The notes under the pieces were generated by a model, which was given only the letters and a program-made list of their open reading frames with translations, was not told the origin of the DNA and searched no databases. The translations under genes and the position numbers were made by a program. This document shows, in pieces, positions 1 through 63,468 of a stretch of DNA of 63,468 nt; the first letter of the stretch is position 1, and each line of letters begins with the position of its first letter. Source of the stretch: Elusimicrobiaceae bacterium (lineage in GTDB: Bacteria > Elusimicrobiota > Elusimicrobia > Elusimicrobiales > Elusimicrobiaceae); NCBI GenBank assembly GCA_016283355.1, contig JAEEMS010000015.1:1-63468 (forward strand), in the 5' to 3' direction.

Positions 1-788
1 GCCACACTATCTAACCGTGAACCGGGATAAACCAATAACGTATTGTTTATTGTCTCCGCTTCGGCCTGTTCACGGTCCTGATTAGAAATAAGAATTAAAC
101 CCAAACCGTCTACTTCTTGGGCTAAAAGAATATTGTTGATTTTTTCCGTTTGCAACACACCCAAAGAACTTAACACAATAATATAATCCACTTTCTTTTC
201 TTTGAGCATCGTGGCCATTTCCTGCGCCGTTTGCACCGGGTCTAACACGCTCAACCCCGGCAAACGCACGTCTTTCCCATGCGTCTGTGGCAGATTAACT
301 AAGCCAAAGATCCCTATTTTGAAACCATCAATCGTACGGATTTGGTAATCATGCAAAGGCCACGGAATGGTATTTTCCAACCTCAAGTTCGCCGCTACAA
401 ACGGAAAAGGAAGCTGACGCATAATTTGACGAGCAACCTGCCAGCCGTAATTAAAGTCAGCCGGGCTGAGCGTGGCAGCCGTATAAGGAATCTCTTTGAG
501 AAAAGGAACCATAAAAAGCCCTTTGGTAAAGGGGCCTTCTGCGGCCGCGCCGAACCAGTTTCCTCCGTCAAAGAGCAAATAAGGTTCTTGCAACCCTTGT
601 ACAAAATTTTTCAAAATGGCGTATCCGCCCACTTCGCGGTCATTAAGACGCGGCTCCGGGCGGGAAGCATAAAAACCGAGTGCATCAGCCGTGAAATACA
701 CATCTACATGCTGAAGCTTTTCATTCCCGCATGCAGTCACGGCCAATACACTCAAAAAGCAACTAAAACAAGACAACCATTTACGCAT
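1..788 (-). CDS. 5'-nucleotidase/UshA-like lipoprotein, metal ligands lost (partial, 3' end outside window)
   Basis: Reading leftward from an ATG at 788, an open frame runs off the window edge (262 codons seen). The N-terminus is a lipoprotein signal peptide with the lipobox VTAC at residues 17-20. What follows aligns by eye with the metallophosphoesterase domain of the gene just upstream. The metal-binding motifs are changed: TSDVHG has become TADALG, DSGD has become DGGN, GNHEFD has become SPADFN, and the GGHAH-like segment reads ISNQD. The fold is probably kept, but the two-metal phosphatase chemistry is probably lost. The start codon overlaps the upstream stop by one base (TGATG), so translation is likely coupled. 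It may be a surface-anchored binding protein or pseudoenzyme. The C-terminal half is unseen. Confidence 0.75.
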   Translation of the reverse strand, partial: MRKWLSCFSCFLSVLAVTACGNEKLQHVDVYFTADALGFYASRPEPRLNDREVGGYAILKNFVQGLQEPYLLFDGGNWFGAAAEGPFTKGLFMVPFLKEIPYTAATLSPADFNYGWQVARQIMRQLPFPFVAANLRLENTIPWPLHDYQIRTIDGFKIGIFGLVNLPQTHGKDVRLPGLSVLDPVQTAQEMATMLKEKKVDYIIVLSSLGVLQTEKINNILLAQEVDGLGLILISNQDREQAEAETINNTLLVYPGSRLDSV

Positions 789-2254
789 CAGATTTGGCGA
801 ATTCTCCCCGTTTGCGGCGCTTTCGTATTTCCTTCCCGCACGGCATCTTCCACTAAAACGCGCAAGGTTTTGTTCCCTATTTTCCGTTTTTTATCGTCGC
901 CGATTTTTTTAAACAAAAACCCTTCACTGCCACCGTAAGCAATATGGGAATTAGTCACAACGGTATACATTTTACGGTTTTCTAACGGTTTTCCGTTATG
1001 CAGAATAGAAATATCTCGAATTCGCCCTTTTTTATCGGTTTTATAGGTAATGTCCAACCCGGCGTATGTGAACAAACTGCGCGGTGCAAAACCCGTTTTA
1101 ATAAAGCGTTTCAGGAACCGCCCGTCTACTGTTACCGCCACGATTTCATTATCAAAAGGATGTAGTTCCACCAAATCACGCCGAGACGTTGGTCCTTGGC
1201 GCAAAGTAACACGTGTGCCACCGTTATTGTGAATGGCAATCGGTGCACCGCTGTATGCTTGCATCAAATCGGCCACCCAATCGTTAAGCGGAGAATCTAA
1301 CCGGTCTTTCACGGTGGGATTCTTTTCCAAGGTTTCTTTTGTTTCGCCTACGATTTCATCGATGCCGGGTTCACGCAAATCATCTACAAATTTTTTAATT
1401 TCTTTATCTTCCCCGGTCTGAGCGATGATTAACGGGATTAATTCCGAACGAGAAGACACCACTTTCCCCGTTTTATCATCCGTTTCCACGGTTACTTTGC
1501 TGACGTTTTTCAGATAGCTGCCACTCTCCACAAACAACACGCCATTCTCTCGGCGGTTTTGAATAATCTGGTGTGCATGCCCACCCAAAACAACGTGTAC
1601 ACGTCCTCCAAATTTTTTGGCAATTTCCAACGTGTAAGGTTGCTGTCCGTGTTTTTCATCTGCAATCGAATCATGTACCAACACTACTACAAAGTGTGGA
1701 TGTTGTTTTTCAACTTCGTTTAATGCTTTCTCCAGCGCATCAAACGGCTTGGTAAAATAATACTCATCCGCCGGGTTGGTGGGAGTACGATTGGCTAACC
1801 CGATAACAGCTACTTTTATCCCATCTACATCATAAATCTGATAGGGGCTAATGTGCGGCGGATATTGCATAGAATCTTTCTTGAGGAAATTCGCTGCTAA
1901 AACCGGGAAATTCAACTGCCCGATTAACGGCGCAAACCCCGCGCTTTTGAAATCGAACTCATGATTCCCCACCGTGGTGGCGTCATACCCCATCTTATTC
2001 ATAATGGTAGCGGCTTTAAATCCTTTCGAATAGCGGGTTTCCGCTGTGCCGTTGGCAAAATCTCCGCTGTCCAGAAGCAAATATTTTTCCGGACCTTTCT
2101 CCATTACAGCAGCCAAAGCGGCATATCCGCCCTGTCCTTTGTGCGGATAGAAAAAACCATGTACATCACTGGTGTGGTAAATAGTAGTCGTTTTGGCGCT
2201 CAACAAAACCGGCAAAACGAGCAGTGCGGCCAATAACAATCTGTTCTTCCTCAT
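788..2254 (-). CDS. Secreted 5'-nucleotidase / UshA-family metallophosphatase
   Basis: This 488-residue exported enzyme should hydrolyse nucleotides or related phosphoesters outside the inner membrane. A signal peptide covers residues 1-20 (LLSA then K). The metallophosphoesterase domain carries intact two-metal ligands: D30 and H32 (SDVHG), D65 (DSGD), N97-H98 (GNHEFD), an LVHDS motif, and GGHAH near residue 225. The 5'-nucleotidase C-terminal domain follows, with substrate-pocket motifs NNGGTR and HPFDN. The length is close to the family norm. A good ribosome site (AAGGAG) precedes the ATG. It starts 27 bp after nifS on the same strand and is probably co-transcribed with it. The next gene is a degenerate paralogue. 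The exact substrate cannot be read from sequence. Confidence 0.88.
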   Translation of the reverse strand: MRKNRLLLAALLVLPVLLSAKTTTIYHTSDVHGFFYPHKGQGGYAALAAVMEKGPEKYLLLDSGDFANGTAETRYSKGFKAATIMNKMGYDATTVGNHEFDFKSAGFAPLIGQLNFPVLAANFLKKDSMQYPPHISPYQIYDVDGIKVAVIGLANRTPTNPADEYYFTKPFDALEKALNEVEKQHPHFVVVLVHDSIADEKHGQQPYTLEIAKKFGGRVHVVLGGHAHQIIQNRRENGVLFVESGSYLKNVSKVTVETDDKTGKVVSSRSELIPLIIAQTGEDKEIKKFVDDLREPGIDEIVGETKETLEKNPTVKDRLDSPLNDWVADLMQAYSGAPIAIHNNGGTRVTLRQGPTSRRDLVELHPFDNEIVAVTVDGRFLKRFIKTGFAPRSLFTYAGLDITYKTDKKGRIRDISILHNGKPLENRKMYTVVTNSHIAYGGSEGFLFKKIGDDKKRKIGNKTLRVLVEDAVREGNTKAPQTGRIRQI

Positions 2255-2281
2255 ATACTCTCCTTTGCGAAAGCTGTTGAA

Positions 2282-3469
2282 TTACGGTGCAACATGTGTC
2301 TTTGCCATTCTGGAAAATGGCGAAATTTCACGCAGCCGCTCAATAATCGGCGGCAACTCTTTAAGCACTAAACGAACTTCTTCCGAGGTGGTTTGATCGG
2401 AAAGAGAAAAGCGAACCGATCCGTGGGCAAATTGGAAAGGCACTTTCATCGCCCGTAATACATGGGAAGGTTCCAAAGAACCCGATGTACATGCCGAACC
2501 CGAAGAAGCACAAATACCGAAATCATTTAAAAACATCAAAATAGATTCCCCTTCAATATAGCCAAAGCTGATGTTCGTAGTATTAGGAACACGGTGTTCC
2601 GGGTCTCCGTTTACTTTGACATCCGGAATCGTTTTCAAAATACCTTGTTCCAGTTCATCGCGCAGCGCAGCTACTTTCTGCATTGTTCCGCCGGAAAGCC
2701 GTTTTTGCGCCAGCTCGGCCGCTTTTCCGATTCCCACAATATAAGGAACATTTTCCGTCCCGGCACGGCGGTGTTTTTCTTGGTGTCCTCCCATTAAATA
2801 GGGCAAGAAACGCGTTCCGCGTTTTACATATAAAACGCCGATCCCTTTCGGGCCGTGGAATTTATGGGCAGAAAGCGAAAGCATATCCACCCCGGCAGCT
2901 TGCACATCCACCGGAATTTTCCCCACCGCTTGTACAGCATCTGTATGGAAAACAGCTCCGTATTCATGCGCAATTTTTGAAATTTCTTGTATTGGGAAAA
3001 TTGTTCCGGTTTCACTATTGGCCCACATTACAGATACAACGGCGGTTTGTGTATCTATCAAACGTTTGAATTGCTCCATATTAAAACGCCCTTGTTCATC
3101 CACCCCGATATAGTCGACACGGTATCCTTGCGATTCCAAAAACTTAAACGGTTCAAGTACCGCCGGATGCTCCACTGCGGACGTGATGATATGTTTTTTG
3201 GCACGATTCGCACGCACCGCCGAAAAAATAGCAGTATTATCACTTTCCGAGGCACAGGAAGTAAAAATAATTTCATCGTCGTATTGGGCATGAATTAACT
3301 GCGCCACCTGCCGGCGGGCCGCATCAATAACGTGGCGATTTTCTCCGCCAAAACTATGTATACTGGAAGCGTTACCATATTTTTCGGAAAAATAAGGCAA
3401 CATGGCTTCTACTACTTCGGGTGCACACTGCGTGGTAGCGTTATTATCTAAATAAACCACTTTTTTCAT
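2282..3469 (-). CDS. nifS: Cysteine desulfurase, NifS/IscS family
   Basis: PLP enzyme that removes sulfur from cysteine as a persulfide for Fe-S cluster assembly. The 395-residue length is normal. The N-terminus has the family signature YLDNNATTQ. The PLP lysine lies in SAHKFHGPKG. The mobile-loop catalytic cysteine lies in CASSGSACTSG, which resembles the group I (NifS/IscS) pattern. Its start lies one base after the nifU stop, so the two are certainly co-transcribed and pair as desulfurase and scaffold. The nif name reflects family, not nitrogen fixation: no nitrogenase gene is in view. The C-terminal tail (RMAKTHVAP) is unremarkable. Confidence 0.93.
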   Translation of the reverse strand: MKKVVYLDNNATTQCAPEVVEAMLPYFSEKYGNASSIHSFGGENRHVIDAARRQVAQLIHAQYDDEIIFTSCASESDNTAIFSAVRANRAKKHIITSAVEHPAVLEPFKFLESQGYRVDYIGVDEQGRFNMEQFKRLIDTQTAVVSVMWANSETGTIFPIQEISKIAHEYGAVFHTDAVQAVGKIPVDVQAAGVDMLSLSAHKFHGPKGIGVLYVKRGTRFLPYLMGGHQEKHRRAGTENVPYIVGIGKAAELAQKRLSGGTMQKVAALRDELEQGILKTIPDVKVNGDPEHRVPNTTNISFGYIEGESILMFLNDFGICASSGSACTSGSLEPSHVLRAMKVPFQFAHGSVRFSLSDQTTSEEVRLVLKELPPIIERLREISPFSRMAKTHVAP

Positions 3470-3470
3470 G

Positions 3471-4319
3471 TTAGGCCTGCTCCACCGTTAATTCTTTTGA
3501 AATACGGTCTTGAAGAACTTTTTCAATAAAATTTTTAAGCGTTCCCTGTGCACCGGCGCAACCGCTACACATACCGATCAAGCGTACCTTTACCGTATTT
3601 CCGACAAGGTCCACCAATTCTACGGACCCGCCGTCCATATTGAGTTTCGGGCGAATGTCTTCTTCCAACACTTGTTCAATTTTTCTGATTTTTTCTACCA
3701 ACGTCATTTCTTCATATTTCTTAGAGGCGGGTGTTTCAATCGCGCAAGATCCGTTCACTTTATCCAAAATCTTTTGAATTTCTCCTTTACATCTCCCGCA
3801 AGCACCACCGGCTTTGGTAAAGTGGGTCACATCCTCTACGGTAGTTAAATGATTGGTACGAATGGCTTTAATAATAGCTTCTTCGGACACATTAAAACAA
3901 TGACAGACAATTTTTTCGGCTTCTTGCTCAAACACCACAGGTTTTCCGCCGTTTCGGTAACTTTGCACCGCCGCTTCCAGCGCTTCCATTCCCATAACGG
4001 AACAATGCATTTTTTCGGTCGGCAAACTCCCCAGGGCATTCGCAATATCTTGATTGGTAATTTTAGAGGCCTCTGCAATCGTTTTACCCTTCACCATCTC
4101 CGTTAAAATAGAAGAAGAGGCAATCGCACTTGCGCAGCCAAATGTTTCGAATTTGGCATCTTCAATCACATCTGTCTCTTTGTTTACCTTAATTGTCAAA
4201 CGCAATGCATCCCCGCACACCAAACTACCTACTTGGCCGGTACCGTCCGCATTGGGGATAACCCCCACATTGCGCGGATGTTTAAAATGATCCATTACTT
4301 TATCTGTATAATCCCACAT
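3471..4319 (-). CDS. nifU: NifU Fe-S cluster scaffold (three-domain)
   Basis: Scaffold protein on which Fe-S clusters are built with sulfur from NifS. All three modules of full-length NifU are present in 282 residues. First is an IscU-like domain (residues 1-125) with cluster cysteines in VCGD, FGCASAIAS and MHCS. Second is a central [2Fe-2S] BFD-like segment with CHC and CGRC motifs (about 138-175). Third is a C-terminal Nfu domain with CSGC (about 250). The ATG is preceded by a G-rich ribosome site and a TGATATAAT extended -10. This appears to be the main Fe-S system visible here; no SUF or ISC genes are in the window. Confidence 0.93.
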   Translation of the reverse strand: MWDYTDKVMDHFKHPRNVGVIPNADGTGQVGSLVCGDALRLTIKVNKETDVIEDAKFETFGCASAIASSSILTEMVKGKTIAEASKITNQDIANALGSLPTEKMHCSVMGMEALEAAVQSYRNGGKPVVFEQEAEKIVCHCFNVSEEAIIKAIRTNHLTTVEDVTHFTKAGGACGRCKGEIQKILDKVNGSCAIETPASKKYEEMTLVEKIRKIEQVLEEDIRPKLNMDGGSVELVDLVGNTVKVRLIGMCSGCAGAQGTLKNFIEKVLQDRISKELTVEQA

Positions 4320-4347
4320 GGAATGCCCCCTACTTATTATTAATTAT

Positions 4348-4356
4348 ATTATATCA
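4348..4356 (-). promoter_or_regulatory. Extended -10 promoter of nifU operon
   Basis: On the minus strand this reads TGATATAAT, a consensus TGn-TATAAT element about 30 bases before the nifU ATG. No convincing -35 was found. It lies back to back with the nadK promoter in the 90-bp divergent spacer. Confidence 0.55.
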
Positions 4357-4394
4357 TTATTCCAAGCCGCCTACTGTGCCCCCGGGGTTTATTT

Positions 4395-4409
4395 TGCTAC
4401 AATATTTTT
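4395..4409 (+). promoter_or_regulatory. Extended -10 of nadK, probably leaderless
   Basis: The sequence TGC-TACAAT-ATTTTT leads straight into the nadK ATG, so transcription should begin at or next to the A of the start codon. There is no Shine-Dalgarno sequence. The same spacing recurs at mutS, the Nudix gene and the UDP-glucuronate epimerase gene. Confidence 0.55.
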
Positions 4410-5234
4410 ATGGATTTAAAGCGCGTATACATCTTTGTTAATAAAGAACATAATCAACCCTTGGCACAACAAGCGGCTGATTTTTTGCGCGCACATCAAA
4501 TAAAGGTTGATTTTTTAAATTCACCCGAGGAGCTCTCCTCGGCGGATATGTTGCTAAGTTTTGGCGGGGACGGCACCCTATTACAATGTGCCCGACAGGC
4601 AGCCCCCAAACAGATTCCCGTATTCGGCATCAATTGCGGAACGCTGGGATTTTTGGCTTCTTGTGAAAAAGAGGCCGTAATATCCTCGTTAGAGCAAGTA
4701 CTGAAAGGAGCTTTTACCCTCCATACGCGTTCCTTATTACAAGCCCACGTGACGCAACCGCAACAAGAAGCACAAGATTTCCTTGCTTTTAACGATTGTG
4801 TCCTACACGCCGCCACGCCGCGCGCTTTTATTTTACAGGCCCAATGGAATCAAACCCAAATGCCTTCTTATTACGGAGATGGCGTAGTGGTATCCACCCC
4901 CACCGGTTCCACCGCTTATTCCTTAGCGGCCGGCGGACCGATTGTGGAACCTTCCGTGGACGTGTTGGTAGTCACGCCGATTTGTCCGCATTCACTTCAT
5001 CAACGGCCAATCGTTCTACCTGCCAACGGAACGTTAACGCTTACCCCTTCTCTCAAATATAAAGAAGATACCGTTTTACTTAGCTTGGATGGGCAAACAC
5101 ACTTGTCCTTGTCGGCGGGCGGACAAGTAGAAATCAGCCGTAGCACTCATACCGTAGAGTTGGTAGGGTTGCCGGGCCGCGATTTTTTTACCAATTTACA
5201 CCGTAAACTTAGCTGGGGAAATCTAGAATGTTAA
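4410..5234 (+). CDS. nadK: NAD kinase
   Basis: Cytoplasmic enzyme that phosphorylates NAD to NADP using ATP or polyphosphate. The 274-residue length is typical. The kinase motif GGDGT is at residues 52-56, followed by GINCGTLGFLA and the NAD-binding signature TPTGSTAYSLAAGGP with a downstream PICPHSL segment. It overlaps recN by 7 bp, so the two form a transcription unit. The start is supported by an extended -10 placed 6 bp upstream and by the position of the first conserved strand. No ribosome site is present, so a leaderless transcript is likely. Confidence 0.93.
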   Translation: MDLKRVYIFVNKEHNQPLAQQAADFLRAHQIKVDFLNSPEELSSADMLLSFGGDGTLLQCARQAAPKQIPVFGINCGTLGFLASCEKEAVISSLEQVLKGAFTLHTRSLLQAHVTQPQQEAQDFLAFNDCVLHAATPRAFILQAQWNQTQMPSYYGDGVVVSTPTGSTAYSLAAGGPIVEPSVDVLVVTPICPHSLHQRPIVLPANGTLTLTPSLKYKEDTVLLSLDGQTHLSLSAGGQVEISRSTHTVELVGLPGRDFFTNLHRKLSWGNLEC

Positions 5235-6883
5235 AGGAATTGTGCGTACAGAATTTTGCCATTATTTCGGATATTTCCCTTTCTTTTGCTTCGGGTCTTA
5301 ATGTCTTTTCCGGTGAAACGGGTGCCGGGAAATCCATTGTAATAGAAGCCCTGGGTTTTGCACTGGGCGCACGAGGCGATACTTCCCTTATCAAAGACGG
5401 AACGGAAAAAATGTCCGTTGTGGCTACTTTTACAAGCGCAGATCTCCCGCAAGAAATTCGCGCACAATATCAGCTCACAGCCGATGTTTTTACTGTCAAA
5501 CGTGAATTGGACCGCAAAGGGAAAAACAAAGCGTATATAGACGGCCGCATCACTACCATCGCCACTTTAGCCCAAATCGGTCGTTACTTGGTGGATTTTC
5601 ACGGTCAGCACGAACACCAAAGTTTGTTGCACGCTTCCGTCCATCTGGCTTTACTCGACAAGTTTGCCAAAAATGATGCGTTAACACAACAAGTCAACCA
5701 TGCTTATCAACACGTTCAAACCCTGGAAAAAAAATTGGAAGCGGCCCGTCTCAGCGCGCAAGAAAAAGAACGTTTATTGGATATGAGCCAATATCAATTG
5801 GACGAAATCGAACGCGTGAACCCCACCGCTAACGAAGATTTACAGTTGGAGCAAGAGCTTCCAAAACTCAAGCATGCCGGTCGCCTTTTGGAAAGTGCGG
5901 CCGCGGCCTACAATGAACTTTACAGCGCAGAAGATTCCGCTACTGCCCGCGTATCGCGTGCCGCAAAAGAAGTAACCGCCATGGCTGAATTGGACGAAAA
6001 CATCGCAGAATTGTCGGAAAATTTAAATACTACGTTGCTTACGTTGGAAGATATTGCCTCCTCTTTGGGGGATTACAAAGATAGCATTTCAATTGAGCCG
6101 GATGCACTGGACAAGATGCTCGAGCGTCATGAGAAAATCAAACGGCTTAAAGCCAAATACGGCCCGGAAATTACAGATGTGTTACACACAGCCGAACAAT
6201 TAAAAGAGCGCATTGAAAATTTAAAACATGCCGAAGAGCACGAGCAAGATTTACAAAATGAATTAGGAAAAGCAAAAAAAGAGTTATTAACCCTTTCCCA
6301 ACAATTGCATGACAAACGGTTTGCGGCAGCCGAAAAATTATCTGCACGCATTACCCAACAAATCAAACCGTTGGGGTTTCAGCAAGTACGTTTTTCTACC
6401 GCAGTGGAAATGGATGAAGAAAACATCACCGCCACTGGGGCAGACCGCGTTGAATTTCTATTTTCCCCCAACCCGGGGCAAGCATTACGTCCGCTTCAGC
6501 ACATTGCATCCGGCGGGGAGATATCCCGTGTGATGTTGGGTTTAAAAACAGTATTGGCTTCAACGGTGCCTGTAATGGTGTTTGATGAAGTAGACGCCGG
6601 AATCGGTGGCGAAACGGGCTGGCTGGTAGGTGAAAAATTACATAATTGTGCCCAAGGCCGCCAAGTGCTGTGCATTACCCATTTGGCGCAAGTAGCTGCC
6701 CAAGCGGACCATAATTTTGTGGTTTCTAAAACCGTCCGCAACCACCAAACGCATGTTTCCATCCAACCTCTTCACAAGGAACAATTGCCGGAAGAAATTT
6801 CCAGGATGTTGGGTGGCGGAAAAGACACACACAGCGCCGCTTTTGAACACGCCAAAGAACTACTGCAAAAAGCCGGGCGTTAG
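5228..6883 (+). CDS. recN: DNA repair protein RecN
   Basis: SMC-like ATPase that acts early in double-strand-break repair. The 551-residue length is normal. The Walker A motif GETGAGKS is at residues 29-36. A long central coiled-coil region (about 150-370) is rich in Glu, Lys and Leu. The C-terminal ATPase half has the signature SGGEISR and a Walker B segment VMVFDEVDAGIGG. The first seven bases overlap nadK, giving translational coupling. The same nadK-recN neighbourhood occurs in many bacteria. Confidence 0.93.
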   Translation: MLKELCVQNFAIISDISLSFASGLNVFSGETGAGKSIVIEALGFALGARGDTSLIKDGTEKMSVVATFTSADLPQEIRAQYQLTADVFTVKRELDRKGKNKAYIDGRITTIATLAQIGRYLVDFHGQHEHQSLLHASVHLALLDKFAKNDALTQQVNHAYQHVQTLEKKLEAARLSAQEKERLLDMSQYQLDEIERVNPTANEDLQLEQELPKLKHAGRLLESAAAAYNELYSAEDSATARVSRAAKEVTAMAELDENIAELSENLNTTLLTLEDIASSLGDYKDSISIEPDALDKMLERHEKIKRLKAKYGPEITDVLHTAEQLKERIENLKHAEEHEQDLQNELGKAKKELLTLSQQLHDKRFAAAEKLSARITQQIKPLGFQQVRFSTAVEMDEENITATGADRVEFLFSPNPGQALRPLQHIASGGEISRVMLGLKTVLASTVPVMVFDEVDAGIGGETGWLVGEKLHNCAQGRQVLCITHLAQVAAQADHNFVVSKTVRNHQTHVSIQPLHKEQLPEEISRMLGGGKDTHSAAFEHAKELLQKAGR

Positions 6884-6905
6884 TGTTCCATTCTTGGCTT
6901 TCTTT

Positions 6906-6940
6906 TGATACAATATGTGGGAGGGAAATCCCCACATATT
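6906..6940 (+). promoter_or_regulatory. Extended -10 overlapped by a 10-bp perfect inverted repeat
   Basis: TGA-TACAAT (6906-6914) is an extended -10 element. A perfect 10-bp palindrome overlaps its end: AATATGTGGG at 6912-6921 and CCCACATATT at 6931-6940, with a 9-nt spacer. The predicted transcription start (about 6921) falls inside it. This could be a repressor operator or a 5' mRNA hairpin. The ribosome site AAGGAG and the ATG at 6957 follow. Confidence 0.45.
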
Positions 6941-6956
6941 AAAAAAGGAGAAAATT

Positions 6957-7304
6957 ATGTCTAATTGTTGCAAATACGCCAAATGGTGGCCGCACAACTG
7001 GTTGTGCTTAAAAGGGCTGTCGATTTTTTTCACCGTCCTATTTTATATTGCACTTGCCTTCGCTATTTTTATGCTCTGGCAAATTGTCCCGCTTTTTTTC
7101 AACCCTATGTTTCCTAAAGGAAACGTATTTATCTTGTTATCCATCTACGTGCTTGGAAGCGTTGCTACTGCTCTCTATTTTTTGGCTCTTGCCAAAATCT
7201 TGAAAGCTTTGTGCAAGATTAAACACGCCGTTGCGCCTTGTTGCTGTGGTCAAGAAACCAAAGCAGAAAAAGCTCCGGCAACAACAGAAGAAAAATCTAA
7301 CTAA
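6957..7304 (+). CDS. Small two-helix membrane protein with terminal cysteine clusters
   Basis: A 115-residue protein not recognised as a named family. Two hydrophobic helices are clear, at about residues 22-48 and 57-82. The ends are polar and carry cysteine clusters: CC at residues 4-5, and CCC near residue 97 followed by a Lys/Glu-rich tail. With two helices, both ends should face the same side, so the cysteines could bind metal or form a redox site together. This is inference. The ATG at 6957 was chosen because AAGGAG lies just upstream; a longer frame from 6915 would start inside the promoter palindrome. A terminator follows directly, so it is monocistronic. Confidence 0.7.
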   Translation: MSNCCKYAKWWPHNWLCLKGLSIFFTVLFYIALAFAIFMLWQIVPLFFNPMFPKGNVFILLSIYVLGSVATALYFLALAKILKALCKIKHAVAPCCCGQETKAEKAPATTEEKSN

Positions 7305-7308
7305 TTAT

Positions 7309-7343
7309 AAAACGGTGCGCCCGCATGGGGTGCACCGTTTTTT
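7309..7343 (+). terminator. Rho-independent terminator after the small membrane protein
   Basis: AAAACGGTGC (7309-7318) pairs with GCACCGTTTT (7332-7341) and runs into a tract of six T. It ends only 12 bases before the next ATG, so read-through or attenuation could feed the downstream gene. Confidence 0.8.
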
Positions 7344-7355
7344 GATGAGGGTACC

Positions 7356-8639
7356 ATGAAAAAAAGTATCGGATTGATTTTTGTTTTTTTTCTAACTGCG
7401 TTCTTACATGCAGAAACAATCAAAATGAAAGACGGGTCCCTCATCAGCGGCTCCATTCTCTCTCAAACCCAATACACTCTTAATTTAGCTACATCTTACG
7501 GGAATGTTACCCTCAACCAACGTGAAATTGACCAGATTTTGCCGGACAAACACCGCATTGTTCTTTCGGGCGGAACCCAACTAATCGGGGTGATAACCGA
7601 TTTGGACGAATTTAACCTTAAACTGCAAACCGATGACGGAACGATTGTCAATATTGACATGCCTCAAATCGTTTCCATTGAGGCCTACGATTACGACCGC
7701 GGAGCCGATGCTCAAAAAGAATTTGTGGAAAAGACACAACAACAGCAAGCCGCGCAAATAGCGGCCGCCCAAACACTCGCTCAGGGAACCGTCCAAGCGG
7801 AGGGAGGACTTACCTTTGACTCCGATATTAACCAAGTATTCGATTCCAAAAATGCCACCGTCGTCAACGGTACTGTGGTAACCCCCAATGCACAAGCCAA
7901 GCAGCCCTCTGTGAAATTTTTGACGGAGGAAGAGGCATTTGTAAAGGGAGAACCTACGCAAGATTCTTACACGCAGGCGCAGAAAAAAGAACTGTTGGAA
8001 CAAAATTCCGCCAAAAATAAAAGCACTAAAACATTGCCGAATGAAAAAGAATTCTCGAAGTACTTTGCGTTACAAATAGGGATACGCCCTACCGATTTAA
8101 AACTAGATAATTCCAACCGCGGCAACTATTGGACGACTGATGATAACGCGATTGATGTGAGCGGAACCGGCGTGGCCGTCTCCGGTAAATTTTTATGGCG
8201 TTTAGGGGGCAGCAATTTATGGGTGGGCCCTGTCTTGGGTATCTCCAATATCCCCAATGCCTCTTTTGAAGATAAAGATAGTGCTGTACAGGATGATCCT
8301 ACCCACTATCCGGATCCTACCGCCAAAACAAGCGGCCGGATATTGGAATTGGGCGGTAGTGCACACTATTACATAAATCCGAAAAGCCGCTTCGCTTTTT
8401 ATATCGTGGGGACAGCCGGATTGGAAATGCTGCAACTAAATTACCGCGGAGAATTGCAAAGCCATTCCATGTCTTCTAACGGTTTCTTTGCCGGAGGTGG
8501 ACTTGGTATAGAAACTTGGGTGGATGACCTCATGATAGGACTAGAAGCCCGTGAAATATATGCCAAGCGCAGTAACCGCCTGTCCGGCTCCGGTGCTACC
8601 AATCTGGTTGTACAACTGCAAACCAGTTGGAAATTCTAA
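7356..8639 (+). CDS. Exported protein with N-terminal Sm-like repeats and C-terminal outer-membrane barrel (candidate)
   Basis: A 427-residue protein with a signal peptide (residues 1-19, ending LHA). The mature N-terminus has two similar beta-rich units of about 45 residues, KDGSLISGSILSQ and SGGTQLIGVITDL, each ending in a QREIDQIL- or PQIVSIE-type strand. They resemble Sm-like or GW-type small barrels. A Gln/Ala-rich linker follows (about 120-240). The last 180 residues alternate polar and hydrophobic residues with aromatic strand ends and finish in SWKF, as expected for an outer-membrane barrel with terminal Phe. The stop overlaps the glycerate kinase start (TAATG). No named family was recognised, and the function is unknown. 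Confidence 0.7.
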   Translation: MKKSIGLIFVFFLTAFLHAETIKMKDGSLISGSILSQTQYTLNLATSYGNVTLNQREIDQILPDKHRIVLSGGTQLIGVITDLDEFNLKLQTDDGTIVNIDMPQIVSIEAYDYDRGADAQKEFVEKTQQQQAAQIAAAQTLAQGTVQAEGGLTFDSDINQVFDSKNATVVNGTVVTPNAQAKQPSVKFLTEEEAFVKGEPTQDSYTQAQKKELLEQNSAKNKSTKTLPNEKEFSKYFALQIGIRPTDLKLDNSNRGNYWTTDDNAIDVSGTGVAVSGKFLWRLGGSNLWVGPVLGISNIPNASFEDKDSAVQDDPTHYPDPTAKTSGRILELGGSAHYYINPKSRFAFYIVGTAGLEMLQLNYRGELQSHSMSSNGFFAGGGLGIETWVDDLMIGLEAREIYAKRSNRLSGSGATNLVVQLQTSWKF

Positions 8640-9742
8640 TGAAAATTCTTTTGTTGCCTAACGCATTCAAAGGATCGCTAAGTGCGCTTAAAGCGGGCAA
8701 ATTACTTGAGCAAACGCTAAAGCAGCATCATACCGTTCGTCTGTTTCCCTTATCGGATGGCGGAGATGGTTTTTTAGATTTTTTTCAAATACTTGACCCC
8801 CGCGCAAAACGCATTTACACAACCGCAAAAAATGCTTTTTTAAAAAATGTGCGCACTTCTTTTTTGTTACTATCCGACAAAAAAACGGCCGTCATAGAAA
8901 CAGCCCATATTTGCGGACTGGGGCAAACCCCTCGAAAAGAACTTGATCCGTTGAATGCCTCTTCCTACGGGGTCGGACAAGTCATCCTCAAAGCCGTCCA
9001 AAAAGGTGCCCGCCACATTTACGTGGGACTGGGCGGCGTGGCCTGCAATGACGGTGGTGCCGGTATGGTAAATGCTTGCGGAGGGCAACTGCTTGATAAA
9101 AAAAACCGGCCGCTCGCGTTAGGAGCCCTTCCGTTGCTACAACTGGCCCGTCTGGACTTATCTCCTTTACGAAGCAAATTTAAGGGAATAAAAATTATCG
9201 GGGTGGCCGATGTTACCAATTCGTTACTGGGGCCCAAGAGTTCGGCAAAAGTGTTCGGCCCGCAAAAAGGAGCAACACCTACTGAGGTAAAATTGCTGGA
9301 TAAAGCCATGGCCCGCTGGGCACGAGCAATTCGCCGTGCTACCGGTAAAAACATATCTTCTATTCCCAGCACAGCTGCCGCAGGAGCCATCGGTGCCGGA
9401 CTACACGGTTGTTTCCAATCACATTTGCTGTTAGGGGCCGATTTTTTGACAAAAAAATTGCCCTTGGAAAAACAAATCCGTTGGGCTGATTTGATAATTA
9501 CTTGCGAAGGTAAATTGGACGAACAAACCTTCTACGGAAAAGCCCCCCTTGCAGTTTTAAAAACCGCTCGGAAATACAAGAAAAAAACATTGTTTATTTG
9601 TGGGCAGTGTGCTTTACGCCCCGGTAAAAAATATCCGTTTTTCCCTTCCGCCCTTGTTGTACTGGCGGACTTTGCCCCTACTTTAAAAGAAGCCCAACAA
9701 CACGCTTGTGTCTACCTAAAGCGTATTGCTAAAAATATTTAA
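8639..9742 (+). CDS. Glycerate kinase (type 1, GarK/GlxK family)
   Basis: Phosphorylates glycerate, in this family usually to 2-phosphoglycerate, feeding lower glycolysis. The start at 8639 gives the family N-terminus MKILLLPNAFKGSLSA. It also overlaps the previous stop as TAATG; a start four codons earlier is less likely. Family motifs are SSYGVGQ, LGGVACNDGGAGM, DVTNSLLGP, FGPQKGA and the C-terminal CEGKLDEQTFYGKAP. The 367-residue length is normal. It converges on the phosphoglycolate phosphatase-like gene with a 4-bp tail overlap. Pairing with an exported protein gene upstream is unusual and may be only positional. Confidence 0.88.
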   Translation: MKILLLPNAFKGSLSALKAGKLLEQTLKQHHTVRLFPLSDGGDGFLDFFQILDPRAKRIYTTAKNAFLKNVRTSFLLLSDKKTAVIETAHICGLGQTPRKELDPLNASSYGVGQVILKAVQKGARHIYVGLGGVACNDGGAGMVNACGGQLLDKKNRPLALGALPLLQLARLDLSPLRSKFKGIKIIGVADVTNSLLGPKSSAKVFGPQKGATPTEVKLLDKAMARWARAIRRATGKNISSIPSTAAAGAIGAGLHGCFQSHLLLGADFLTKKLPLEKQIRWADLIITCEGKLDEQTFYGKAPLAVLKTARKYKKKTLFICGQCALRPGKKYPFFPSALVVLADFAPTLKEAQQHACVYLKRIAKNI

Positions 9743-10380
9743 AGGATTTGTAATAATTCTTCCGGGCAGTCAATCAAATAATCCGGGTGAAAGCTTGCCA
9801 ACAACTCCCGGGGACGAAACCCCCACGTTACCGCGCAACTGCGCACCCCTGCGTTATGCGCCGTCTGCATATCCACATCCGAATCTCCTACATACAAACA
9901 CTGGGCTTTTTCTTCTCCGGTGGCATGCAAGATATCGTATACAATTGCGGGGTCCGGCTTTACGGCCACTCCTTCTCGTTGCCCCAATACGGCCGCAAAC
10001 GAAATTTGCGGAAAAAAATGTGCAATTATTTTTTCGGTTGCTGTTTGATACTTATTGGAAGCCACCGCTATTTTTATTCGTTGTGTTTGCAAAGCAAGGA
10101 GAGTTGCTTCTATTCCCGGATAGATCGTCGTTTTATCTGTAAGATGTTCATCATAATACGCAAAAAATGAATTACGTACCGCCGTAATGATTGATGAGGA
10201 TCGGGCGCTTTGCGGCAAAGCACGTTCCACCAATTTACGGACTCCGTTACCCACAAACTGCAAACATTGTTCCTGACTGCATAAAGGGAACCGATGCATA
10301 CGCAACGCATAATTAACAGCACAAGTTAAGTCCGCAATTGTATTTAAAAGCGTACCGTCTAAATCAAAAACGACAAGCAT
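9739..10380 (-). CDS. gph: HAD-family phosphatase, phosphoglycolate phosphatase-like
   Basis: A 213-residue HAD hydrolase. Motif I is FDLDGTLLNT at the extreme N-terminus (nucleophile and acid/base aspartates). Motif II is ASNK in the AVASNKYQ strand, motif III is the Lys in VKPDP, and motif IV is VGDSDVDM. A helical cap of the Gph/PGMB type lies between motifs I and II. The ATG at 10380 is chosen because the longer frame would run backwards through glmS. It begins 2 bp after the glmS stop and is the last gene of the glmS operon. The substrate is uncertain; phosphoglycolate is the usual assignment for this sequence type. Confidence 0.8.
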   Translation of the reverse strand: MLVVFDLDGTLLNTIADLTCAVNYALRMHRFPLCSQEQCLQFVGNGVRKLVERALPQSARSSSIITAVRNSFFAYYDEHLTDKTTIYPGIEATLLALQTQRIKIAVASNKYQTATEKIIAHFFPQISFAAVLGQREGVAVKPDPAIVYDILHATGEEKAQCLYVGDSDVDMQTAHNAGVRSCAVTWGFRPRELLASFHPDYLIDCPEELLQIL

Positions 10381-10382
10381 GT

Positions 10383-12224
10383 TTATTCCACCGTAACGCT
10401 CTTGGCTAAGTGACGAGGATGGTCGATATCGCACCCCAAACGTTTGGCAATCCAGTACGCCAAAAATTGAAGAGGAACTATATCCAACACAGGTTGTAGC
10501 AAGTCGGAAGTTTTGGGAACGATAATAATTTTGTCCACAAAATTTTTGAGCGGTTTCACGCCTGCTTTCGTAGTAATGGCCACCACAAAAGCCCCACGGG
10601 CACGACATTCTTGGCAAGCAGAAACCATTTTATCAAACAAGCCGTCTGCCGGCATCAACATAAAAACGGGGGTCCCTTTATCTATCACGGAAATCGGGCC
10701 GTGTTTAATTTCTCCGGCGGCAAATCCTTCCGCGCTTTTATAAGAAACTTCTTTCAACTTGAGCGCTCCTTCCAATGCTATCGGAAAGTTCACATGTCGC
10801 CCCAAAAAGATAAAACGGTCCGCTTTATAAATCTTGCGTGTCAAATGGCGTACTTCGTACTCCAATTTGACCGCCTCATTCATGGCCTTTGGTAACATCA
10901 ACAGTTCCTTGTAGGATTTCTCAAAAACAGCTTTGCTGATATTCCCGTTGGCCTGTCCCAAAAACATAGCCATGGCATAGAGTGCTGTTATCTGGCTGGT
11001 AAACGTTTTGGTAGAAGCTACGCTGATTTCCGGCCCACAATGCGTATAAAAAACCCCGTCGCATAAACGTGTCAAAGAAGACCCACGTACATTACAAATA
11101 GCCAACGTACGGAATCCGGCCTCTTTTGCTTTTTGCACCGCACCCAACGTATCCGCTGTTTCACCCGATTGGCTCACTGCAATTGCCAACGCATCCTTCA
11201 CGGGTACAAGCGCACGGTATTTATATTCACTGGCCAAATCGACATTTGCCACGATTCCGGCAAGTTGTTCCAAATAATATTTCCCCACCAATGCCGCGTG
11301 ATAGGCCGAACCACAAGCGATAATATGCACCGTACGCAATTTGCGAATCGCAGCCGTGTCTAATCCCAACACTTTGCTGAAATCCATACGTGCGGTACGC
11401 AACGTATCTTCCAGTGCTTGCGGCTGGTCATAAATTTCTTTAAGCAGGAAATGACGGTATCCGCCCTTCTCGGCTGTTTTCTGATCCCAATCTATTTTAA
11501 CTGCTTTCCGTTTTTGCACGGAACCGTTGGCATTTAAAATTTTAGCTCCGCTGGATTTAATCACGGCAATCTCGCCGTCCTCTACAAACAATACTTTGTT
11601 CGTGTGGGCTAAAAAAGCCGGGACGTCAGAGGCCAAATAATTTTCGTCCTTCCCCAATCCCACCACCATCGGGTTTTGGATTTTTGTCCCTGCAAGCAAG
11701 TAAGGCGTACGTGCCCACATGACATAATAAGCAAAAGCGCCGCTTAGCGAACTATTTGTTTTGGAAATAGCTTTAATAAGACGTTCTTCGTCATCGGCTG
11801 CACGCACGTGCAACAAATTTTCTTCAATAAGATGGGCAATTACTTCCGTATCTGTTTCGCTGGAAAATTTATGCCCATAAGATTCTAACTTTTCACGTAA
11901 GGAAAGGTAATTTTCGATGATCCCGTTGTGAACAACCACCAAATCACCGGTGCAATCTGTGTGCGGGTGAGAATTTTCTTCACTCGGTTTGCCGTGCGTA
12001 GCCCAACGCGTGTGCCCCATACCGGTCATTCCTTGCGGATTGGCTTGCAAAACGGCTTTTTCCAGCTCTTCCACTTTCCCGACAGAACGAACGGTTACAA
12101 TTTGGCCGGCCTGTAAGATAGAAACCCCCGCCGAATCATATCCGCGGTATTCCAATCGTTTCAGCCCCTCCATCAAAAAAGGAACACAATTTTTTTTGCC
12201 GGTGTAACCGATAATTCCGCACAT
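10383..12224 (-). CDS. glmS: Glutamine-fructose-6-phosphate aminotransferase
   Basis: Makes glucosamine-6-phosphate from fructose-6-phosphate and glutamine, the first step to UDP-GlcNAc. The 613 residues are full length. The N-terminal glutaminase begins MCGIIGYTG with the catalytic Cys2 and has GHTRWATHG. Two SIS isomerase domains follow (IIACGSAYHAALVGKYY, SQSGETADT), and the C-terminus ends LAKSVTVE as in the family. It sits 9 bp downstream of pdxJ in an operon that also holds glmM, linking the first two hexosamine steps. No glmS riboswitch or other structured leader is visible. Confidence 0.95.
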   Translation of the reverse strand: MCGIIGYTGKKNCVPFLMEGLKRLEYRGYDSAGVSILQAGQIVTVRSVGKVEELEKAVLQANPQGMTGMGHTRWATHGKPSEENSHPHTDCTGDLVVVHNGIIENYLSLREKLESYGHKFSSETDTEVIAHLIEENLLHVRAADDEERLIKAISKTNSSLSGAFAYYVMWARTPYLLAGTKIQNPMVVGLGKDENYLASDVPAFLAHTNKVLFVEDGEIAVIKSSGAKILNANGSVQKRKAVKIDWDQKTAEKGGYRHFLLKEIYDQPQALEDTLRTARMDFSKVLGLDTAAIRKLRTVHIIACGSAYHAALVGKYYLEQLAGIVANVDLASEYKYRALVPVKDALAIAVSQSGETADTLGAVQKAKEAGFRTLAICNVRGSSLTRLCDGVFYTHCGPEISVASTKTFTSQITALYAMAMFLGQANGNISKAVFEKSYKELLMLPKAMNEAVKLEYEVRHLTRKIYKADRFIFLGRHVNFPIALEGALKLKEVSYKSAEGFAAGEIKHGPISVIDKGTPVFMLMPADGLFDKMVSACQECRARGAFVVAITTKAGVKPLKNFVDKIIIVPKTSDLLQPVLDIVPLQFLAYWIAKRLGCDIDHPRHLAKSVTVE

Positions 12225-12233
12225 AAAATATCC

Positions 12234-12950
12234 TTATAAAAGATCTTTCATTTCTTCTACTGCTTGCGGCAAGCCCGCAAACAAAGAGCGCGTAATAATG
12301 GCAAAACCGATATTCATGCACCGCATTCCACCAATATCCGCCACTGCCAGTACGTTCAAATAATCCAATCCGTGGCCGGCATGTACTTCAAGCCCCAACT
12401 CCTTAGCCAACAACGCGGCTAAACTAAGTTCCTGCAATCGTCTTTGCGCTTGTTTGGGGGAAGTTGCCTCGCTGTAATCGCGCGTACACAATTCTACAAT
12501 ATCTGCCCCGAGCCGAGCTGCCATACGCACTTCATCCGCCACCGGGCTGATAAATAAACTGACTAAAATTCCTTTTTTGTGCAACCGCTCTACCATTTGA
12601 GCAATGCGTTTTTGTACCGCAGGGGTAAAATTAAGCCCGCCCATGGTGGTTACCTCACCGGGTTGTTCCGGCACAATGCACACAGAATACGGTTTGTATT
12701 TTAAAGCGATTTTTTCGGCTTCCGGTGTGTAAGAACATTCCAAATGCACTTTTTTGGGGAAATATTTGCATAACAAAGCCACATCTTTGGTTTGAATATG
12801 GCGTCCGTCCTTACGCCAGTGTACCACGATATAATCCGCCCCAGCCGATAAACAAATGGCCGCAGCATCTACCGGATCCGGAAATGCAGCCCGACGTGCT
12901 TGGCGCAATGTTGCAACATGGTCAATATTTACCCCTAATTGTACCTTCAT
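12234..12950 (-). CDS. pdxJ: Pyridoxine 5'-phosphate synthase PdxJ
   Basis: Condenses 3-amino-2-oxopropyl phosphate with deoxyxylulose-5-phosphate to form pyridoxine phosphate (vitamin B6). Family motifs include GVNIDHVATLRQAR, DPVDAA, IVVHWRKDGRH, CSYTPE and VHAGHGLDYLN. The start at 12950 gives a GGAGG ribosome site with 7-nt spacing; the ATG two codons earlier would be too close to it. It overlaps the glmM stop as ATGA, so translation is coupled. The 238-residue length is normal. Confidence 0.94.
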   Translation of the reverse strand: MKVQLGVNIDHVATLRQARRAAFPDPVDAAAICLSAGADYIVVHWRKDGRHIQTKDVALLCKYFPKKVHLECSYTPEAEKIALKYKPYSVCIVPEQPGEVTTMGGLNFTPAVQKRIAQMVERLHKKGILVSLFISPVADEVRMAARLGADIVELCTRDYSEATSPKQAQRRLQELSLAALLAKELGLEVHAGHGLDYLNVLAVADIGGMRCMNIGFAIITRSLFAGLPQAVEEMKDLL

Positions 12951-14299
12951 TTGCATACCTCCGTTTTGTGTGCGTACAAAGTTTCTACCTCTTGCATAAC
13001 GCGGTCCACCATTGTTTCTTCTTGTCCTTCCACTAAAATGCGCAATTTGGGTTCCGTTCCGCTATAGCGGACAACTACCCGGCCTTTGCCTTTCATAGAT
13101 TTTTCAATATCCGCAACGGCCGGTAAAAACCCATCCAATGTTTCCAAGGGAGGTTTGGAAGAAACTGTAATGGCCTTTAGCTTACAAGGATATTTTTGCC
13201 ATTGGTCGCGAAACCAACTGACCGGCAATCCCAATTTTTTAACAAATTGCAAAAACTGTAAAGCCGACAAGACACCGTCCCCGGTGTTGGCAAAACGCGG
13301 GAAAATAATATGACCGGAAGTTTCCCCGCCAATAGAAAGATTCCCTTTTTCCAATGCTTCGGCTACGTATTTATCCCCCACCGTAGTGAGTTCCACCTCT
13401 ATTCCGTTTTCTTTTAAGTAATTAATACAACCCAGGTTGGCCATGATGGTCAATACTGCTTTGTTGTGATTTAAAAGGCCTTCTTTCTTCATACACAACG
13501 CGGAAGAAGCAATGATATTATCCCCATCTAATTGACGACCCTTTTCGTCCGAAGCAATCACACGGTCGGCATCTCCGTCAAAGCTAAACCCGATAAAAGC
13601 ACCTTCTTTTACCGTTAATTGTTGCATAAATTCCGTATGCAATGCTCCGACGTTTTTATTAATATTGGTTCCGTCCGGCTTGGCGGCTGTCACGGTAACA
13701 TCCATACCTAATCCCGCAAATACATTTGCCGCCACTTTATAACTGGCTCCGTTGGCGCAATCCAACACAACTTTTGTCCCTTTCAACCACTTTTTATCAA
13801 CGGTGGACATTAAAAACGCCTCGTATTCACGCACCAACTTTTCTTGTACTTGCAACGTACCCACGGGTGCCGGGAGTGTTGTCAATTTTTCAATTGTTTC
13901 TTCAATAGAATTCTCTAAATCTTCCGGCAGCTTTGCGCCATGATTGGTAAAAAATTTAATACCGTTAAATTCGGCTGGATTATGACTGGCCGATATTACA
14001 ATTCCGCACAAACTGCCTGTCTTTTTAACTAAATACGCCACGGCAGGGGTCGGAGCAATACCCACACTAATCACATTGACACCGCTGGCTCGAATTCCTT
14101 TTTCCAATGCGTCAAAAATAGATGGCCCCGAAATACGGGAATCCTGCGCAATGATCACTTGAGGTTTTAAATGCGCATCTTTCGCGTACTCTTGCAACCG
14201 CAGCAAAGCAGCATATCCCAATTTACCGATAAAATCGCTTACCAACGGGAATTCCCCCGCCACGGCACGAATGCCGTCTGTTCCAAAATATTTTCCCAT
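12947..14299 (-). CDS. glmM: Phosphoglucosamine mutase
   Basis: Converts glucosamine-6-phosphate to glucosamine-1-phosphate on the way to UDP-GlcNAc. The 450-residue protein has the start GKYFGTDGIRAVAG, the phosphoserine loop SASHNPAEFNGIK, the metal loop DGDADRV, a GGETSGHIIF sugar loop, and the phosphate-binding end VRYSGTEPKLRIL. It lies between ftsH (32-bp gap) and pdxJ (4-bp overlap) in the hpt-to-gph operon. The operon order ftsH-glmM is common in bacteria. Confidence 0.95.
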   Translation of the reverse strand: MGKYFGTDGIRAVAGEFPLVSDFIGKLGYAALLRLQEYAKDAHLKPQVIIAQDSRISGPSIFDALEKGIRASGVNVISVGIAPTPAVAYLVKKTGSLCGIVISASHNPAEFNGIKFFTNHGAKLPEDLENSIEETIEKLTTLPAPVGTLQVQEKLVREYEAFLMSTVDKKWLKGTKVVLDCANGASYKVAANVFAGLGMDVTVTAAKPDGTNINKNVGALHTEFMQQLTVKEGAFIGFSFDGDADRVIASDEKGRQLDGDNIIASSALCMKKEGLLNHNKAVLTIMANLGCINYLKENGIEVELTTVGDKYVAEALEKGNLSIGGETSGHIIFPRFANTGDGVLSALQFLQFVKKLGLPVSWFRDQWQKYPCKLKAITVSSKPPLETLDGFLPAVADIEKSMKGKGRVVVRYSGTEPKLRILVEGQEETMVDRVMQEVETLYAHKTEVCK

Positions 14300-14331
14300 A
14301 ATATGTCCTCGATGCAGGATGTCACACGCTC

Positions 14332-16272
14332 CTATAAGGAAGCTCCTCCGAATAAATCCGTTTGCTGTATTTCCGGTTGGGGATTTTTTGCTTCCTCTTT
14401 TTTGGGTGCAGCCGGTTGTTCCGGCTCTTTTTGTTTTGTTTTTTCTTCGGCCGGTTTTAATCCTAAAATTACATCAATTTCATCGGCTTCCACCACTTCT
14501 TTTTCCAATAAAACCGCCACTAATTTATCAAATGCACTACGGTTGGCGGTAATAATTTCTTTGGCACGTGCGTAAGAAGTGCGGATTAAAGACATGATCT
14601 CTTCGTCGATAGCTTTGGCCAATTCCTGTGAATATGTCGTATGGCGCGATAGATCCCGCCCCAAAAATACTTCACCTTCTTCACTGCTTGGCAATGAAAT
14701 GGGACCCAATTTTTCGCTCATTCCCAGTTCCATAATCATTTTGCGGGCGTAGGCCATCGTTTTGTTTAAATCGTCACTGGCACCGGAAGTAATTTCTCCA
14801 AACACAATTTCTTCCGCAGCGCGACCTCCCAGCAAAATACACAATTTATCTTTAAATTCCGATTTACTGGTTAAAAATTTATCTTCTTCCGGCAATTGCA
14901 GTGTATACCCCAATGCTTGCCCTCGCGGGATGATGGACACTTTATGCACCGGGTCCGAATGATTTGTCATACGGGCAACTACGGTGTGGCCCACCTCATG
15001 CGCGGCAATAATTTGCAATTCCTTTTTGGAGATAATGCGGGATTTTTTCTGCGGACCGGCAATCACACGTTCGATTGCTTCATCCATGTCGGTCGTTTCG
15101 ACGGATTCTTTATCGGCGCGGGCCGCCAAAATAGCCGCTTCGTTTACCACGTTGGCCAAATCGGCTCCCACAAAACCGGGCGTTGCTTTGGCTATTGTGG
15201 ACAGATCCACATTGTCCGCCAATTTCACTTTTTTGGCGTGCACTTTCAAAATTTCTTCGCGCCCTTTCAAATCCGGTGCCGGCACGGAAACGTGACGGTC
15301 AAAACGGCCGGGGCGGATTAATGCCGGGTCCAACACATCCGGGCGGTTGGTGGAAGCCATTAAGATAATACCTTGCTTACTCTCAAAACCGTCCAATTCG
15401 ATTAGCAGTTGGTTGAGCGTTTGTTCGCGTTCGTCGTGTCCTCCGCCAATACCGGCAAAACGACGGCGCCCCACCGCATCCAATTCGTCAATAAAAATAA
15501 TGGCCGGGGCATTTTTCTTAGCTTGGTCGAACAAATCACGTACACGGGCCGCGCCCACACCTACAAACATTTCCACAAATTCAGAAGCGGAAGCGGAGAA
15601 GAAAGCCACGCCAGCTTCTCCGGCTACGGCTTTCGCTAACAACGTTTTCCCTGTGCCGGGAGCTCCGTAAAGCAAAACGCCCTTGGGTAGTTTTCCCCCC
15701 AGTTTTTGGAATTTTTTAGGATTTTTTAAAAATTTAATAATGTCCTGCAATTCTTCTTTCGCTTCGTCACAACCGGCCACATCTTTAAATGTAACTGTTT
15801 GTTGGGAAGGGTCCTGCATTTTGGCTTTGGAACGAGCAAAATTCATGGCACTCTTGCCGTCGCTGCGTTGCGGACGCAAGAAGATAAACCACCACAATCC
15901 CACCAATAACACAATCCACAACACGTTAAACAAAATATTGCCAATCCAGCTGTTATCTTTTTCCGCGCGAAACTTAACATGCGCAGCCGATAATTCTTTT
16001 ACCAACTCCGGGTCGTCCATCCGCACGGTTTTAAACGGGGCCAGTTTCCCATCAGTATTTTTATATAAGCCGGAAATAGTTTCCGTGGCGATTGTCAAAT
16101 CTGACACTTCCGCTGCCGCTACTTTCTGCTTAAATTCAGAGTAATCCAACTCCGTCGTTTTCTGACCGGGACGGTTAAACAACAAAACCGCTGCTACAAA
16201 TACGATAATCCACCCGGCAATCTGCCCGAAGGATACAATTCTGCGGTTATTAGGACGTTTATTATTCTTCAT
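14332..16272 (-). CDS. ftsH: ATP-dependent zinc metalloprotease FtsH
   Basis: Membrane-anchored AAA+ protease for quality control of membrane and short-lived proteins. The 646 residues hold an N-terminal membrane helix (about 14-32), a periplasmic loop and a second helix (about 108-130). The AAA domain follows, with Walker [14 protein letters not shown], pore motif FVGVGA, Walker [12 protein letters not shown] and the second region of homology RPGRFDRH. The protease has the zinc site HEVGH. The tail is Lys/Glu/Pro-rich and variable. The start overlaps the hpt stop by one base (TAATG). Confidence 0.96.
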
Positions 16273-16799
16273 TATTTCTTAAATACCCCTATATACGGTA
16301 AATTACGGTAAAGTTCGTTGTAATCCAACCCGTAACCGATAACAAATTCATTTTCTACCTGGAATCCGATGTATTTCGGATGGATAGGTGCTTTGCGGTT
16401 GGCCGGCTTGTCCAACAGACAGCAAATCTCAATGCTAGCTGCACCGCGGTTTTTCAAATTTCCCATCAGATATTCCAACGTTAACCCGGTGTCCACAATA
16501 TCTTCCACCACCACTACATGGCGGTCTTTGATGCTTTGGTGCAAGTCAAGCATCGTACGCACTTGCCCGGTGCTGGTCGTACCGGAGTACGAAGACAAAC
16601 ACATAAAATCCATATTGCAATCGATGCTAATTTGTTTCATCAAATCGGAATAGAACAAAATACAACCGCGCAAAATACCCACAAATAAAGGCGTTTTCCC
16701 TTTATAATCAAAGGAAATTTGACGTCCCAACTCCGCGATGCGGTCCGTCAGTTGTTTTTCTGAAAATAAGACACGTTCCAAAACAGGTGTTTCCGGCAT
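16272..16799 (-). CDS. hpt: Hypoxanthine phosphoribosyltransferase
   Basis: Purine salvage enzyme that joins hypoxanthine or guanine to PRPP. The PRPP-binding loop VVVVEDIVDTGLTL and the GILRGCILFYSDL motif are clear. The 175-residue length is normal with the start at 16799, which has TAGGAGGGG four bases upstream. The longer frame to 16823 would place its start inside the probable promoter and leader. It is the first gene of the hpt-ftsH-glmM-pdxJ-glmS-gph operon. An hpt-ftsH pair is a common arrangement in Gram-positive and other bacteria. Confidence 0.93.
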   Translation of the reverse strand: MPETPVLERVLFSEKQLTDRIAELGRQISFDYKGKTPLFVGILRGCILFYSDLMKQISIDCNMDFMCLSSYSGTTSTGQVRTMLDLHQSIKDRHVVVVEDIVDTGLTLEYLMGNLKNRGAASIEICCLLDKPANRKAPIHPKYIGFQVENEFVIGYGLDYNELYRNLPYIGVFKK

Positions 16800-16904
16800 A
16801 ACCCCTCCTATTGGTATATACAAATAGGATACCTTTTTTTAGCTGTAATTGGAAGAGGAAACGCAGGCGCCCCCGTTCGGGTGTGATCCTACTCCCCGCC
16901 ACTC

Positions 16905-16944
16905 TAGGTCCTTGGACCTAAATCTCAATAGGTCTTTGGACCCT
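16905..16944 (+). promoter_or_regulatory. Two phased inverted repeats (GGTCC-type operators)
   Basis: TAGGTCCTTGGACCTA (16905-16920) has perfect 7-bp arms around a TT spacer. A second copy, TAGGTCTTTGGACCCT (16929-16944), begins exactly 24 bp later. The candidate -10 (TATGCT, 16967-16972) starts 23 bp after the second repeat, which centres that repeat near -42. The same arrangement is present before the gene at 57621. It is most simply read as binding sites for a dimeric activator of the gene at 16995. Confidence 0.65.
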
Positions 16945-16994
16945 GGCAATTTACTTGTCTTTTCTATATGCTAATTATATAAGGGGGATATTTT

Positions 16995-18251
16995 ATGCTA
17001 AAAAAACGATTTTTACCAATTTCACTCCTTGCATTTTGTTTACTTACACAAACCAATGCATGGGCGATTTCAATACCGATGTTAGAACGCAAAGCAGCAA
17101 TCGCCCAAACCAATGAAAACACCATGCATGGTTTGCCCATCATCAACTGGCAAGAATTCAAAATGGTTAACGAAAAAACAAAGCAGGAAAACGAAACATT
17201 TGCCCCTTTGTATAATCAACTTTTGGATCTAATATCTGTAAAAAACGGGACATTTGCCGTATCTGCGTTGCAAGGAACACCCAAATACGCTTCTGTTATT
17301 GAAAACGCTAACTATATCTTCATAGGAGAGGATCACAATGAACCCGCCGTACAGCACGAGATTGAAGAAATTATTAGAGCCGTGAGACAGGCCAACCCCA
17401 ATAAAAAAATTTTACTGGCTAGCGAATTTGTAAGAACACCTGAACCGCTCACGAACCCGTTACGCCGGGCTGATTCCCCCGAAAGCCCTCTGCTTGATGA
17501 TTATTATAACACTTTCAAACTGGCTGACGAATTGGAGATAGATACATTGGCGTTAGATGACGAAATACTTGAATTCGTAGATCGGAAATTAATTAAAGTC
17601 GGGGACCGATATGTCCAAATTGACATAAATAATGATTCACAAACACCAACCGACATCTTAGCCATTGGCGCTGCGTTCAAAGCAGAAATCGACCAAGAAA
17701 AATCCAAGATTCTTCAAACTATTGAATTGCTCCATATGGTTAGGTGGCAAATTTATGCAAGCGATTGGGGCGTAAAACAACGCAATTATCAATGGGTAAA
17801 GAGAATTAGAGACGTAGAGCAGGAATATGATATTGTAATCATTTGGGCCGGTTCCGGTCACACTTCTAGAATGAAACCCTCTTCATTACCCTTTTTGCTA
17901 GCATCTTCCAACGCCGTTGAAATTAATTTTGATGTCATTAACTCACACAGGAACACAAAATCAGAAGATTTCTTCCGAAAGGCCTTCAAGGTACGAGAAG
18001 AACTTGGTCTCTGTTCGGATCGCAAAGTATATTCCAAGGATCATAAACACAAAGTTTTAGAAAGCGACCCAACCATTGATTCAAATAAAACGTACTATTT
18101 TCATATAGAGACCGATTATACAAATCCTAAATTGAACGCAGAATATAGTGAAAACGAAATAGCCCAAATAGAAGCTCTTAATGAAAGGATAAAAACGCTC
18201 ATCGGCCAAAAAGAAATGGCACCAAGCATTTATTCCATATATGTTGAGTAA
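16995..18251 (+). CDS. Secreted protein with ChaN/EreA/TIKI-like motifs
   Basis: A 418-residue exported protein with a signal peptide over residues 1-24 (NAWA). It is not a recognised named gene. A central segment contains IFIGEDHNEPAVQHEIEE, followed far downstream by VIIWAGSGHTSRM. This paired GExH...GxGH pattern is like ChaN and the erythromycin-esterase/TIKI group, where those residues form the active or ligand site. The C-terminal 130 residues are charged and unassigned. The ribosome site is AAGGGGG. Two GGTCC inverted repeats lie upstream. It faces the convergent mutL gene with a 13-bp gap. A periplasmic or secreted hydrolase, or a heme-binding protein, are both possible. Confidence 0.65.
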   Translation: MLKKRFLPISLLAFCLLTQTNAWAISIPMLERKAAIAQTNENTMHGLPIINWQEFKMVNEKTKQENETFAPLYNQLLDLISVKNGTFAVSALQGTPKYASVIENANYIFIGEDHNEPAVQHEIEEIIRAVRQANPNKKILLASEFVRTPEPLTNPLRRADSPESPLLDDYYNTFKLADELEIDTLALDDEILEFVDRKLIKVGDRYVQIDINNDSQTPTDILAIGAAFKAEIDQEKSKILQTIELLHMVRWQIYASDWGVKQRNYQWVKRIRDVEQEYDIVIIWAGSGHTSRMKPSSLPFLLASSNAVEINFDVINSHRNTKSEDFFRKAFKVREELGLCSDRKVYSKDHKHKVLESDPTIDSNKTYYFHIETDYTNPKLNAEYSENEIAQIEALNERIKTLIGQKEMAPSIYSIYVE

Positions 18252-18264
18252 AGCAACGGCTGCG

Positions 18265-20154
18265 TTACCGACCAAATAATTTGCCGATTTGTTGGATATC
18301 CAGCTGTGCAAGCACAGGCCGACCATGCGGACAATGCATCCCGTCCTTGCAGTTTTTCATGTTTTCCAAAAGCATTTCCGCTTCGGAAGCAGAAATAGCA
18401 TCATGCGCTTTGATAGCCCGTTTGCAGGCCAGCATGGCAATCATTTTGCGTTTTAAAGCGTCCGTTGCCTTGGACACATCATCCGTAAGTTGCGAAAGAG
18501 AAATGATAAACTCCTTCATTTCATCTTCTTTAAAACGGATAATATGTGGCATGGTACGCACTAAAACAGTACGGGCAGAAAATTTTTCAATTTCAAAACC
18601 GGCACTTTTCAAAAAAACCGCCCAGGAAAGCAACGTTTCCACACCGGACGGCATTAAATCCACATGGATAGGGAAAAGTAACTTTTGCACTTCAAGCGTG
18701 TGATTTTCAAACGCATCCAAATAGTGCTCAAATAACACACGTTCTTGGGCCGCATGCTGGTCAATTAACACAAGCCCCTGCGGATTTTCAAACAACAAAT
18801 AACTCCGTTGCAATTGCCCTAAATAGTGGTAGGGCCCTTGGTACCATTGTGCCGTTTGGGAAGAAGAAGGCACCGCAGTTTCTTGCGCCTTTACCGGAGC
18901 AACTTGTGGGGTCCATGCATCTGTCTCGCGCAATCCTTCCGACGGTTTTGCAAAAAAATCGGTTTTCGTTTTTGGCGTAAAAATCCCTTCCGTATGTGCC
19001 GTATTTACTCGGGACGGGGTTGCCAGATATCCAAATGTTTCCGCAAAAATTTGCCGCGGCGTTTTCTTGCTATTTGGCAATAATTGCGTGGCCGAGTATG
19101 CTTGTTCCGGTAATTCTATTTGAGGGGCAACAACCGGGGCTTTCACTTCCACAGCACGCCCGTTTGAAAAAATAGTTTCCCCCGCCGCTTCCAACAAAAA
19201 TTGAAACATTTGATGTTCATTCACAAAGCGGATATCCCGCTTTTGCGGATGAATATTCACATCAAAATCGGACGGTGGCAATGTCCAGTAAACTAAAAAC
19301 GCAGGATGGCGGTCCTTCGGACGGGCGTTCTGGTATGCTTTATAAATAGCTTGCTGTACGGTTTTAGAATCAATCGGTCGGCGGTTGATAAAAACAAATT
19401 GATAATCCCGCACGGTCACTAATTTATCAGCGGGGGTAATGAACAAAGAAAACTCTTTTTCTTGCCAAGAGCGGCTTACCAAACTCTGTGCCACTTCAGG
19501 CCCCAAGATAGCTTGCGCACGATTTTTAACAGCCGTTTCAAATGTTTCGTTTTGGGCCGGCAGGTTATATACTTCCCGCCCGTTCACGGTTACATGGAAC
19601 CCAACTGTTAAATTAGCCAACGCGCTTTCTTCTACCACTTTTAACAAACAAGCGCGCTCGTAAGAATCGCTTTTTAAAAACTTAAGCCGGGCCGGAACGT
19701 TGTAAAATAAATCCCGTACTTCCACGGTTGTTCCCCGAATAGCCGGGGCCGGGCTTTGCGCAGTGATTTTGCCCCCTTCTAGTTCAATACGGTGACCGTC
19801 TCCCCCTTCCTGGCAACTGGTCAACGTCATGCGAGAAACGGCCGCTATGGAATAAAGTGCTTCTCCGCGAAAACCGAACGTTTGTAATGTTCCTAAATCT
19901 TCAAAAGTGTGGATTTTGCTGGTAGCATGACGCAACACGCAAGCAGATAAATCATCCTTGCTCATCCCTTGCCCATTGTCGTTAATGCGGATTAATGTAC
20001 GTCCGCCACCTTCTATCGTGATATGCACGCTGGTGGCACCGGCATCAATGGCATTTTCCAACAGTTCCTTTAATACACCGGCAGGCCGCTCGATTACTTC
20101 TCCCGCAGCAATTTGTCCGGCTGTTTTTTCATCTAAAACGGAAATTTTATTCAT
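18265..20154 (-). CDS. mutL: DNA mismatch repair protein MutL (endonuclease type)
   Basis: Mismatch-repair ATPase and strand-nicking enzyme. The N-terminal GHKL ATPase has ELLENAIDAGA, DNGQGM and GFRGEALYSI. The linker (about 330-430) is variable. The C-terminal domain has the endonuclease metal motif DQHAAQERVLFE, plus ACKRAIKAHD and CPHGRP, so this is the nicking type of MutL found in bacteria without MutH. The start at 20154 fits the family N-terminus (KISVLDEKTAGQIAAGEV) and overlaps the mutS stop by 8 bp. The upstream frame extension to 20178 lies inside mutS. Confidence 0.95.
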   Translation of the reverse strand: MNKISVLDEKTAGQIAAGEVIERPAGVLKELLENAIDAGATSVHITIEGGGRTLIRINDNGQGMSKDDLSACVLRHATSKIHTFEDLGTLQTFGFRGEALYSIAAVSRMTLTSCQEGGDGHRIELEGGKITAQSPAPAIRGTTVEVRDLFYNVPARLKFLKSDSYERACLLKVVEESALANLTVGFHVTVNGREVYNLPAQNETFETAVKNRAQAILGPEVAQSLVSRSWQEKEFSLFITPADKLVTVRDYQFVFINRRPIDSKTVQQAIYKAYQNARPKDRHPAFLVYWTLPPSDFDVNIHPQKRDIRFVNEHQMFQFLLEAAGETIFSNGRAVEVKAPVVAPQIELPEQAYSATQLLPNSKKTPRQIFAETFGYLATPSRVNTAHTEGIFTPKTKTDFFAKPSEGLRETDAWTPQVAPVKAQETAVPSSSQTAQWYQGPYHYLGQLQRSYLLFENPQGLVLIDQHAAQERVLFEHYLDAFENHTLEVQKLLFPIHVDLMPSGVETLLSWAVFLKSAGFEIEKFSARTVLVRTMPHIIRFKEDEMKEFIISLSQLTDDVSKATDALKRKMIAMLACKRAIKAHDAISASEAEMLLENMKNCKDGMHCPHGRPVLAQLDIQQIGKLFGR

Positions 20155-22708
20155 GAATGCGTTTCTTCCATTGGGCAATTAATTCCAACGCCATCATAGG
20201 GGTTAATTTATCCGGATCCGCCATTTTGATTTCTTCCACAATGGGCGAAGAAAACAAATCTTTTACCATATCTTGCTCTTTGACGGAAATTTTTGTCCCT
20301 TTCTTGGCTTCCAAATCTTTGAGCACCTTGCGCGCACGCAGTGTGCATGCGGCCGGCAACCCGGCAATTTCCGCTACGTGTATCCCGTAGGATTGGTCCG
20401 CGGGGCCCGGCAAAATTTGATATAAGAAAGCCAATTTACTCTCACCTGCGGCATTTTTATATTCTTTGGCTTCCACGTGATAATTTTTAATGCGATCGTA
20501 TTTATTTTCCAAATCGATAAGTTCAAAATAATGCGTGGCAAATAATACTTTGGCACCGTTTTTAGATTTATACAGATACTCAATAATTGCCCAGGCAATG
20601 GAAATTCCGTCAAAAGTGGAGGTGCCGCGCCCGACCTCATCAAGTAAAATTAAACTGCGCGCGGTCATGGAAGCCAAAATATGCGCGGTTTCATTCATTT
20701 CCACCATAAATGTAGAATTTCCGCGGCTCAACGCATCGTGCGCGCCGATGCGCGTCATAATGCGGTCCACGATTCCCACCGTAGCAGAAGAAGCCGGTAC
20801 AAAACTACCCATTTGCGCCAAAATTACCAAAACAGCCGTTTGTTTAAGGTACACACTTTTACCACCCATATTTGGGCCGGTAATCAACATAATTTGCGTA
20901 TCCGGCGTACCGATAGTCAAAGAATTGGGCACGAAGTTGCCGACCGGTAAGGTGACTTCCACCAACGGGTGACGGCCTTGCTCGTAATGCAATTCCATAC
21001 TGTTATTGACAATCGGTTTCGTCCAATTCCCCTTGAGAGCACACAACGCCAACGATTCGTACACATCCAATTCCGATACAATCCGCGCAAAAGTTTTCAA
21101 CGGCTCCATCTGTGCAGCTACCGTTGTACGTAGAGCATCAAACAAAGAGGCCTCTAAACGCAAAATCCGTTGTTCGGCGTTTAGAATTTTGTCTTCCAGT
21201 TGTTTTAATTCTTCCGTGATAAACCGTTCCCCGTTTACCAACGTTTGCTTACGCACATATTGGTAGGGAACTTTAGAGAGTTGGCTTTTTGAAACTTCTA
21301 AATAATACCCGTAAACAGAGTTATACCCCACTTTGAGCGTGGAAATCCCTGTTTTTTCTTTTTCCCGCGCGCACATTTCTTCCAACGTTTGACGGGAATT
21401 CTCTTTCAACGAACGTAGTTCGTCTAATTCCGCGTTGTATCCGCTGCGAATGACGTGTCCGTCCTGTAAACGCAGGGGTGGATTTTCGTCCATTGCTTCA
21501 TAAAGCAAACGAGACATCTCATTTAATACGGGCAACTCTTTTTCAAAGCGGGAAGATAAGTGTGGGGCAATTTCTTTATAATTTGAAAACCAGCGGGCAA
21601 ACGGATCTACATGTAACAACGAACGACGCAGCCCCGATAAATCCCGCGGGGAGGCCGTCCCTGTTGCCACACGAGTCATAATACGTTCAATATCGGAAAT
21701 ATTCTCCAACAAGGCGCTTAAATCCGCAATAGCGGATTGGTTGCGAACAAATCCTTCTACACAGTTTTGACGGGTTGAAATTTCAACCGGATCCATCAAG
21801 GGGTGCAACAACCATTCTTTAAGCATACGGCTGCCGACGGCCGTTTTGGTTTTATCTAAGAAAGCCCACAAACTTCCGCCGCGGCCACCTTCTTGGCTTT
21901 TTACTAATTCCAATGAGGCAACGGCATTTTCATCAATTTGCAAACATTCCTTTAACTCACGGTATGATGGAACTAAAAGCGCCTTAAAATTGGGCTCGGT
22001 TACATTTAAGTAACGCATAATTTGCAGAGCACACGCCAGGGCGCGTAAATGTTTCCCCCACGCAGCCAAAGAAGGCCAATTTTCCGGCAACGTATAATCT
22101 CCGTCAAAGGGAGGTTGCGTTGTAAGCGTCACGCTGGCCGGAAGTACCATTTTTTGGCCCAGAATTGTTAACATTTCCTTCGCAGCGATAATCTCCGAGG
22201 GATTAATAACGGCTAATGCCGCGGCTAATTGCGTAAGTGCTGGGTCTTTGTCATTTTGATTGACCCAAAATTCGCCGGTGGAAACTTCTACACAAGTCAA
22301 CGCCCATCCCTCCCGGCAAATATCCAAAGCGACCAAATAGTTGGATTGGTTGGCTTCCAATAGGGTATCTTCCACCAATGTCCCGGGCGTAATGACGCGG
22401 ATTACTTTTCGTTCAAAAAGTTTTGTTTCTTTGTCCATCACCGCGCTGGTTTGTTCACAAATGCCAATTTTCTTTCCAGCCGCCAAAAGTCGTGTGATAT
22501 AGGTATTGGCCGCATGGTAGGGAATTCCGCACATAGGGGTTCCGTTACGAGCCGTTAAGGTAAGCCCCAAAAGGGCACTCACTTCGCGTGCTTGTTCGTC
22601 GAACATTTCGTAGAAATCACCCAAACGGAAAAACAGAATAATATCCGGGTGTTTGGCCCGTATGTCGTAGTATTGTTTCATCAGCGGGGTTAAATTGGAT
22701 TTCGCCAT
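20147..22708 (-). CDS. mutS: DNA mismatch recognition protein MutS
   Basis: Recognises mispaired bases. The N-terminal domain has TPLMKQYYDI and the mismatch-binding FRLGDFYEMF (Phe-x-Glu type). The C-terminal ATPase has Walker A TGPNMGGKSVYLKQ and LLDEVGRGTSTFDG. The 853-residue length is normal. It heads a mutS-mutL operon. The ATG has no ribosome site; it follows TGCTAAAAT by exactly six bases, so the transcript is probably leaderless. Confidence 0.95.
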   Translation of the reverse strand: MAKSNLTPLMKQYYDIRAKHPDIILFFRLGDFYEMFDEQAREVSALLGLTLTARNGTPMCGIPYHAANTYITRLLAAGKKIGICEQTSAVMDKETKLFERKVIRVITPGTLVEDTLLEANQSNYLVALDICREGWALTCVEVSTGEFWVNQNDKDPALTQLAAALAVINPSEIIAAKEMLTILGQKMVLPASVTLTTQPPFDGDYTLPENWPSLAAWGKHLRALACALQIMRYLNVTEPNFKALLVPSYRELKECLQIDENAVASLELVKSQEGGRGGSLWAFLDKTKTAVGSRMLKEWLLHPLMDPVEISTRQNCVEGFVRNQSAIADLSALLENISDIERIMTRVATGTASPRDLSGLRRSLLHVDPFARWFSNYKEIAPHLSSRFEKELPVLNEMSRLLYEAMDENPPLRLQDGHVIRSGYNAELDELRSLKENSRQTLEEMCAREKEKTGISTLKVGYNSVYGYYLEVSKSQLSKVPYQYVRKQTLVNGERFITEELKQLEDKILNAEQRILRLEASLFDALRTTVAAQMEPLKTFARIVSELDVYESLALCALKGNWTKPIVNNSMELHYEQGRHPLVEVTLPVGNFVPNSLTIGTPDTQIMLITGPNMGGKSVYLKQTAVLVILAQMGSFVPASSATVGIVDRIMTRIGAHDALSRGNSTFMVEMNETAHILASMTARSLILLDEVGRGTSTFDGISIAWAIIEYLYKSKNGAKVLFATHYFELIDLENKYDRIKNYHVEAKEYKNAAGESKLAFLYQILPGPADQSYGIHVAEIAGLPAACTLRARKVLKDLEAKKGTKISVKEQDMVKDLFSSPIVEEIKMADPDKLTPMMALELIAQWKKRIHE

Positions 22709-22723
22709 AGGATTATTTTAGCA
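22709..22723 (-). promoter_or_regulatory. Extended -10 of mutS, probably leaderless
   Basis: The minus strand reads TGC-TAAAAT-AATCCT followed by the mutS ATG. The geometry is the same as at nadK: extended -10, six bases, start codon. No Shine-Dalgarno sequence is present. Confidence 0.55.
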
Positions 22724-22783
22724 ATTTTCCGTTTCCTTGTATTGTTCGGGTTGCGTCATTCCCCTCTCATGCCCGTGGGGGAA

Positions 22784-22812
22784 ATGACAGCGCGCCCAAT
22801 TTTTGTTATAAT
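22784..22812 (+). promoter_or_regulatory. Promoter of tRNA-Tyr
   Basis: ATGACA (22784-22789), a 17-bp spacer, and TATAAT (22807-22812) preceded by TGT. This is a near-consensus sigma-70 type promoter. The tRNA begins about 34 bases after the predicted start. Confidence 0.75.
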
Positions 22813-22852
22813 ATATGTACCTAGTTGTTTAAGTAAAAATTGATTTGTACTC

Positions 22853-22936
22853 GGTAGGATGGCTGAGCGGTCAAAAGCAACGGTCTGTAAAACCGTCGGG
22901 CTACGCCCTACGTAGGTTCGAATCCTACTCCTACCA
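22853..22936 (+). tRNA. tRNA-Tyr (GTA)
   Basis: An 84-nt class II cloverleaf. The acceptor stem GGTAGGA pairs with TCCTACC. The anticodon stem ACGGT/ACCGT encloses loop CTGTAAA, giving anticodon GTA (22887-22889). A long variable arm precedes the T arm (GTAGG-TTCGAAT-CCTAC). The 3' CCA is not encoded, so a CCA-adding enzyme must finish it. Confidence 0.95.
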
Positions 22937-22943
22937 AAAATTT

Positions 22944-22975
22944 AAAGGCCTGGCGAAAGCGAGGCCTTTATTTTT
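22944..22975 (+). terminator. Rho-independent terminator after tRNA-Tyr
   Basis: AAAGGCCT (22944-22951) pairs with AGGCCTTT (22962-22969), followed by ATTTTT. Confidence 0.8.
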
Positions 22976-22998
22976 CACATAAAGTTCATATTTATAAA

Positions 22999-23026
22999 AT
23001 AAGAATCCCCGCTTAAAGCGGGGATT
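22999..23026 (-). terminator. Rho-independent terminator of alaS
   Basis: AATCCCCGC (23004-23012) and GCGGGGATT (23018-23026) form a 9-bp stem with a 5-nt loop. Read on the minus strand it is followed by CTTATTTTAT. It lies 14 bp beyond the alaS stop. Confidence 0.75.
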
Positions 23027-23040
23027 TTCAGTTTTAATTT

Positions 23041-25638
23041 TTACAGACCCATCAACATTTCTTCCATGGGTTTTTTGGCCTCGCCGCCGCCTTGCGCGAA
23101 ATCGGCGCGTCCTCCTGCGCGGCCATTCAAATCTGCCGCAATTTGCTTCGCAATTGTTACTGCATCTACCGGCAATTTCCCGGCAGTTTTTACCACAAAG
23201 GAACGTTTACCGTCTTTGTCACACGTTACAATTACCAATGCTTGTTTTTGCTTTTGGGCCACCGTATCGGCAATGTTGCGCAACTCCTTAGGTTGTGCTT
23301 CATCGGCACGACGCCACACCAAAGAGGTTCCGTTTTTAAGCGTAAATGTCATCTCATTCACGCCGCCGGCCGCCAACGCCTTGGAGCGGAAATCTTCATA
23401 ACGTCTTTTCACTTCTTTGAGTTCGTCCACAATTGTATTTACACGCGTAAATACATCCTTTGCAGGTACTACCAAACGTGTGGCCAATTTTTCCGCTTGG
23501 CAGTTGATATCTTTTAAATAATCCAACGCAGCATAACCGGCAATCCCTTCTATACGGCGCACCCCTGCGGAAACAGACCCTTCTTTCAGCACAAGCACCG
23601 TTATAACATCCGCCGTATTTTTTACGTGCGTTCCGCCGCAAAGCTCTAAACTGTATTTCTGTTCGGGATGGTCAAAATCCCCCCCCATCAGCACAAAACG
23701 TGCAGGATCTGCATATTTTTCTCCCAGCAACGTTACAGCCCCTAATTTTTCCGCATCTGCCAAAGGTCGTTCTTGGCAGAAAACAGGCAAAGCATCCTGT
23801 GCGGCTTTGTTAGCGATTGTCCAAGCCCTGTTTAATTCCTCTGTCGTGGGCGTTTTAGAAAGGGTATAGTCAAAACGGAAGCGCTCCGGCGATACAAAAG
23901 ACCCGCTTTGATGCACAGTCGGTCCAAACACCTGGCGCAACGCAGCATTGACTAAGTGAATCGCACTGTGGTTTGCCATACAGCGTTTGCGCAAATTTGC
24001 ATCTACGCAAAGTGTGATTGTTTGGCCCTTGTGCAAAGAACCCTTTATCTTATGCAAGAAAATTTTACCTAACGGTTTTTGCACATCTTCCACTTGTGCA
24101 ATTTCTTTTCCGTTATCGTATACTTGTCCCCGGTCTGCCACTTGACCGCCGGATTCCGCATAAAAAGGCGTATCATTAAATACAACATAACCACTTCCGT
24201 TTATTTGTTCGGTCGGTTCGTATTGTTCTGTTAATAAAGCAAGTACCTTTGCTTCTTGTACGAGAGTGTTGTACCCCACAAAATGCGTTGCAGGTAAAGT
24301 GCTTTCTAATTTTTGGACGGCAATTACTTTGTTTTTGCTAAATTCATCTGCATAAGAGCGGCTTTTTTCTTGGGCAGCTTCTTTGGCCCGGGTGTACCCT
24401 TCTTCATCGATTTTAACCCCTTTGGCAGCTGCAATTTCCCGCGTCAGTTCCAACGGGAAGCCGTACGTTTCGTGCAAATGAAAAGCTTCTTCCCCGGGGA
24501 GAATTTTTTTGCCGCTGGCTAACAATTCCGCCAGTTTTTCTTCACCGGTAACAAGTGTTTTTAAGAAGGTTTTTTCTTCTTGCTTTAACACATCCTGGAT
24601 GTGAGTTAAATTCTTATCGATTTCCGGATAAAGTCCGCCGAAAATTTGTTGTACGGTGGGCACCAATTTATAGAGATAAGGTTGCTCGTTGCCCATCAGT
24701 TTGGCATAACGGGCCGCGCGACGAATCAAACGACGCAAAATATAGCCGCGTCCTTCGTTAGAAGGCAAAATGCCTTCGGCAATTAAAAAGCTCGAACTGC
24801 GGGCATGGTCCGCAATAATACGCAGGGCCGAGATTTCTTCTTTGGTTTTTCCGTCAATGTGCAAATCTTTTTTGGCCTGTGCGGTAAGCGGGGTAAATAA
24901 GTCCGTTTCGAATACGTTTTTAGCCCCTTGTATGGCCATACACAACCGCTCTAACCCCATACCGGTATCAATATTATTGTGCGGCAAGGGTTTAAAAGTT
25001 CCGTCTTCTTGGCGGTTATAACTTTCAAAAACAATGTTCCAAATTTCTACAAATCGCCCGCAGTCACACGTAATATCGCAATGCGGATTTTTACACCCCT
25101 TTTCTCCAAAATCGTAATAAATTTCGGAACAAGGACCACACGGCCCGGTGGGGCCCATCGTCCAAAAGTTATCCGCTTCCGCCAATTCAAAAATCCGCTC
25201 GGCCGGTACAAATTTTTTCCAAATATTATAGGCCTCTTCGTCACGCGCCGCGATACCGCCTTTATAAATACTGACGTAGAGTTTTTCTTTTTCCAACCCC
25301 AACACCTGCGTAAGATATTCCCAGGCCCAAGCAATAGCTTCTTCTTTGAAATAATCTCCAAACGAAAAATTGCCCAACATTTCAAAAAATGTCAAATGAC
25401 GTTCGGTAAATCCAACGCTGTCAATGTCCGTCGTGCGCACGCACTTTTGGCAAGTGGCAGCATTTTTAAGGGAATTATCAATTCCCAAAAAATTGGCTTT
25501 AAATTGTACCATTCCGGCGGAGGTAAACAAAAGGGTAGGGTCCGAATGGGGAATCAAAGAGCTAGACGGCAAAATCGGCAGCCCTTTGGACTTGAAAAAA
25601 TTTAAATAACTGTTGCGGATTTCTTTACTTGTTTTCAT
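23041..25638 (-). CDS. alaS: Alanyl-tRNA synthetase
   Basis: Charges tRNA-Ala. All parts are present in 865 residues. The class II catalytic core starts with SKEIRNSYLNFFKSKG and has the WNIVF and DTGMGLERL motifs. The editing domain zinc ligands lie in NHSAIHL (HxxxH) and CGGTH. The C-terminal C-Ala/DHHA1 domain has GGRADFAQGGG. An extended -10 (TGATATACT, 25663-25671 on the minus strand) lies about 25 bp upstream, and a terminator follows, so it is monocistronic. The tRNA-Ala at 58.6 kb carries the G3:U70 pair that this enzyme recognises. Confidence 0.96.
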   Translation of the reverse strand: MKTSKEIRNSYLNFFKSKGLPILPSSSLIPHSDPTLLFTSAGMVQFKANFLGIDNSLKNAATCQKCVRTTDIDSVGFTERHLTFFEMLGNFSFGDYFKEEAIAWAWEYLTQVLGLEKEKLYVSIYKGGIAARDEEAYNIWKKFVPAERIFELAEADNFWTMGPTGPCGPCSEIYYDFGEKGCKNPHCDITCDCGRFVEIWNIVFESYNRQEDGTFKPLPHNNIDTGMGLERLCMAIQGAKNVFETDLFTPLTAQAKKDLHIDGKTKEEISALRIIADHARSSSFLIAEGILPSNEGRGYILRRLIRRAARYAKLMGNEQPYLYKLVPTVQQIFGGLYPEIDKNLTHIQDVLKQEEKTFLKTLVTGEEKLAELLASGKKILPGEEAFHLHETYGFPLELTREIAAAKGVKIDEEGYTRAKEAAQEKSRSYADEFSKNKVIAVQKLESTLPATHFVGYNTLVQEAKVLALLTEQYEPTEQINGSGYVVFNDTPFYAESGGQVADRGQVYDNGKEIAQVEDVQKPLGKIFLHKIKGSLHKGQTITLCVDANLRKRCMANHSAIHLVNAALRQVFGPTVHQSGSFVSPERFRFDYTLSKTPTTEELNRAWTIANKAAQDALPVFCQERPLADAEKLGAVTLLGEKYADPARFVLMGGDFDHPEQKYSLELCGGTHVKNTADVITVLVLKEGSVSAGVRRIEGIAGYAALDYLKDINCQAEKLATRLVVPAKDVFTRVNTIVDELKEVKRRYEDFRSKALAAGGVNEMTFTLKNGTSLVWRRADEAQPKELRNIADTVAQKQKQALVIVTCDKDGKRSFVVKTAGKLPVDAVTIAKQIAADLNGRAGGRADFAQGGGEAKKPMEEMLMGL

Positions 25639-25662
25639 AATTCACTCGCGGTGTATATATAA

Positions 25663-25671
25663 AGTATATCA
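25663..25671 (-). promoter_or_regulatory. Extended -10 promoter of alaS
   Basis: Minus-strand TGATATACT, a TGn-extended -10, gives a short leader before the alaS ATG at 25638. No clear -35 was found. Confidence 0.5.
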
Positions 25672-25702
25672 AAATAGAACCGCTACGGGCTAAAGCGTTT
25701 AA

Positions 25703-25711
25703 TGTTATAAT
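25703..25711 (+). promoter_or_regulatory. Extended -10 of the lipid kinase gene
   Basis: TGTTATAAT is a consensus extended -10. An in-frame ATG lies only 4 bases further (25716) and a second at 25749. Which one is used decides whether the mRNA is leaderless. Confidence 0.55.
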
Positions 25712-25748
25712 AAAAATGATACGTAATGCATTCACACGAAAACATTTT

Positions 25749-26618
25749 ATGAAAATTCGTTTTATTTTAAACCCAATCAGCGGTGGTCGTCCGGTTGATA
25801 CCGCACATCTGGCCCGCTGCATCCAAACCAGTTTTCCCGGGGCGGAAATGTGCTTAACCCAATCCCCCGGACACGCCACCATTTTGGCGCAAGAAGCCGC
25901 TGCCCAACAATTTAAAGCCGTCGTAGCAATCGGGGGAGACGGCACCATCAATGAAACCGCTCGCGCATTAGTCGGAACCTCCACCATATTGGGGGTAATC
26001 CCCAAAGGGTCCGGCAACGGTTTTGCACGCGAAATTGGCATGATGCACCCTCCGGAGGAAGCGTTGCCGATACTGCAACGTGCGCGTGTATTACCTTGCG
26101 ACGTTGGGACGGCAAACGGAGAACTTTTTTTAAATTTAGCCGGTGTAGGAATAGAGGCCGCCATTGCTTGGCAATTCAAAGATTACGGTAAACGCGGCAA
26201 GTTGCCTTATTTCTTGATAGGGGCCAAAACAGTTTTTTCCTACCGCCCCCCGGAATTGGACGTTACCTTTGACGGCCAACAAAAAAACTGTCAACCGCTC
26301 ACACTTGTCTTTGCCAACGGCAAACAATACGGCAGTAATTTTAAAATTGCTCCGCAGGCCAATTTGCAAGACGGGCTATTGGATATGGTAACCGTACAAA
26401 ACGCGCCCAAATGGAAACTGGCGTTGGCCGTCCCTTACTTTTTCACGGATCGTCAAAAGCCGTTTCATATTACAGATACTACGCAAATAAAACAAGCGGT
26501 TATTTCACACAACGGTGAAATTTTATATCATATTGACGGAGAGCCGCGCAAAACACAAAATCGCTTAGAGATTTCCTTGCATCCTAAGGCCTTGCGCGTG
26601 TGGGTACCTTTTTTATGA
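25749..26618 (+). CDS. Diacylglycerol/sphingosine kinase-like lipid kinase
   Basis: Catalytic domain of the DAGK/YegS family, which phosphorylates lipid hydroxyl groups using ATP. Motifs are FILNPISGG at the N-terminus, AIGGDGTINETARAL as the nucleotide loop and PKGSGNGFAREI. The beta-rich C-terminal half ends in IDGEP, typical of the family. The start at 25749 places the conserved strand at the N-terminus. The ATG at 25716 would add 11 residues and would fit a leaderless transcript, because neither start has a ribosome site. The stop overlaps the next start (ATGA). The lipid substrate is unknown. Confidence 0.85.
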   Translation: MKIRFILNPISGGRPVDTAHLARCIQTSFPGAEMCLTQSPGHATILAQEAAAQQFKAVVAIGGDGTINETARALVGTSTILGVIPKGSGNGFAREIGMMHPPEEALPILQRARVLPCDVGTANGELFLNLAGVGIEAAIAWQFKDYGKRGKLPYFLIGAKTVFSYRPPELDVTFDGQQKNCQPLTLVFANGKQYGSNFKIAPQANLQDGLLDMVTVQNAPKWKLALAVPYFFTDRQKPFHITDTTQIKQAVISHNGEILYHIDGEPRKTQNRLEISLHPKALRVWVPFL

Positions 26619-27151
26619 CACGTAAATATACTTCTTCCAAAAAATACACTGCCCGCCGTTCTTCCGGCAGCGTAGCCGGTTTGGTAATGACCGCCATTAT
26701 GACGTTAGCGGTTTCGCTCACGCAGTCCTGCAGCAGCCACCAAAGAACACAAAACCAAAATCCGACCGCCAATAATCAAGTGGAAACTCCCAAAGAATTA
26801 CAAAACGTGGAAGTGATCTCTGTATATGACGGGGATACGTTTAAAATCAATATCCCTTGTGACATGAAAGTATTTTGCGAAAAAGTAAACGTGCGTGTGC
26901 GCGGAGTGGACGCCCCGGAAATTAAAGGGAAAACCGAACGGGAGAAAGAACTGGCACAAAAAGCCAAAGCATTCACACAGGATTTTTTGAAAAAGAAACC
27001 GATTTCCCTCAACAACTGCGGACGGGATAAATATTTCCGTTTGCTGTGTAATGTTTCCAATAATACCGGGCAAGATCTTGCCCAAGAACTCATCCGTGCA
27101 GATTTAGGGTACGAGTATTGGGGTGGGGCTAAATCCAAACAATACCAATAA
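26615..27151 (+). CDS. Membrane-anchored or exported staphylococcal-nuclease-like protein
   Basis: A 178-residue protein with a basic N-terminus, a hydrophobic stretch (about 22-37) and a Cys in LTQSCSS that might be lipidated, although the lipobox is poor. The SNase domain runs from about residue 65. It shows the metal- and catalysis-related residues of Staphylococcus nuclease: YDGDTF (Asp), RVRGVDAPE (Arg, Asp, Glu) and GRDKYFRLLC (Arg). It should therefore cut nucleic acid outside the cytoplasm. The start at 26615 overlaps the upstream stop (ATGA); the frame extension to 26600 lies inside that gene. Confidence 0.82.
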   Translation: MTRKYTSSKKYTARRSSGSVAGLVMTAIMTLAVSLTQSCSSHQRTQNQNPTANNQVETPKELQNVEVISVYDGDTFKINIPCDMKVFCEKVNVRVRGVDAPEIKGKTEREKELAQKAKAFTQDFLKKKPISLNNCGRDKYFRLLCNVSNNTGQDLAQELIRADLGYEYWGGAKSKQYQ

Positions 27152-27170
27152 TTCCCGCTTATTAAAATAA

Positions 27171-27194
27171 AACCCCCGGCCGATGCCGGGGGTT
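27171..27194. terminator. Bidirectional terminator between the nuclease and pilin genes
   Basis: AACCCCCGGC (27171-27180) and GCCGGGGGTT (27185-27194) form a 10-bp stem with a 4-nt loop. On the minus strand it is followed by TTATTTTAAT, serving the pilin gene. On the plus strand the T tract is poor. Confidence 0.75.
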
Positions 27195-27212
27195 ATCTGT
27201 TTCCTGTAAAAA

Positions 27213-27755
27213 CTAATCCCGTTTCTTTTCTCGGAAAAAATTCGTCACAGATTCAATCGTGCTATTATTATTTTCTGTTATCAAATATTTTGCTTTAAAA
27301 TCCTCATCGGCACGGACTGTAAAATCTAATTTTTCGCAATCTTTGTTATTCGTATCACCGCACCAATAAATACCGTTACGCGTGATGCCGATAAATATTT
27401 CGTCCTGGTAGCCAAGTGCCACTGTTCCTTTTTCGTTTATAGCATAAGTCCAATGGGTATTGCTGATTCCGTTAAACTTAGGTTTAATATGTAAACTTTT
27501 ACTGGGGATTCCGTTCAAACAAGCAGGTGCGTCTGGCCCTGTCATTTCCTCCAAGGTATCCAAATTTTTTAACTTTCCCTCTGTCATACAAACCATGGCG
27601 GCTTGTTGCAGCATGCGCAGTGGCTGCCAAACAGATGCCAGACGGCTCTTGTTTACCGTCTTCATATATTGCGGCATTGCCACAGATGTTAAAATTCCGA
27701 TAATCAACACCACTACCAATACTTCAATCAGTGTAAACCCTTTTTGTGTATTCAT
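27213..27755 (-). CDS. Type IV pilin/pseudopilin-like protein
   Basis: A 180-residue prepilin. The N-terminus MNTQKGFTLIEVLVVVLI shows the short basic leader, cleavage after Gly6, Glu+5 and the hydrophobic assembly helix. The globular part has four cysteines (about residues 56, 79, 132 and 140) that could form disulfides. The start at 27755 has GGAGC five bases upstream; the 21-residue longer frame is not supported. No assembly ATPase, platform or peptidase gene is nearby, so it must use machinery encoded elsewhere. Orphan pilins of this size recur in Elusimicrobia as far as I recall, which supports the lineage guess. Confidence 0.85.
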   Translation of the reverse strand: MNTQKGFTLIEVLVVVLIIGILTSVAMPQYMKTVNKSRLASVWQPLRMLQQAAMVCMTEGKLKNLDTLEEMTGPDAPACLNGIPSKSLHIKPKFNGISNTHWTYAINEKGTVALGYQDEIFIGITRNGIYWCGDTNNKDCEKLDFTVRADEDFKAKYLITENNNSTIESVTNFFREKKRD

Positions 27756-27796
27756 AAAAGCTCCTTTTCTATAGTGTAAGAGAAAATCTATAAAAA

Positions 27797-28333
27797 TCAA
27801 TGGTGCAATTTCCACCATTGTAACATAATAATCGTTTTGGCATCTCGGATTTGCCCTTTTTCTACCATTTTATAGGCAGTTTCGAATTTGATTCTTTTTA
27901 AATTGATGAATTCATCTTCGTCCGGAGCATCTTTCCCGCGCGTAAGCCCTGTGGCCACAAACAAGTGTAATTCTTCGTTGGAAAAAGCATTGCTGGGGTT
28001 AAAAACCAGCACTTCTTTTATTTTCCGAGCCGTAAGTCCTGCTTCTTGCTTGAGCTCTGCCCGTGCACAAGACAAATACGTTTGTGTTTTCTCCCGTTTG
28101 CCGGCCGGAATTTCCAGCGTTATCTTTCCCACCGGGTAGCGGTATTGCTGCACTAAATATACAAAATCACCTTCCACGGGCAACACACCGCTGGCACCCA
28201 AATGGTCAAAATAAAGCCGAGAGGCCCGGTGGCCGTTTACCAATTTTACTTCATCTAACTTTACGTTTAAAATGCCCTTGTATAGCGTTTGTCCGGAAAT
28301 TCTTGTTTCTTTTAATTTACTATAATGTTTCAT
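27797..28333 (-). CDS. Nudix hydrolase-like protein (ADP-ribose pyrophosphatase type) with degenerate Nudix box
   Basis: A 178-residue protein aligned by eye to NudF-type ADP-ribose pyrophosphatases (QQYRYPVG, LEIPAGK, ELHLFVA). The Nudix box is altered: in GKREKTQTYLSCARAELKQE the Gx5E glutamate is Gln, the Arg of REUxEE is Ala, and the first Glu of the EE pair is Gln. Two of the usual acidic ligands remain, so activity may be reduced or changed. The ATG is six bases after TGGTAAGAT and lacks a ribosome site, which suggests a leaderless mRNA. It is divergent from dnaE. Confidence 0.8.
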   Translation of the reverse strand: MKHYSKLKETRISGQTLYKGILNVKLDEVKLVNGHRASRLYFDHLGASGVLPVEGDFVYLVQQYRYPVGKITLEIPAGKREKTQTYLSCARAELKQEAGLTARKIKEVLVFNPSNAFSNEELHLFVATGLTRGKDAPDEDEFINLKRIKFETAYKMVEKGQIRDAKTIIMLQWWKLHH

Positions 28334-28348
28334 AGATACATCTTACCA
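28334..28348 (-). promoter_or_regulatory. Extended -10 of the Nudix gene, probably leaderless
   Basis: Minus strand TGG-TAAGAT-GTATCT followed by ATG. The spacing is identical to nadK, mutS and the epimerase gene, although TAAGAT is a weaker -10. Confidence 0.45.
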
Positions 28349-28363
28349 TTTAACAGGTTCCTT

Positions 28364-31300
28364 ATGGCTGAATTTGTACAACTGCATAACCACTCTGATT
28401 ATTCCTTGTTGGACGGTATGCTGCGTATATCGGCCAATCACAAACCTTCTAAATTCTTGCAAAACTTGGCGGCCCAAAAGATTACGGCCATGGGGCTTAC
28501 CGATCACGGCAATATGTACGGGGCGCTTGATTTTTACGAATCGGCTACTGCGGTGGGTATTAAACCCATTGTCGGGTGTGAATTTTATATTACCGAAGGA
28601 AAATATACCGATAAAGACAAATCCCGCACCGGGCATTTGACCCTACTGGCCCGTAATCATGAAGGATATTTGAACCTCATGAAGCTTAATTCCATGGCGT
28701 GGGTAGACGGGTTTTATTATCATCCGCGCATTGATACGGAAATTTTAGCGAAACACAGCAACGGACTCATTTGTTTATCAGGATGTTTGAAAGGACTTTT
28801 ATCCCAATACGTCCGTACACCGGGCGGTTTTGAAAAAGCGTGCGCGTTCGCTAAACAGTACGAAGATATTTTTGGCAAAGGGAACTATTACATTGAATTA
28901 ATGGACCATGGCATTGAGGAAGAAATTGAATCCATCCCGTTGCTTAAAGATGTAGCCAAGCGGACGGGAATTCCCTTGGTAGCCACCAATGATTGTCACT
29001 ACGAAAAAAAGGAAGATTGGGAAGCGCACGACGTGCACGTATGTATTGCTACCGGTAAGACACTTAGCGACCCGCACCGGTTAAAAATGTCGCACGAATT
29101 GTATTTCAAATCACCCGAAGAAATGTGTACCCTCTTTTCCCACACGCCCGAGGCCTGCCAAAACACGTTGGCCATTGCCGAAAAATGCGATTTACAATTT
29201 CCCAAACACGGGTTCATCTTACCCAAATTTGATATCCCGCCCCAATACGAAAATTCGGCGGAATACTTTAAAGATTTATGCCGTAAAGGCCTTACCAAAA
29301 AAATGAACGGCAACGTGCCGGAAAACTATTGGAAACAGTTGGAGTTTGAATTTAATGTCATTATCTCTATGGGGTTTGATTGTTATTTTCTCATTGTAAG
29401 CGATTTTATCAACTGGGCCCGTGCGCACGATATCCCCATAGGGCCGGGGCGTGGGTCAGGGGCCGGCTCTCTGGTGGCTTACAGCTTAGACATTACCCGC
29501 GTAGACCCCATTGTCAACAAATTGCTGTTTGAACGGTTTTTAAACCCGGACCGCGTAAGCATGCCGGATTTGGATATTGATATGTCCGATGCGGGGCGGG
29601 AACGCGTGATTGATTACGTGCGCGGCAAATACGGGCACGACCGCGTTTCCCAAATTATCACGTTTGGCACGATGAAAGCCAAACTCGTCCTTAAAGACGT
29701 AGCCCGCGCTATGGAAATTTCGGTTGCGGAATCCAACCGCATCACCAAGATGATTCCCAACGACCCTAAAATGACGTTGGAAAAAGCATTGGATATTCAG
29801 GAACTCAAAAACGAAATTGATAAAAACCCTGCCAGCAAACGGCTTTATGATATGGCCTGCAAGTTGGAAGGGTTGAAACGCCATACCGGTATACACGCGG
29901 CCGGGGTACTTATCACGCGCGATCCGGTATCCGAATACGTTCCGTTGGCCCGCGGTGCGAAAGAAGCCATTACCACCCAATTTGAAGGGGAACCCTGTTC
30001 CAATCTGGGGTTGTTAAAAATGGACTTTTTGGGCCTTCGCACACTCACCGTAATTGATACAGCCGAAAAAATGATTCGTGCCCGCCATAATCCCGATTTT
30101 GACATCAACAAAATTCCGCTGGATGACAAAAAAACATACAAGATGCTATCCGCTTGCCAAACACTGGGGATTTTTCAGCTGGAAGGCGGCGGTATGCGGG
30201 ATTTAATCAAAAAAATCAAACCAAGCGAATTTAGCGATTTGTCCGCCTTGGTTGCCCTTTATCGCCCGGGCCCGATGGAATCGGGCATGATGGATATGTT
30301 TGTGCGGCGCAAAAACGGACAGGAAAAAATTTCCTATGAGACCCCCTTGTTAGAAGAAGTGTTAAAAGATACATACGGTTGCATGGTGTACCAAGAACAA
30401 ATCATGCAGATTTCCAAATTGTTGGGCGGATTTACACCTGGGGAAGCCGATACCTTGCGCAAAGCCATGGGGAAAAAGAAATTGGACGTCATGGAAAAAT
30501 TCGGCAAAAAATTTGTGGACGGTTGCGCCAAAAATAAAATACCGGAGAAAACCGCTTCCCATATTTACGAACAAATGAAAGCATTCGCCGGTTACGGGTT
30601 TAATAAGTCCCACTCTTATGCTTATGCATTGGTGTCGTACCAAACAGCTTATTTAAAGGCCAATTACCCTATTGAATTTATGTGTTCTGCCCTTACCAAC
30701 GAAATCGGGCACAATGCTATCGGCGCGGAAGACAAAGAAAACAAAATCGTAACGTACTTGGAAGAAGCCCGTAAAATGGGATTTGAAATGCTACCGCCGG
30801 ATGTAAACAAATCTCAACCGGAATTTTCGGTTGAAACAGCCGATGGGAAAGAATATATCCGCTATGCTTTGGAAGCTATTAAAAATGCCGGAACGGAAGC
30901 TTGTATCTCCATTGTAAAAGAACGGGAGAAAAACGGAGCATATACCTCTTTGGAAGATTTATGCGCTCGCGTTGATTTATCCCAAGTGAACAAAAAAACA
31001 ATCGAAAGCATGGCCAAAGCAGGCGCGCTGGACAGCTTATACTCGGGGCAAGACCCGCACCTTACGCGTGCTTCCATTTTGGCCAATTTAGACCAAGCCA
31101 TTGACGAAGCACACCTCGTAGCCAAAGAGAAAGAAAACGCTACGGGCAATTTATTTGGGGATGATTTCTCCAGCGTATTAAGTATTAAGAAAAAAGATCC
31201 CGTCAAAGCTCGCCCGCTTACACAGCGGGAGTTGCTGTTTAACGAAAAAGAAGTATTGGGGCTTTTTCTAAGCGGGCATCCCATGAAGCGCTATCAGAAG

Positions 31301-31855
31301 AATTTGAAAAAATTACACTGTACAGCCATCAGTGATATTACCAACGGGAATATAAGCGGACACGTAAATATTTTAGGCATTGTAACCCTGTTTAAAAAAC
31401 GTCAAAATAAACAGAAAAAAGAATGGGCCCAATTGGTAATTGAAGATTGCACCGGTTCTATGCAAGCGAATTGTTTTGCCACGGCCTACGAAACGATGGC
31501 CCACAAACTGGTCCCTAATGCCATTTTGAATTTTTCGGGAATGATAAAACTGGACAACGAAAGCGCCCGCATTGAACTCAACTTGCAAGATGCCAGTGAT
31601 GTGACGGATTTAATTGCCGCTACCGCCAAAGAGTTTACAATACATGTGCCGGCCGGCTATTCTAAATTTGCATTAGAAAAGTTAAAAACATACTTAGATA
31701 TGACAAAGGGCACCACCGTCGTATACCTGGAAATACCGTCGAAAGAAAATCCCCAAAAGATACACCGCATCCGCACCAACAAACGTATTTTGCTGCACAA
31801 AGCCCTTTTGGAATATATTGAAAATACCATGCCCGATGCTTGGGATTTTAAATAA
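28364..31855 (+). CDS. dnaE: DNA polymerase III alpha subunit
   Basis: Replicative polymerase catalytic subunit, 1163 residues, DnaE1-like length. The start at 28364 gives the family N-terminus MAEFVQLHNHSDYSLLDG, the PHP domain with its His motif. The palm catalytic aspartates lie in PDLDIDMSD. Later motifs include QLEGGGMRDLI, ALYRPGPMESGMM, YQEQIMQI and FNKSHSYAYALVSYQTAYLK. An OB-fold follows (HVNILGIVTLF). A TATAAT at 28321-28326 could start its transcript with a leader of about 30 bases. The ribosome site is weak. A terminator follows. Confidence 0.95.
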   Translation: MAEFVQLHNHSDYSLLDGMLRISANHKPSKFLQNLAAQKITAMGLTDHGNMYGALDFYESATAVGIKPIVGCEFYITEGKYTDKDKSRTGHLTLLARNHEGYLNLMKLNSMAWVDGFYYHPRIDTEILAKHSNGLICLSGCLKGLLSQYVRTPGGFEKACAFAKQYEDIFGKGNYYIELMDHGIEEEIESIPLLKDVAKRTGIPLVATNDCHYEKKEDWEAHDVHVCIATGKTLSDPHRLKMSHELYFKSPEEMCTLFSHTPEACQNTLAIAEKCDLQFPKHGFILPKFDIPPQYENSAEYFKDLCRKGLTKKMNGNVPENYWKQLEFEFNVIISMGFDCYFLIVSDFINWARAHDIPIGPGRGSGAGSLVAYSLDITRVDPIVNKLLFERFLNPDRVSMPDLDIDMSDAGRERVIDYVRGKYGHDRVSQIITFGTMKAKLVLKDVARAMEISVAESNRITKMIPNDPKMTLEKALDIQELKNEIDKNPASKRLYDMACKLEGLKRHTGIHAAGVLITRDPVSEYVPLARGAKEAITTQFEGEPCSNLGLLKMDFLGLRTLTVIDTAEKMIRARHNPDFDINKIPLDDKKTYKMLSACQTLGIFQLEGGGMRDLIKKIKPSEFSDLSALVALYRPGPMESGMMDMFVRRKNGQEKISYETPLLEEVLKDTYGCMVYQEQIMQISKLLGGFTPGEADTLRKAMGKKKLDVMEKFGKKFVDGCAKNKIPEKTASHIYEQMKAFAGYGFNKSHSYAYALVSYQTAYLKANYPIEFMCSALTNEIGHNAIGAEDKENKIVTYLEEARKMGFEMLPPDVNKSQPEFSVETADGKEYIRYALEAIKNAGTEACISIVKEREKNGAYTSLEDLCARVDLSQVNKKTIESMAKAGALDSLYSGQDPHLTRASILANLDQAIDEAHLVAKEKENATGNLFGDDFSSVLSIKKKDPVKARPLTQRELLFNEKEVLGLFLSGHPMKRYQKNLKKLHCTAISDITNGNISGHVNILGIVTLFKKRQNKQKKEWAQLVIEDCTGSMQANCFATAYETMAHKLVPNAILNFSGMIKLDNESARIELNLQDASDVTDLIAATAKEFTIHVPAGYSKFALEKLKTYLDMTKGTTVVYLEIPSKENPQKIHRIRTNKRILLHKALLEYIENTMPDAWDFK

Positions 31856-31899
31856 TTTCGACAAATTATCCTTCAACCGTTAATACATTACTGACAACA

Positions 31900-31928
31900 A
31901 AAAGCCGCGTTTCTTACGCGGCTTTTTT
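31900..31928. terminator. Bidirectional terminator between dnaE and ugd
   Basis: AAAAGCCGCGT (31900-31910) and ACGCGGCTTTT (31916-31926) form an 11-bp stem with a 5-nt loop. T tracts lie on both strands, serving the convergent dnaE and ugd genes. Confidence 0.85.
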
Positions 31929-31944
31929 AAAAAATTTATACCAG

Positions 31945-33177
31945 TTAATCACGCTTGAATAAATCTCTTGTGTATACCTTATCTTGTACGTCTTTCAAAT
32001 CCTCATTGTAGCGATTGGCAATAATAGCGTGAGCACGTTTCTTAAACACACTTAGATCATTAACTACCTCACTGCCGAAAAAGGTAGAACCATCCGGGAG
32101 TGTCGGCTCATAAATGATCACAACCGCCCCTTTGGCTTTGATGCGCTTCATAATCCCCTGAATGGAGCTTTGGCGGAAATTATCACTGCCCGTTTTCATC
32201 GTTAAGCGGTAAACACCAATAACGATTTGATGCTCTTTTGCGCTATCAAAGGTACTGTTTTCGTTATAATACCCGGCCCGTTGCAAAACACGGTTCGCAA
32301 TAAAATCTTTGCGGGTACGATTCGATTCTACAATGGCTTTGATTAAGTTTTGCGGCACTGCTTGGTAGTTGGCTAGCAGTTGCTTTGTATCTTTCGGCAA
32401 GCAGTACCCGCCATAACCAAACGAGGGATTATTGTATTGGTCCCCAATACGCGGATCTAAACATACCCCTTTAATAATTTGCTGGGTGTTTAATCCTTTC
32501 ATTTCGGCATACGTATCGAGTTCGTTAAAATAACTAACACGTAGCGCCAAATAGGTATTGGCAAACAATTTTACGGCTTCGGCTTCCGTGTATCCCATAA
32601 ATAAAGTGGGAATATCCTTTTTGGCGGCACCTTCTTGCAGCAGTTGGGCAAATTGGTGGGCCTTTTGCGTTAAATTTTTATCGGTTAAATCCGTCCCCAC
32701 CACAATGCGGGAAGGATAGAGATTGTCGTAAAGAGCATGGCCTTCGCGCAAAAATTCCGGACTGAACAAAATATTTTTTACGTTCATTTTCTCGCGGATG
32801 TGACGCGTATATCCCACAGGAATAGTGGATTTAATGATCACCGTAGTTTTGGGGTTATATTTTTGCACCAGTGCAATGACCGCCTCTACTGCGGACGTAT
32901 TAAAATAGTTTTGCTGCGGATCATAATTGGTAGGCGTAGCAATAATAACAAACTCCGCTCCTTCATATGCTTTTTTGGCATCCGTGGTGGCGGTTAGATG
33001 TAAAGGTTTATGGACTAAAAATTCTTCGATCTCTTTATCGGCAATCGGCGATTTTTTATTATTAATCAAATCTACTTTTTCGGGCACAATATCCACGGCA
33101 ACCACTTCGTTGTGTTGCGCCAGAAGCGTCGCGAGTGACAATCCCACATATCCCGTACCTGCAACTGCAATTTTCAT
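31945..33177 (-). CDS. ugd: UDP-glucose 6-dehydrogenase
   Basis: Oxidises UDP-glucose to UDP-glucuronate. The 410 residues show the NAD-binding [13 protein letters not shown] at the N-terminus, a central IIKSTIPVG segment and the catalytic cysteine in [12 protein letters not shown]. It is the short UDP-glucose dehydrogenase type rather than the UDP-HexNAc type at 45.2 kb. It directly follows a UDP-glucuronate 4-epimerase gene (no gap), so together they should supply UDP-glucuronate and UDP-galacturonate for the surface glycan. Confidence 0.9.
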
Positions 33178-34257
33178 TTATTTCTCCTTCCCGTAAAATT
33201 CTTTATACCACTGCGCAAATTTACGTAGTCCCTCACGCAAAGGAGTGTGCGGTTTAAAACCAAAATCTTTTTCCAGTGCCGACGTATCGGCATACGTCAC
33301 AGGTACATCCCCCGCCTGCATAGGCACCAATTCTTTGTGTGCTTCAAAATCATAATCTTGCGGTAACACTCTTGCCCGAATAAGTTCTTCTTGCAAAATT
33401 TGTACAAAATCCAATAAATTTTCCGGTGAATTATTGCCAATGTTATAGAGCGCATACGGCGGGATAGGAAGGCCGTCTTCCCCTGTTTGGCGTTTAGGCG
33501 CGCCTTGCAGCACACGAACAATTCCTTCCACAATATCATCGATGTAAGTAAAATCACGCTTGCAGTTGCCGAAATTGAAAATCTTAATTTTCTCCCCTTT
33601 TACTAACTTATTGGTAAAACCGAAATACGCCATATCCGGGCGACCGGCCGGTCCATAAACCGTGAAAAAGCGCAACCCTGTTGACGGGATATTATAGAGT
33701 TTGGCATAAGCGTGCGCCATAAGTTCATTGGATTTTTTAGTGGCAGCATAAAGAGAAACAGGATGATCTACTTTGTCTTCCACCGCGTAAGGAACTTTTT
33801 TGTTGGAACCATACACGGAAGAACTGGACGCATACACCAAGTGTTCCACGCCCGGTTTCCCCCCATCATACGAGTGGCGGCATGCTTCTAAAATATTGTA
33901 AAACCCGATTAGGTTGGCCTCGATGTACGCCCCCGGATTGGTAATCGAGTAGCGCACGCCTGCTTGCGCCGCCAAATTAACCACAATTTGCGGCTGGTAT
34001 TTGGCAAAAATCTCGTCAATCAGTTTTTTATCGGCCAAATTTCCCTTGATAAACGTAAAGTTGGGCAGTTTGGCCAATTCTTTCAAACGGTATTCTTTAA
34101 TGGAAACGTCGTAATAATCGTTTACGCTGTCTAGGCCAATTACTTTGGCATGCGGATTCTCCGCACAAATGCGGCGCACCAATGCGGCCCCGATAAACCC
34201 GGATGCTCCTGTAATAAGAATGGATTTCTTTTGTAAATTAAGCAAATTCTTGTCCAT
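33178..34257 (-). CDS. UDP-glucuronate 4-epimerase-like NAD-dependent epimerase
   Basis: Extended short-chain dehydrogenase of about 359 residues, converting UDP-glucuronate to UDP-galacturonate by similarity. It has the Rossmann motif TGASGFIGAAL, the DSVNDYYDVSIKEYRL region typical of CapI/GAE epimerases, ASSSSVYG, the catalytic Tyr-x3-Lys in SLYAATKKS, and FFTVYGPAGRPDMA. The ATG at 34257 is favoured over one two codons earlier because TGCTATAAT ends exactly six bases before it. It is followed without a gap by ugd, which makes its substrate. It has its own promoter although it follows the glycan cluster. Confidence 0.87.
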   Translation of the reverse strand: MDKNLLNLQKKSILITGASGFIGAALVRRICAENPHAKVIGLDSVNDYYDVSIKEYRLKELAKLPNFTFIKGNLADKKLIDEIFAKYQPQIVVNLAAQAGVRYSITNPGAYIEANLIGFYNILEACRHSYDGGKPGVEHLVYASSSSVYGSNKKVPYAVEDKVDHPVSLYAATKKSNELMAHAYAKLYNIPSTGLRFFTVYGPAGRPDMAYFGFTNKLVKGEKIKIFNFGNCKRDFTYIDDIVEGIVRVLQGAPKRQTGEDGLPIPPYALYNIGNNSPENLLDFVQILQEELIRARVLPQDYDFEAHKELVPMQAGDVPVTYADTSALEKDFGFKPHTPLREGLRKFAQWYKEFYGKEK

Positions 34258-34272
34258 AAGCATATTATAGCA
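34258..34272 (-). promoter_or_regulatory. Extended -10 of the epimerase-ugd pair, probably leaderless
   Basis: Minus strand TGC-TATAAT-ATGCTT followed by ATG. This is the strongest of the four elements with this spacing, because the -10 is perfect. It separates the uronic-acid supply genes from the upstream cluster. Confidence 0.6.
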
Positions 34273-34338
34273 ATTTTGCTCTTTTCTCCCATTCTACCAC
34301 CTTGTACCATTTTGGTAAACAGAGATATCGTTAAAAAT

Positions 34339-35523
34339 TTAACTTAGCAATTTCTGCACAATTTTTTTGACAAGAATCACGGGGACAGCTATCCATACGG
34401 ACCTGATACCTAATAGTTCACGCACAAGTTTGTTAAAATTTTCCGTTTGATAGCGCGCAAAGAATTCCGAACGCTTTGGATGGGGCTTCACAGAAGTAAC
34501 CAAATAGGGATTATATCGAGTTACTTTTTGTATATCAATAGGTACAGTTTCTAAAGATAGTTGATTGAAAAGAAGGCGGGCTTTGGGAGTGTTTATCAAC
34601 AAAACCGACACGCCTTGCTTATCATATTGAGCGGGATATGTTTTTTGCACTCCCCATAAATCACCCATAGAAAAATCAGCCAGATGTTTCTCTTTAAAAT
34701 GACACGCATGGCAAGAAGGACGTTCATACAAACTGGAAATAGTAAATGAAAGAGAATAAAAATAACGAAATAGACACCCATTTTTAATGTTCAACAGAGG
34801 ACGCAACAAAAGCGGAGCACTCGGCAGACAGGACCCATCTTTATAAGTAATGTTTAAAAAAGAAAAATTCCAACCAAAACGTTTATAACGAAAATCTATT
34901 GCGGCAATTTTTTCTTTTTGCGTATTTTCAGCCAAAAATTTTTGCCACACGGCAGGAGACGGTACCCCATGACAAAACAATTCTGCCGTTAATAAATTCT
35001 CATATCCTTTATCCAGAAACTTGCGCAAACCGGCTATTTGACACGGAGTTCCTACAAATAATACCTTCCGCCCGCTCTCCAGGAATTGTTTGGCCTGTTG
35101 GTACGTGATACCGATATTACTCTGTACATATTTGGAGCGACGTAATTTATCCAACTCTTCTAATTTTTCCACATATGAATGTACAACATTCCATTCACCG
35201 TCAAAACTGGCCCCAAATACGACTCCGCCTTCATTCAATACGACTTCCGCCAACGCCGTAAATATACCCCCGGAAGAACTTTTTAGCTTAACCTCCGGAT
35301 TCGTATGTTTGGCAGCATAAGTTTCTAAAACGGGGAATGTCTGCGGTTTATTTAAAATAGGGCACACTTCCTCACAAAGTCCGCAATTTACACAATTTGT
35401 TGTATTCACGTGCGGATATAAAAACCCTTCTTCATCCCCCCTCATGGAAATACATCCCTTCGGGCAGACATTCGCGCACGCCTGGCAACCACAACAATTT
35501 GTTTTATCGGTAATCGTTATCAT
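34339..35523 (-). CDS. Ferredoxin-FrhB/FdhB-like Fe-S protein of glycan cluster
   Basis: A 394-residue protein. Two [4Fe-4S] ferredoxin motifs at the N-terminus (CCGCQACANVCPKGC and CVNCGLCEEVCP) are followed by a coenzyme F420 hydrogenase beta-subunit-like domain. Its motifs include SSGGIFTALAEVVL, SKYVQSNIG, VLFVGTPCQIAGL and FSMGDLWG. Proteins of this layout occur in polysaccharide loci of gut bacteria beside pyruvyltransferase-family genes, as here, and their reaction is not established. A redox role on a sugar is possible. It overlaps the upstream flippase by 4 bp. Confidence 0.82.
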   Translation of the reverse strand: MITITDKTNCCGCQACANVCPKGCISMRGDEEGFLYPHVNTTNCVNCGLCEEVCPILNKPQTFPVLETYAAKHTNPEVKLKSSSGGIFTALAEVVLNEGGVVFGASFDGEWNVVHSYVEKLEELDKLRRSKYVQSNIGITYQQAKQFLESGRKVLFVGTPCQIAGLRKFLDKGYENLLTAELFCHGVPSPAVWQKFLAENTQKEKIAAIDFRYKRFGWNFSFLNITYKDGSCLPSAPLLLRPLLNIKNGCLFRYFYSLSFTISSLYERPSCHACHFKEKHLADFSMGDLWGVQKTYPAQYDKQGVSVLLINTPKARLLFNQLSLETVPIDIQKVTRYNPYLVTSVKPHPKRSEFFARYQTENFNKLVRELLGIRSVWIAVPVILVKKIVQKLLS

Positions 35524-37025
35524 TTTTTCAAGGCGTTCTTAAGTGGCACCAAAATTAAATTTTTCTCATACGTATTCATGGCCAATCTCCACAGAGTTGC
35601 TCCGTACAAAACTATAAAAATGAATATTTGCACCAGCAACATAAAGACAGATGGATGATTCCCCATTTTCGCTAGCAGCAATCCACTTGCCATTACCGGT
35701 ATCAACGTGATTACAAAGATTTTGCCAATCTGTACGAAAAATTTCACAACTTGTATCCCTAATTTAGCGTAATATATATTTAAAATAAGGCCTTGTCCCA
35801 GTAACAAACATCCCGCCGTTACACAAGCACACGCCATAGCACCGTATTGTTTGGCAAGCGGAATAGAAACGATTGCGTTTAAAATGGCAATAATTACAAA
35901 TACAATAGCACGAAACGCGTGTTTGTTTTTTGCCTGCAGAATTAAAATACCTGTATTTTGCACCAGGGGAATAATGAGAGAAGCCATCAAAACCACCGTA
36001 TATCCATACGCCGGCATAAATGAGTCACCTACCCAAAAATGTAAAAACAACCGTCCGAACAACAGAAATCCCCAAAATAATAACATGATAATATAGAATT
36101 GCAAACGGCCTATTTTGGAAAAAATGATATTGATTTCATCTATGTTGCCTTGGGCAGCTAACGCAGAAAGCTTTGGAAGAAATACGCTACTGATATTGGC
36201 AGAAAAACTCATATAAGACATACATAATTGTATTGTTACGGAATAAATGGCCACCGCTACCGTTCCAACCACGGCGCCCAGAATAAGTTGTCCAGTTTTC
36301 CAGTAGATTTGGTCCATAATGGCATTTAAAAAGATGAAAAAGGAAAAAAACAAAATTTCTTTAACGAATTTTCCTTCCCATTCGTGCAAACGGAAACGAA
36401 CTTTTAATTTAAAAACGGAATAATAAACATTGGCTGCAAATAAACTTAAATTGCACAGTGTTTGCACCATGGCCAATGCCACAATATTTGATCTAAAATG
36501 CAAAACAATGTACACCAACACCGGCTGAAAAATAATGCTAAATAAGTTACACCCCCTCAAGAAAATAAATTTCTCGTGCGATTGGATAATGGCGGAAAAA
36601 ATATTCCCCGGAACAATAATCACCATGTTAAAAAGCATAATCCAATACACCTGTTTAGCAACAGCAATATCCGCTACAGTCAGTGTGTTCATGTAGAAAG
36701 GCAACAAAGCATACAGCAACCCAACCCCCACAACAACAATCGCCCCGGCAATTCCCACATATAGACGGAGCATCGTTGCCAGTAAGTTCTCTTGTCCACG
36801 CGTGTCCTCCAAGGCACGCAGGCGCGAATAGTAGCGCACCGTAGTATTGGCCAATCCAAAATCCATCACAGCAATATAGGCAATTATGGATCCGACCAAC
36901 TGGTACAAGCCGTATTGTTCTTTGGTTAAAAAGGAAAGCAATAGCGGAAGATAAATAAATCCAATAAGTGCGTTAGCACCCGTGGAGACATATGATAAAA
37001 TAATTCCTGCTTTGCGTTGGTTCAT
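35520..37025 (-). CDS. Oligosaccharide flippase (Wzx/MATE-like), copy 1
   Basis: About 501 residues with roughly 12-14 hydrophobic helices, starting NQRKAGIILSYVSTGANALIGFIYLPLLLSF and containing EQYGLYQLVGS, characteristic of polysaccharide flippases. It should move lipid-linked glycan repeats across the inner membrane. The start at 37025 has GGGAGA upstream and begins at the first helix; the 17-residue longer frame runs into the previous gene. It is the second flippase gene in the cluster. Confidence 0.85.
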   Translation of the reverse strand: MNQRKAGIILSYVSTGANALIGFIYLPLLLSFLTKEQYGLYQLVGSIIAYIAVMDFGLANTTVRYYSRLRALEDTRGQENLLATMLRLYVGIAGAIVVVGVGLLYALLPFYMNTLTVADIAVAKQVYWIMLFNMVIIVPGNIFSAIIQSHEKFIFLRGCNLFSIIFQPVLVYIVLHFRSNIVALAMVQTLCNLSLFAANVYYSVFKLKVRFRLHEWEGKFVKEILFFSFFIFLNAIMDQIYWKTGQLILGAVVGTVAVAIYSVTIQLCMSYMSFSANISSVFLPKLSALAAQGNIDEINIIFSKIGRLQFYIIMLLFWGFLLFGRLFLHFWVGDSFMPAYGYTVVLMASLIIPLVQNTGILILQAKNKHAFRAIVFVIIAILNAIVSIPLAKQYGAMACACVTAGCLLLGQGLILNIYYAKLGIQVVKFFVQIGKIFVITLIPVMASGLLLAKMGNHPSVFMLLVQIFIFIVLYGATLWRLAMNTYEKNLILVPLKNALKK

Positions 37026-37026
37026 A

Positions 37027-38199
37027 CTAATCTCCCAGTGCATCCAGCAGCCAATGGACGGATTTTCCTTTCTCACGAGCTAAAATTTTATGTGCTTCTG
37101 TAAAATCTACAGGAGCATTATCCAACATCATATTTTCACCTATAATGTGGCGTGAAACAAGGTTAAAAGTATTCACAGTATCTGTAATACGCGCATTCAT
37201 CGAATTTGGGCCAGATTGGTCATCGCGGTCAAATACATAAAAATTTTTACCAAAGTTAATAGAAAATGCCAATCCGTGGAAAGAATCAGTAAATACACAC
37301 TGAGCTTGATGAATGAGTGTAATAAATTCCCGTGGACCAACATCCCAACGGCCCGGATTTTTTAAAAACCGATCTGCGGAACGAACCGTTTGCATAACGT
37401 AAGGCAAATGAATAACTTCATAGCCATATTTATCGGCATATTCTTGTGCTTTTTTGCGCTGCCAACCAGATTTACTTCCTAAGAAATAACAAAAAACATA
37501 CGGTTTTTGCGGCATAGAAACTGGATTAGCAAGCGCTAGCCATTCCTGCGGGGAAAGTAAAAAGACAGGATCCAATACAACATCAACTTTTTGATCAGTA
37601 AGGCGCTCAACATATTCCTTCAGTGTTTTTTCTCGCACACTAATAACATTGAGACGTTTGATTTTTTGTGCAAACACTTCTTCAGCTTTGGGGGAAAATT
37701 GTTTTACATCACTGCTGGCTCCGTACGAGATTACTTTTTTATCCGAGGTAGCAAATTCACCGTAATAAGCCGACAAGGGCAACAGATAGGAGGAAAATAC
37801 TTGGTCGCTACCCGTTATAAAAACATCATATTCTGCATTAGATTGACTAATATTAGCGTTGTTATACAACGTCAAAGAGTGTGGAATGAATTGTCTGAAT
37901 GCAAGAAACACTTTTTTTTGTTCTTTAACAATGGCGGAAATTTTCTTGTTTTCCCAAGATTGATATAAATTTCTGAGAACTTGGAGAAAATACTTAATAC
38001 ACTTTACAAATGTAACTCCTCGCAAAAGTATTGTTAAGCGTTTTCTGACAGCTACCTTATCATAAAAATTAAAATCAAAAGAAATTTGTTCGGCCAAAAA
38101 ATGATGACGATTTAGTAACGCGGGCAATGCATAAGCCTGCAACAATCCTCCTATATTGCAGCTCTCATAATAATGGGTTAAAATACCAATTTTTTTCAT
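37027..38199 (-). CDS. Polysaccharide pyruvyltransferase family protein
   Basis: A 390-residue cytosolic protein beginning KKIGILTHYYESCNIGGLLQAYAL. The GS-rich FITGSDQVFSS, SYGASSDVKQFSP and late CVFTDSFHGLAFSINFGKNF motifs are typical of the PS_pyruv_trans family, which adds ketal pyruvate to sugars. Its neighbour relation with the FrhB-like protein recurs in other genomes (recalled, not checked). It abuts the acyltransferase gene with no gap. Confidence 0.85.
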   Translation of the reverse strand: MKKIGILTHYYESCNIGGLLQAYALPALLNRHHFLAEQISFDFNFYDKVAVRKRLTILLRGVTFVKCIKYFLQVLRNLYQSWENKKISAIVKEQKKVFLAFRQFIPHSLTLYNNANISQSNAEYDVFITGSDQVFSSYLLPLSAYYGEFATSDKKVISYGASSDVKQFSPKAEEVFAQKIKRLNVISVREKTLKEYVERLTDQKVDVVLDPVFLLSPQEWLALANPVSMPQKPYVFCYFLGSKSGWQRKKAQEYADKYGYEVIHLPYVMQTVRSADRFLKNPGRWDVGPREFITLIHQAQCVFTDSFHGLAFSINFGKNFYVFDRDDQSGPNSMNARITDTVNTFNLVSRHIIGENMMLDNAPVDFTEAHKILAREKGKSVHWLLDALGD

Positions 38200-39279
38200 T
38201 TATAATTTTCTCTCCGCACGAGTGTTATATTTTAATAAAATATTTTTCCTTCGCGACTCACCAATTAAAAAGGCGGTATATTGATTAGAAGCGAGAATGG
38301 CCGTAATCCCCCAAGAAAGAGAGTAAGCCACAATAAAACATAACGCTGTAATAAAATAAGGAGACATTTTGTTAACAGTTAAAAACAAAATCACATAAAT
38401 AATTTGCTGATGAAACAAATATACACCGAAGCAAGATGCCGCAAGAATTTTCCAAACGGAACACTGTTTTCCTTGGGAAGCCAACATAGCCAATAAATGA
38501 AATACCGTAAATGCTCCTAACAAATGGCAAATAAAAAGCAAACACTCTTTACATGCTTTAAGAAGTAGAATTTTATCAAAATATAAATAATGACTTATGC
38601 TAAATAGAATCAATTGTAAAAAAGCATACCCCAGCAAGGATACTTTGTCAGGAATTAAATATTTATATACTTTTCCGCTACGTGAATAATACCCCAACTG
38701 AAAAAACGGGAAAAACGCTAAGATATTCCATAATTGAAACACATTGGGCCATATCAACCGTCCCATTAGTGATAATATAAAACTAATTAAAGCCAAAGGC
38801 AATGGGGTAATAGAACGTGAAATATAAAACAAAATAAATACCCCAAACAACATCAATAAAAACCAAAGTTGAGAGGGAGATATCCCCAGCACGAACTTGG
38901 GAATAATCGTTGATAAAGGTGCTCCGAAAAAATATTCCCAGGGGATTACCCAGCAAGCCGACACAAAAATATACGGCACAATTAAACGAAAGACCTTATT
39001 TACGCAGAAGGATTTAAACTGTCTATATTTACCCTTTTCTATTGATAGATAATAAAATAAGTAGCCGGACAAAAACACAAAACCATAAATATGAAAAGAA
39101 TTAAACCAAAAAGCTATGAAGGCCAATGTCGGGGCTGTTTGCAAAGTAGGCACGGCAAACCAATGATGCCCCCAAAATAGAGCACTGTGATAGAAAACAA
39201 TACCCCCCATCAGGCAAACACGAATAAAATCCAAATTTGGCAATCTTGAAACAGAAAAATTCACACTATTTACCAACAT
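38200..39279 (-). CDS. Membrane O-acyltransferase (acyltransferase 3 family)
   Basis: A 359-residue membrane protein with about ten helices. The N-terminal motif NLDFIRVCLMGGIVFYHSALFW holds the catalytic-type His of the acyltransferase 3 family. Such enzymes acetylate or otherwise acylate exported glycans from the membrane. It overlaps the flippase gene upstream by 14 bp. The region is visibly AT-richer than the housekeeping flanks. Confidence 0.85.
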   Translation of the reverse strand: MLVNSVNFSVSRLPNLDFIRVCLMGGIVFYHSALFWGHHWFAVPTLQTAPTLAFIAFWFNSFHIYGFVFLSGYLFYYLSIEKGKYRQFKSFCVNKVFRLIVPYIFVSACWVIPWEYFFGAPLSTIIPKFVLGISPSQLWFLLMLFGVFILFYISRSITPLPLALISFILSLMGRLIWPNVFQLWNILAFFPFFQLGYYSRSGKVYKYLIPDKVSLLGYAFLQLILFSISHYLYFDKILLLKACKECLLFICHLLGAFTVFHLLAMLASQGKQCSVWKILAASCFGVYLFHQQIIYVILFLTVNKMSPYFITALCFIVAYSLSWGITAILASNQYTAFLIGESRRKNILLKYNTRAERKL

Positions 39280-40756
39280 ATATTTTCCGACATATCCAAA
39301 GAATATGCGGCCTATAGAAAAATAGATTCAAAATTAAAATTTCTATTAATCCAACCCCTGTAATCTTTAGGGCCATTTGTATCCACTCTGCGTAAGAAGA
39401 CACTTCTTGTATCAATTGTTTAGTGGTAAATACAATACACGCAATCATTAAAATATCTACAACTGTATGTTTCAAAAAGTGATACACGGGACGATTTAAA
39501 ATATTATCGCGCAAATAATAAGCAAAATATACCGTACAAAATGCCATGGAAATAAATGTGCCCAATGCTACCCCACATAATCCCCACAATTTAACACCCA
39601 CTATGGAAATCAACACATTTAATCCTGCCTCCATAAAGGAAATATGTTGTGTTTCTTTATAGTGTCCCGCTGCCAAAATCATGGTTAAATAAGGCAAACG
39701 AATAGTATACATAGCATAAGCCGCCAATAAAATAGCTCCGAATACGGGCTGCACGTAGTTTGCATCATGCACTCCCCTAGTGTACAACATAACAAAAGGA
39801 ACGATTAATAAACCGGCTATAGTAAATATTCCCGTACTTATAGTATGCAACAGCCATTCATAAAAATCAAATTTATGTTCCAAAGAAGGATCTTTGGCGG
39901 CATACAACTGCCCAAACCAAGAGAAAACCCCCGCCATCAAAGTGGTAATAAAACGGCGTATACCCGCAACCACCATATAATATACACTATAGATGGATAT
40001 ATTTGTTAAAGTGGAAAAAAACGTTAACAACACTACATCCGTATGGCTTAATAAAAATGAAGAAATATGTTGAGCTAACCCGTTCCACTTTTGTTTAATA
40101 GGTTCTCCGATTAATTGAATGTGTTTATTAATTGTGTAATGCTTGTTGACGAACCACCAAAGTCCAATCGGCCTAATCAATAGCAGGAGAGCCATGCAAA
40201 ACTGAACTAATTGAATGGAAAAATGTTGATGAATTAGAAAAATTCCAACCCCGATATTGAGAATAATCGCCACACTATTTAAGACAGCATTGATATAACC
40301 CCGCTGGTCTGCACCCAAAAGCAACTGACGCGTCAGCCCGAAATAATACTGGGAAAAGAAATTGATGGAAATTGCTAAGATTAACGGAACAATAAAAGCA
40401 TGCGAAAAAACAGAATGTGAAAAATACGGATACAAAAGGCAAAGCAAAATCACATATGCGGTTAATGCAAGCCCCAATTTATTAAAAAACCGCTGGGAAG
40501 ATTTGAATATACTACCAATTTGCACGGTATCATTCTCTACAAGGGGTTTATAGAGAGCGGATTGTACCACGGCCCCCACCCCCATTTCCATGAGTGCAAT
40601 AAAACCCAAAAATTGGGAAATGGAAGAGATCAAACCGTTTACATCAGATCCATAATAAAGCAAAATCTGTCGCGGTAAAATAAACGTACACACCAACACA
40701 ACAAACTGGTTGATGAAAGAAAAAACAGTATTGTATATCAAACGTTTATGTTTCAT
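39266..40756 (-). CDS. Oligosaccharide flippase (Wzx-like), copy 2
   Basis: A 496-residue protein with about 12-14 hydrophobic helices, starting KHKRLIYNTVFSFINQFVVLVCTFILPRQ with YYGSDVNGLISSISQFLG. This is a flippase subtype different from the one at 35.5 kb. It lies 4 bp after the EpsG-like polymerase, which suggests that these two act on the same repeat unit. Confidence 0.85.
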   Translation of the reverse strand: MKHKRLIYNTVFSFINQFVVLVCTFILPRQILLYYGSDVNGLISSISQFLGFIALMEMGVGAVVQSALYKPLVENDTVQIGSIFKSSQRFFNKLGLALTAYVILLCLLYPYFSHSVFSHAFIVPLILAISINFFSQYYFGLTRQLLLGADQRGYINAVLNSVAIILNIGVGIFLIHQHFSIQLVQFCMALLLLIRPIGLWWFVNKHYTINKHIQLIGEPIKQKWNGLAQHISSFLLSHTDVVLLTFFSTLTNISIYSVYYMVVAGIRRFITTLMAGVFSWFGQLYAAKDPSLEHKFDFYEWLLHTISTGIFTIAGLLIVPFVMLYTRGVHDANYVQPVFGAILLAAYAMYTIRLPYLTMILAAGHYKETQHISFMEAGLNVLISIVGVKLWGLCGVALGTFISMAFCTVYFAYYLRDNILNRPVYHFLKHTVVDILMIACIVFTTKQLIQEVSSYAEWIQMALKITGVGLIEILILNLFFYRPHILWICRKIYVGK

Positions 40757-40760
40757 AAAA

Positions 40761-41897
40761 TCAAAAGAATTTCAAGCTACACAAATCTCCGCGAGCACAT
40801 ACACACACCAACAATATACTGCTAAACGCAAATACAGCATATTTAATGAGTACAAATTGTCTACGGGCAAAAACATTTTTACTAAGCAACATTGCTAAGA
40901 GCGGCATATCCAAAATAGTAACCAACCAACTGGTCCGGTATCCAATATTAAACTCAAAGAAAAACATCAAGATATTCAGAGATGTTAGATATAAGAGGAA
41001 ATAAACCAGTTTCCTGCTTGTAGCCACTTTTGAAACAAAACTAGGTTTTTTTGAAGATAAAAAGGTAATGATAAGGCCTAATGTAAATAGCAAAACCAGT
41101 ACACTGAAAATCAGTTCCCATATGTAAAAAAACCCTGTTCCTTCCACTCTACTGGCTATGTAATTCCCGCCTTTCAAAAAAGCAGATTGGATATAAAACA
41201 TTCCACCGATACTTCCGATTATTATAAAACAAACACTTTGCAACAAATTAGAAAACATCTTTCGAGATTTGAAACCATATACTAAATAAAACAACAAATA
41301 AATTATTAAATTAGCCATGGCTGCCGTATGAATAAGAGGTGCTATAATGAGTAATGGAATATAACGGAAAAGTGATTTTTCCTCTATTATCTCTTGATAA
41401 ATACAATACCCTAAGATAGACAAAGCCAACATAGTACGGATATTTGCTATTGTCATCATTAGCAATCCACGTGACATAAAGAAGAATAGGATTAATGCCA
41501 ACAAACTATTAGAAAGCTCATATTTCTTGGAAGACCTATATAATATTACAAAACAGATTGAGAAAGTAATAAATGCGTTAATTGCAGGCAACCAATGTGC
41601 ACTATTGTTTAACATGCCTACATAGTGGTAATAAAGAACAGCTACTGGAGTGCCTATATGTTTGATAGTTAACAGTATTTCTGGCAAGGATAAGCGCGCA
41701 TATCCGGGGAGCATAAGCACAATACGCGACAAATCGGATCCGCTTTCAGGAACGTAAAAATATCCCATGCTAGCTAAAACCAGCGCATAAAGAAGCAACT
41801 GGAAACGAGTATATCTAACTTTAGAAAGAGATATACAAAAGCCAACAAGCACCGCACAATAAATACTTAAAGCAATTAAACGCGCTGTTAAATACAT
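40761..41897 (-). CDS. EpsG/Wzy-like polysaccharide polymerase
   Basis: About 378 residues, nearly all in transmembrane helices, with the PESGSDLSRI loop and MSRGLLMMTIANIRTMLAL segment typical of EpsG-type polymerases. It probably joins glycan repeat units on the periplasmic side. The ATG at 41897 starts directly at the first helix and has AGGGA upstream. An ATG at 41933 is possible and would add 12 residues, but it would put an mRNA hairpin (41912-41929) inside the coding region. A 159-bp AT-rich gap separates it from the previous gene. Confidence 0.78.
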   Translation of the reverse strand: MYLTARLIALSIYCAVLVGFCISLSKVRYTRFQLLLYALVLASMGYFYVPESGSDLSRIVLMLPGYARLSLPEILLTIKHIGTPVAVLYYHYVGMLNNSAHWLPAINAFITFSICFVILYRSSKKYELSNSLLALILFFFMSRGLLMMTIANIRTMLALSILGYCIYQEIIEEKSLFRYIPLLIIAPLIHTAAMANLIIYLLFYLVYGFKSRKMFSNLLQSVCFIIIGSIGGMFYIQSAFLKGGNYIASRVEGTGFFYIWELIFSVLVLLFTLGLIITFLSSKKPSFVSKVATSRKLVYFLLYLTSLNILMFFFEFNIGYRTSWLVTILDMPLLAMLLSKNVFARRQFVLIKYAVFAFSSILLVCVCARGDLCSLKFF

Positions 41898-42092
41898 AAT
41901 TTCCCTATTTAGGGGAGTATATTCTCCCCACATTTATAAAAATTGTACTCAAGATAATGTAACTTTTAATAAACACCGTCCAATATAGAACTTCTGTTGT
42001 TTTTCACTGACACAATCAATATCCTGCGTGCAACAACTCAAATGTAACGGGTATATAAATAAATTTTAAAATTTTTTATCATAGAAATCTCA

Positions 42093-42947
42093 TTATCTAA
42101 TTTTAATTAGATCTCCAATTTTTTTATCCCATTGGGTCGGCACAAATGGGACATATCCCGAACCATCAAAAAAAGTTATCTCTCCAAAATAAGGACGCTG
42201 ATCAACATAATAAAAATCAACGCGCGCTTGCAATAATCCCGCAGCCAATTTGTTTACTAAAGGATAAAGTTGAGAAAGCATATCTTGGGATAAGGAATCA
42301 GTTTTTATAATGGGATACCCTTTGTTGTTAAACGGTTGTACTTGGCCTTTCATATCATAAAATATTTGAGAATGATTAGAAGTAAAACGTCCTTGATGCA
42401 CCTCTACATAACAAGCTTTCCCGTTAAAACATAAAAATTTATAATCAGGCAAATCTTGAATTGTGGAATCCTCAATAAACTTTTCCGCGATGATACGCGG
42501 AGGTACATTTTTATAAGGCCACTCACGCCCGTACCAATAATTATTATTCTGTAACTGCCAAGATAATTTTTTAATAGCAGCTTCTTTATCCAGTTTGGAT
42601 TTATCACGGCATATAACGACATCCCCACCCCCGGAATGATTGCATTTGAGAACAAATTGGTTAGGGAGTTTATCAAAATCAATATCTTCGGCTTTCTCCC
42701 ATACACCGAGCGTAGGAATGATATACTGCTCGCCGATTTTATCCGCCACCCATTTTTTAACGGCATATTTGTCAACGAGGGTAGTATAAAGCGGGTTGCG
42801 GTCGTGTAGCTTTAGCCATTGCAATTTTTCGTTAAATGTTTGCGGATTTTTTAAATTCGCAAAACGATGGAAATGATAAAAATATTGCAATTGAATATAC
42901 ATTTCATCCGGTAATAAACGTAACAATTTTTTAATTAAATTTTTCAT
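42093..42947 (-). CDS. TupA-like ATP-grasp glycan enzyme
   Basis: A 284-residue protein with the signature of the TupA-like ATP-grasp family: FNEKLQWLKLHDRNPLYTTLVDKYAVKKWV at the start, then FVLKCNHSGGG, PRIIAEKFIED, YKFLCFNGK and RVDFYYV near the end. Members occur in glycan clusters and are thought to attach amino acids or similar groups to sugars such as uronic acids. That would suit a cluster that also makes UDP-HexNAc uronate. The start overlaps the upstream GT4 stop by 4 bp. Confidence 0.82.
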   Translation of the reverse strand: MKNLIKKLLRLLPDEMYIQLQYFYHFHRFANLKNPQTFNEKLQWLKLHDRNPLYTTLVDKYAVKKWVADKIGEQYIIPTLGVWEKAEDIDFDKLPNQFVLKCNHSGGGDVVICRDKSKLDKEAAIKKLSWQLQNNNYWYGREWPYKNVPPRIIAEKFIEDSTIQDLPDYKFLCFNGKACYVEVHQGRFTSNHSQIFYDMKGQVQPFNNKGYPIIKTDSLSQDMLSQLYPLVNKLAAGLLQARVDFYYVDQRPYFGEITFFDGSGYVPFVPTQWDKKIGDLIKIR

Positions 42948-44071
42948 TCTCTTTTCCCTAAAATCTCTTTATAAATTTCATGGCTTTCTTGGGCCAATCT
43001 ATCCCAATCGTACCGTTCGACCAATTTACGTGCATTTTGGCTTTTTTGTGCAAACTGTTCACGTTCACTGAGCATTTTTTTTATTGCCAAAGCGATACTT
43101 TTCGCCGTGTTTTCTGCCGTCCAACCGGCATTGTATTTTTCAATTTCCGGGCGCATATTGGTGCCGGTAGTAACCACACACGGCAACCCGTATGCCAATG
43201 CCTCAATAAGCCCCATCGGATGTCCCTCAAAACGGGATGTCATAATAAATACGTCCGCTTGTTTTAATACAGCAGCTTTTTGCTCACCGTACAAGCCATC
43301 ATGAAAACGAACATAATCGTTCAATTGAAACGATTTTACCATTTGTTCCATTTCTTCCCGTTTTTGCAATCGGTCCGGCCCATAAATATCAATAGATACT
43401 GCCCTTTCTTTGAAGGAATCTGAAATCATGTGGCAAGCTTGCAATAGCAAATCAATTCCCTTATGATAAGGGTCCAACCGCCCAAAGAACACCAGTTTGA
43501 GCGGTTGATTGTGTGTATACGTTCTGGCCGTCAAAGGCGGCAGCGTTATGCCGTTTGGAATAATAATTTGTTTTTGATTCCATTTCACGCCGGAATCTTT
43601 TGCTTCTTGATACGTAAGATATTCAATAGCAGACGCCTTATGGGTAAATCCATAGAAAAACAGCCAATTTGCCAACTGTTTTTTGAGCCATTTTTTTTGT
43701 TGTGCATCGTGTGTCAGCTCCCCTCGCGGAATAAACACATACGGAATTTTTGATTTTTTTATCCATCTCAATAAGGGCAACAGCTTTCCATGCACATATA
43801 ATTGCTCCAAAACAATTAAATCCGGTTTATTAAAAGGGGCAGGCAGTTTAGAAATATCCTTATTCGGAAATTCATTCAAATTATGATAAAAGGGTAAATT
43901 CCTCAAATTTAGTTTTTGAAAATTAGCGGCAATTTGCGCATTGGATAAATCGGCAAAATCATACCAAAACACATTATCCACTTTGGATTGCGCTGTAATT
44001 TGAGCCGGCACGCTATAAGTAGGTCCCGCCCATGGATTCCCCGACAAACAAGAAATGTACAAAATGTTCAT
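42944..44071 (-). CDS. Glycosyltransferase family 4 (first copy)
   Basis: A 375-residue GT-B enzyme. The C-terminal nucleotide-sugar domain has LVFFGRLDPYHKGIDLLLQA, VFIMTSRFEGHPMGLIEALA and LPCVVTTGTNMRPEI, containing the EX7E-type motif of GT4. The N-terminal acceptor domain starts NILYISCLSGNPWAGP. Donor and acceptor cannot be read from sequence. It lies 3 bp after the second GT4 gene. Confidence 0.88.
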   Translation of the reverse strand: MNILYISCLSGNPWAGPTYSVPAQITAQSKVDNVFWYDFADLSNAQIAANFQKLNLRNLPFYHNLNEFPNKDISKLPAPFNKPDLIVLEQLYVHGKLLPLLRWIKKSKIPYVFIPRGELTHDAQQKKWLKKQLANWLFFYGFTHKASAIEYLTYQEAKDSGVKWNQKQIIIPNGITLPPLTARTYTHNQPLKLVFFGRLDPYHKGIDLLLQACHMISDSFKERAVSIDIYGPDRLQKREEMEQMVKSFQLNDYVRFHDGLYGEQKAAVLKQADVFIMTSRFEGHPMGLIEALAYGLPCVVTTGTNMRPEIEKYNAGWTAENTAKSIALAIKKMLSEREQFAQKSQNARKLVERYDWDRLAQESHEIYKEILGKRE

Positions 44072-44074
44072 AAA

Positions 44075-45193
44075 CTATTTCCTCGATCTAATAGCATCAG
44101 GCACTAAAGTGAAATACAAATCTTGTATCTGTTTAGCAGTTTGATGAATATCAAACCCCTTTGCCGCCAAGAAATTCTCTCCCGAAGAACGGAGTTGTTT
44201 CTTTAATGATAAAACTGTGTCGGCCCAAATTGCAGGAGAATCTTTTAAGGACAACATGCGTGAGGACGGAAGAAGCAGTACCTCCGGGGTAATAGTATCT
44301 GCAAACACTCCCGGAACTCCCTCTGCTTGCCCCTCCACGCCCACTATAGGCAATCCTTCATATAATGAAGGCATGCATAACACATCCACCGCCTGTAACA
44401 AATCCGCGATATCTTTCCGAACGCCCAAAAAGAGTACTTTATCTTGCAAATTTTGAGAGTTCACCTTTTCTTTAATTTTATCTTCTAAAGCTCCTCGACC
44501 TATCAATAGCAGGCGGGCCGATGCGTCGCGCGAAATAATTTCCCGAAAAATATCCATAAGAAACACATGGTTTTTTTGATTATCAAATCGTCCGATATTA
44601 CAAATTAAAAAATTATTTTCAAGCCCCAATTCTTTTCGTTTAACATCACGCATGTTGGGATTATAGGTAAATTTCTTAATATCAATGCCGTTATTGATAA
44701 CCGTAAAATTTTTCTTAAAGTACGCTTCTCCCGCCGCTTGCGAACAAGCTACCTTGCGCGTAATTAGCGGCTCAAGCACCCGCAATATGAGATAATTACG
44801 CAATCTCTGCAATTTTCTTTCACTCAGCAGAGTCGAGTGAGAATGTTGAATAATATTTTTCGTACCAAAACATTTTGCAAGAGGATAAAACAAAATATTC
44901 AAATAGAGAATATGCGAGTGGACAATTTCATATCTATGTGTTTTAAAAAATTTATAACTTTCGTGTAAAAATTGGAAAAGGTGCTTATGGGGAGGGGGCA
45001 AACGGAAACATTGCCCTCCATATTTCCTGATCTCATCTTCATAAGAAAGTGACACTGTGTCAAAATACAAGTAGTCAAATTGAAGTTTCGATGTATCCAA
45101 ATGTCTGTGCCAACCTAGCACTACCGATAGAACTCCACTATCGATTTTTATATTGCGCACAATTTGTAGAATACGAATTGGTTCATTTTTCAT
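44075..45193 (-). CDS. Glycosyltransferase family 4 (second copy)
   Basis: A 372-residue GT-B enzyme with an N-terminal domain containing VVLGWHRHL and HSHILYLNILFYPLAKCFG. The C-terminal domain has ICNIGRFDNQKNHVFLMDIF, LLIGRGALEDKI and VLCMPSLYEGLPIVGVEGQAEG. The sequence resembles EpsF/Cap-type transferases. It sits 3 bp downstream of the UDP-HexNAc dehydrogenase gene. Confidence 0.88.
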   Translation of the reverse strand: MKNEPIRILQIVRNIKIDSGVLSVVLGWHRHLDTSKLQFDYLYFDTVSLSYEDEIRKYGGQCFRLPPPHKHLFQFLHESYKFFKTHRYEIVHSHILYLNILFYPLAKCFGTKNIIQHSHSTLLSERKLQRLRNYLILRVLEPLITRKVACSQAAGEAYFKKNFTVINNGIDIKKFTYNPNMRDVKRKELGLENNFLICNIGRFDNQKNHVFLMDIFREIISRDASARLLLIGRGALEDKIKEKVNSQNLQDKVLFLGVRKDIADLLQAVDVLCMPSLYEGLPIVGVEGQAEGVPGVFADTITPEVLLLPSSRMLSLKDSPAIWADTVLSLKKQLRSSGENFLAAKGFDIHQTAKQIQDLYFTLVPDAIRSRK

Positions 45194-45196
45194 AAT

Positions 45197-46519
45197 TTAT
45201 AAACGCCAGTGAGCAATAGAAGTTCCTTTCGTCTGTTCCGCGGAGAAGATACCTTTTACATCTATCAAAACACGTTTATCTCCTCCCTTTCGCACATAGA
45301 TTTTAGATAATTCTTCCAAGGAAAGATTTTTAAATTCTTGATGAGCCACCGCCACAATAATACAATTTACCTCTTTAAGCTCTGTTAATGGTGTTAATGA
45401 GAGACCATACTCTTTACGCGCCTCTTGTGCGTTAGCCCAAGGATCGGCCACTAACGGATGAATCCCATATTCTTCTAACCGTTTAATAATATCGTATACT
45501 TTGCTATTTCGTATATCCGGGCAATTCTCTTTAAACGTAAGACCTAAAATTGCAACGCGTGCTTTCTGCGGAGCCAAACCGACTTTAACCATTTGCTTAA
45601 TAGCAGCATCGGCAACAAACTTCCCCATCCCGTCATTCACAATGCGGCCGTTTAATATAATTTGACTATGGTACCCCAACTTTTCTGCTTCATAGGTAAA
45701 GTAATACGGATCCACACCGATACAGTGTCCGCCGACTAATCCCGGACGGAATCCCAATGCATTCCATTTTGTATTCATACCGTCAACAACTTCGTTCGTA
45801 TCAATGTTCATACGATCAAATACCATTGCTAATTCATTCATGAAAGCAATATTGATATCTCGTTGACTGTTTTCCACGACTTTAATGGCCTCGGCAGTAC
45901 GTATATTTGAGACGGGATGCGTTCCTACTTCAATAACCAAATTGTAAACATTTTTAATTTCTTCCAAGCTTTCCTTGTCCATTCCGGAAACAATTTTATG
46001 AATATTTTCCAAACGGTGCTTTTTATCACCGGGATTGATACGTTCGGGACTATATCCTATTTTAAAATCAGTTCCACATTTAAGGCCAGACACTTCTTCT
46101 AAAATAGGGATACATATATCTTCGGTACAACCGGGATAAACCGTACTTTCATATACCACAATACTTCCCTTTGTCAAATTTCGCCCCACCACTTCTGAAG
46201 CACCTTGAATCGGGGTTAAATCCGGAGTGTGATCTATATTTACCGGAGTCGGGACAGCTATAATGTGAAATTTTGCTTGTTTTAGCATAGTTTCATCATT
46301 GGTAAAGTATACGGAAGTTTTTTTAATAACTTCATTACCTACTTCCTGGGTAGGATCTATCCCGGATTGATACGTTTTAATTTTGTTTTGATTTACATCA
46401 AATCCAATCACTTCAATCCCTTTCTTGGCAAAGGCCACAGCAATTGGCATCCCTACATACCCCAAACCTACAACCGAAAGTTTTTGCTGCCGATTAAGCA
46501 ACTGTTGATAAATAGACAT
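45197..46519 (-). CDS. UDP-N-acetylhexosamine 6-dehydrogenase (WbpA/WbpO/TviB type)
   Basis: About 440 residues: an NAD domain VVGLGYVGMPIAVAFAKKG, AVPTPV, a central YSPERINPGDK and the catalytic Cys in LVGGHCIGVDPYY. This pattern is typical of dehydrogenases acting on UDP-GlcNAc, UDP-GalNAc or UDP-ManNAc, making the matching uronic acid. It differs from the UDP-glucose enzyme at 31.9 kb. An ATG at 46525 is possible, but the one at 46519 has better spacing from GAGGAA. Confidence 0.87.
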   Translation of the reverse strand: MSIYQQLLNRQQKLSVVGLGYVGMPIAVAFAKKGIEVIGFDVNQNKIKTYQSGIDPTQEVGNEVIKKTSVYFTNDETMLKQAKFHIIAVPTPVNIDHTPDLTPIQGASEVVGRNLTKGSIVVYESTVYPGCTEDICIPILEEVSGLKCGTDFKIGYSPERINPGDKKHRLENIHKIVSGMDKESLEEIKNVYNLVIEVGTHPVSNIRTAEAIKVVENSQRDINIAFMNELAMVFDRMNIDTNEVVDGMNTKWNALGFRPGLVGGHCIGVDPYYFTYEAEKLGYHSQIILNGRIVNDGMGKFVADAAIKQMVKVGLAPQKARVAILGLTFKENCPDIRNSKVYDIIKRLEEYGIHPLVADPWANAQEARKEYGLSLTPLTELKEVNCIIVAVAHQEFKNLSLEELSKIYVRKGGDKRVLIDVKGIFSAEQTKGTSIAHWRL

Positions 46520-46570
46520 TTTCATTTCCTCATATTCTTTCTAAATTTTTAAAGCTTACATAACGAGTAT

Positions 46571-47773
46571 TCAATCCATTTTTCGTATAGCATTAAGAAT
46601 TCTTTTGCAATTTTGAGTATCATAAAGCGGGAAATAAGCAGAATGAGCATTTAAGAATTCTCTTGATACTTCAAAATTTCGACAAGCATATTCTTCTAGA
46701 TTTTGAAGGATCCCTTCACAAGAGGTACAGCGTTTAGTAAAGGGGTTGTCTGCGTAATCAAAATAGCCGGGGGCATATTGTCGACGACGAAATTCATCTG
46801 CATCAAACTGATAAAATAATACTGGTTTTTTCATGTAGAGCATATCAAAAAATACGCTGGAATAATCTGTAATCAGGATTGCTGATTGGAGTAATAAATT
46901 TTGCACATCATAATCTTCTCGTTTGGCTAATAATATCCGCGGATGATGACTCTGAAATAATTCAATATACCGCTGCATATTACGATGCGGATAAAATAAG
47001 AGACGCAAGTCATGTTTTTCAAGCAATTGGTACAGTTTAGAAGAATTCAAAAAATCTTGCCACGCGTGTACGTACTGAGAGCAAGCAACATCCGGCGTAT
47101 GGCCATCTTGATTTTTTGATTTAAGAAAAAACCAACTGCGCCAAGTAGGCATTACAAGTATCAATTTCTTATCCGTAATATTTTGATGCAAATTATCGAA
47201 TCGAGCTAACCCTGTATATTGCACATGTGACGGAGGATAACCATAGGTCCTTTTCACAAATTCATACTCGGGCTTTGCCCCGCAAAGAAGTAACGACAAT
47301 TTAGTAACTTCGTAATGCATCCAAGCCATATCATTGACAATAATGCCATGTTTCAAATAAATTCGTTTATTCCGCAAGATTCCACCCACTTCCAAAAGAT
47401 AGCAAACAGCCGCATTGGGTTTCCCGCCTTTTTGGGAGCTAATATTTTTTGTAGCGGCTAAATAATATATCCAATGTTTAAAACTCCCATAAGGAATAAC
47501 AGGCCCTATAGAAGAAACCTTGGCATAATCCGGAGAAAGACGATTAATAGCATAATAAACTTCTTGTTGCACCTGATTTTCTCGCAAATATTTAAAAAAC
47601 CAATATCCGTTATCACGCGCTTCCATAGCATCTTCACAAATCAGCCATAAATCAGGATGTCTCTTCTTAAACACATAGGCGCAAGGAATTGCCAAAACAA
47701 ATAAAAAGATGTGTGTAATATCCTTAAGAGTAACATCTTTGATCCGGTGTTTAAAAGTAGAAAAAGATATCAT
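46571..47773 (-). CDS. CDP-glycerol glycerophosphotransferase family (TagB/TagF-like)
   Basis: A 400-residue protein beginning with a hydrophobic segment (about 20-35). Family motifs are LICEDAMEARDNGYWFFKYL, YLKHGI, YTGLARFDNL, LLFYPHRNM and ILITDYSSVFFDMLY. Members move glycerol- or ribitol-phosphate from CDP-alcohols to glycans. No CDP-glycerol synthesis gene is in the window. It starts one base after the glycosyltransferase stop. Confidence 0.85.
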   Translation of the reverse strand: MISFSTFKHRIKDVTLKDITHIFLFVLAIPCAYVFKKRHPDLWLICEDAMEARDNGYWFFKYLRENQVQQEVYYAINRLSPDYAKVSSIGPVIPYGSFKHWIYYLAATKNISSQKGGKPNAAVCYLLEVGGILRNKRIYLKHGIIVNDMAWMHYEVTKLSLLLCGAKPEYEFVKRTYGYPPSHVQYTGLARFDNLHQNITDKKLILVMPTWRSWFFLKSKNQDGHTPDVACSQYVHAWQDFLNSSKLYQLLEKHDLRLLFYPHRNMQRYIELFQSHHPRILLAKREDYDVQNLLLQSAILITDYSSVFFDMLYMKKPVLFYQFDADEFRRRQYAPGYFDYADNPFTKRCTSCEGILQNLEEYACRNFEVSREFLNAHSAYFPLYDTQNCKRILNAIRKMD

Positions 47774-47774
47774 G

Positions 47775-48647
47775 CTATGCGCTCCTATGTTGAAAAAGGG
47801 TTAAAACTTGTTGTAACTGAACTGTTAGCGGGCCATCCGCTACAATTACAATTTCCGCAGGCGGTACGGTTTGGTTAATAACACTTTCCAAAGCAATTTT
47901 TAAATGAGCGGGATTATCTTTGCCGTACACGCACATTGCCACTGAAAAGGGTGGATAATCCGTGCCGGTCGTCTTTAGCGGGGCTGCAATTCCTTCAAGC
48001 GGCGCAGGACTCTTGCGCAACAATTTATACGCATACGCCCGTAGCGAATTGGGTAACAGGACTTCTCCCCCCAAGCGCAAAAGTACATTGTAAACCAAAC
48101 GTGGCCAACCAATTAGATTGTTTGCCCAGAGAAATACTTGTAAAGCTGTTTCGCTTTTAAAATACTGCCATCCACCCCGACGAGCACTCATACCGTTGCC
48201 CGTGCGCACGTTTACCAGTGTGTCAGGCACGTTGGCAAATTTAGCCCCTTTGAGTGCCATGCGCGCCCACAAATAATAATCTTCGTTACAATACCAATCT
48301 TGGTATCCCCCTGCTTTTTCCACGGTCTCTTTTTTGAACATAACACTTACTTGATTAAAGGGACACCGTTTTTTAAGATATTTTTTGAGCTCCTCATCCG
48401 TCAAGGGAACCCGGCGCATACCGGTTGGGGATGCAGGGTCATCGTTAAATTCAGCGATTTGACCACCTACAATATCCACCTTAGGGTTGATCATAAAAAC
48501 CCTTAACTGCTTTTCGAAACGGTTTGGCACGCTAATATCGTCCGCATCCATGAGCGCAACCAGCCCGTGGCTACACGTTTCCAAAGATTTCCGACGTGCT
48601 ACTCCGTGGCCTTGATTCGTAGGTAAATGAATAATTTTAAAATTCAT
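47775..48647 (-). CDS. GT2-type glycosyltransferase with circularly permuted or rearranged order
   Basis: A 290-residue open frame whose parts are in the wrong order for a GT2. Residues 1-220 match the middle and end of a GT-A domain: NQGHGVARR, the metal motif DADD at 34-37 and the ED of CNED at 122-123. Residues 234-273 then match the family N-terminus (FSVAMCVYGKD, then EIVIVADGP), where the first nucleotide-binding strand should be. The two ends would be contiguous in a normal enzyme. It may be a true circular permutation, the remains of a tandem duplication with deletions, or an assembly error. The start overlaps the upstream stop (ATGA). Whether it is active is unknown. Confidence 0.75.
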   Translation of the reverse strand: MNFKIIHLPTNQGHGVARRKSLETCSHGLVALMDADDISVPNRFEKQLRVFMINPKVDIVGGQIAEFNDDPASPTGMRRVPLTDEELKKYLKKRCPFNQVSVMFKKETVEKAGGYQDWYCNEDYYLWARMALKGAKFANVPDTLVNVRTGNGMSARRGGWQYFKSETALQVFLWANNLIGWPRLVYNVLLRLGGEVLLPNSLRAYAYKLLRKSPAPLEGIAAPLKTTGTDYPPFSVAMCVYGKDNPAHLKIALESVINQTVPPAEIVIVADGPLTVQLQQVLTLFQHRSA

Positions 48648-50002
48648 TGGGGAACCTCAATATTTGCATCCGCACGGCAAATTTCTTCCATTTTAAGAAT
48701 GGCATTTAATTGATGAATTTTGCCTATACCATCCAACCAACCAAATAAAAATCGGCGAAAAGGATAAATAATTTTGATTATTTTATCTAAACCTGGGCGA
48801 TACTTAATGCGCAATTTGCAATAAGCTTTACGAAATCCAAAATATTTTTCCAAGTAATCTTGAAAATGAGTTTGATGGTTAATGGCACGAGATCCATCAC
48901 TGATAAAAAAAGGAGAAAACATACGGGGATTTAAAGCTTCTAATACTCCGTGAACCAATGCCGCATTTATTCCTTGTTTTTCATACGCAGGAGTCACCTT
49001 AAGCGCTGTAAAATTAACATAATGTTGATAATCATTTAATACTGCGTATCCCACCAAATTATTTTCCTTAATACTAAAAGCTCCATAAACACACACATGG
49101 GGGAATTGCCAAAATTGGATTTTTTGACAAAATTGCTCAAAAGTTTCATGAGGACGATATTTGGCCGGGTATGCAAGCGATGCGGCCCGTTGAACTTCGT
49201 ATAACGCCTTTGTATAATCTTTTGGGTTAATTAATCGTATATAAAAATTTTTGAGTGCTTTTCGCACTTCATAGCGCGCCTTTTTAGAAGCTTTTTCTAC
49301 TTGCCATGGAGTGTCTTTGATACAATACCACCAATTCATTTTTTGGGGGAAATCCCATCCCTCAATCCAGCGACATAAAAAAACGTATCCATTTTCGTTG
49401 GAAAAAAAATAAGGAGCATTGATCTCTTGGGAAGAAGCAGGGATATACGGAGGATTATCTGGTACAAGAGCATGGTTATAATATCTCCAATGAGATGAAG
49501 AAAAAAGAGGCATATAACAATGCCCTATCTTTGTTTTTTTAACCTTTCCTATTTTGTTAAATCCTGCCTTTTCTATACCGCGGATAGATGGAGTATTTGT
49601 AGGGTGTACCAACATATAAAAGTGGTTACCATTTTTCGTTTGGGTAATATAATCCAAAACCATAGGATAAATCCCTTGCCCGCGATACTGAGGATGCGTA
49701 AAACAAGGACCAATTTCATAGTCGTTCTCGTTCAAAAATGGAAATTTAAAACATTTTCCGACCACATACGAAGTGTGTGTAATAGCACCATCAGAATTAG
49801 TTGTATAATAAATTGATAAATTTCCTCTAGTGATTATCTTAAACCACGCACGCGTTAGCCATGTTTTTAAACTTATGCGCTCCGCAGGTAATTTTCCTAA
49901 CCAACAGCCATGAGAAAACGGTACCGCACAATAAATCTGTAAGGATTCGTTATAGGGAAGATCTTTTCTTTTTTTCCTATACAGAAAATCTACTGGTCGC
50001 AT
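48644..50002 (-). CDS. Tandem GNAT-domain acyltransferase
   Basis: A 452-residue protein with two GNAT-like halves. The N-terminal half has an acetyl-CoA motif in CFTHPQYRGQGIYPMVL. The C-terminal half (from about residue 240) has FTALKVTPAYEKQGINAALV, a second, weaker such motif. It lies directly after the phosphoglycosyltransferase gene, with a 26-bp overlap, in a dehydratase-aminotransferase-PGT-acetyltransferase order like Pgl bacillosamine pathways. It may therefore acetylate the amino sugar. Usual PglD enzymes are left-handed beta-helix proteins, so this would be an unrelated replacement; that is inference. Confidence 0.75.
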   Translation of the reverse strand: MRPVDFLYRKKRKDLPYNESLQIYCAVPFSHGCWLGKLPAERISLKTWLTRAWFKIITRGNLSIYYTTNSDGAITHTSYVVGKCFKFPFLNENDYEIGPCFTHPQYRGQGIYPMVLDYITQTKNGNHFYMLVHPTNTPSIRGIEKAGFNKIGKVKKTKIGHCYMPLFSSSHWRYYNHALVPDNPPYIPASSQEINAPYFFSNENGYVFLCRWIEGWDFPQKMNWWYCIKDTPWQVEKASKKARYEVRKALKNFYIRLINPKDYTKALYEVQRAASLAYPAKYRPHETFEQFCQKIQFWQFPHVCVYGAFSIKENNLVGYAVLNDYQHYVNFTALKVTPAYEKQGINAALVHGVLEALNPRMFSPFFISDGSRAINHQTHFQDYLEKYFGFRKAYCKLRIKYRPGLDKIIKIIYPFRRFLFGWLDGIGKIHQLNAILKMEEICRADANIEVPQ

Positions 50003-50693
50003 ATTTTGCCTCTTGTTGTTTTTGTTGGTACTCTTCTTTGGTTACTTTTCCCCGCTGCAAGAGATAATCCCCATAGTCCGTGGCGGTAGCGGCGTTTTGC
50101 TCGGTAATACCTTCCGGTTTAATAAACGATTTAATAAACGTTTTGGCAATAATTTTCACATCGATCCAAAATGTAATACACGCGATATATTTCAAATCCC
50201 AATCCAGTTTATCTTGCCAGTCAATATCGTTGCGGCCGTTGATTTGCGCAAGTCCCGTAAGTCCGGGGCGTACGCTGTGGCGTTCGCGGTGCGCAGCGGA
50301 CATAAACACCATATCTCGCACCAACTGTGGTCGTGGGCCTACCACGCTCATCTCGCCTTTTAAGATATTAAATACTTCCGGCAATTCATCTAAACTTGTA
50401 GCACGTAAAAATTTGCCAAACTTGGTAAGTCGCACTTCATCAGGTAATAATTTCCCATCTTTGTCTTTTTCATCCGTCATCGTGCGAAATTTATAGAGTT
50501 TAAAAATTTTTTCATCTTTTCCCGGCCGTTGTTGCTTGAATAACACCGGGCTCCCCAGCTTTATACGCACCAATATTGCCACAATGGCAAACAACCACCA
50601 AAAACATATCAACACCCCCACCGCACACAGGATATCCAACGGGCGTTTGAAATATTTTTCATACAGGCCATAAGGAAAATGTGTATTAGACAT
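49977..50693 (-). CDS. Undecaprenyl-phosphate sugar phosphotransferase (PglC-like)
   Basis: A 238-residue monotopic phosphoglycosyltransferase that starts glycan assembly on the lipid carrier. It begins KRPLDILCAVGVLI (membrane re-entrant helix). It then has the KFRTM motif, the catalytic Asp-Glu in SLDELPEVFNIL, VGPRPQL and RPGLTGLAQINGRN. About 40 hydrophilic residues are added at the C-terminus compared with PglC. It starts at the stop of the aminotransferase gene. Confidence 0.9.
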   Translation of the reverse strand: MSNTHFPYGLYEKYFKRPLDILCAVGVLICFWWLFAIVAILVRIKLGSPVLFKQQRPGKDEKIFKLYKFRTMTDEKDKDGKLLPDEVRLTKFGKFLRATSLDELPEVFNILKGEMSVVGPRPQLVRDMVFMSAAHRERHSVRPGLTGLAQINGRNDIDWQDKLDWDLKYIACITFWIDVKIIAKTFIKSFIKPEGITEQNAATATDYGDYLLQRGKVTKEEYQQKQQEAKYATSRFSV

Positions 50694-51928
50694 TATCTAA
50701 AACATTCCTTTACCAGTTCAATGACAATATCTTGTTGCTTTTGGGTCATTTTGTTATCGCTGGGCAAGCACAAACCGCGGTTGAAAATATCCGCTCCTAC
50801 ATCCACCGTGCCGCCCGCGATATATGCATTGGTACGGGCACGGCCGTTACCGTCTTTTGTGATAAAAGGGTTCATGCGGTAAATAGGTTGTAAGTGCATA
50901 GGTTTCCAAATCGGTCGAGATTCCACGTTATATTTGGACAACGTCTCCATGATATGGGTTGGACAAGATTTACCCGATTCTTTGACGTATAAAGAATCTT
51001 TCTCCCCGCGCACTTGTTTGCACATTCCTTCCGGTTTAATCAAGAGGCACGAAAGCCAGCAGTTCGGCTCCATTTTTCCCTTGATATACGGATTCATGGT
51101 AACGGGTAAATCTTTTAAGCCCTCTTGGTAGCGTTTATAAATGGCGCGTTTTTGAGCCAGATGCTCGTGCAAATGTAAATATTGCCCACGCCCGATACCG
51201 GCTAAAATATTACTCATACGGTAGTTATAACCCAGTTCTTCATGCTGATACCACGGGGCATTTTCGCGCGCTTGCGTGGCCCACTTGCGGGCTTTGTTGG
51301 CGGTTTCTTCGTCGTGGGTAAATAACATCCCTCCGCCCGAACACGTAATAATCTTGTTACCGTTGTACGAAATAATATTATACGTACCAAAAGAACCCGT
51401 TTGTTTGCCCTTATAAGTAGCACCCAACGATTCAGCCGCATCTTCAATCACAACGGCGTTATGCTTTTTACAAATGGCTAAAATCTCGTCCATTTTGGCA
51501 GGCGTACCGTAGAGGTGCGCCAACATTACCACTCGTGTATCCGGATAGAGTTTAAAAGCTTGTTCCAAGGCCACGGGGTCCATATTCCACGTGTCGTATT
51601 CGGAATCAATAAAGATTTGGCGTCCTTTTTCGTAAGAAACGGGATTGACGGTGGCCGAAAACGTCATGTCACTGCAAAATACATTTTCACCGGGTTTCAC
51701 ACCGGCCAATTTAACGGCCAAATGCAAGGCAGATGTACCGCTGGCAAGTGCCACCCCATAAGGCATACCCACGTAAGCGGCTGCGGTTTTTTCAAGTTCC
51801 GCCAAATGCGGGCCTACGGTAGATACCCAGTTGGTGTCAAAAGCTTCTTGTACAAATTTTTGTTCATCCCCGTGCATAGTAGGGGAAGACAGCCAAAGTT
51901 TCTTTTGAAATGGTGTAATGTCTCCCAT
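50693..51928 (-). CDS. DegT/DnrJ/EryC1-family sugar aminotransferase (PglE-like)
   Basis: PLP enzyme of about 411 residues that aminates a keto-sugar nucleotide. Family motifs are WLSSPTMHGDEQKFVQEAF, ASGTSALHLAV, VIEDAAESLGA and the PLP lysine in SYNGNKIITCSGGG. The start at 51928 has GAGGG seven bases upstream; the 7-residue longer frame is unlikely. It follows the 4,6-dehydratase gene (24-bp gap) whose product it probably uses. Confidence 0.9.
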   Translation of the reverse strand: MGDITPFQKKLWLSSPTMHGDEQKFVQEAFDTNWVSTVGPHLAELEKTAAAYVGMPYGVALASGTSALHLAVKLAGVKPGENVFCSDMTFSATVNPVSYEKGRQIFIDSEYDTWNMDPVALEQAFKLYPDTRVVMLAHLYGTPAKMDEILAICKKHNAVVIEDAAESLGATYKGKQTGSFGTYNIISYNGNKIITCSGGGMLFTHDEETANKARKWATQARENAPWYQHEELGYNYRMSNILAGIGRGQYLHLHEHLAQKRAIYKRYQEGLKDLPVTMNPYIKGKMEPNCWLSCLLIKPEGMCKQVRGEKDSLYVKESGKSCPTHIMETLSKYNVESRPIWKPMHLQPIYRMNPFITKDGNGRARTNAYIAGGTVDVGADIFNRGLCLPSDNKMTQKQQDIVIELVKECFR

Positions 51929-51952
51929 AAATAAACCCTCGGAACACAATGC

Positions 51953-53989
51953 TTAGCTAAAAATCAGTTCCTTTTCTTTCATTTTTAAATCTTTGTTGGC
52001 TCCGGTTGTTTGTTCAGCCGGATGATACGTATTTACCGTTTTGGCAACTAATGCGCGAATACTCTCTTCTTGCTCGGAATAACTGGCGTTCATCAACAGT
52101 TTCACATCTTTTAGGAAGGTATCGTTATCAAACGGAATCGGACGGCCTATATGGATTAAATCATTCTCCGTGCGAGTCAACCCTTCCTCTGCCATTAATT
52201 TTTCTTCGTACAATTTTTCTCCGGGGCGCAAACCGGTATACGTAATTTTAATATCCACACCCGGGCGCAAGCCAGCCAATTTAATCAAGTTACGTGCCAA
52301 CGTATCGATTTTAACCGGGGAACCCATATCAAGTACAAAAATTTCCGAACCTTTTCCCATCACACTGGCTTTTAAAACCAGGGAAACAGCTTCGGGAATC
52401 GTCATAAAATAGCGAATAACATCCGGATGGGTTACCGTGAGCGGCCCCCCCTCTTCCATTTGTCGTTTAAAAAGAGGAATTACGGAACCGTTACTCCCCA
52501 ACACATTTCCGAAACGTACGGCTACAAACTGTGTTTGGGAATGAATTTCTTGAGCTTTCTTTTCCATGAAGGACAGTTCGTCGCGCATGTGAGCATGCAA
52601 AAGGGGAAGTTCATTTTCACGATGATGTTTAATCATGTAGTCAAAGGTTTGCACAATCATTTCACACAAACGTTTAGTGGCCCCCATTATATTCGTAGGG
52701 TTAACGGCCTTATCGGTGCTGATAAGCACAAAGCGTTGGCAGCCGTTTTTCATAGCGGCATAAGCGGTTTTATAGGTACCAATTGCATTATTCTTAACGG
52801 CTTCACACGGAGATCCTTCCATCAACGGAACGTGTTTATGTGCTGCTGCATGATAGACCACTTCGGGCTTATAGGTTTCAAATACGCGGGCAATACGCTT
52901 ACTATCGCGCACAGAACCGATAATTGCCTTGAGGTTTAGGTTGGGATATTTACGTTTTAATTCTTGTTCAATATCGTACGCGTTATTTTCGTACATGTCA
53001 AAAATCAAAAGCTGTTTGGGCTGATGGGCGGCAATTTGGCGGCACAATTCACTGCCGATACTGCCTCCGCCTCCGGTTACCAAAATAGTTTTACCGGTAA
53101 TGAATTTGAAAACATCGCTCATATCCATGGTAATAGGTTCGCGCCCCAACAAATCTTCCACGGATACGTCTTTCAAACTTTGGACCGAAATTTCATCATT
53201 GACCAGTTGGTAAAGGCCGGGCAATACCTTAATCTTACATTGGGTTTCTTTACAAATGTTTAAAATATCTCGTTTTGTTTCGGCCGAAGCTGCGGGAATA
53301 GCAAAATAAATTTTATTGACGTTGTATTTTTTAACGGCAGCCAAAATTTCGTCACGTCCGCCCACTACCGGCACGCCGGAAATAGTACGGTTCCATTTCT
53401 GCGGGTCATCGTCGATAATAGCGCGCACACGCCCGTTTTTAGCCAATTTAGAGCGTTGAATATCCTGTAAAATCATCCGTCCGGCCTCTCCCGCCCCGAT
53501 AAGCAATATCCCCGCTGCAGTATCTAAAGAGGAATAAGCCGTAGAACGTTTGGAGCGTTCCCATTGGACAAAACGTTCCACAAAACGGACCGCCGAAACC
53601 AACGCAAATTGAAATAAAGAGCCGAAAATATAATAAGAAATCGGCATTCTTCTAAACAATAAAGTAATACCTACAATTTGGAATATTGTGGAAATCAATG
53701 ACACAGCCACCACGCGCGTGGCTTCGGTAACGCTGGCATATTTCCAAATGCTTTGGTAGAGTTTGAATTTAAAGAATAAAAACAAACAAAAAACAGTGTA
53801 GATAGGAACGAAACCGAGGTAACTATACAGATATTCCTTCGGGATAGCAGAATATTGCAAATCAAAACGCAATAATAAGGCCGCAAAATAAGCCCCGCTG
53901 ACAGCCAATGCATCATAAGCCATCAGGTAAAGTGTAATAACCTTCCAGCGCGGTAAATGCAATTTAAAACGCTTTGATTTTTTTCTCAT
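51953..53989 (-). CDS. FlaA1/CapD/PglF-type UDP-HexNAc 4,6-dehydratase
   Basis: A membrane protein of about 678 residues. Four N-terminal helices (about 18-150) precede a Rossmann-type domain (GAGEAGRMIL) and then the catalytic epimerase-dehydratase domain with LVTGGGGSIGSELCRQI, HAAAHKHVPLME, STDKAVNPTNIMGATKRL and the end TGLRPGEKLYEE. It should make a UDP-4-keto-6-deoxy-HexNAc for the aminotransferase. The start at 53989 is used because the longer frame begins with TTG. A TGTTAAAAT extended -10 at 54021-54029 on the minus strand is the likely promoter of the whole cluster. Confidence 0.9.
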   Translation of the reverse strand: MRKKSKRFKLHLPRWKVITLYLMAYDALAVSGAYFAALLLRFDLQYSAIPKEYLYSYLGFVPIYTVFCLFLFFKFKLYQSIWKYASVTEATRVVAVSLISTIFQIVGITLLFRRMPISYYIFGSLFQFALVSAVRFVERFVQWERSKRSTAYSSLDTAAGILLIGAGEAGRMILQDIQRSKLAKNGRVRAIIDDDPQKWNRTISGVPVVGGRDEILAAVKKYNVNKIYFAIPAASAETKRDILNICKETQCKIKVLPGLYQLVNDEISVQSLKDVSVEDLLGREPITMDMSDVFKFITGKTILVTGGGGSIGSELCRQIAAHQPKQLLIFDMYENNAYDIEQELKRKYPNLNLKAIIGSVRDSKRIARVFETYKPEVVYHAAAHKHVPLMEGSPCEAVKNNAIGTYKTAYAAMKNGCQRFVLISTDKAVNPTNIMGATKRLCEMIVQTFDYMIKHHRENELPLLHAHMRDELSFMEKKAQEIHSQTQFVAVRFGNVLGSNGSVIPLFKRQMEEGGPLTVTHPDVIRYFMTIPEAVSLVLKASVMGKGSEIFVLDMGSPVKIDTLARNLIKLAGLRPGVDIKITYTGLRPGEKLYEEKLMAEEGLTRTENDLIHIGRPIPFDNDTFLKDVKLLMNASYSEQEESIRALVAKTVNTYHPAEQTTGANKDLKMKEKELIFS

Positions 53990-54020
53990 ATTCCAAACCA
54001 AAAATTAAATAAGTGTATAT

Positions 54021-54029
54021 ATTTTAACA
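54021..54029 (-). promoter_or_regulatory. Probable promoter of the glycan cluster
   Basis: Minus-strand TGTTAAAAT, a TGn-extended -10, lies about 32 bases upstream of the dehydratase ATG at 53989. No -35 or ribosome site is clear. Confidence 0.4.
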
Positions 54030-54126
54030 TTTATTAGGGATACCATACCAGTTTCTTGGAAATATTTTGTATATAGGTTCCACCCTTGTATAGCATTTCT
54101 CCAACCAATATTTTATGACAAACATT

Positions 54127-54155
54127 TTGCCTCCTTAAGGGGAATTTGGTATAAT
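54127..54155 (+). promoter_or_regulatory. Promoter of tRNA-Val
   Basis: TTGCCT (54127-54132), a 17-bp spacer and TATAAT (54150-54155) preceded by TGG. It leads to the tRNA start 15 bases downstream. Confidence 0.75.
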
Positions 54156-54169
54156 GAAAGTAGATTTAA

Positions 54170-54241
54170 GCCCAGTTGGCGCAGCGGTAGCGCGTTCCCT
54201 TGACATGGGAAAGGCCACAGGTTCGATCCCTGTACTGGGCA
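54170..54241 (+). tRNA. tRNA-Val (GAC)
   Basis: A 72-nt cloverleaf. The acceptor stem GCCCAGT pairs with ACTGGGC. The anticodon stem TTCCC/GGGAA encloses loop TTGACAT, giving GAC. The T arm is CACAGG-TTCGATC-CCTGT in outline. The 3' CCA is not encoded. Confidence 0.93.
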
Positions 54242-54248
54242 AATTTAG

Positions 54249-54273
54249 AAACCCGCCAAAATGGCGGGTTTTT
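54249..54273 (+). terminator. Rho-independent terminator after tRNA-Val
   Basis: AAACCCGCCA (54249-54258) pairs with TGGCGGGTTT (54262-54271), then TT-G. The loop is AAA. Confidence 0.75.
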
Positions 54274-54295
54274 GCTTTTCCCTCCTGTTTAGATT

Positions 54296-54304
54296 TGTTA
54301 TGAT
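54296..54304 (+). promoter_or_regulatory. Extended -10 promoter of rmuC
   Basis: TGTTATGAT, followed by AAGGAG at 54311-54316 and the ATG at 54325. Confidence 0.5.
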
Positions 54305-54324
54305 AAGGAAAAGGAGTTTTTACC

Positions 54325-55527
54325 ATGACCACACTTTTCATTATTCTCTTTATCCTTGCATTAGCCGGATGTCTTTTCCTTGCATTCAAAGTTCATAATC
54401 TCTCTCAAGAGAAAATCCGCTTTGAAGAACGCGCCAAGGCCTTGGAACAAATACAAGGCAACCAGGAAAAATTTTTTAACACGTTGCAAGAGCAGGCCAA
54501 AGATTCTTTTAAACAGATAGCCGTCGAATCCCTGAAAACCCAAAAAGAAGAATTGGTGGCAAAAAATGCGGATTTGTATACCCCGCTTAAAGAAACCATG
54601 GACCGTTTTTCTAAGGAAATGGGCACACTTCGTACCGAGAGTGCCGCCCAACACAGTTCCCTTTCCACCGCACTTGAAAAATCATTCACGGTAAGTGAAG
54701 AATTACAACAAAAAACGGTGGAGTTAACCACCGCGCTTAAAAACCCAAAAACACAAGGCACCTGGGGAGAAATCATCTTGGAAGACGTCCTTTCTTCTTC
54801 CGGCCTACGCGAAGGCGAAGAATGGGAAAAACAAGTGTCCCTCAAAACCGAAGAAGGAACACGTTTGCAGCCCGATTTTATCCTACACCTCCCTCAAAAG
54901 AGAGATCTTATCATTGATTCCAAAATGTCCCTTAACAGCTATACACAATGGGCCAATGCTCCGGAAGGCGAAGAAAAACAAAAATTCCTTAAAGAACATG
55001 TACGCAGTGTGGAAGAACACATCAAGGAATTATCCGAAAAAGATTATCCCAAACTCCTCAAAAACGAGCGTTTGGATTTTACGTTAATGTTTATCCCCAT
55101 TGAACATGCGTACTTTGCCGCGCTCCAAGGCAACCCCAATTTAAACCAGTTAGCTCGCCAAAAACATATTGCTTTGGTAACGGCTTCCAATCTTTTGGCG
55201 GTGCTACAGTTGGTAAATCAGTTATGGCAACAGGAACACAGCATGAAAACCGTCAACGTAATTTTTAAAGCCGGGCAGGACATGCACGAACGTGTTTGCC
55301 GGTTTGCCGAACGTATGAACGAAATTCATACTAAAATTACCGGGCTGGAAAAGGCCTACGAAGAAGCGCAAAAAACATTAACCGGCACACAAGGGATTTT
55401 AACCACCGCTAAAAAATTGGAACAATACCGGATTAAATCCGCCAAGAATTTGCCGGAAATAGAAGGAAATTATCAAAGTATCTCCTCCGCGGACAACTCC
55501 GCGCCGACAGAACTATTCCCAAATTAA
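54325..55527 (+). CDS. rmuC: DNA recombination protein RmuC
   Basis: A 400-residue member of the RmuC family, thought to be a membrane-anchored nuclease-like factor that limits DNA inversions. An N-terminal helix (about 2-22) is followed by a coiled coil (about 25-130). The conserved domain follows, with KTQGTWGEIILEDVL, RLQPDFILHLP, LIIDSKMSLNSY, FIPIEHAYFAAL and the SNLLAVLQLVNQLW segment. AAGGAG precedes the ATG. The DSK segment is the family's PD-(D/E)xK-like site. Confidence 0.92.
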   Translation: MTTLFIILFILALAGCLFLAFKVHNLSQEKIRFEERAKALEQIQGNQEKFFNTLQEQAKDSFKQIAVESLKTQKEELVAKNADLYTPLKETMDRFSKEMGTLRTESAAQHSSLSTALEKSFTVSEELQQKTVELTTALKNPKTQGTWGEIILEDVLSSSGLREGEEWEKQVSLKTEEGTRLQPDFILHLPQKRDLIIDSKMSLNSYTQWANAPEGEEKQKFLKEHVRSVEEHIKELSEKDYPKLLKNERLDFTLMFIPIEHAYFAALQGNPNLNQLARQKHIALVTASNLLAVLQLVNQLWQQEHSMKTVNVIFKAGQDMHERVCRFAERMNEIHTKITGLEKAYEEAQKTLTGTQGILTTAKKLEQYRIKSAKNLPEIEGNYQSISSADNSAPTELFPN

Positions 55528-55598
55528 AATTCAAAGAACACATCTTGCAGAAAAAAGTAAAATATATAAAATAAATTTTCGACACACCGGAATTGCCT

Positions 55599-56642
55599 AT
55601 GATTTTATTTAATTGTGATTATAACGAAGGGGCTCATCCCTCCGTCTTAAAAAAATTAGCCCAAACCAATTTGGAACAAGCCCCCGGTTACGGGGCAGAC
55701 CCTTATTGCCGTGCGGCTGCCAAACAAATTGCCCAAGCATGCCACGCACCGCAAGCGGATATCCATTTTCTTTGCGGGGGAACACAAACCAATTTAACGG
55801 TAATTGCAGCTTGCTTACGGCCTTACCAGTGTGTTATTTCGGCTGAGTCCGGCCACATTAATGTACACGAAACCGGTGCCATTGAATCCACCGGTCACCG
55901 TATCCACACTCTACCTGCCGAGCAAGGGAAAATTACAGCCGAGCAAATTGAACGCGTTTGTAAAAATCATTGGCAAGATGACAACCCCGAATTTGCGCCT
56001 CAGCCCAAATTGGTATATTTGTCTTTTCCTACCGAATACGGTACCCTTTATTCAAAAGCGGAACTGGATGCCATCCGCCGCACGTGCGACGCGAACAATT
56101 TGTTTTTATTCATTGACGGCGCACGTTTGGGATACGGCCTACAAGCCCCCGGTAACGATGTTACATTGCCCGACATCGCCGCTTTAGCGGATATTTTTTA
56201 CATCGGCGGGACAAAACTGGGCGCTCTTTTGGGGGAAGCTGTCGTTATTACCAACCAAAAACTCAAAAAAGATTTCCGTTATTTTATGAAACAAAAAGGC
56301 GCTATCTTGGCCAAAGGCCGAGTGTTGGGACTCCAATTTGCCGCCTTATTTGAAAATAACCTTTATTTCAGCTTAGCCAGGCAAGCCAACCAGCTGGCCC
56401 TTAAAATTCGCCAAGCATGTGAAGCCGCCGGCTTACAAATTGCGTATGATTCTCCTACCAATCAGCAGTTTGTTATTTTTCCCAACACGCTTTTAACCAA
56501 ATTGGAAGAAACATACGTTTTTGCACATACACGTTATCTGAATAAAAACGAAACGTTAATCCGTATTTGCACCAGTTGGGCCACACGGGAAGAAGACGTC
56601 CAACAATTAGTGTTGGATATTCAAAAATACGCAGGGAAATAA
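55599..56642 (+). CDS. ltaE: Threonine aldolase-like PLP enzyme (beta-eliminating lyase family)
   Basis: A 347-residue enzyme that by similarity cleaves threonine or allo-threonine to glycine and acetaldehyde. It has [11 protein letters not shown] at the start, [27 protein letters not shown], an HID-like [11 protein letters not shown] and the PLP lysine in [12 protein letters not shown]. The ATG at 55599 is preferred to a TTG two codons earlier. No strong ribosome site is visible. It is followed one base later by nfo, so the two are co-transcribed although their functions are unrelated. Confidence 0.87.
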
Positions 56643-56643
56643 T

Positions 56644-57474
56644 ATGCTGCACATCGGGTGTCACTTATCCAATTCCAAAGGGTTTGAAGCAATGGGAAAG
56701 ACCGCCCTTTCTATTGGAGCGGATACATTTCAATTTTTCACGCGTAATCCGCGCGGCAGCCAAGCCAAAGACATTGACCCGCAAGACGCCAAACGCCTTT
56801 GCAATTTAATGTCCGCCCATCATTTTGCCCCTATTATTGCGCACGCGCCTTATACACTAAACCCCGCTTCTGCGGATGTTAAAACGCGGGATTTTGCGTT
56901 GCAAACTTTCGCGGACGATTTAAAGCGCATGGAATACGTCCCGGGCAACCTCTATAACTTTCATCCCGGCTCCCATGTGGGGCAAGGGGTGGATGTCGGT
57001 ATAAAATTGATTACCGATACGTTAAATAAAATTTTAACTCCCAAACAGAACACAACCGTTTTGTTGGAAACCATGGCCGGGAAAGGCAGTGAAATCGGCC
57101 GGACGTTTGACGAACTCAAACGCATTTTAGACGGCGTGAAACTAAACCGCTTGATGGGAGTTTGTTTAGACACTTGCCACATTAGCGACGCAGGTTACTC
57201 TATCGCTCGTTTAGACGATACTTTGACCGAATTTGATAAACAAATCGGCCTTAAAAATTTAAAAGCCATTCATTTAAATGATAGCTTGAACCCCCAAGGC
57301 GCCCATAAAGATCGCCACGCCAAAATCGGGGAAGGAACCTTAGGCACCGAATTATTGGCAAGCGTCATCAATCATCCTTCCTTAAAGCATTTACCGTTCT
57401 GCTTGGAAACTCCTAACGAATTGGACGGCTACGCGGCCGAAATCAAACTCCTGCGCAGTTTATACAAAAAATAA
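56644..57474 (+). CDS. nfo: Endonuclease IV (AP endonuclease)
   Basis: Zinc enzyme that nicks DNA 5' to abasic sites in base-excision repair. The 276-residue TIM barrel has the family motifs [68 protein letters not shown] and [16 protein letters not shown], which hold the zinc-binding His, Glu and Asp residues. It starts immediately after the aldolase stop (TAATATG). Confidence 0.94.
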
Positions 57475-57496
57475 CACTCTTCAAACTATCCCGAAT

Positions 57497-57559
57497 TAGG
57501 CCTTTAGACCCAATTTTATATAGGTCCAAATAACCTGCCTTTATAGGCCAAAGGACCCT
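57497..57559 (+). promoter_or_regulatory. Three phased inverted repeats (GGTCC-type operators)
   Basis: Three imperfect 16-bp repeats, TAGGCCTTTAGACCCA (57497-57512), TAGGTCCAAATAACCT (57521-57536) and TAGGCCAAAGGACCCT (57544-57559), are spaced 24 and 23 bp apart. The last ends 22 bp before TATACT (57582-57587), a -10 without a usable -35. This places the repeat centres near -42, -65 and -89. The matching array before the gene at 16995 suggests a common activator. Confidence 0.65.
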
Positions 57560-57581
57560 CGCATTTTTCTCCCAAACTCTT

Positions 57582-57587
57582 TATACT
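57582..57587 (+). promoter_or_regulatory. -10 element of the secreted-protein gene at 57621
   Basis: TATACT with no recognisable -35; the operator repeat takes that place. The predicted start is about 57594, and AAGGAG precedes the ATG. Confidence 0.5.
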
Positions 57588-57620
57588 AAAAGTATACGAA
57601 CCCCCAACAAGGAGAAAAAC

Positions 57621-58475
57621 ATGAAAACAAAGAAAGTATTAACCGCATGTTTGGCACTTTTGTTAATGTCAAATGTGTCTTTTGCACAAATTAAACCACG
57701 CTATGAACAGGCAAAACGAGACAATACCTACGTTGACTCTGTAAAAGCAGCGGCAAAACTAGTTCTAATAAACAAGCAAACAAAAAAGCAAGGAAACACC
57801 CAAGACGAATATAGCAGAATCCTCCATCACATAAAGACATCGGAACAAGACCCAGCAGAAACAGGATTCGCTGCTGCAGCTGGTGCAGCAGTAACAGCGG
57901 GAGCAATCGCAGGCATGGTCAGCGACCCAGTCATAGTAGCAAGCTACACAGCAGAAAAGATCCTTGGTGTTACGCTTGCATCAACAGTCGTTATAGAAGC
58001 AACACTTGTATGTGCAGCAACTATTACGGTAATTGCAGGGAAAAAGTGGGTCTGTGATAAAATTAATTTTTCGGGGAAAGACAAGAGCGCAGAGAATAAA
58101 GAATATTCTGCTATCGCACAAGCTCTTGGTCAAAGTGAGATTTTCTCTAAATATCAAGTAATACTTACAGGCATACGTAAAAATCCCGACCCGAAAAAAG
58201 AATACGCAACCCCTCTGCACTTGGAAAAGACGGCTCTACAGAGGTTGGCCAAATTCTTACAAAACCCTCGCGACTACAAGGCCAAGTACGACAAGAATTT
58301 GCCGGAAAGAGATTATAGATTTTATTTCGACTTTCCTTCCGGTCATCCTGAGTTGGCAAACGAGCGGGTTTATGCAGAGGTAGACATTGACAGTAAAGTC
58401 ATTATCGTATCTAGCTCAAGCTATGGAGAGAAAAAAACTACAACAAAGCACAATATCAAAGCTAAAAAGAAATAA
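57621..58475 (+). CDS. Secreted protein with central hydrophobic hairpin, unknown function
   Basis: A 284-residue protein with a clean signal peptide (residues 1-22, SFA then Q). After a charged helical region there is a Gly/Ala-rich hydrophobic stretch (about 80-140) long enough for two helices with a short turn, then a basic domain of about 140 residues (YRFYFDFPSGHPELANERV, then a Lys-rich tail). No family was recognised. A hydrophobic hairpin in an exported protein recalls pore-forming or membrane-inserting proteins, but this is speculation. AAGGAG precedes the ATG; three GGTCC-type repeats lie upstream; a terminator follows. Codon choice looks different from the neighbouring nfo, which may mean transfer. 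Confidence 0.65.
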   Translation: MKTKKVLTACLALLLMSNVSFAQIKPRYEQAKRDNTYVDSVKAAAKLVLINKQTKKQGNTQDEYSRILHHIKTSEQDPAETGFAAAAGAAVTAGAIAGMVSDPVIVASYTAEKILGVTLASTVVIEATLVCAATITVIAGKKWVCDKINFSGKDKSAENKEYSAIAQALGQSEIFSKYQVILTGIRKNPDPKKEYATPLHLEKTALQRLAKFLQNPRDYKAKYDKNLPERDYRFYFDFPSGHPELANERVYAEVDIDSKVIIVSSSSYGEKKTTTKHNIKAKKK

Positions 58476-58493
58476 CGTAGTTCTTAAAACATT

Positions 58494-58523
58494 AAAGGGG
58501 CTTTTATTAAAAAGCCCCTTTTT
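58494..58523 (+). terminator. Rho-independent terminator of the gene at 57621
   Basis: AAAGGGGCTTTT (58494-58505) pairs with AAAAGCCCCTTT in 58510-58521, and T follows. Confidence 0.8.
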
Positions 58524-58544
58524 GATGGCGAAATTTTCCAACAA

Positions 58545-58565
58545 AAACCCGCTCAAGGCGGGTTT
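58545..58565 (-). terminator. Rho-independent terminator of tRNA-Ala
   Basis: AAACCCGC (58545-58552) and GCGGGTTT (58558-58565) form an 8-bp stem with a 5-nt loop. On the minus strand the hairpin is followed by TTG after the T-rich arm. It lies 10 bp beyond the tRNA 3' end. Confidence 0.7.
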
Positions 58566-58575
58566 ATTTTTCAAA

Positions 58576-58651
58576 TGGTGGACCTGACAAGGATCGAACT
58601 TGCGACCTCCTGCATGCCATGCAGGCGCTCTCCCAGCTGAGCTACAGGCCC
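58576..58651 (-). tRNA. tRNA-Ala (GGC)
   Basis: A 76-nt cloverleaf with encoded CCA. The acceptor stem GGGCCTG/CAGGTCC contains the G3:U70 wobble pair that marks tRNA-Ala. The anticodon stem CCTGC/GCAGG encloses loop ATGGCAT, giving GGC. Unlike the Tyr and Val tRNAs in this window, the CCA end is in the DNA. Confidence 0.95.
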
Positions 58652-58662
58652 ATTATAAATAC

Positions 58663-58691
58663 AGTATACCATTTACTGCGGAAATTTGCAA
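58663..58691 (-). promoter_or_regulatory. Promoter of tRNA-Ala
   Basis: On the minus strand: TTGCAA, a 17-bp spacer ending in TGG, then TATACT (58668 to 58663). The tRNA begins 12 bases beyond the -10. Confidence 0.75.
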
Positions 58692-58694
58692 CTT

Positions 58695-59432
58695 TTACAT
58701 CCCAAAACCGAGCCCGTCTACCAAGAACGGCGGATAGCCGCGTTCCTTCATTTTACGTTGGGTAATTGAAAAATCGTACGGTTCCCGTATGAAAGAAAAT
58801 GTTTTCTCTTCCGTGTCCCAAATACCAAACGAAGCCGCCGGGTCGTTATCCCGCGGACGGCCCACCGCACCGGGGTTGATTACATAGCGGAATTTATCTT
58901 CCAACGTCATTACCCAATTTTTTGCCTTATTGAGGCGCAAAATGGAATCCTGTTCCGTACCCCGCATATAAAAAGACAAATGGGTATGGCCCACAAAACA
59001 GACGTTTCCTTCCCACAAGGCGTAATTGGAACGAAACTGTTTTACGCTCGTAAAATATTCCCGAATCGGATCCGCCGGCGTACCATGCACCACGGTATAA
59101 CTCCCTTTGCGTGCAATAACGGGAAGGGAAGAAAGAAACCGGACGGAATCATTGTGCAAGGTCTTCCGTGCATCTTCCAACGACGCTCTGGCTTCATTAT
59201 TGAAAAGGTCTTCCAGGTCCGGCCGCATAAAAATTGCATCGTGGTTTCCCATCACGTTTACGATATCCGGCAACGTCATAACCGCTGCTACACAGGCCTC
59301 ACTGTCCGGCCCGTAACCGATAATATCCCCACAGTTAATATACCCGTCCACTTTCTCTTTTTTCAAGCGGGCCAAACAAGCTTCCAGCGCTTCCAAATTT
59401 CCGTGGACATCCGAGAAAACCCCTATCTTCAT
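58695..59432 (-). CDS. Calcineurin-like phosphoesterase (YfcE/MJ0936-like)
   Basis: A 245-residue cytosolic phosphodiesterase or phosphatase. Metal ligands are intact: FSDVHGNLEAL at the N-terminus (Asp, His), INCGDIIGYG (Asp), VMGNHDA (Asn, His), VVHGTP and FVGHTHLSFYM (His pair). NPGAVGRPRDNDPAASF is typical of the DevT/YfcE-like subgroup. The start overlaps the smc stop by 4 bp. The substrate is unknown. Confidence 0.88.
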   Translation of the reverse strand: MKIGVFSDVHGNLEALEACLARLKKEKVDGYINCGDIIGYGPDSEACVAAVMTLPDIVNVMGNHDAIFMRPDLEDLFNNEARASLEDARKTLHNDSVRFLSSLPVIARKGSYTVVHGTPADPIREYFTSVKQFRSNYALWEGNVCFVGHTHLSFYMRGTEQDSILRLNKAKNWVMTLEDKFRYVINPGAVGRPRDNDPAASFGIWDTEEKTFSFIREPYDFSITQRKMKERGYPPFLVDGLGFGM

Positions 59433-62400
59433 TCTGCACCTGCCATGATGGTCTCTTTTTGCTGTTCGGTCTGCGCGTTGCGGTCCGCCAAGTTCACAGA
59501 CATTACCTTTGACACCCCGCTCTCTTCCATAGTAATACCATAGAGCATGCGGGCCGCTTCCATGGTGCGTTTGTTGTGGGTTACCACAATAAACTGCGTG
59601 GTTTTGGAAAACTCTTTAATCAAATTGACATACCGTTCTACGTTGGCTTCGTCCAATGCGGCATCCGCTTCGTCCATAATACAGAAAGGCGAAGGATTAT
59701 GCGTAAAGAAAGCAAACAAGAGCGACATTGCCGTCAGTGTTTTTTCTCCACCGGACATAGAAGTAATATTTAGTAATTTCTTGCCGGAGGGTTGCGCATA
59801 AATCTCAATGCCGGTTTCCAGTAAGTTTTCCGGTTGCGTAAGCACCAAATCGCATTCCCCGCCGTGGAACAAACTTTGGAAAATATTTTTAAAATGCATC
59901 CGCACTTGTTCAAATGTGTATTTAAAGTTTTCACGGGTCGTTTGATTAATTTTGCTGATAGCGGATTTCAAATCTTTCTTGGCGTTATCCAAATCCGTCA
60001 TCTGCGTTTTCAAGAAGGTATGGCGCTCGTTAAGGGCATCATATTCTTCCGGAGCAGTCATATTGACGGCCCCCATATTTTCAATGCGTTTGCGCATCAT
60101 TTTTACCCGTTCGTAATCGACGGTTTTGTCCCCATAGTGCAACTGGGCTTCTTCCGGCGTAATATTCCAACTTTCAAACAAATGGTTGGTAACTGTGGTA
60201 CGTTGGCGGCGGGCATTGGCTAAAGCATTTTCCAAGTTCGTCTTTGAAATAATCAATTCGGAAGATTCCTTTTTGCAAGCATTAAGAGCAGAAGTTTTTT
60301 CGTTGTATTCTTTCTTTAACGCTTCCAAATCGGCCCGCATCTGATGTTCGTCCACTTCCAACTTTGCCAATGTGTCGCGCTCGGCGGACAACTTCGCTTG
60401 TGTGGACAATTTTTCGTCGGCCAAGCTTTTTAAACGCAAATTGGAAGAAGCAATTTGTTCATTGCGTTTTCCTTCACTATCGGTCAAACTGTTAAATTCA
60501 TATTCGGTAGATTTTAAATCCAATTCCACGTTATTCTTTTTGATGCGCACATCATATAAAGAAGCACTCAAGGTATTAATTTCCCCTTTCAATTTTTCCG
60601 CTTGTTCGTGCAAGGTTTGCTGCGATTTTTTGATATCTTCCCCGCGGGCGGTAACGGTTTCGTGTTGGGTTTTAATTTCCGCTAATTGTTTTTTATAGGT
60701 TTCAATGTTCTTCTTGCGATTGTCCACCCGCAACGTAATTTCTTGTTTGCGTGCATCGGCACGAGAGAGCTGTGCTTGAATTGTTTGTGTTTCGCGTTCT
60801 TTGTTGGCCCGTTCATTTTGAACCGAGTTTAATAAAAGGGCTTCTTCTTGCACTTTGGCGCGCAATTGTTGGAGTTTTTCTTCTCCCTGCGCCAATTGTT
60901 TTTGTACCGTTTCAATTTCCTGTGCAATTTTTCCTTCCTCGGCGGATAAAGTTTCCAATTCTTCCCGGGCAGTTTCTTCTTCCCCCCAGTAGGCCTCCGG
61001 AGCACGAACGCTTTCGTCCCCGCCTCCCACAAAGAAACCGCCTTTTACAACGCCTTCTTCGTAAGAATAGCCCCCCACAATATACTGAACCAAATTTTCA
61101 AGTTCGGCCTTATATTTTAATTGGGAAGCCAACGCATGAGCCGTTTTGCCGGGTTTCACGGCGGGAACCTCGGAAAGAATAATAAATTTAGCACGGGCTT
61201 TTCCTTTTTCCCGCAATAGAGCTACTGCCTTTTCAACAGTGGCTTTTGTATCACACAACACGGCATCTAAATATTTCCCAAACGCTTCTTCCACCGCAAC
61301 GCCCAAATTGGCAGGATATTTTAACGCTTTGCGTAACGTTCCTTTCACTCCCTTGAGCCCGCTGTCCGTTATTGTTTTAACCCCTACCCAATACGGGTCA
61401 TTTTTACCCTGCGTTTGGATGAGTTCCAACTTGGCAGCCAAACCGGCCCGTTTGGATTTAATAGAGGAAAGTTGTTCATTTAAAGCAGCACGTTTTGTTT
61501 GCAGCGCACGGAATTGTTCTTCCGCTGCGGCCACCGCCTTTTTGGCGTTGTCCGCTTCGTTTTGTTTTCCTTGCACACGCAGGATTACTACCTGCAAAGC
61601 TTCTTGCAATCCCTTCAATGTTTTTTCTTGTTCTTGGCGGGCTTGCTCGGCCGCAATTAAATCTTCTTGTTCCCGTTGAATAGAGGATTCTTCCAACGCT
61701 ACCCGATTGGAAACTTCCATTTGTTTTTGCACCAATGCCATCAAATCGCGCGAGGATTGCTCCAACATATGATCGGCTTTGCGCAAATCATTTTCCAATT
61801 GTTGGGCTTCGTTTGTACGGGTATTGTATTTTTCCTGCAACGGTGCCAATTCCGCCGTAACAGTGGCCAATTGTTCCCGCAATTTGGCAAGTGCCGGGGA
61901 AAGTTCCTGCAAGCGGTTTTGCCCACGTTTGGATTCTGCACCGGATGAAGCAATTTGGGCAGTTAATTCTGCCGTTAAATTGTCACAGTTTTTAATGGCC
62001 CCTTCCAATAATCCCACTTGGTATTTACAAGCGGAAATTTTTTCATTAAAAGCATCGGCCTCTTTTTGTTTATGTGTTAAATTTAAATCCAGTGCGGCCG
62101 CGGCTCCTTCTTGCGCGGAAATACGATTTTCCAAATCTCCCAATTTGCGCTCAATCGGCTCCAATTCCGCTGTATGCTTGGCAATAGCCGCGTCGGCCTC
62201 TTTCAACGAACAAAGAGAAATGGCAATTTCGCTCTCTTTCAATTCTTCACGATACTTCTGATACAACCGTGCTTTTTTGGCCTCACTGTCTAATTTTTTA
62301 ATTTGTTCGGCAATCAACGCTACTGTATCGGACAAACGCGCCAAATCTAAATCTACTCGTTCCAACCGGCGGATACATTCTTCCCGTTTGGCCTTATATT

Positions 62401-62905
62401 TAGAAACGCCGGCTACTTCTTCAAACATTTCACGCCGTTGTTCCGCCGACGCGGAGAGCACGCTTTCCACTCCCCCCTGGTCGATAATGGCATATCCTTC
62501 CCCGCCGATACCGGTATCTAAAAACAAATCGCGGATGTCGCGCAAGCGGCACTGTACCTTATTTAAATAATATTCACTTTCACCGGAGCGGAAAATTTTG
62601 CGTGTAACGGTAATCTCATTAAAATCAAGGGGTAATTGGCGAGTGGAATTATCAAAAATCATACTGACTTGCGCCATGTTGAGGGGAGCACGTTTGGCCG
62701 TACCGTTAAAAATAATATCTACCATGGATGAGGAGCGCAGCGATTTCCAACTCATCTCTCCAATCGTCCAACGCACCGAATCAATTACGTTTGATTTACC
62801 ACAACCGTTTGGTCCTACTACACACGTAATACCGGGCTCAAAATCTAGGCGGGATTTGTCCGCAAACGATTTGAACCCAACAATTTCTATTGCTTTTAAA
62901 TACAT
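59429..62905 (-). CDS. smc: Chromosome segregation ATPase SMC
   Basis: A 1158-residue condensin subunit. The N-terminal head has FKSFADKSRLDF and Walker A GPNGCGKSNVIDSVRW. Long coiled coils run at about 165-490 and 670-1000, with a hinge near 510-640 that has AFGKYLDAVLCDT. The C-terminal head has the signature SGGEKTLTAMSLLFAF and Walker B FCIMDEADAALDEANV. GAGGGG precedes the ATG and TGGTATAAT lies about 30 bp upstream. It is followed by the phosphoesterase gene with a 4-bp overlap. No scpA or scpB is in the window. Confidence 0.95.
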   Translation of the reverse strand: MYLKAIEIVGFKSFADKSRLDFEPGITCVVGPNGCGKSNVIDSVRWTIGEMSWKSLRSSSMVDIIFNGTAKRAPLNMAQVSMIFDNSTRQLPLDFNEITVTRKIFRSGESEYYLNKVQCRLRDIRDLFLDTGIGGEGYAIIDQGGVESVLSASAEQRREMFEEVAGVSKYKAKREECIRRLERVDLDLARLSDTVALIAEQIKKLDSEAKKARLYQKYREELKESEIAISLCSLKEADAAIAKHTAELEPIERKLGDLENRISAQEGAAAALDLNLTHKQKEADAFNEKISACKYQVGLLEGAIKNCDNLTAELTAQIASSGAESKRGQNRLQELSPALAKLREQLATVTAELAPLQEKYNTRTNEAQQLENDLRKADHMLEQSSRDLMALVQKQMEVSNRVALEESSIQREQEDLIAAEQARQEQEKTLKGLQEALQVVILRVQGKQNEADNAKKAVAAAEEQFRALQTKRAALNEQLSSIKSKRAGLAAKLELIQTQGKNDPYWVGVKTITDSGLKGVKGTLRKALKYPANLGVAVEEAFGKYLDAVLCDTKATVEKAVALLREKGKARAKFIILSEVPAVKPGKTAHALASQLKYKAELENLVQYIVGGYSYEEGVVKGGFFVGGGDESVRAPEAYWGEEETAREELETLSAEEGKIAQEIETVQKQLAQGEEKLQQLRAKVQEEALLLNSVQNERANKERETQTIQAQLSRADARKQEITLRVDNRKKNIETYKKQLAEIKTQHETVTARGEDIKKSQQTLHEQAEKLKGEINTLSASLYDVRIKKNNVELDLKSTEYEFNSLTDSEGKRNEQIASSNLRLKSLADEKLSTQAKLSAERDTLAKLEVDEHQMRADLEALKKEYNEKTSALNACKKESSELIISKTNLENALANARRQRTTVTNHLFESWNITPEEAQLHYGDKTVDYERVKMMRKRIENMGAVNMTAPEEYDALNERHTFLKTQMTDLDNAKKDLKSAISKINQTTRENFKYTFEQVRMHFKNIFQSLFHGGECDLVLTQPENLLETGIEIYAQPSGKKLLNITSMSGGEKTLTAMSLLFAFFTHNPSPFCIMDEADAALDEANVERYVNLIKEFSKTTQFIVVTHNKRTMEAARMLYGITMEESGVSKVMSVNLADRNAQTEQQKETIMAGAE

Positions 62906-62932
62906 AAATTCCCCTCAGGTAGATATATTTTG

Positions 62933-62941
62933 ATTATACCA
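62933..62941 (-). promoter_or_regulatory. Extended -10 promoter of smc
   Basis: Minus-strand TGGTATAAT, about 28 bases before the smc start codon, with GAGGGG in between. Confidence 0.55.
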
Positions 62942-63135
62942 TTTTCGCCATATAATAAGGTGCAAGAGGTGTTTTGCTTTCACCTTAACGCGATCACAAA
63001 CATCTTGTTTGTGTAATTTTTTACAAATTAAGCAACGAGGAAAAGGACCTATTTTGGACCTATTTTTCTTCTTTTTCTGTTCTCTACGCGTACAATATAA
63101 AAAAGGCCTCGAGTATGAACCGTCGAAAAAAAAGC
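62942..63135. other. Non-coding spacer between smc and the small basic protein gene
   Basis: This is the core of the 320-bp gene-free interval 62906-63225. It holds AT-rich sequence and a direct repeat of GGACCTA at 63045-63051 and 63056-63062 (11-bp period), which matches one arm of the operator repeats at 16905 and 57497. No credible gene or structured RNA is seen; an 88-codon minus-strand frame here overlaps promoters and looks like chance. Confidence 0.4.
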
Positions 63136-63164
63136 TTGCAAAAGTTTCTTATTTTTATTACACT
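63136..63164 (+). promoter_or_regulatory. Promoter of the small basic protein gene
   Basis: TTGCAA (63136-63141), a 17-bp spacer and TACACT (63159-63164). The leader is about 55 nt, and AAAGGAGGAG is a near-perfect ribosome site 6 bases before the ATG. Confidence 0.65.
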
Positions 63165-63225
63165 TGATTTGTAGTTCACAATCCGTTAATATTAACGACG
63201 ATTCCTTTAAAGGAGGAGTAATCAA

Positions 63226-63450
63226 ATGGCTGAAAAAGTATTGAAAGTAGGCATGGACCGCGAAGACGGCTTCCTCTACTACATTGACAAAGACGGTGAT
63301 ATTGCCCGCGTCCAAATGGCCCGCGGCGGCAAAAAAGGTGGTAAACCGAAAAAAGTCGAAAAATGCGGTATCAAAAAAGAAAAAGGATACTTGTATTTCT
63401 TAGACAAAAAAGGCGATATTTCCAGAGCCAAAATGGTAAACGCCAAATAA
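63226..63450 (+). CDS. Small basic protein made of two copies of a 25-30 residue repeat
   Basis: A 74-residue, Lys-rich protein with no signal peptide. It is an internal duplication: VGMDREDGFLYYIDKDGDIA (residues 8-27) is repeated as CGIKKEKGYLYFLDKKGDIS (44-63), joined by a Gly/Lys linker (ARGGKKGGKPKK). Each unit ends in R-x-K/Q-M. The pattern LYY/F-hydrophobic-D-K-x-GD suggests a small beta-hairpin repeat. The strong promoter, near-perfect ribosome site and simple codon choice point to high expression. Function unknown; nucleic-acid binding is possible from charge alone. The window ends 18 bp after the stop, so its terminator and partners are not seen. Confidence 0.75.
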   Translation: MAEKVLKVGMDREDGFLYYIDKDGDIARVQMARGGKKGGKPKKVEKCGIKKEKGYLYFLDKKGDISRAKMVNAK

Positions 63451-63468
63451 GTTTACTAAACTTAAACC

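What the first reader, a model, noticed from the sequence alone, without database searches (positions are those of the whole stretch)
16905..16972. Phased GGTCC inverted-repeat array upstream of a secreted ChaN/TIKI-like protein
Two 16-bp repeats (TAGGTCCTTGGACCTA and TAGGTCTTTGGACCCT) start 24 bp apart. The second ends 22 bp before a weak -10 with no -35. The repeat is not part of any feature type I recognise, and the same design recurs 40 kb away before another exported protein gene. This fits a dimeric activator bound near -42 and -66 and may define a regulon of secreted proteins.
Basis: partly seen in the sequence, partly recalled or inferred. Interest (0 to 1): 0.8.

Follow-up and report, generated by a model that had tools for sequence, protein, structure and literature searches.

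The report
Conserved promoter box of exported-protein genes
A pair of 16-base mirror-image boxes in front of this gene belongs to a promoter design repeated about 40 times in this gut bacterium and conserved across its class (Elusimicrobia), where it appears to switch on exported proteins and one small RNA, probably through a response regulator of the NarL family.

Summary
Boxes at 16905-16920 and 16929-16944 start 24 bp apart; the second ends 22 bp before a TATGCT -10. The design recurs at 57497-57587 with three boxes. It is not chance: the strict box-plus-minus-10 pattern occurs 39 times in this genome with 0 reversed controls, and 548 times with 0 controls in 30 genomes of the genus. In this genome 26 of 27 scored downstream genes encode signal-peptide proteins. 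The element is restricted to the class Elusimicrobia.

One correction: the last T of the proximal box starts a degenerate -35.

The boxes have the 7-2-7 geometry of NarL-family sites. The best candidate regulator, RR2, is conserved in 117 of 121 genomes of the order and has a GerE/DevR-like recognition helix; a second candidate, RR1, lacks orthologues in some genomes that keep the boxes. No binding or expression data exist, so RR2 is an inference.

Unexpected: the regulon includes an unrecorded ~80-nt small RNA, box-driven in all 32 aligned copies.

The parts
16905..16920 (+). distal activator box, perfect 16-bp palindrome TAGGTCC-TT-GGACCTA (dyad centre about -66)
   Evidence: zero mismatches on both strands
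16929..16944 (+). proximal activator box TAGGTCTTTGGACCCT (dyad centre about -42.5), the oriented ...GACCCT form that sits next to the -10 genome-wide
16944..16949 (+). degenerate -35 (TGGCAA) whose first T is the last base of the proximal box; 17-bp spacer to the -10
   Evidence: sequence; T-T/G-G after GACCC is enriched genome-wide; full TTGACA at this place in some distant relatives
16967..16972 (+). -10 element TATGCT; start of transcription expected at about 16979 (inferred)
   Evidence: TAnnnT at 22-24 bp after the box in 28 of 39 sites
16995..18251 (+). target gene: 418-aa exported protein (signal peptide MLKKRFLPISLLAFCLLTQTNAWA), ChaN/TIKI/EreA-superfamily-like
57497..57512 (+). third (most distal) box of the second array, TAGGCCTTTAGACCCA
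57521..57536 (+). middle box of the second array, TAGGTCCAAATAACCT (degenerate right half)
57544..57559 (+). proximal box of the second array, TAGGCCAAAGGACCCT
57582..57587 (+). -10 element TATACT of the second promoter, 22 bp after the proximal box
57621..58475 (+). target gene of the second array: 284-aa exported protein without Pfam match (MKTKKVLTACLALLLMSNVSFA...)

Best explanation
The two repeats are tandem binding sites for a dimeric transcription activator of the NarL/LuxR (GerE-domain) response-regulator family. Each site is a 7-2-7 inverted repeat (TRGGYCY-WW-RGACCYA). One dimer at about -42.5 overlaps the start of a poor -35 and contacts RNA polymerase, and further dimers bind at about -66 (and -90 where present). 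This makes up for the poor -35 and switches on a regulon of roughly 40 promoters per genome, nearly all for exported proteins of unknown function, plus one conserved small RNA. The most likely activator is RR2 (G000:C2:17550-18234), which lies downstream of a dCache-HAMP-HisKA sensor kinase gene and a REC-HisKA gene, so the regulon would answer a signal outside the cytoplasm. Shown by computation: the sites, their phasing, the regulon and its conservation. Inferred: activation, the identity of RR2 (about 0.6 on its own), and the signal.
For: Sites and phasing. Exported targets: 26 of 27 by rule against 20 of 47 for window genes scored leniently. Conservation: 3-39 strict composite sites in each of 30 genus genomes with 0 controls, enriched in other families of the class, one stray hit in all other classes sampled; a scan of 84,980 species genomes hits Elusimicrobi- records almost exclusively. 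Orthologous promoters: ChaN-like homologues and 32 of 32 small-RNA genes. Family of the regulator: the NarL 7-2-7 site TACCCCT-AA-AGGGGTA (PMC4549865) has the same 16-bp frame and CT-AA-AG centre as TAGGTCT-AA-AGACCTA; in DevR promoters the start-proximal box overlaps the -35 and boxes are closely packed (PMC3029386). RR2: orthologue in 117 of 121 order genomes; recognition helix KT[VI]KN nearly invariant, with the residue types of DevR K179, K182, N183 that contact bases (PMC4082495; residue correspondence from memory); its DNA-binding domain is closest to GerE among solved structures. RR1 has no orthologue in G117, G107, G102 and G058, which keep the composite pattern at 68 hits against 9 controls.
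Against: No expression, binding or start-site data. No box near the RR2 or RR1 operons, so no autoregulation to tie either gene to the boxes. RR2's helix is unchanged in genus g12, where the boxes are few. The genome's other DNA-binding proteins were not inventoried beyond the Crp and GerE families. Activation rather than repression is read from geometry alone.
Confidence: 0.7

Rival explanations
1. The boxes are bound by the second NarL-type response regulator, RR1 (G000:C28:69267-69918, next to a HisKA_3 kinase gene), not RR2.
For: RR1 is also a GerE-domain response regulator, present in nearly all family members searched, and its HisKA_3 kinase is the usual partner type of NarL-family regulators (general knowledge).
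Against: RR1 is less conserved (65-83% within the genus against 83-94% for RR2), and several genomes of the sister family that keep the boxes have no orthologue (best hit 32-33%, which is RR2 itself).
Confidence: 0.12
2. A dimeric activator of another family (for example CRP/FNR or TetR type) binds the boxes at the same class-II position.
For: AGGTC-N4-GACCT can also be read as a 5-4-5 dyad like an FNR site, with a similar distance to the -10 (sequence; FNR geometry from general knowledge).
Against: The Crp-type HTH that recurs across the genus is LexA in the two genomes inspected; only one genome had any match over the family cut-off. Other helix-turn-helix families were not all searched.
Confidence: 0.15
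3. The element is a promoter read by an alternative sigma factor with a GACCCTTG-like -35, not a binding site for an activator.
For: Very constant distance to the -10, and the right half plus TTG is the best conserved part.
Against: Both halves of the dyad are conserved; second and third boxes at 23-24-bp steps lie too far upstream for sigma contacts; the -10 has the ordinary sigma-70 form; in some relatives the same box is followed by a full consensus TTGACA.
Confidence: 0.05
4. The repeats are a dispersed repetitive element (REP/BIME-like or mobile) that happens to lie between genes.
For: Palindromic, many copies, intergenic.
Against: Fixed phase to a -10, one orientation relative to the gene, specific to exported-protein genes, and conserved at orthologous positions in diverged genomes while the spacers drift.
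Confidence: 0.01

Closest known systems
DevR/DosR regulon of Mycobacterium tuberculosis (NarL-family response regulator; Dev boxes)
   Same: Several closely packed boxes, the start-proximal one overlapping the -35, cooperative binding, one response regulator for a dispersed regulon (PMC3029386); the KTVKN helix of RR2 carries the base-contacting K/K/N residue types (PMC4082495).
   Different: Core sequence differs (GGTC..GACC here; GGGAC..GTCCC there, from memory); targets are exported proteins, not dormancy genes; the predicted sensor is a dCache-HAMP kinase; different phylum; binding not shown here.
NarL/NarP 7-2-7 sites of Escherichia coli
   Same: 16-bp inverted heptamers with a 2-bp centre, TA ends and a CT-AA-AG centre (TACCCCTAAAGGGGTA, PMC4549865); napF has a 7-2-7 site upstream of the start at a similar place.
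   Different: GG and CC exchanged in the half-site; tandem 23-24-bp array; regulon of exported proteins.
GerE (Bacillus subtilis spore-coat regulator)
   Same: Closest solved DNA-binding domain to RR2 (1fse); its published half-site TRGGY (from memory) matches the TAGGY/TGGGY variants seen here.
   Different: GerE has no receiver domain and belongs to sporulation.
sigma-E regulon of Escherichia coli with its small RNAs MicA and RybB
   Same: An envelope-directed regulon that includes a small RNA (from general knowledge).
   Different: Sigma factor, not activator boxes; the small RNA here has no Rfam match and no known target.

Membership tests
NarL-family (GerE-domain) response-regulator sites, 7-2-7 type | inverted heptamers separated by 2 bp, 16 bp in all | tested here: met
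   TAGGTCC-TT-GGACCTA, window 16905-16920; genome-wide consensus; reference site
NarL-family (GerE-domain) response-regulator sites, 7-2-7 type | a GerE-domain response regulator encoded in genomes with the boxes | tested here: met
   41 of 41 genus genomes have a PF00196 match over cut-off; RR2 in 117 of 121 order genomes, the 4 without it being 66-93% complete; not tested in other orders of the class that have boxes
NarL-family (GerE-domain) response-regulator sites, 7-2-7 type | direct binding of the protein to the box | not testable with these tools
   needs EMSA or footprinting
DevR/DosR-type promoter architecture | proximal box overlaps the -35, with one or more closely packed boxes upstream | tested here: met
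   overlap by one base with a TTG-like -35 at 17-18 bp from the -10; further boxes at 22-25, 47-48, 71-72 bp
DevR/DosR-type promoter architecture | DevR box sequence | tested here: not met
   core here is GG[TC]C..G[AG]CC; the DevR core, recalled from memory, is GGGAC..GTCCC. So: works like, not a member
CRP/FNR class-II promoter | a Crp-type HTH regulator in the genome | tested here: not met
   only weak matches; those inspected are LexA
Alternative-sigma promoter | only -35 and -10 conserved, nothing further upstream | tested here: not met
   upstream boxes at 23-24-bp steps; upstream half-box conserved in small-RNA promoters
Repetitive extragenic palindrome | no fixed relation to promoters or gene function | tested here: not met

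The most novel reading that the evidence does not exclude
The class Elusimicrobia has one ancient, class-specific control circuit for its exported proteins: a single response regulator reading tandem 7-2-7 boxes drives tens of mostly uncharacterised exported proteins together with a dedicated small RNA with a nearly invariant CCCAAACCC loop, doing the job that sigma-E or sigma-54 networks do elsewhere.
Probability: 0.4. Interest if true: 0.78.

Novelty: new member of a known kind. Interest (0 to 1): 0.66.

Why it matters
No regulon of this phylum turned up in the papers held here. This box is a sequence tag for co-regulated exported proteins, most of which match no Pfam family (16 of 20 scanned), so it groups an otherwise unreadable set of surface genes across a class of gut and groundwater bacteria. 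It also yields a small-RNA family that the Rfam search did not know, and a prediction testable in E. minutum, a cultivated member of the phylum.

Tried and rejected
CRP/FNR family as regulator: the genus-wide Crp-HTH hit inspected is LexA. Autoregulation of RR2 or RR1: no box within their 10-kb neighbourhoods. Small-RNA pairing with the leaders of 27 regulon genes: no better than shuffled sequence for loop, 5' part or tail. Rfam on the window (tRNAs only) and on the small-RNA locus (only a tRNA above gathering score). Paper searches for GerE's consensus and for an Elusimicrobia regulon or small RNA found nothing relevant. Co-variation of RR2's helix with the box is uninformative because the helix hardly varies; the one clear departure (G095, INTVKN) has no composite boxes, a single case.

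Full report
What is there. The window is contig C22 of a 1.40-Mb genome in 29 contigs. Its relatives are uncultured gut Elusimicrobium-like bacteria: genome G029 has a contig of exactly the length of CACWYV010000001.1, titled uncultured Elusimicrobium sp. RUG11046, and G071 is a single 1,643,562-bp contig in a sister genus, which I take from memory to be E. minutum Pei191. At 16905-16920 and 16929-16944 there are two 16-bp inverted repeats 24 bp apart, then 22 bp, then TATGCT, then an ATG at 16995. The second array at 57497-57559 has three boxes at 24 and 23 bp and the same 22-bp gap to TATACT.

Not chance. In this genome the exact motif gives 24 matches against 0 for the reversed pattern; box plus 21-23 bp plus TANNNT gives 45 against 3 in a loose form and 39 against 0 in a strict form. 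Alignment of 36 proximal sites gives TAGGTCYAAAGACCCT(T/G)G with high information at GG, C, G, CCC and T, a -10 at 22-23 bp, and a second box about 23-24 bp upstream. TAnnnT is concentrated at offsets 22-24 (28 of 39 sites) and further dyads at 22-25, 47-48 and 71-72 bp, a ladder of about 24 bp.

What it controls. Among the fetched stretches 37 composite promoters were found; for 27 a gene start was recognised automatically, and 26 of those have a signal peptide by a simple rule, the last one by eye (MKKILAQILIFSLLFNMCVPAFA). Some of the ten without an automatic gene call also read into signal-peptide starts by eye (for example C29:1985 and C4:117558). Window genes scored leniently gave 20 of 47 (Fisher p about 1.5e-6; the comparison set is small and local). 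Twenty target proteins were scanned: 16 match no Pfam family; the others are three ankyrin-repeat proteins and a 5'-nucleotidase. The window's own target is a distant ChaN/TIKI/EreA-superfamily protein: PF04187 at 19.7 bits, below its 27.7 cut-off; model pLDDT 82; Foldseek matches include HopBA1 and Campylobacter ChaN at probability 1.0 but with TM-scores below 0.5.

Conservation. The strict composite pattern occurs 3-39 times in each of 30 genus genomes (548 in all) with zero controls; 70 times in 13 genomes of other genera of the family (2 controls); 42 in 14 genomes of the sister family (0 controls); 78 in 14 genomes of other families of the class (1 control); and once among about 79 genomes of other classes of the phylum. 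In G071 and in the sister family, matches that keep TRGG...GACCCT or GGCCCT and have a called gene mostly precede signal-peptide genes. Among ChaN-like homologues, copies in G063, G036, G018 and G062 carry a box 65-75 bp before the start codon; several more distant ones do not.

A small RNA in the regulon. The box at C5:17787 is followed not by a gene but by about 80 nt ending in a terminator-like hairpin. The locus matches in 50 of 61 genus genomes at E <= 0.001, a few of these matches being to the box alone. All 32 copies aligned carry the box, with a second half-box about 24 bp upstream. The hairpin (z = -5.4) has ten pairs, all kept in all 32 sequences, four of them with changes on both sides, and a nearly invariant loop CCCAAACCC. 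A model of it finds 39 of 45 genus genomes plus both g13 genomes; in G071 it lies about 60 bp after the start of a composite box match. No Rfam family matches it. Its function is unknown; pairing with regulon leaders is not better than shuffled.

Which protein. The box is 7-2-7, like the NarL site TACCCCTAAAGGGGTA, and the promoter plan (proximal box overlapping the -35, closely packed boxes) is that described for DevR. Only two GerE-domain response regulators with full scores are widespread in the genus. RR2 is 83-94% identical within the genus and mostly 64-73% in the sister family, in 117 of 121 order genomes; its helix KT[VI]KN is almost invariant and contains the residue types DevR uses for base contacts. 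Its closest solved DNA-binding domain is GerE, then VraR; DevR is further down the same list. RR1 is less conserved and has no orthologue in G117, G107, G102 and G058, which keep 68 composite hits against 9 controls. RR2 lies after a dCache-HAMP-HisKA kinase gene and a REC-HisKA gene and before a TadE gene, in the same order in G071. This is good circumstantial evidence for RR2, not proof; I give that step about 0.6.

How it would work. A signal outside the cytoplasm is sensed by the dCache kinase, RR2 is phosphorylated, and dimers bind at -42.5, -66 and sometimes -90. Successive boxes are 23-24 bp apart, a little over two helical turns, so neighbouring dimers lie on similar but not identical faces; strict same-face alignment is not shown. 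The proximal dimer overlaps a poor -35 by one base and recruits polymerase. Shown: sites, phasing, targets, conservation. Inferred: activation, protein, signal.

Verdict. It is a new regulon of a known mechanistic kind, class-wide, with an unexpected small-RNA member.

Noticed in passing
L007:1552-1632 (G000:C5, about 17838-17918): Unrecorded ~80-nt small RNA with a covarying 10-bp hairpin and nearly invariant CCCAAACCC loop, driven by the box promoter; conserved in the genus and in G071/G114, no Rfam match.
   Followed up: yes
G000:C18:10387-13209 (L035, L134): Tandem cluster of paralogues of the window's ChaN-like protein; the first gene has its own box promoter at C18:10142.
   Followed up: partly
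L100:545-7114 (G000:C2): Conserved operon-like run: exported protein, dCache-HAMP kinase, REC-HisKA protein, RR2, then a TadE-like gene; no GGTC box upstream.
   Followed up: partly
L196 (G095, another genus of the family): RR2 orthologue with INTVKN in place of KTVKN in a genome with no composite boxes: possible natural loss of both.
   Followed up: no
G051, G085, G117 hits: In the sister family several boxes run straight into a full TTGACA -35 (GGCCCTTGACA), suggesting the -35 decayed in the gut lineage as dependence on the activator grew.
   Followed up: no
L027:3400-5362, L032:3-1451: Three regulon members are exported ankyrin-repeat proteins, two of them divergently transcribed from one intergenic region with a box for each.
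   Followed up: no
small-RNA promoters, e.g. L373, L376: A conserved inverted half-box and a TATAAT-like element upstream of the small RNA point the other way and may be a divergent promoter.
   Followed up: no
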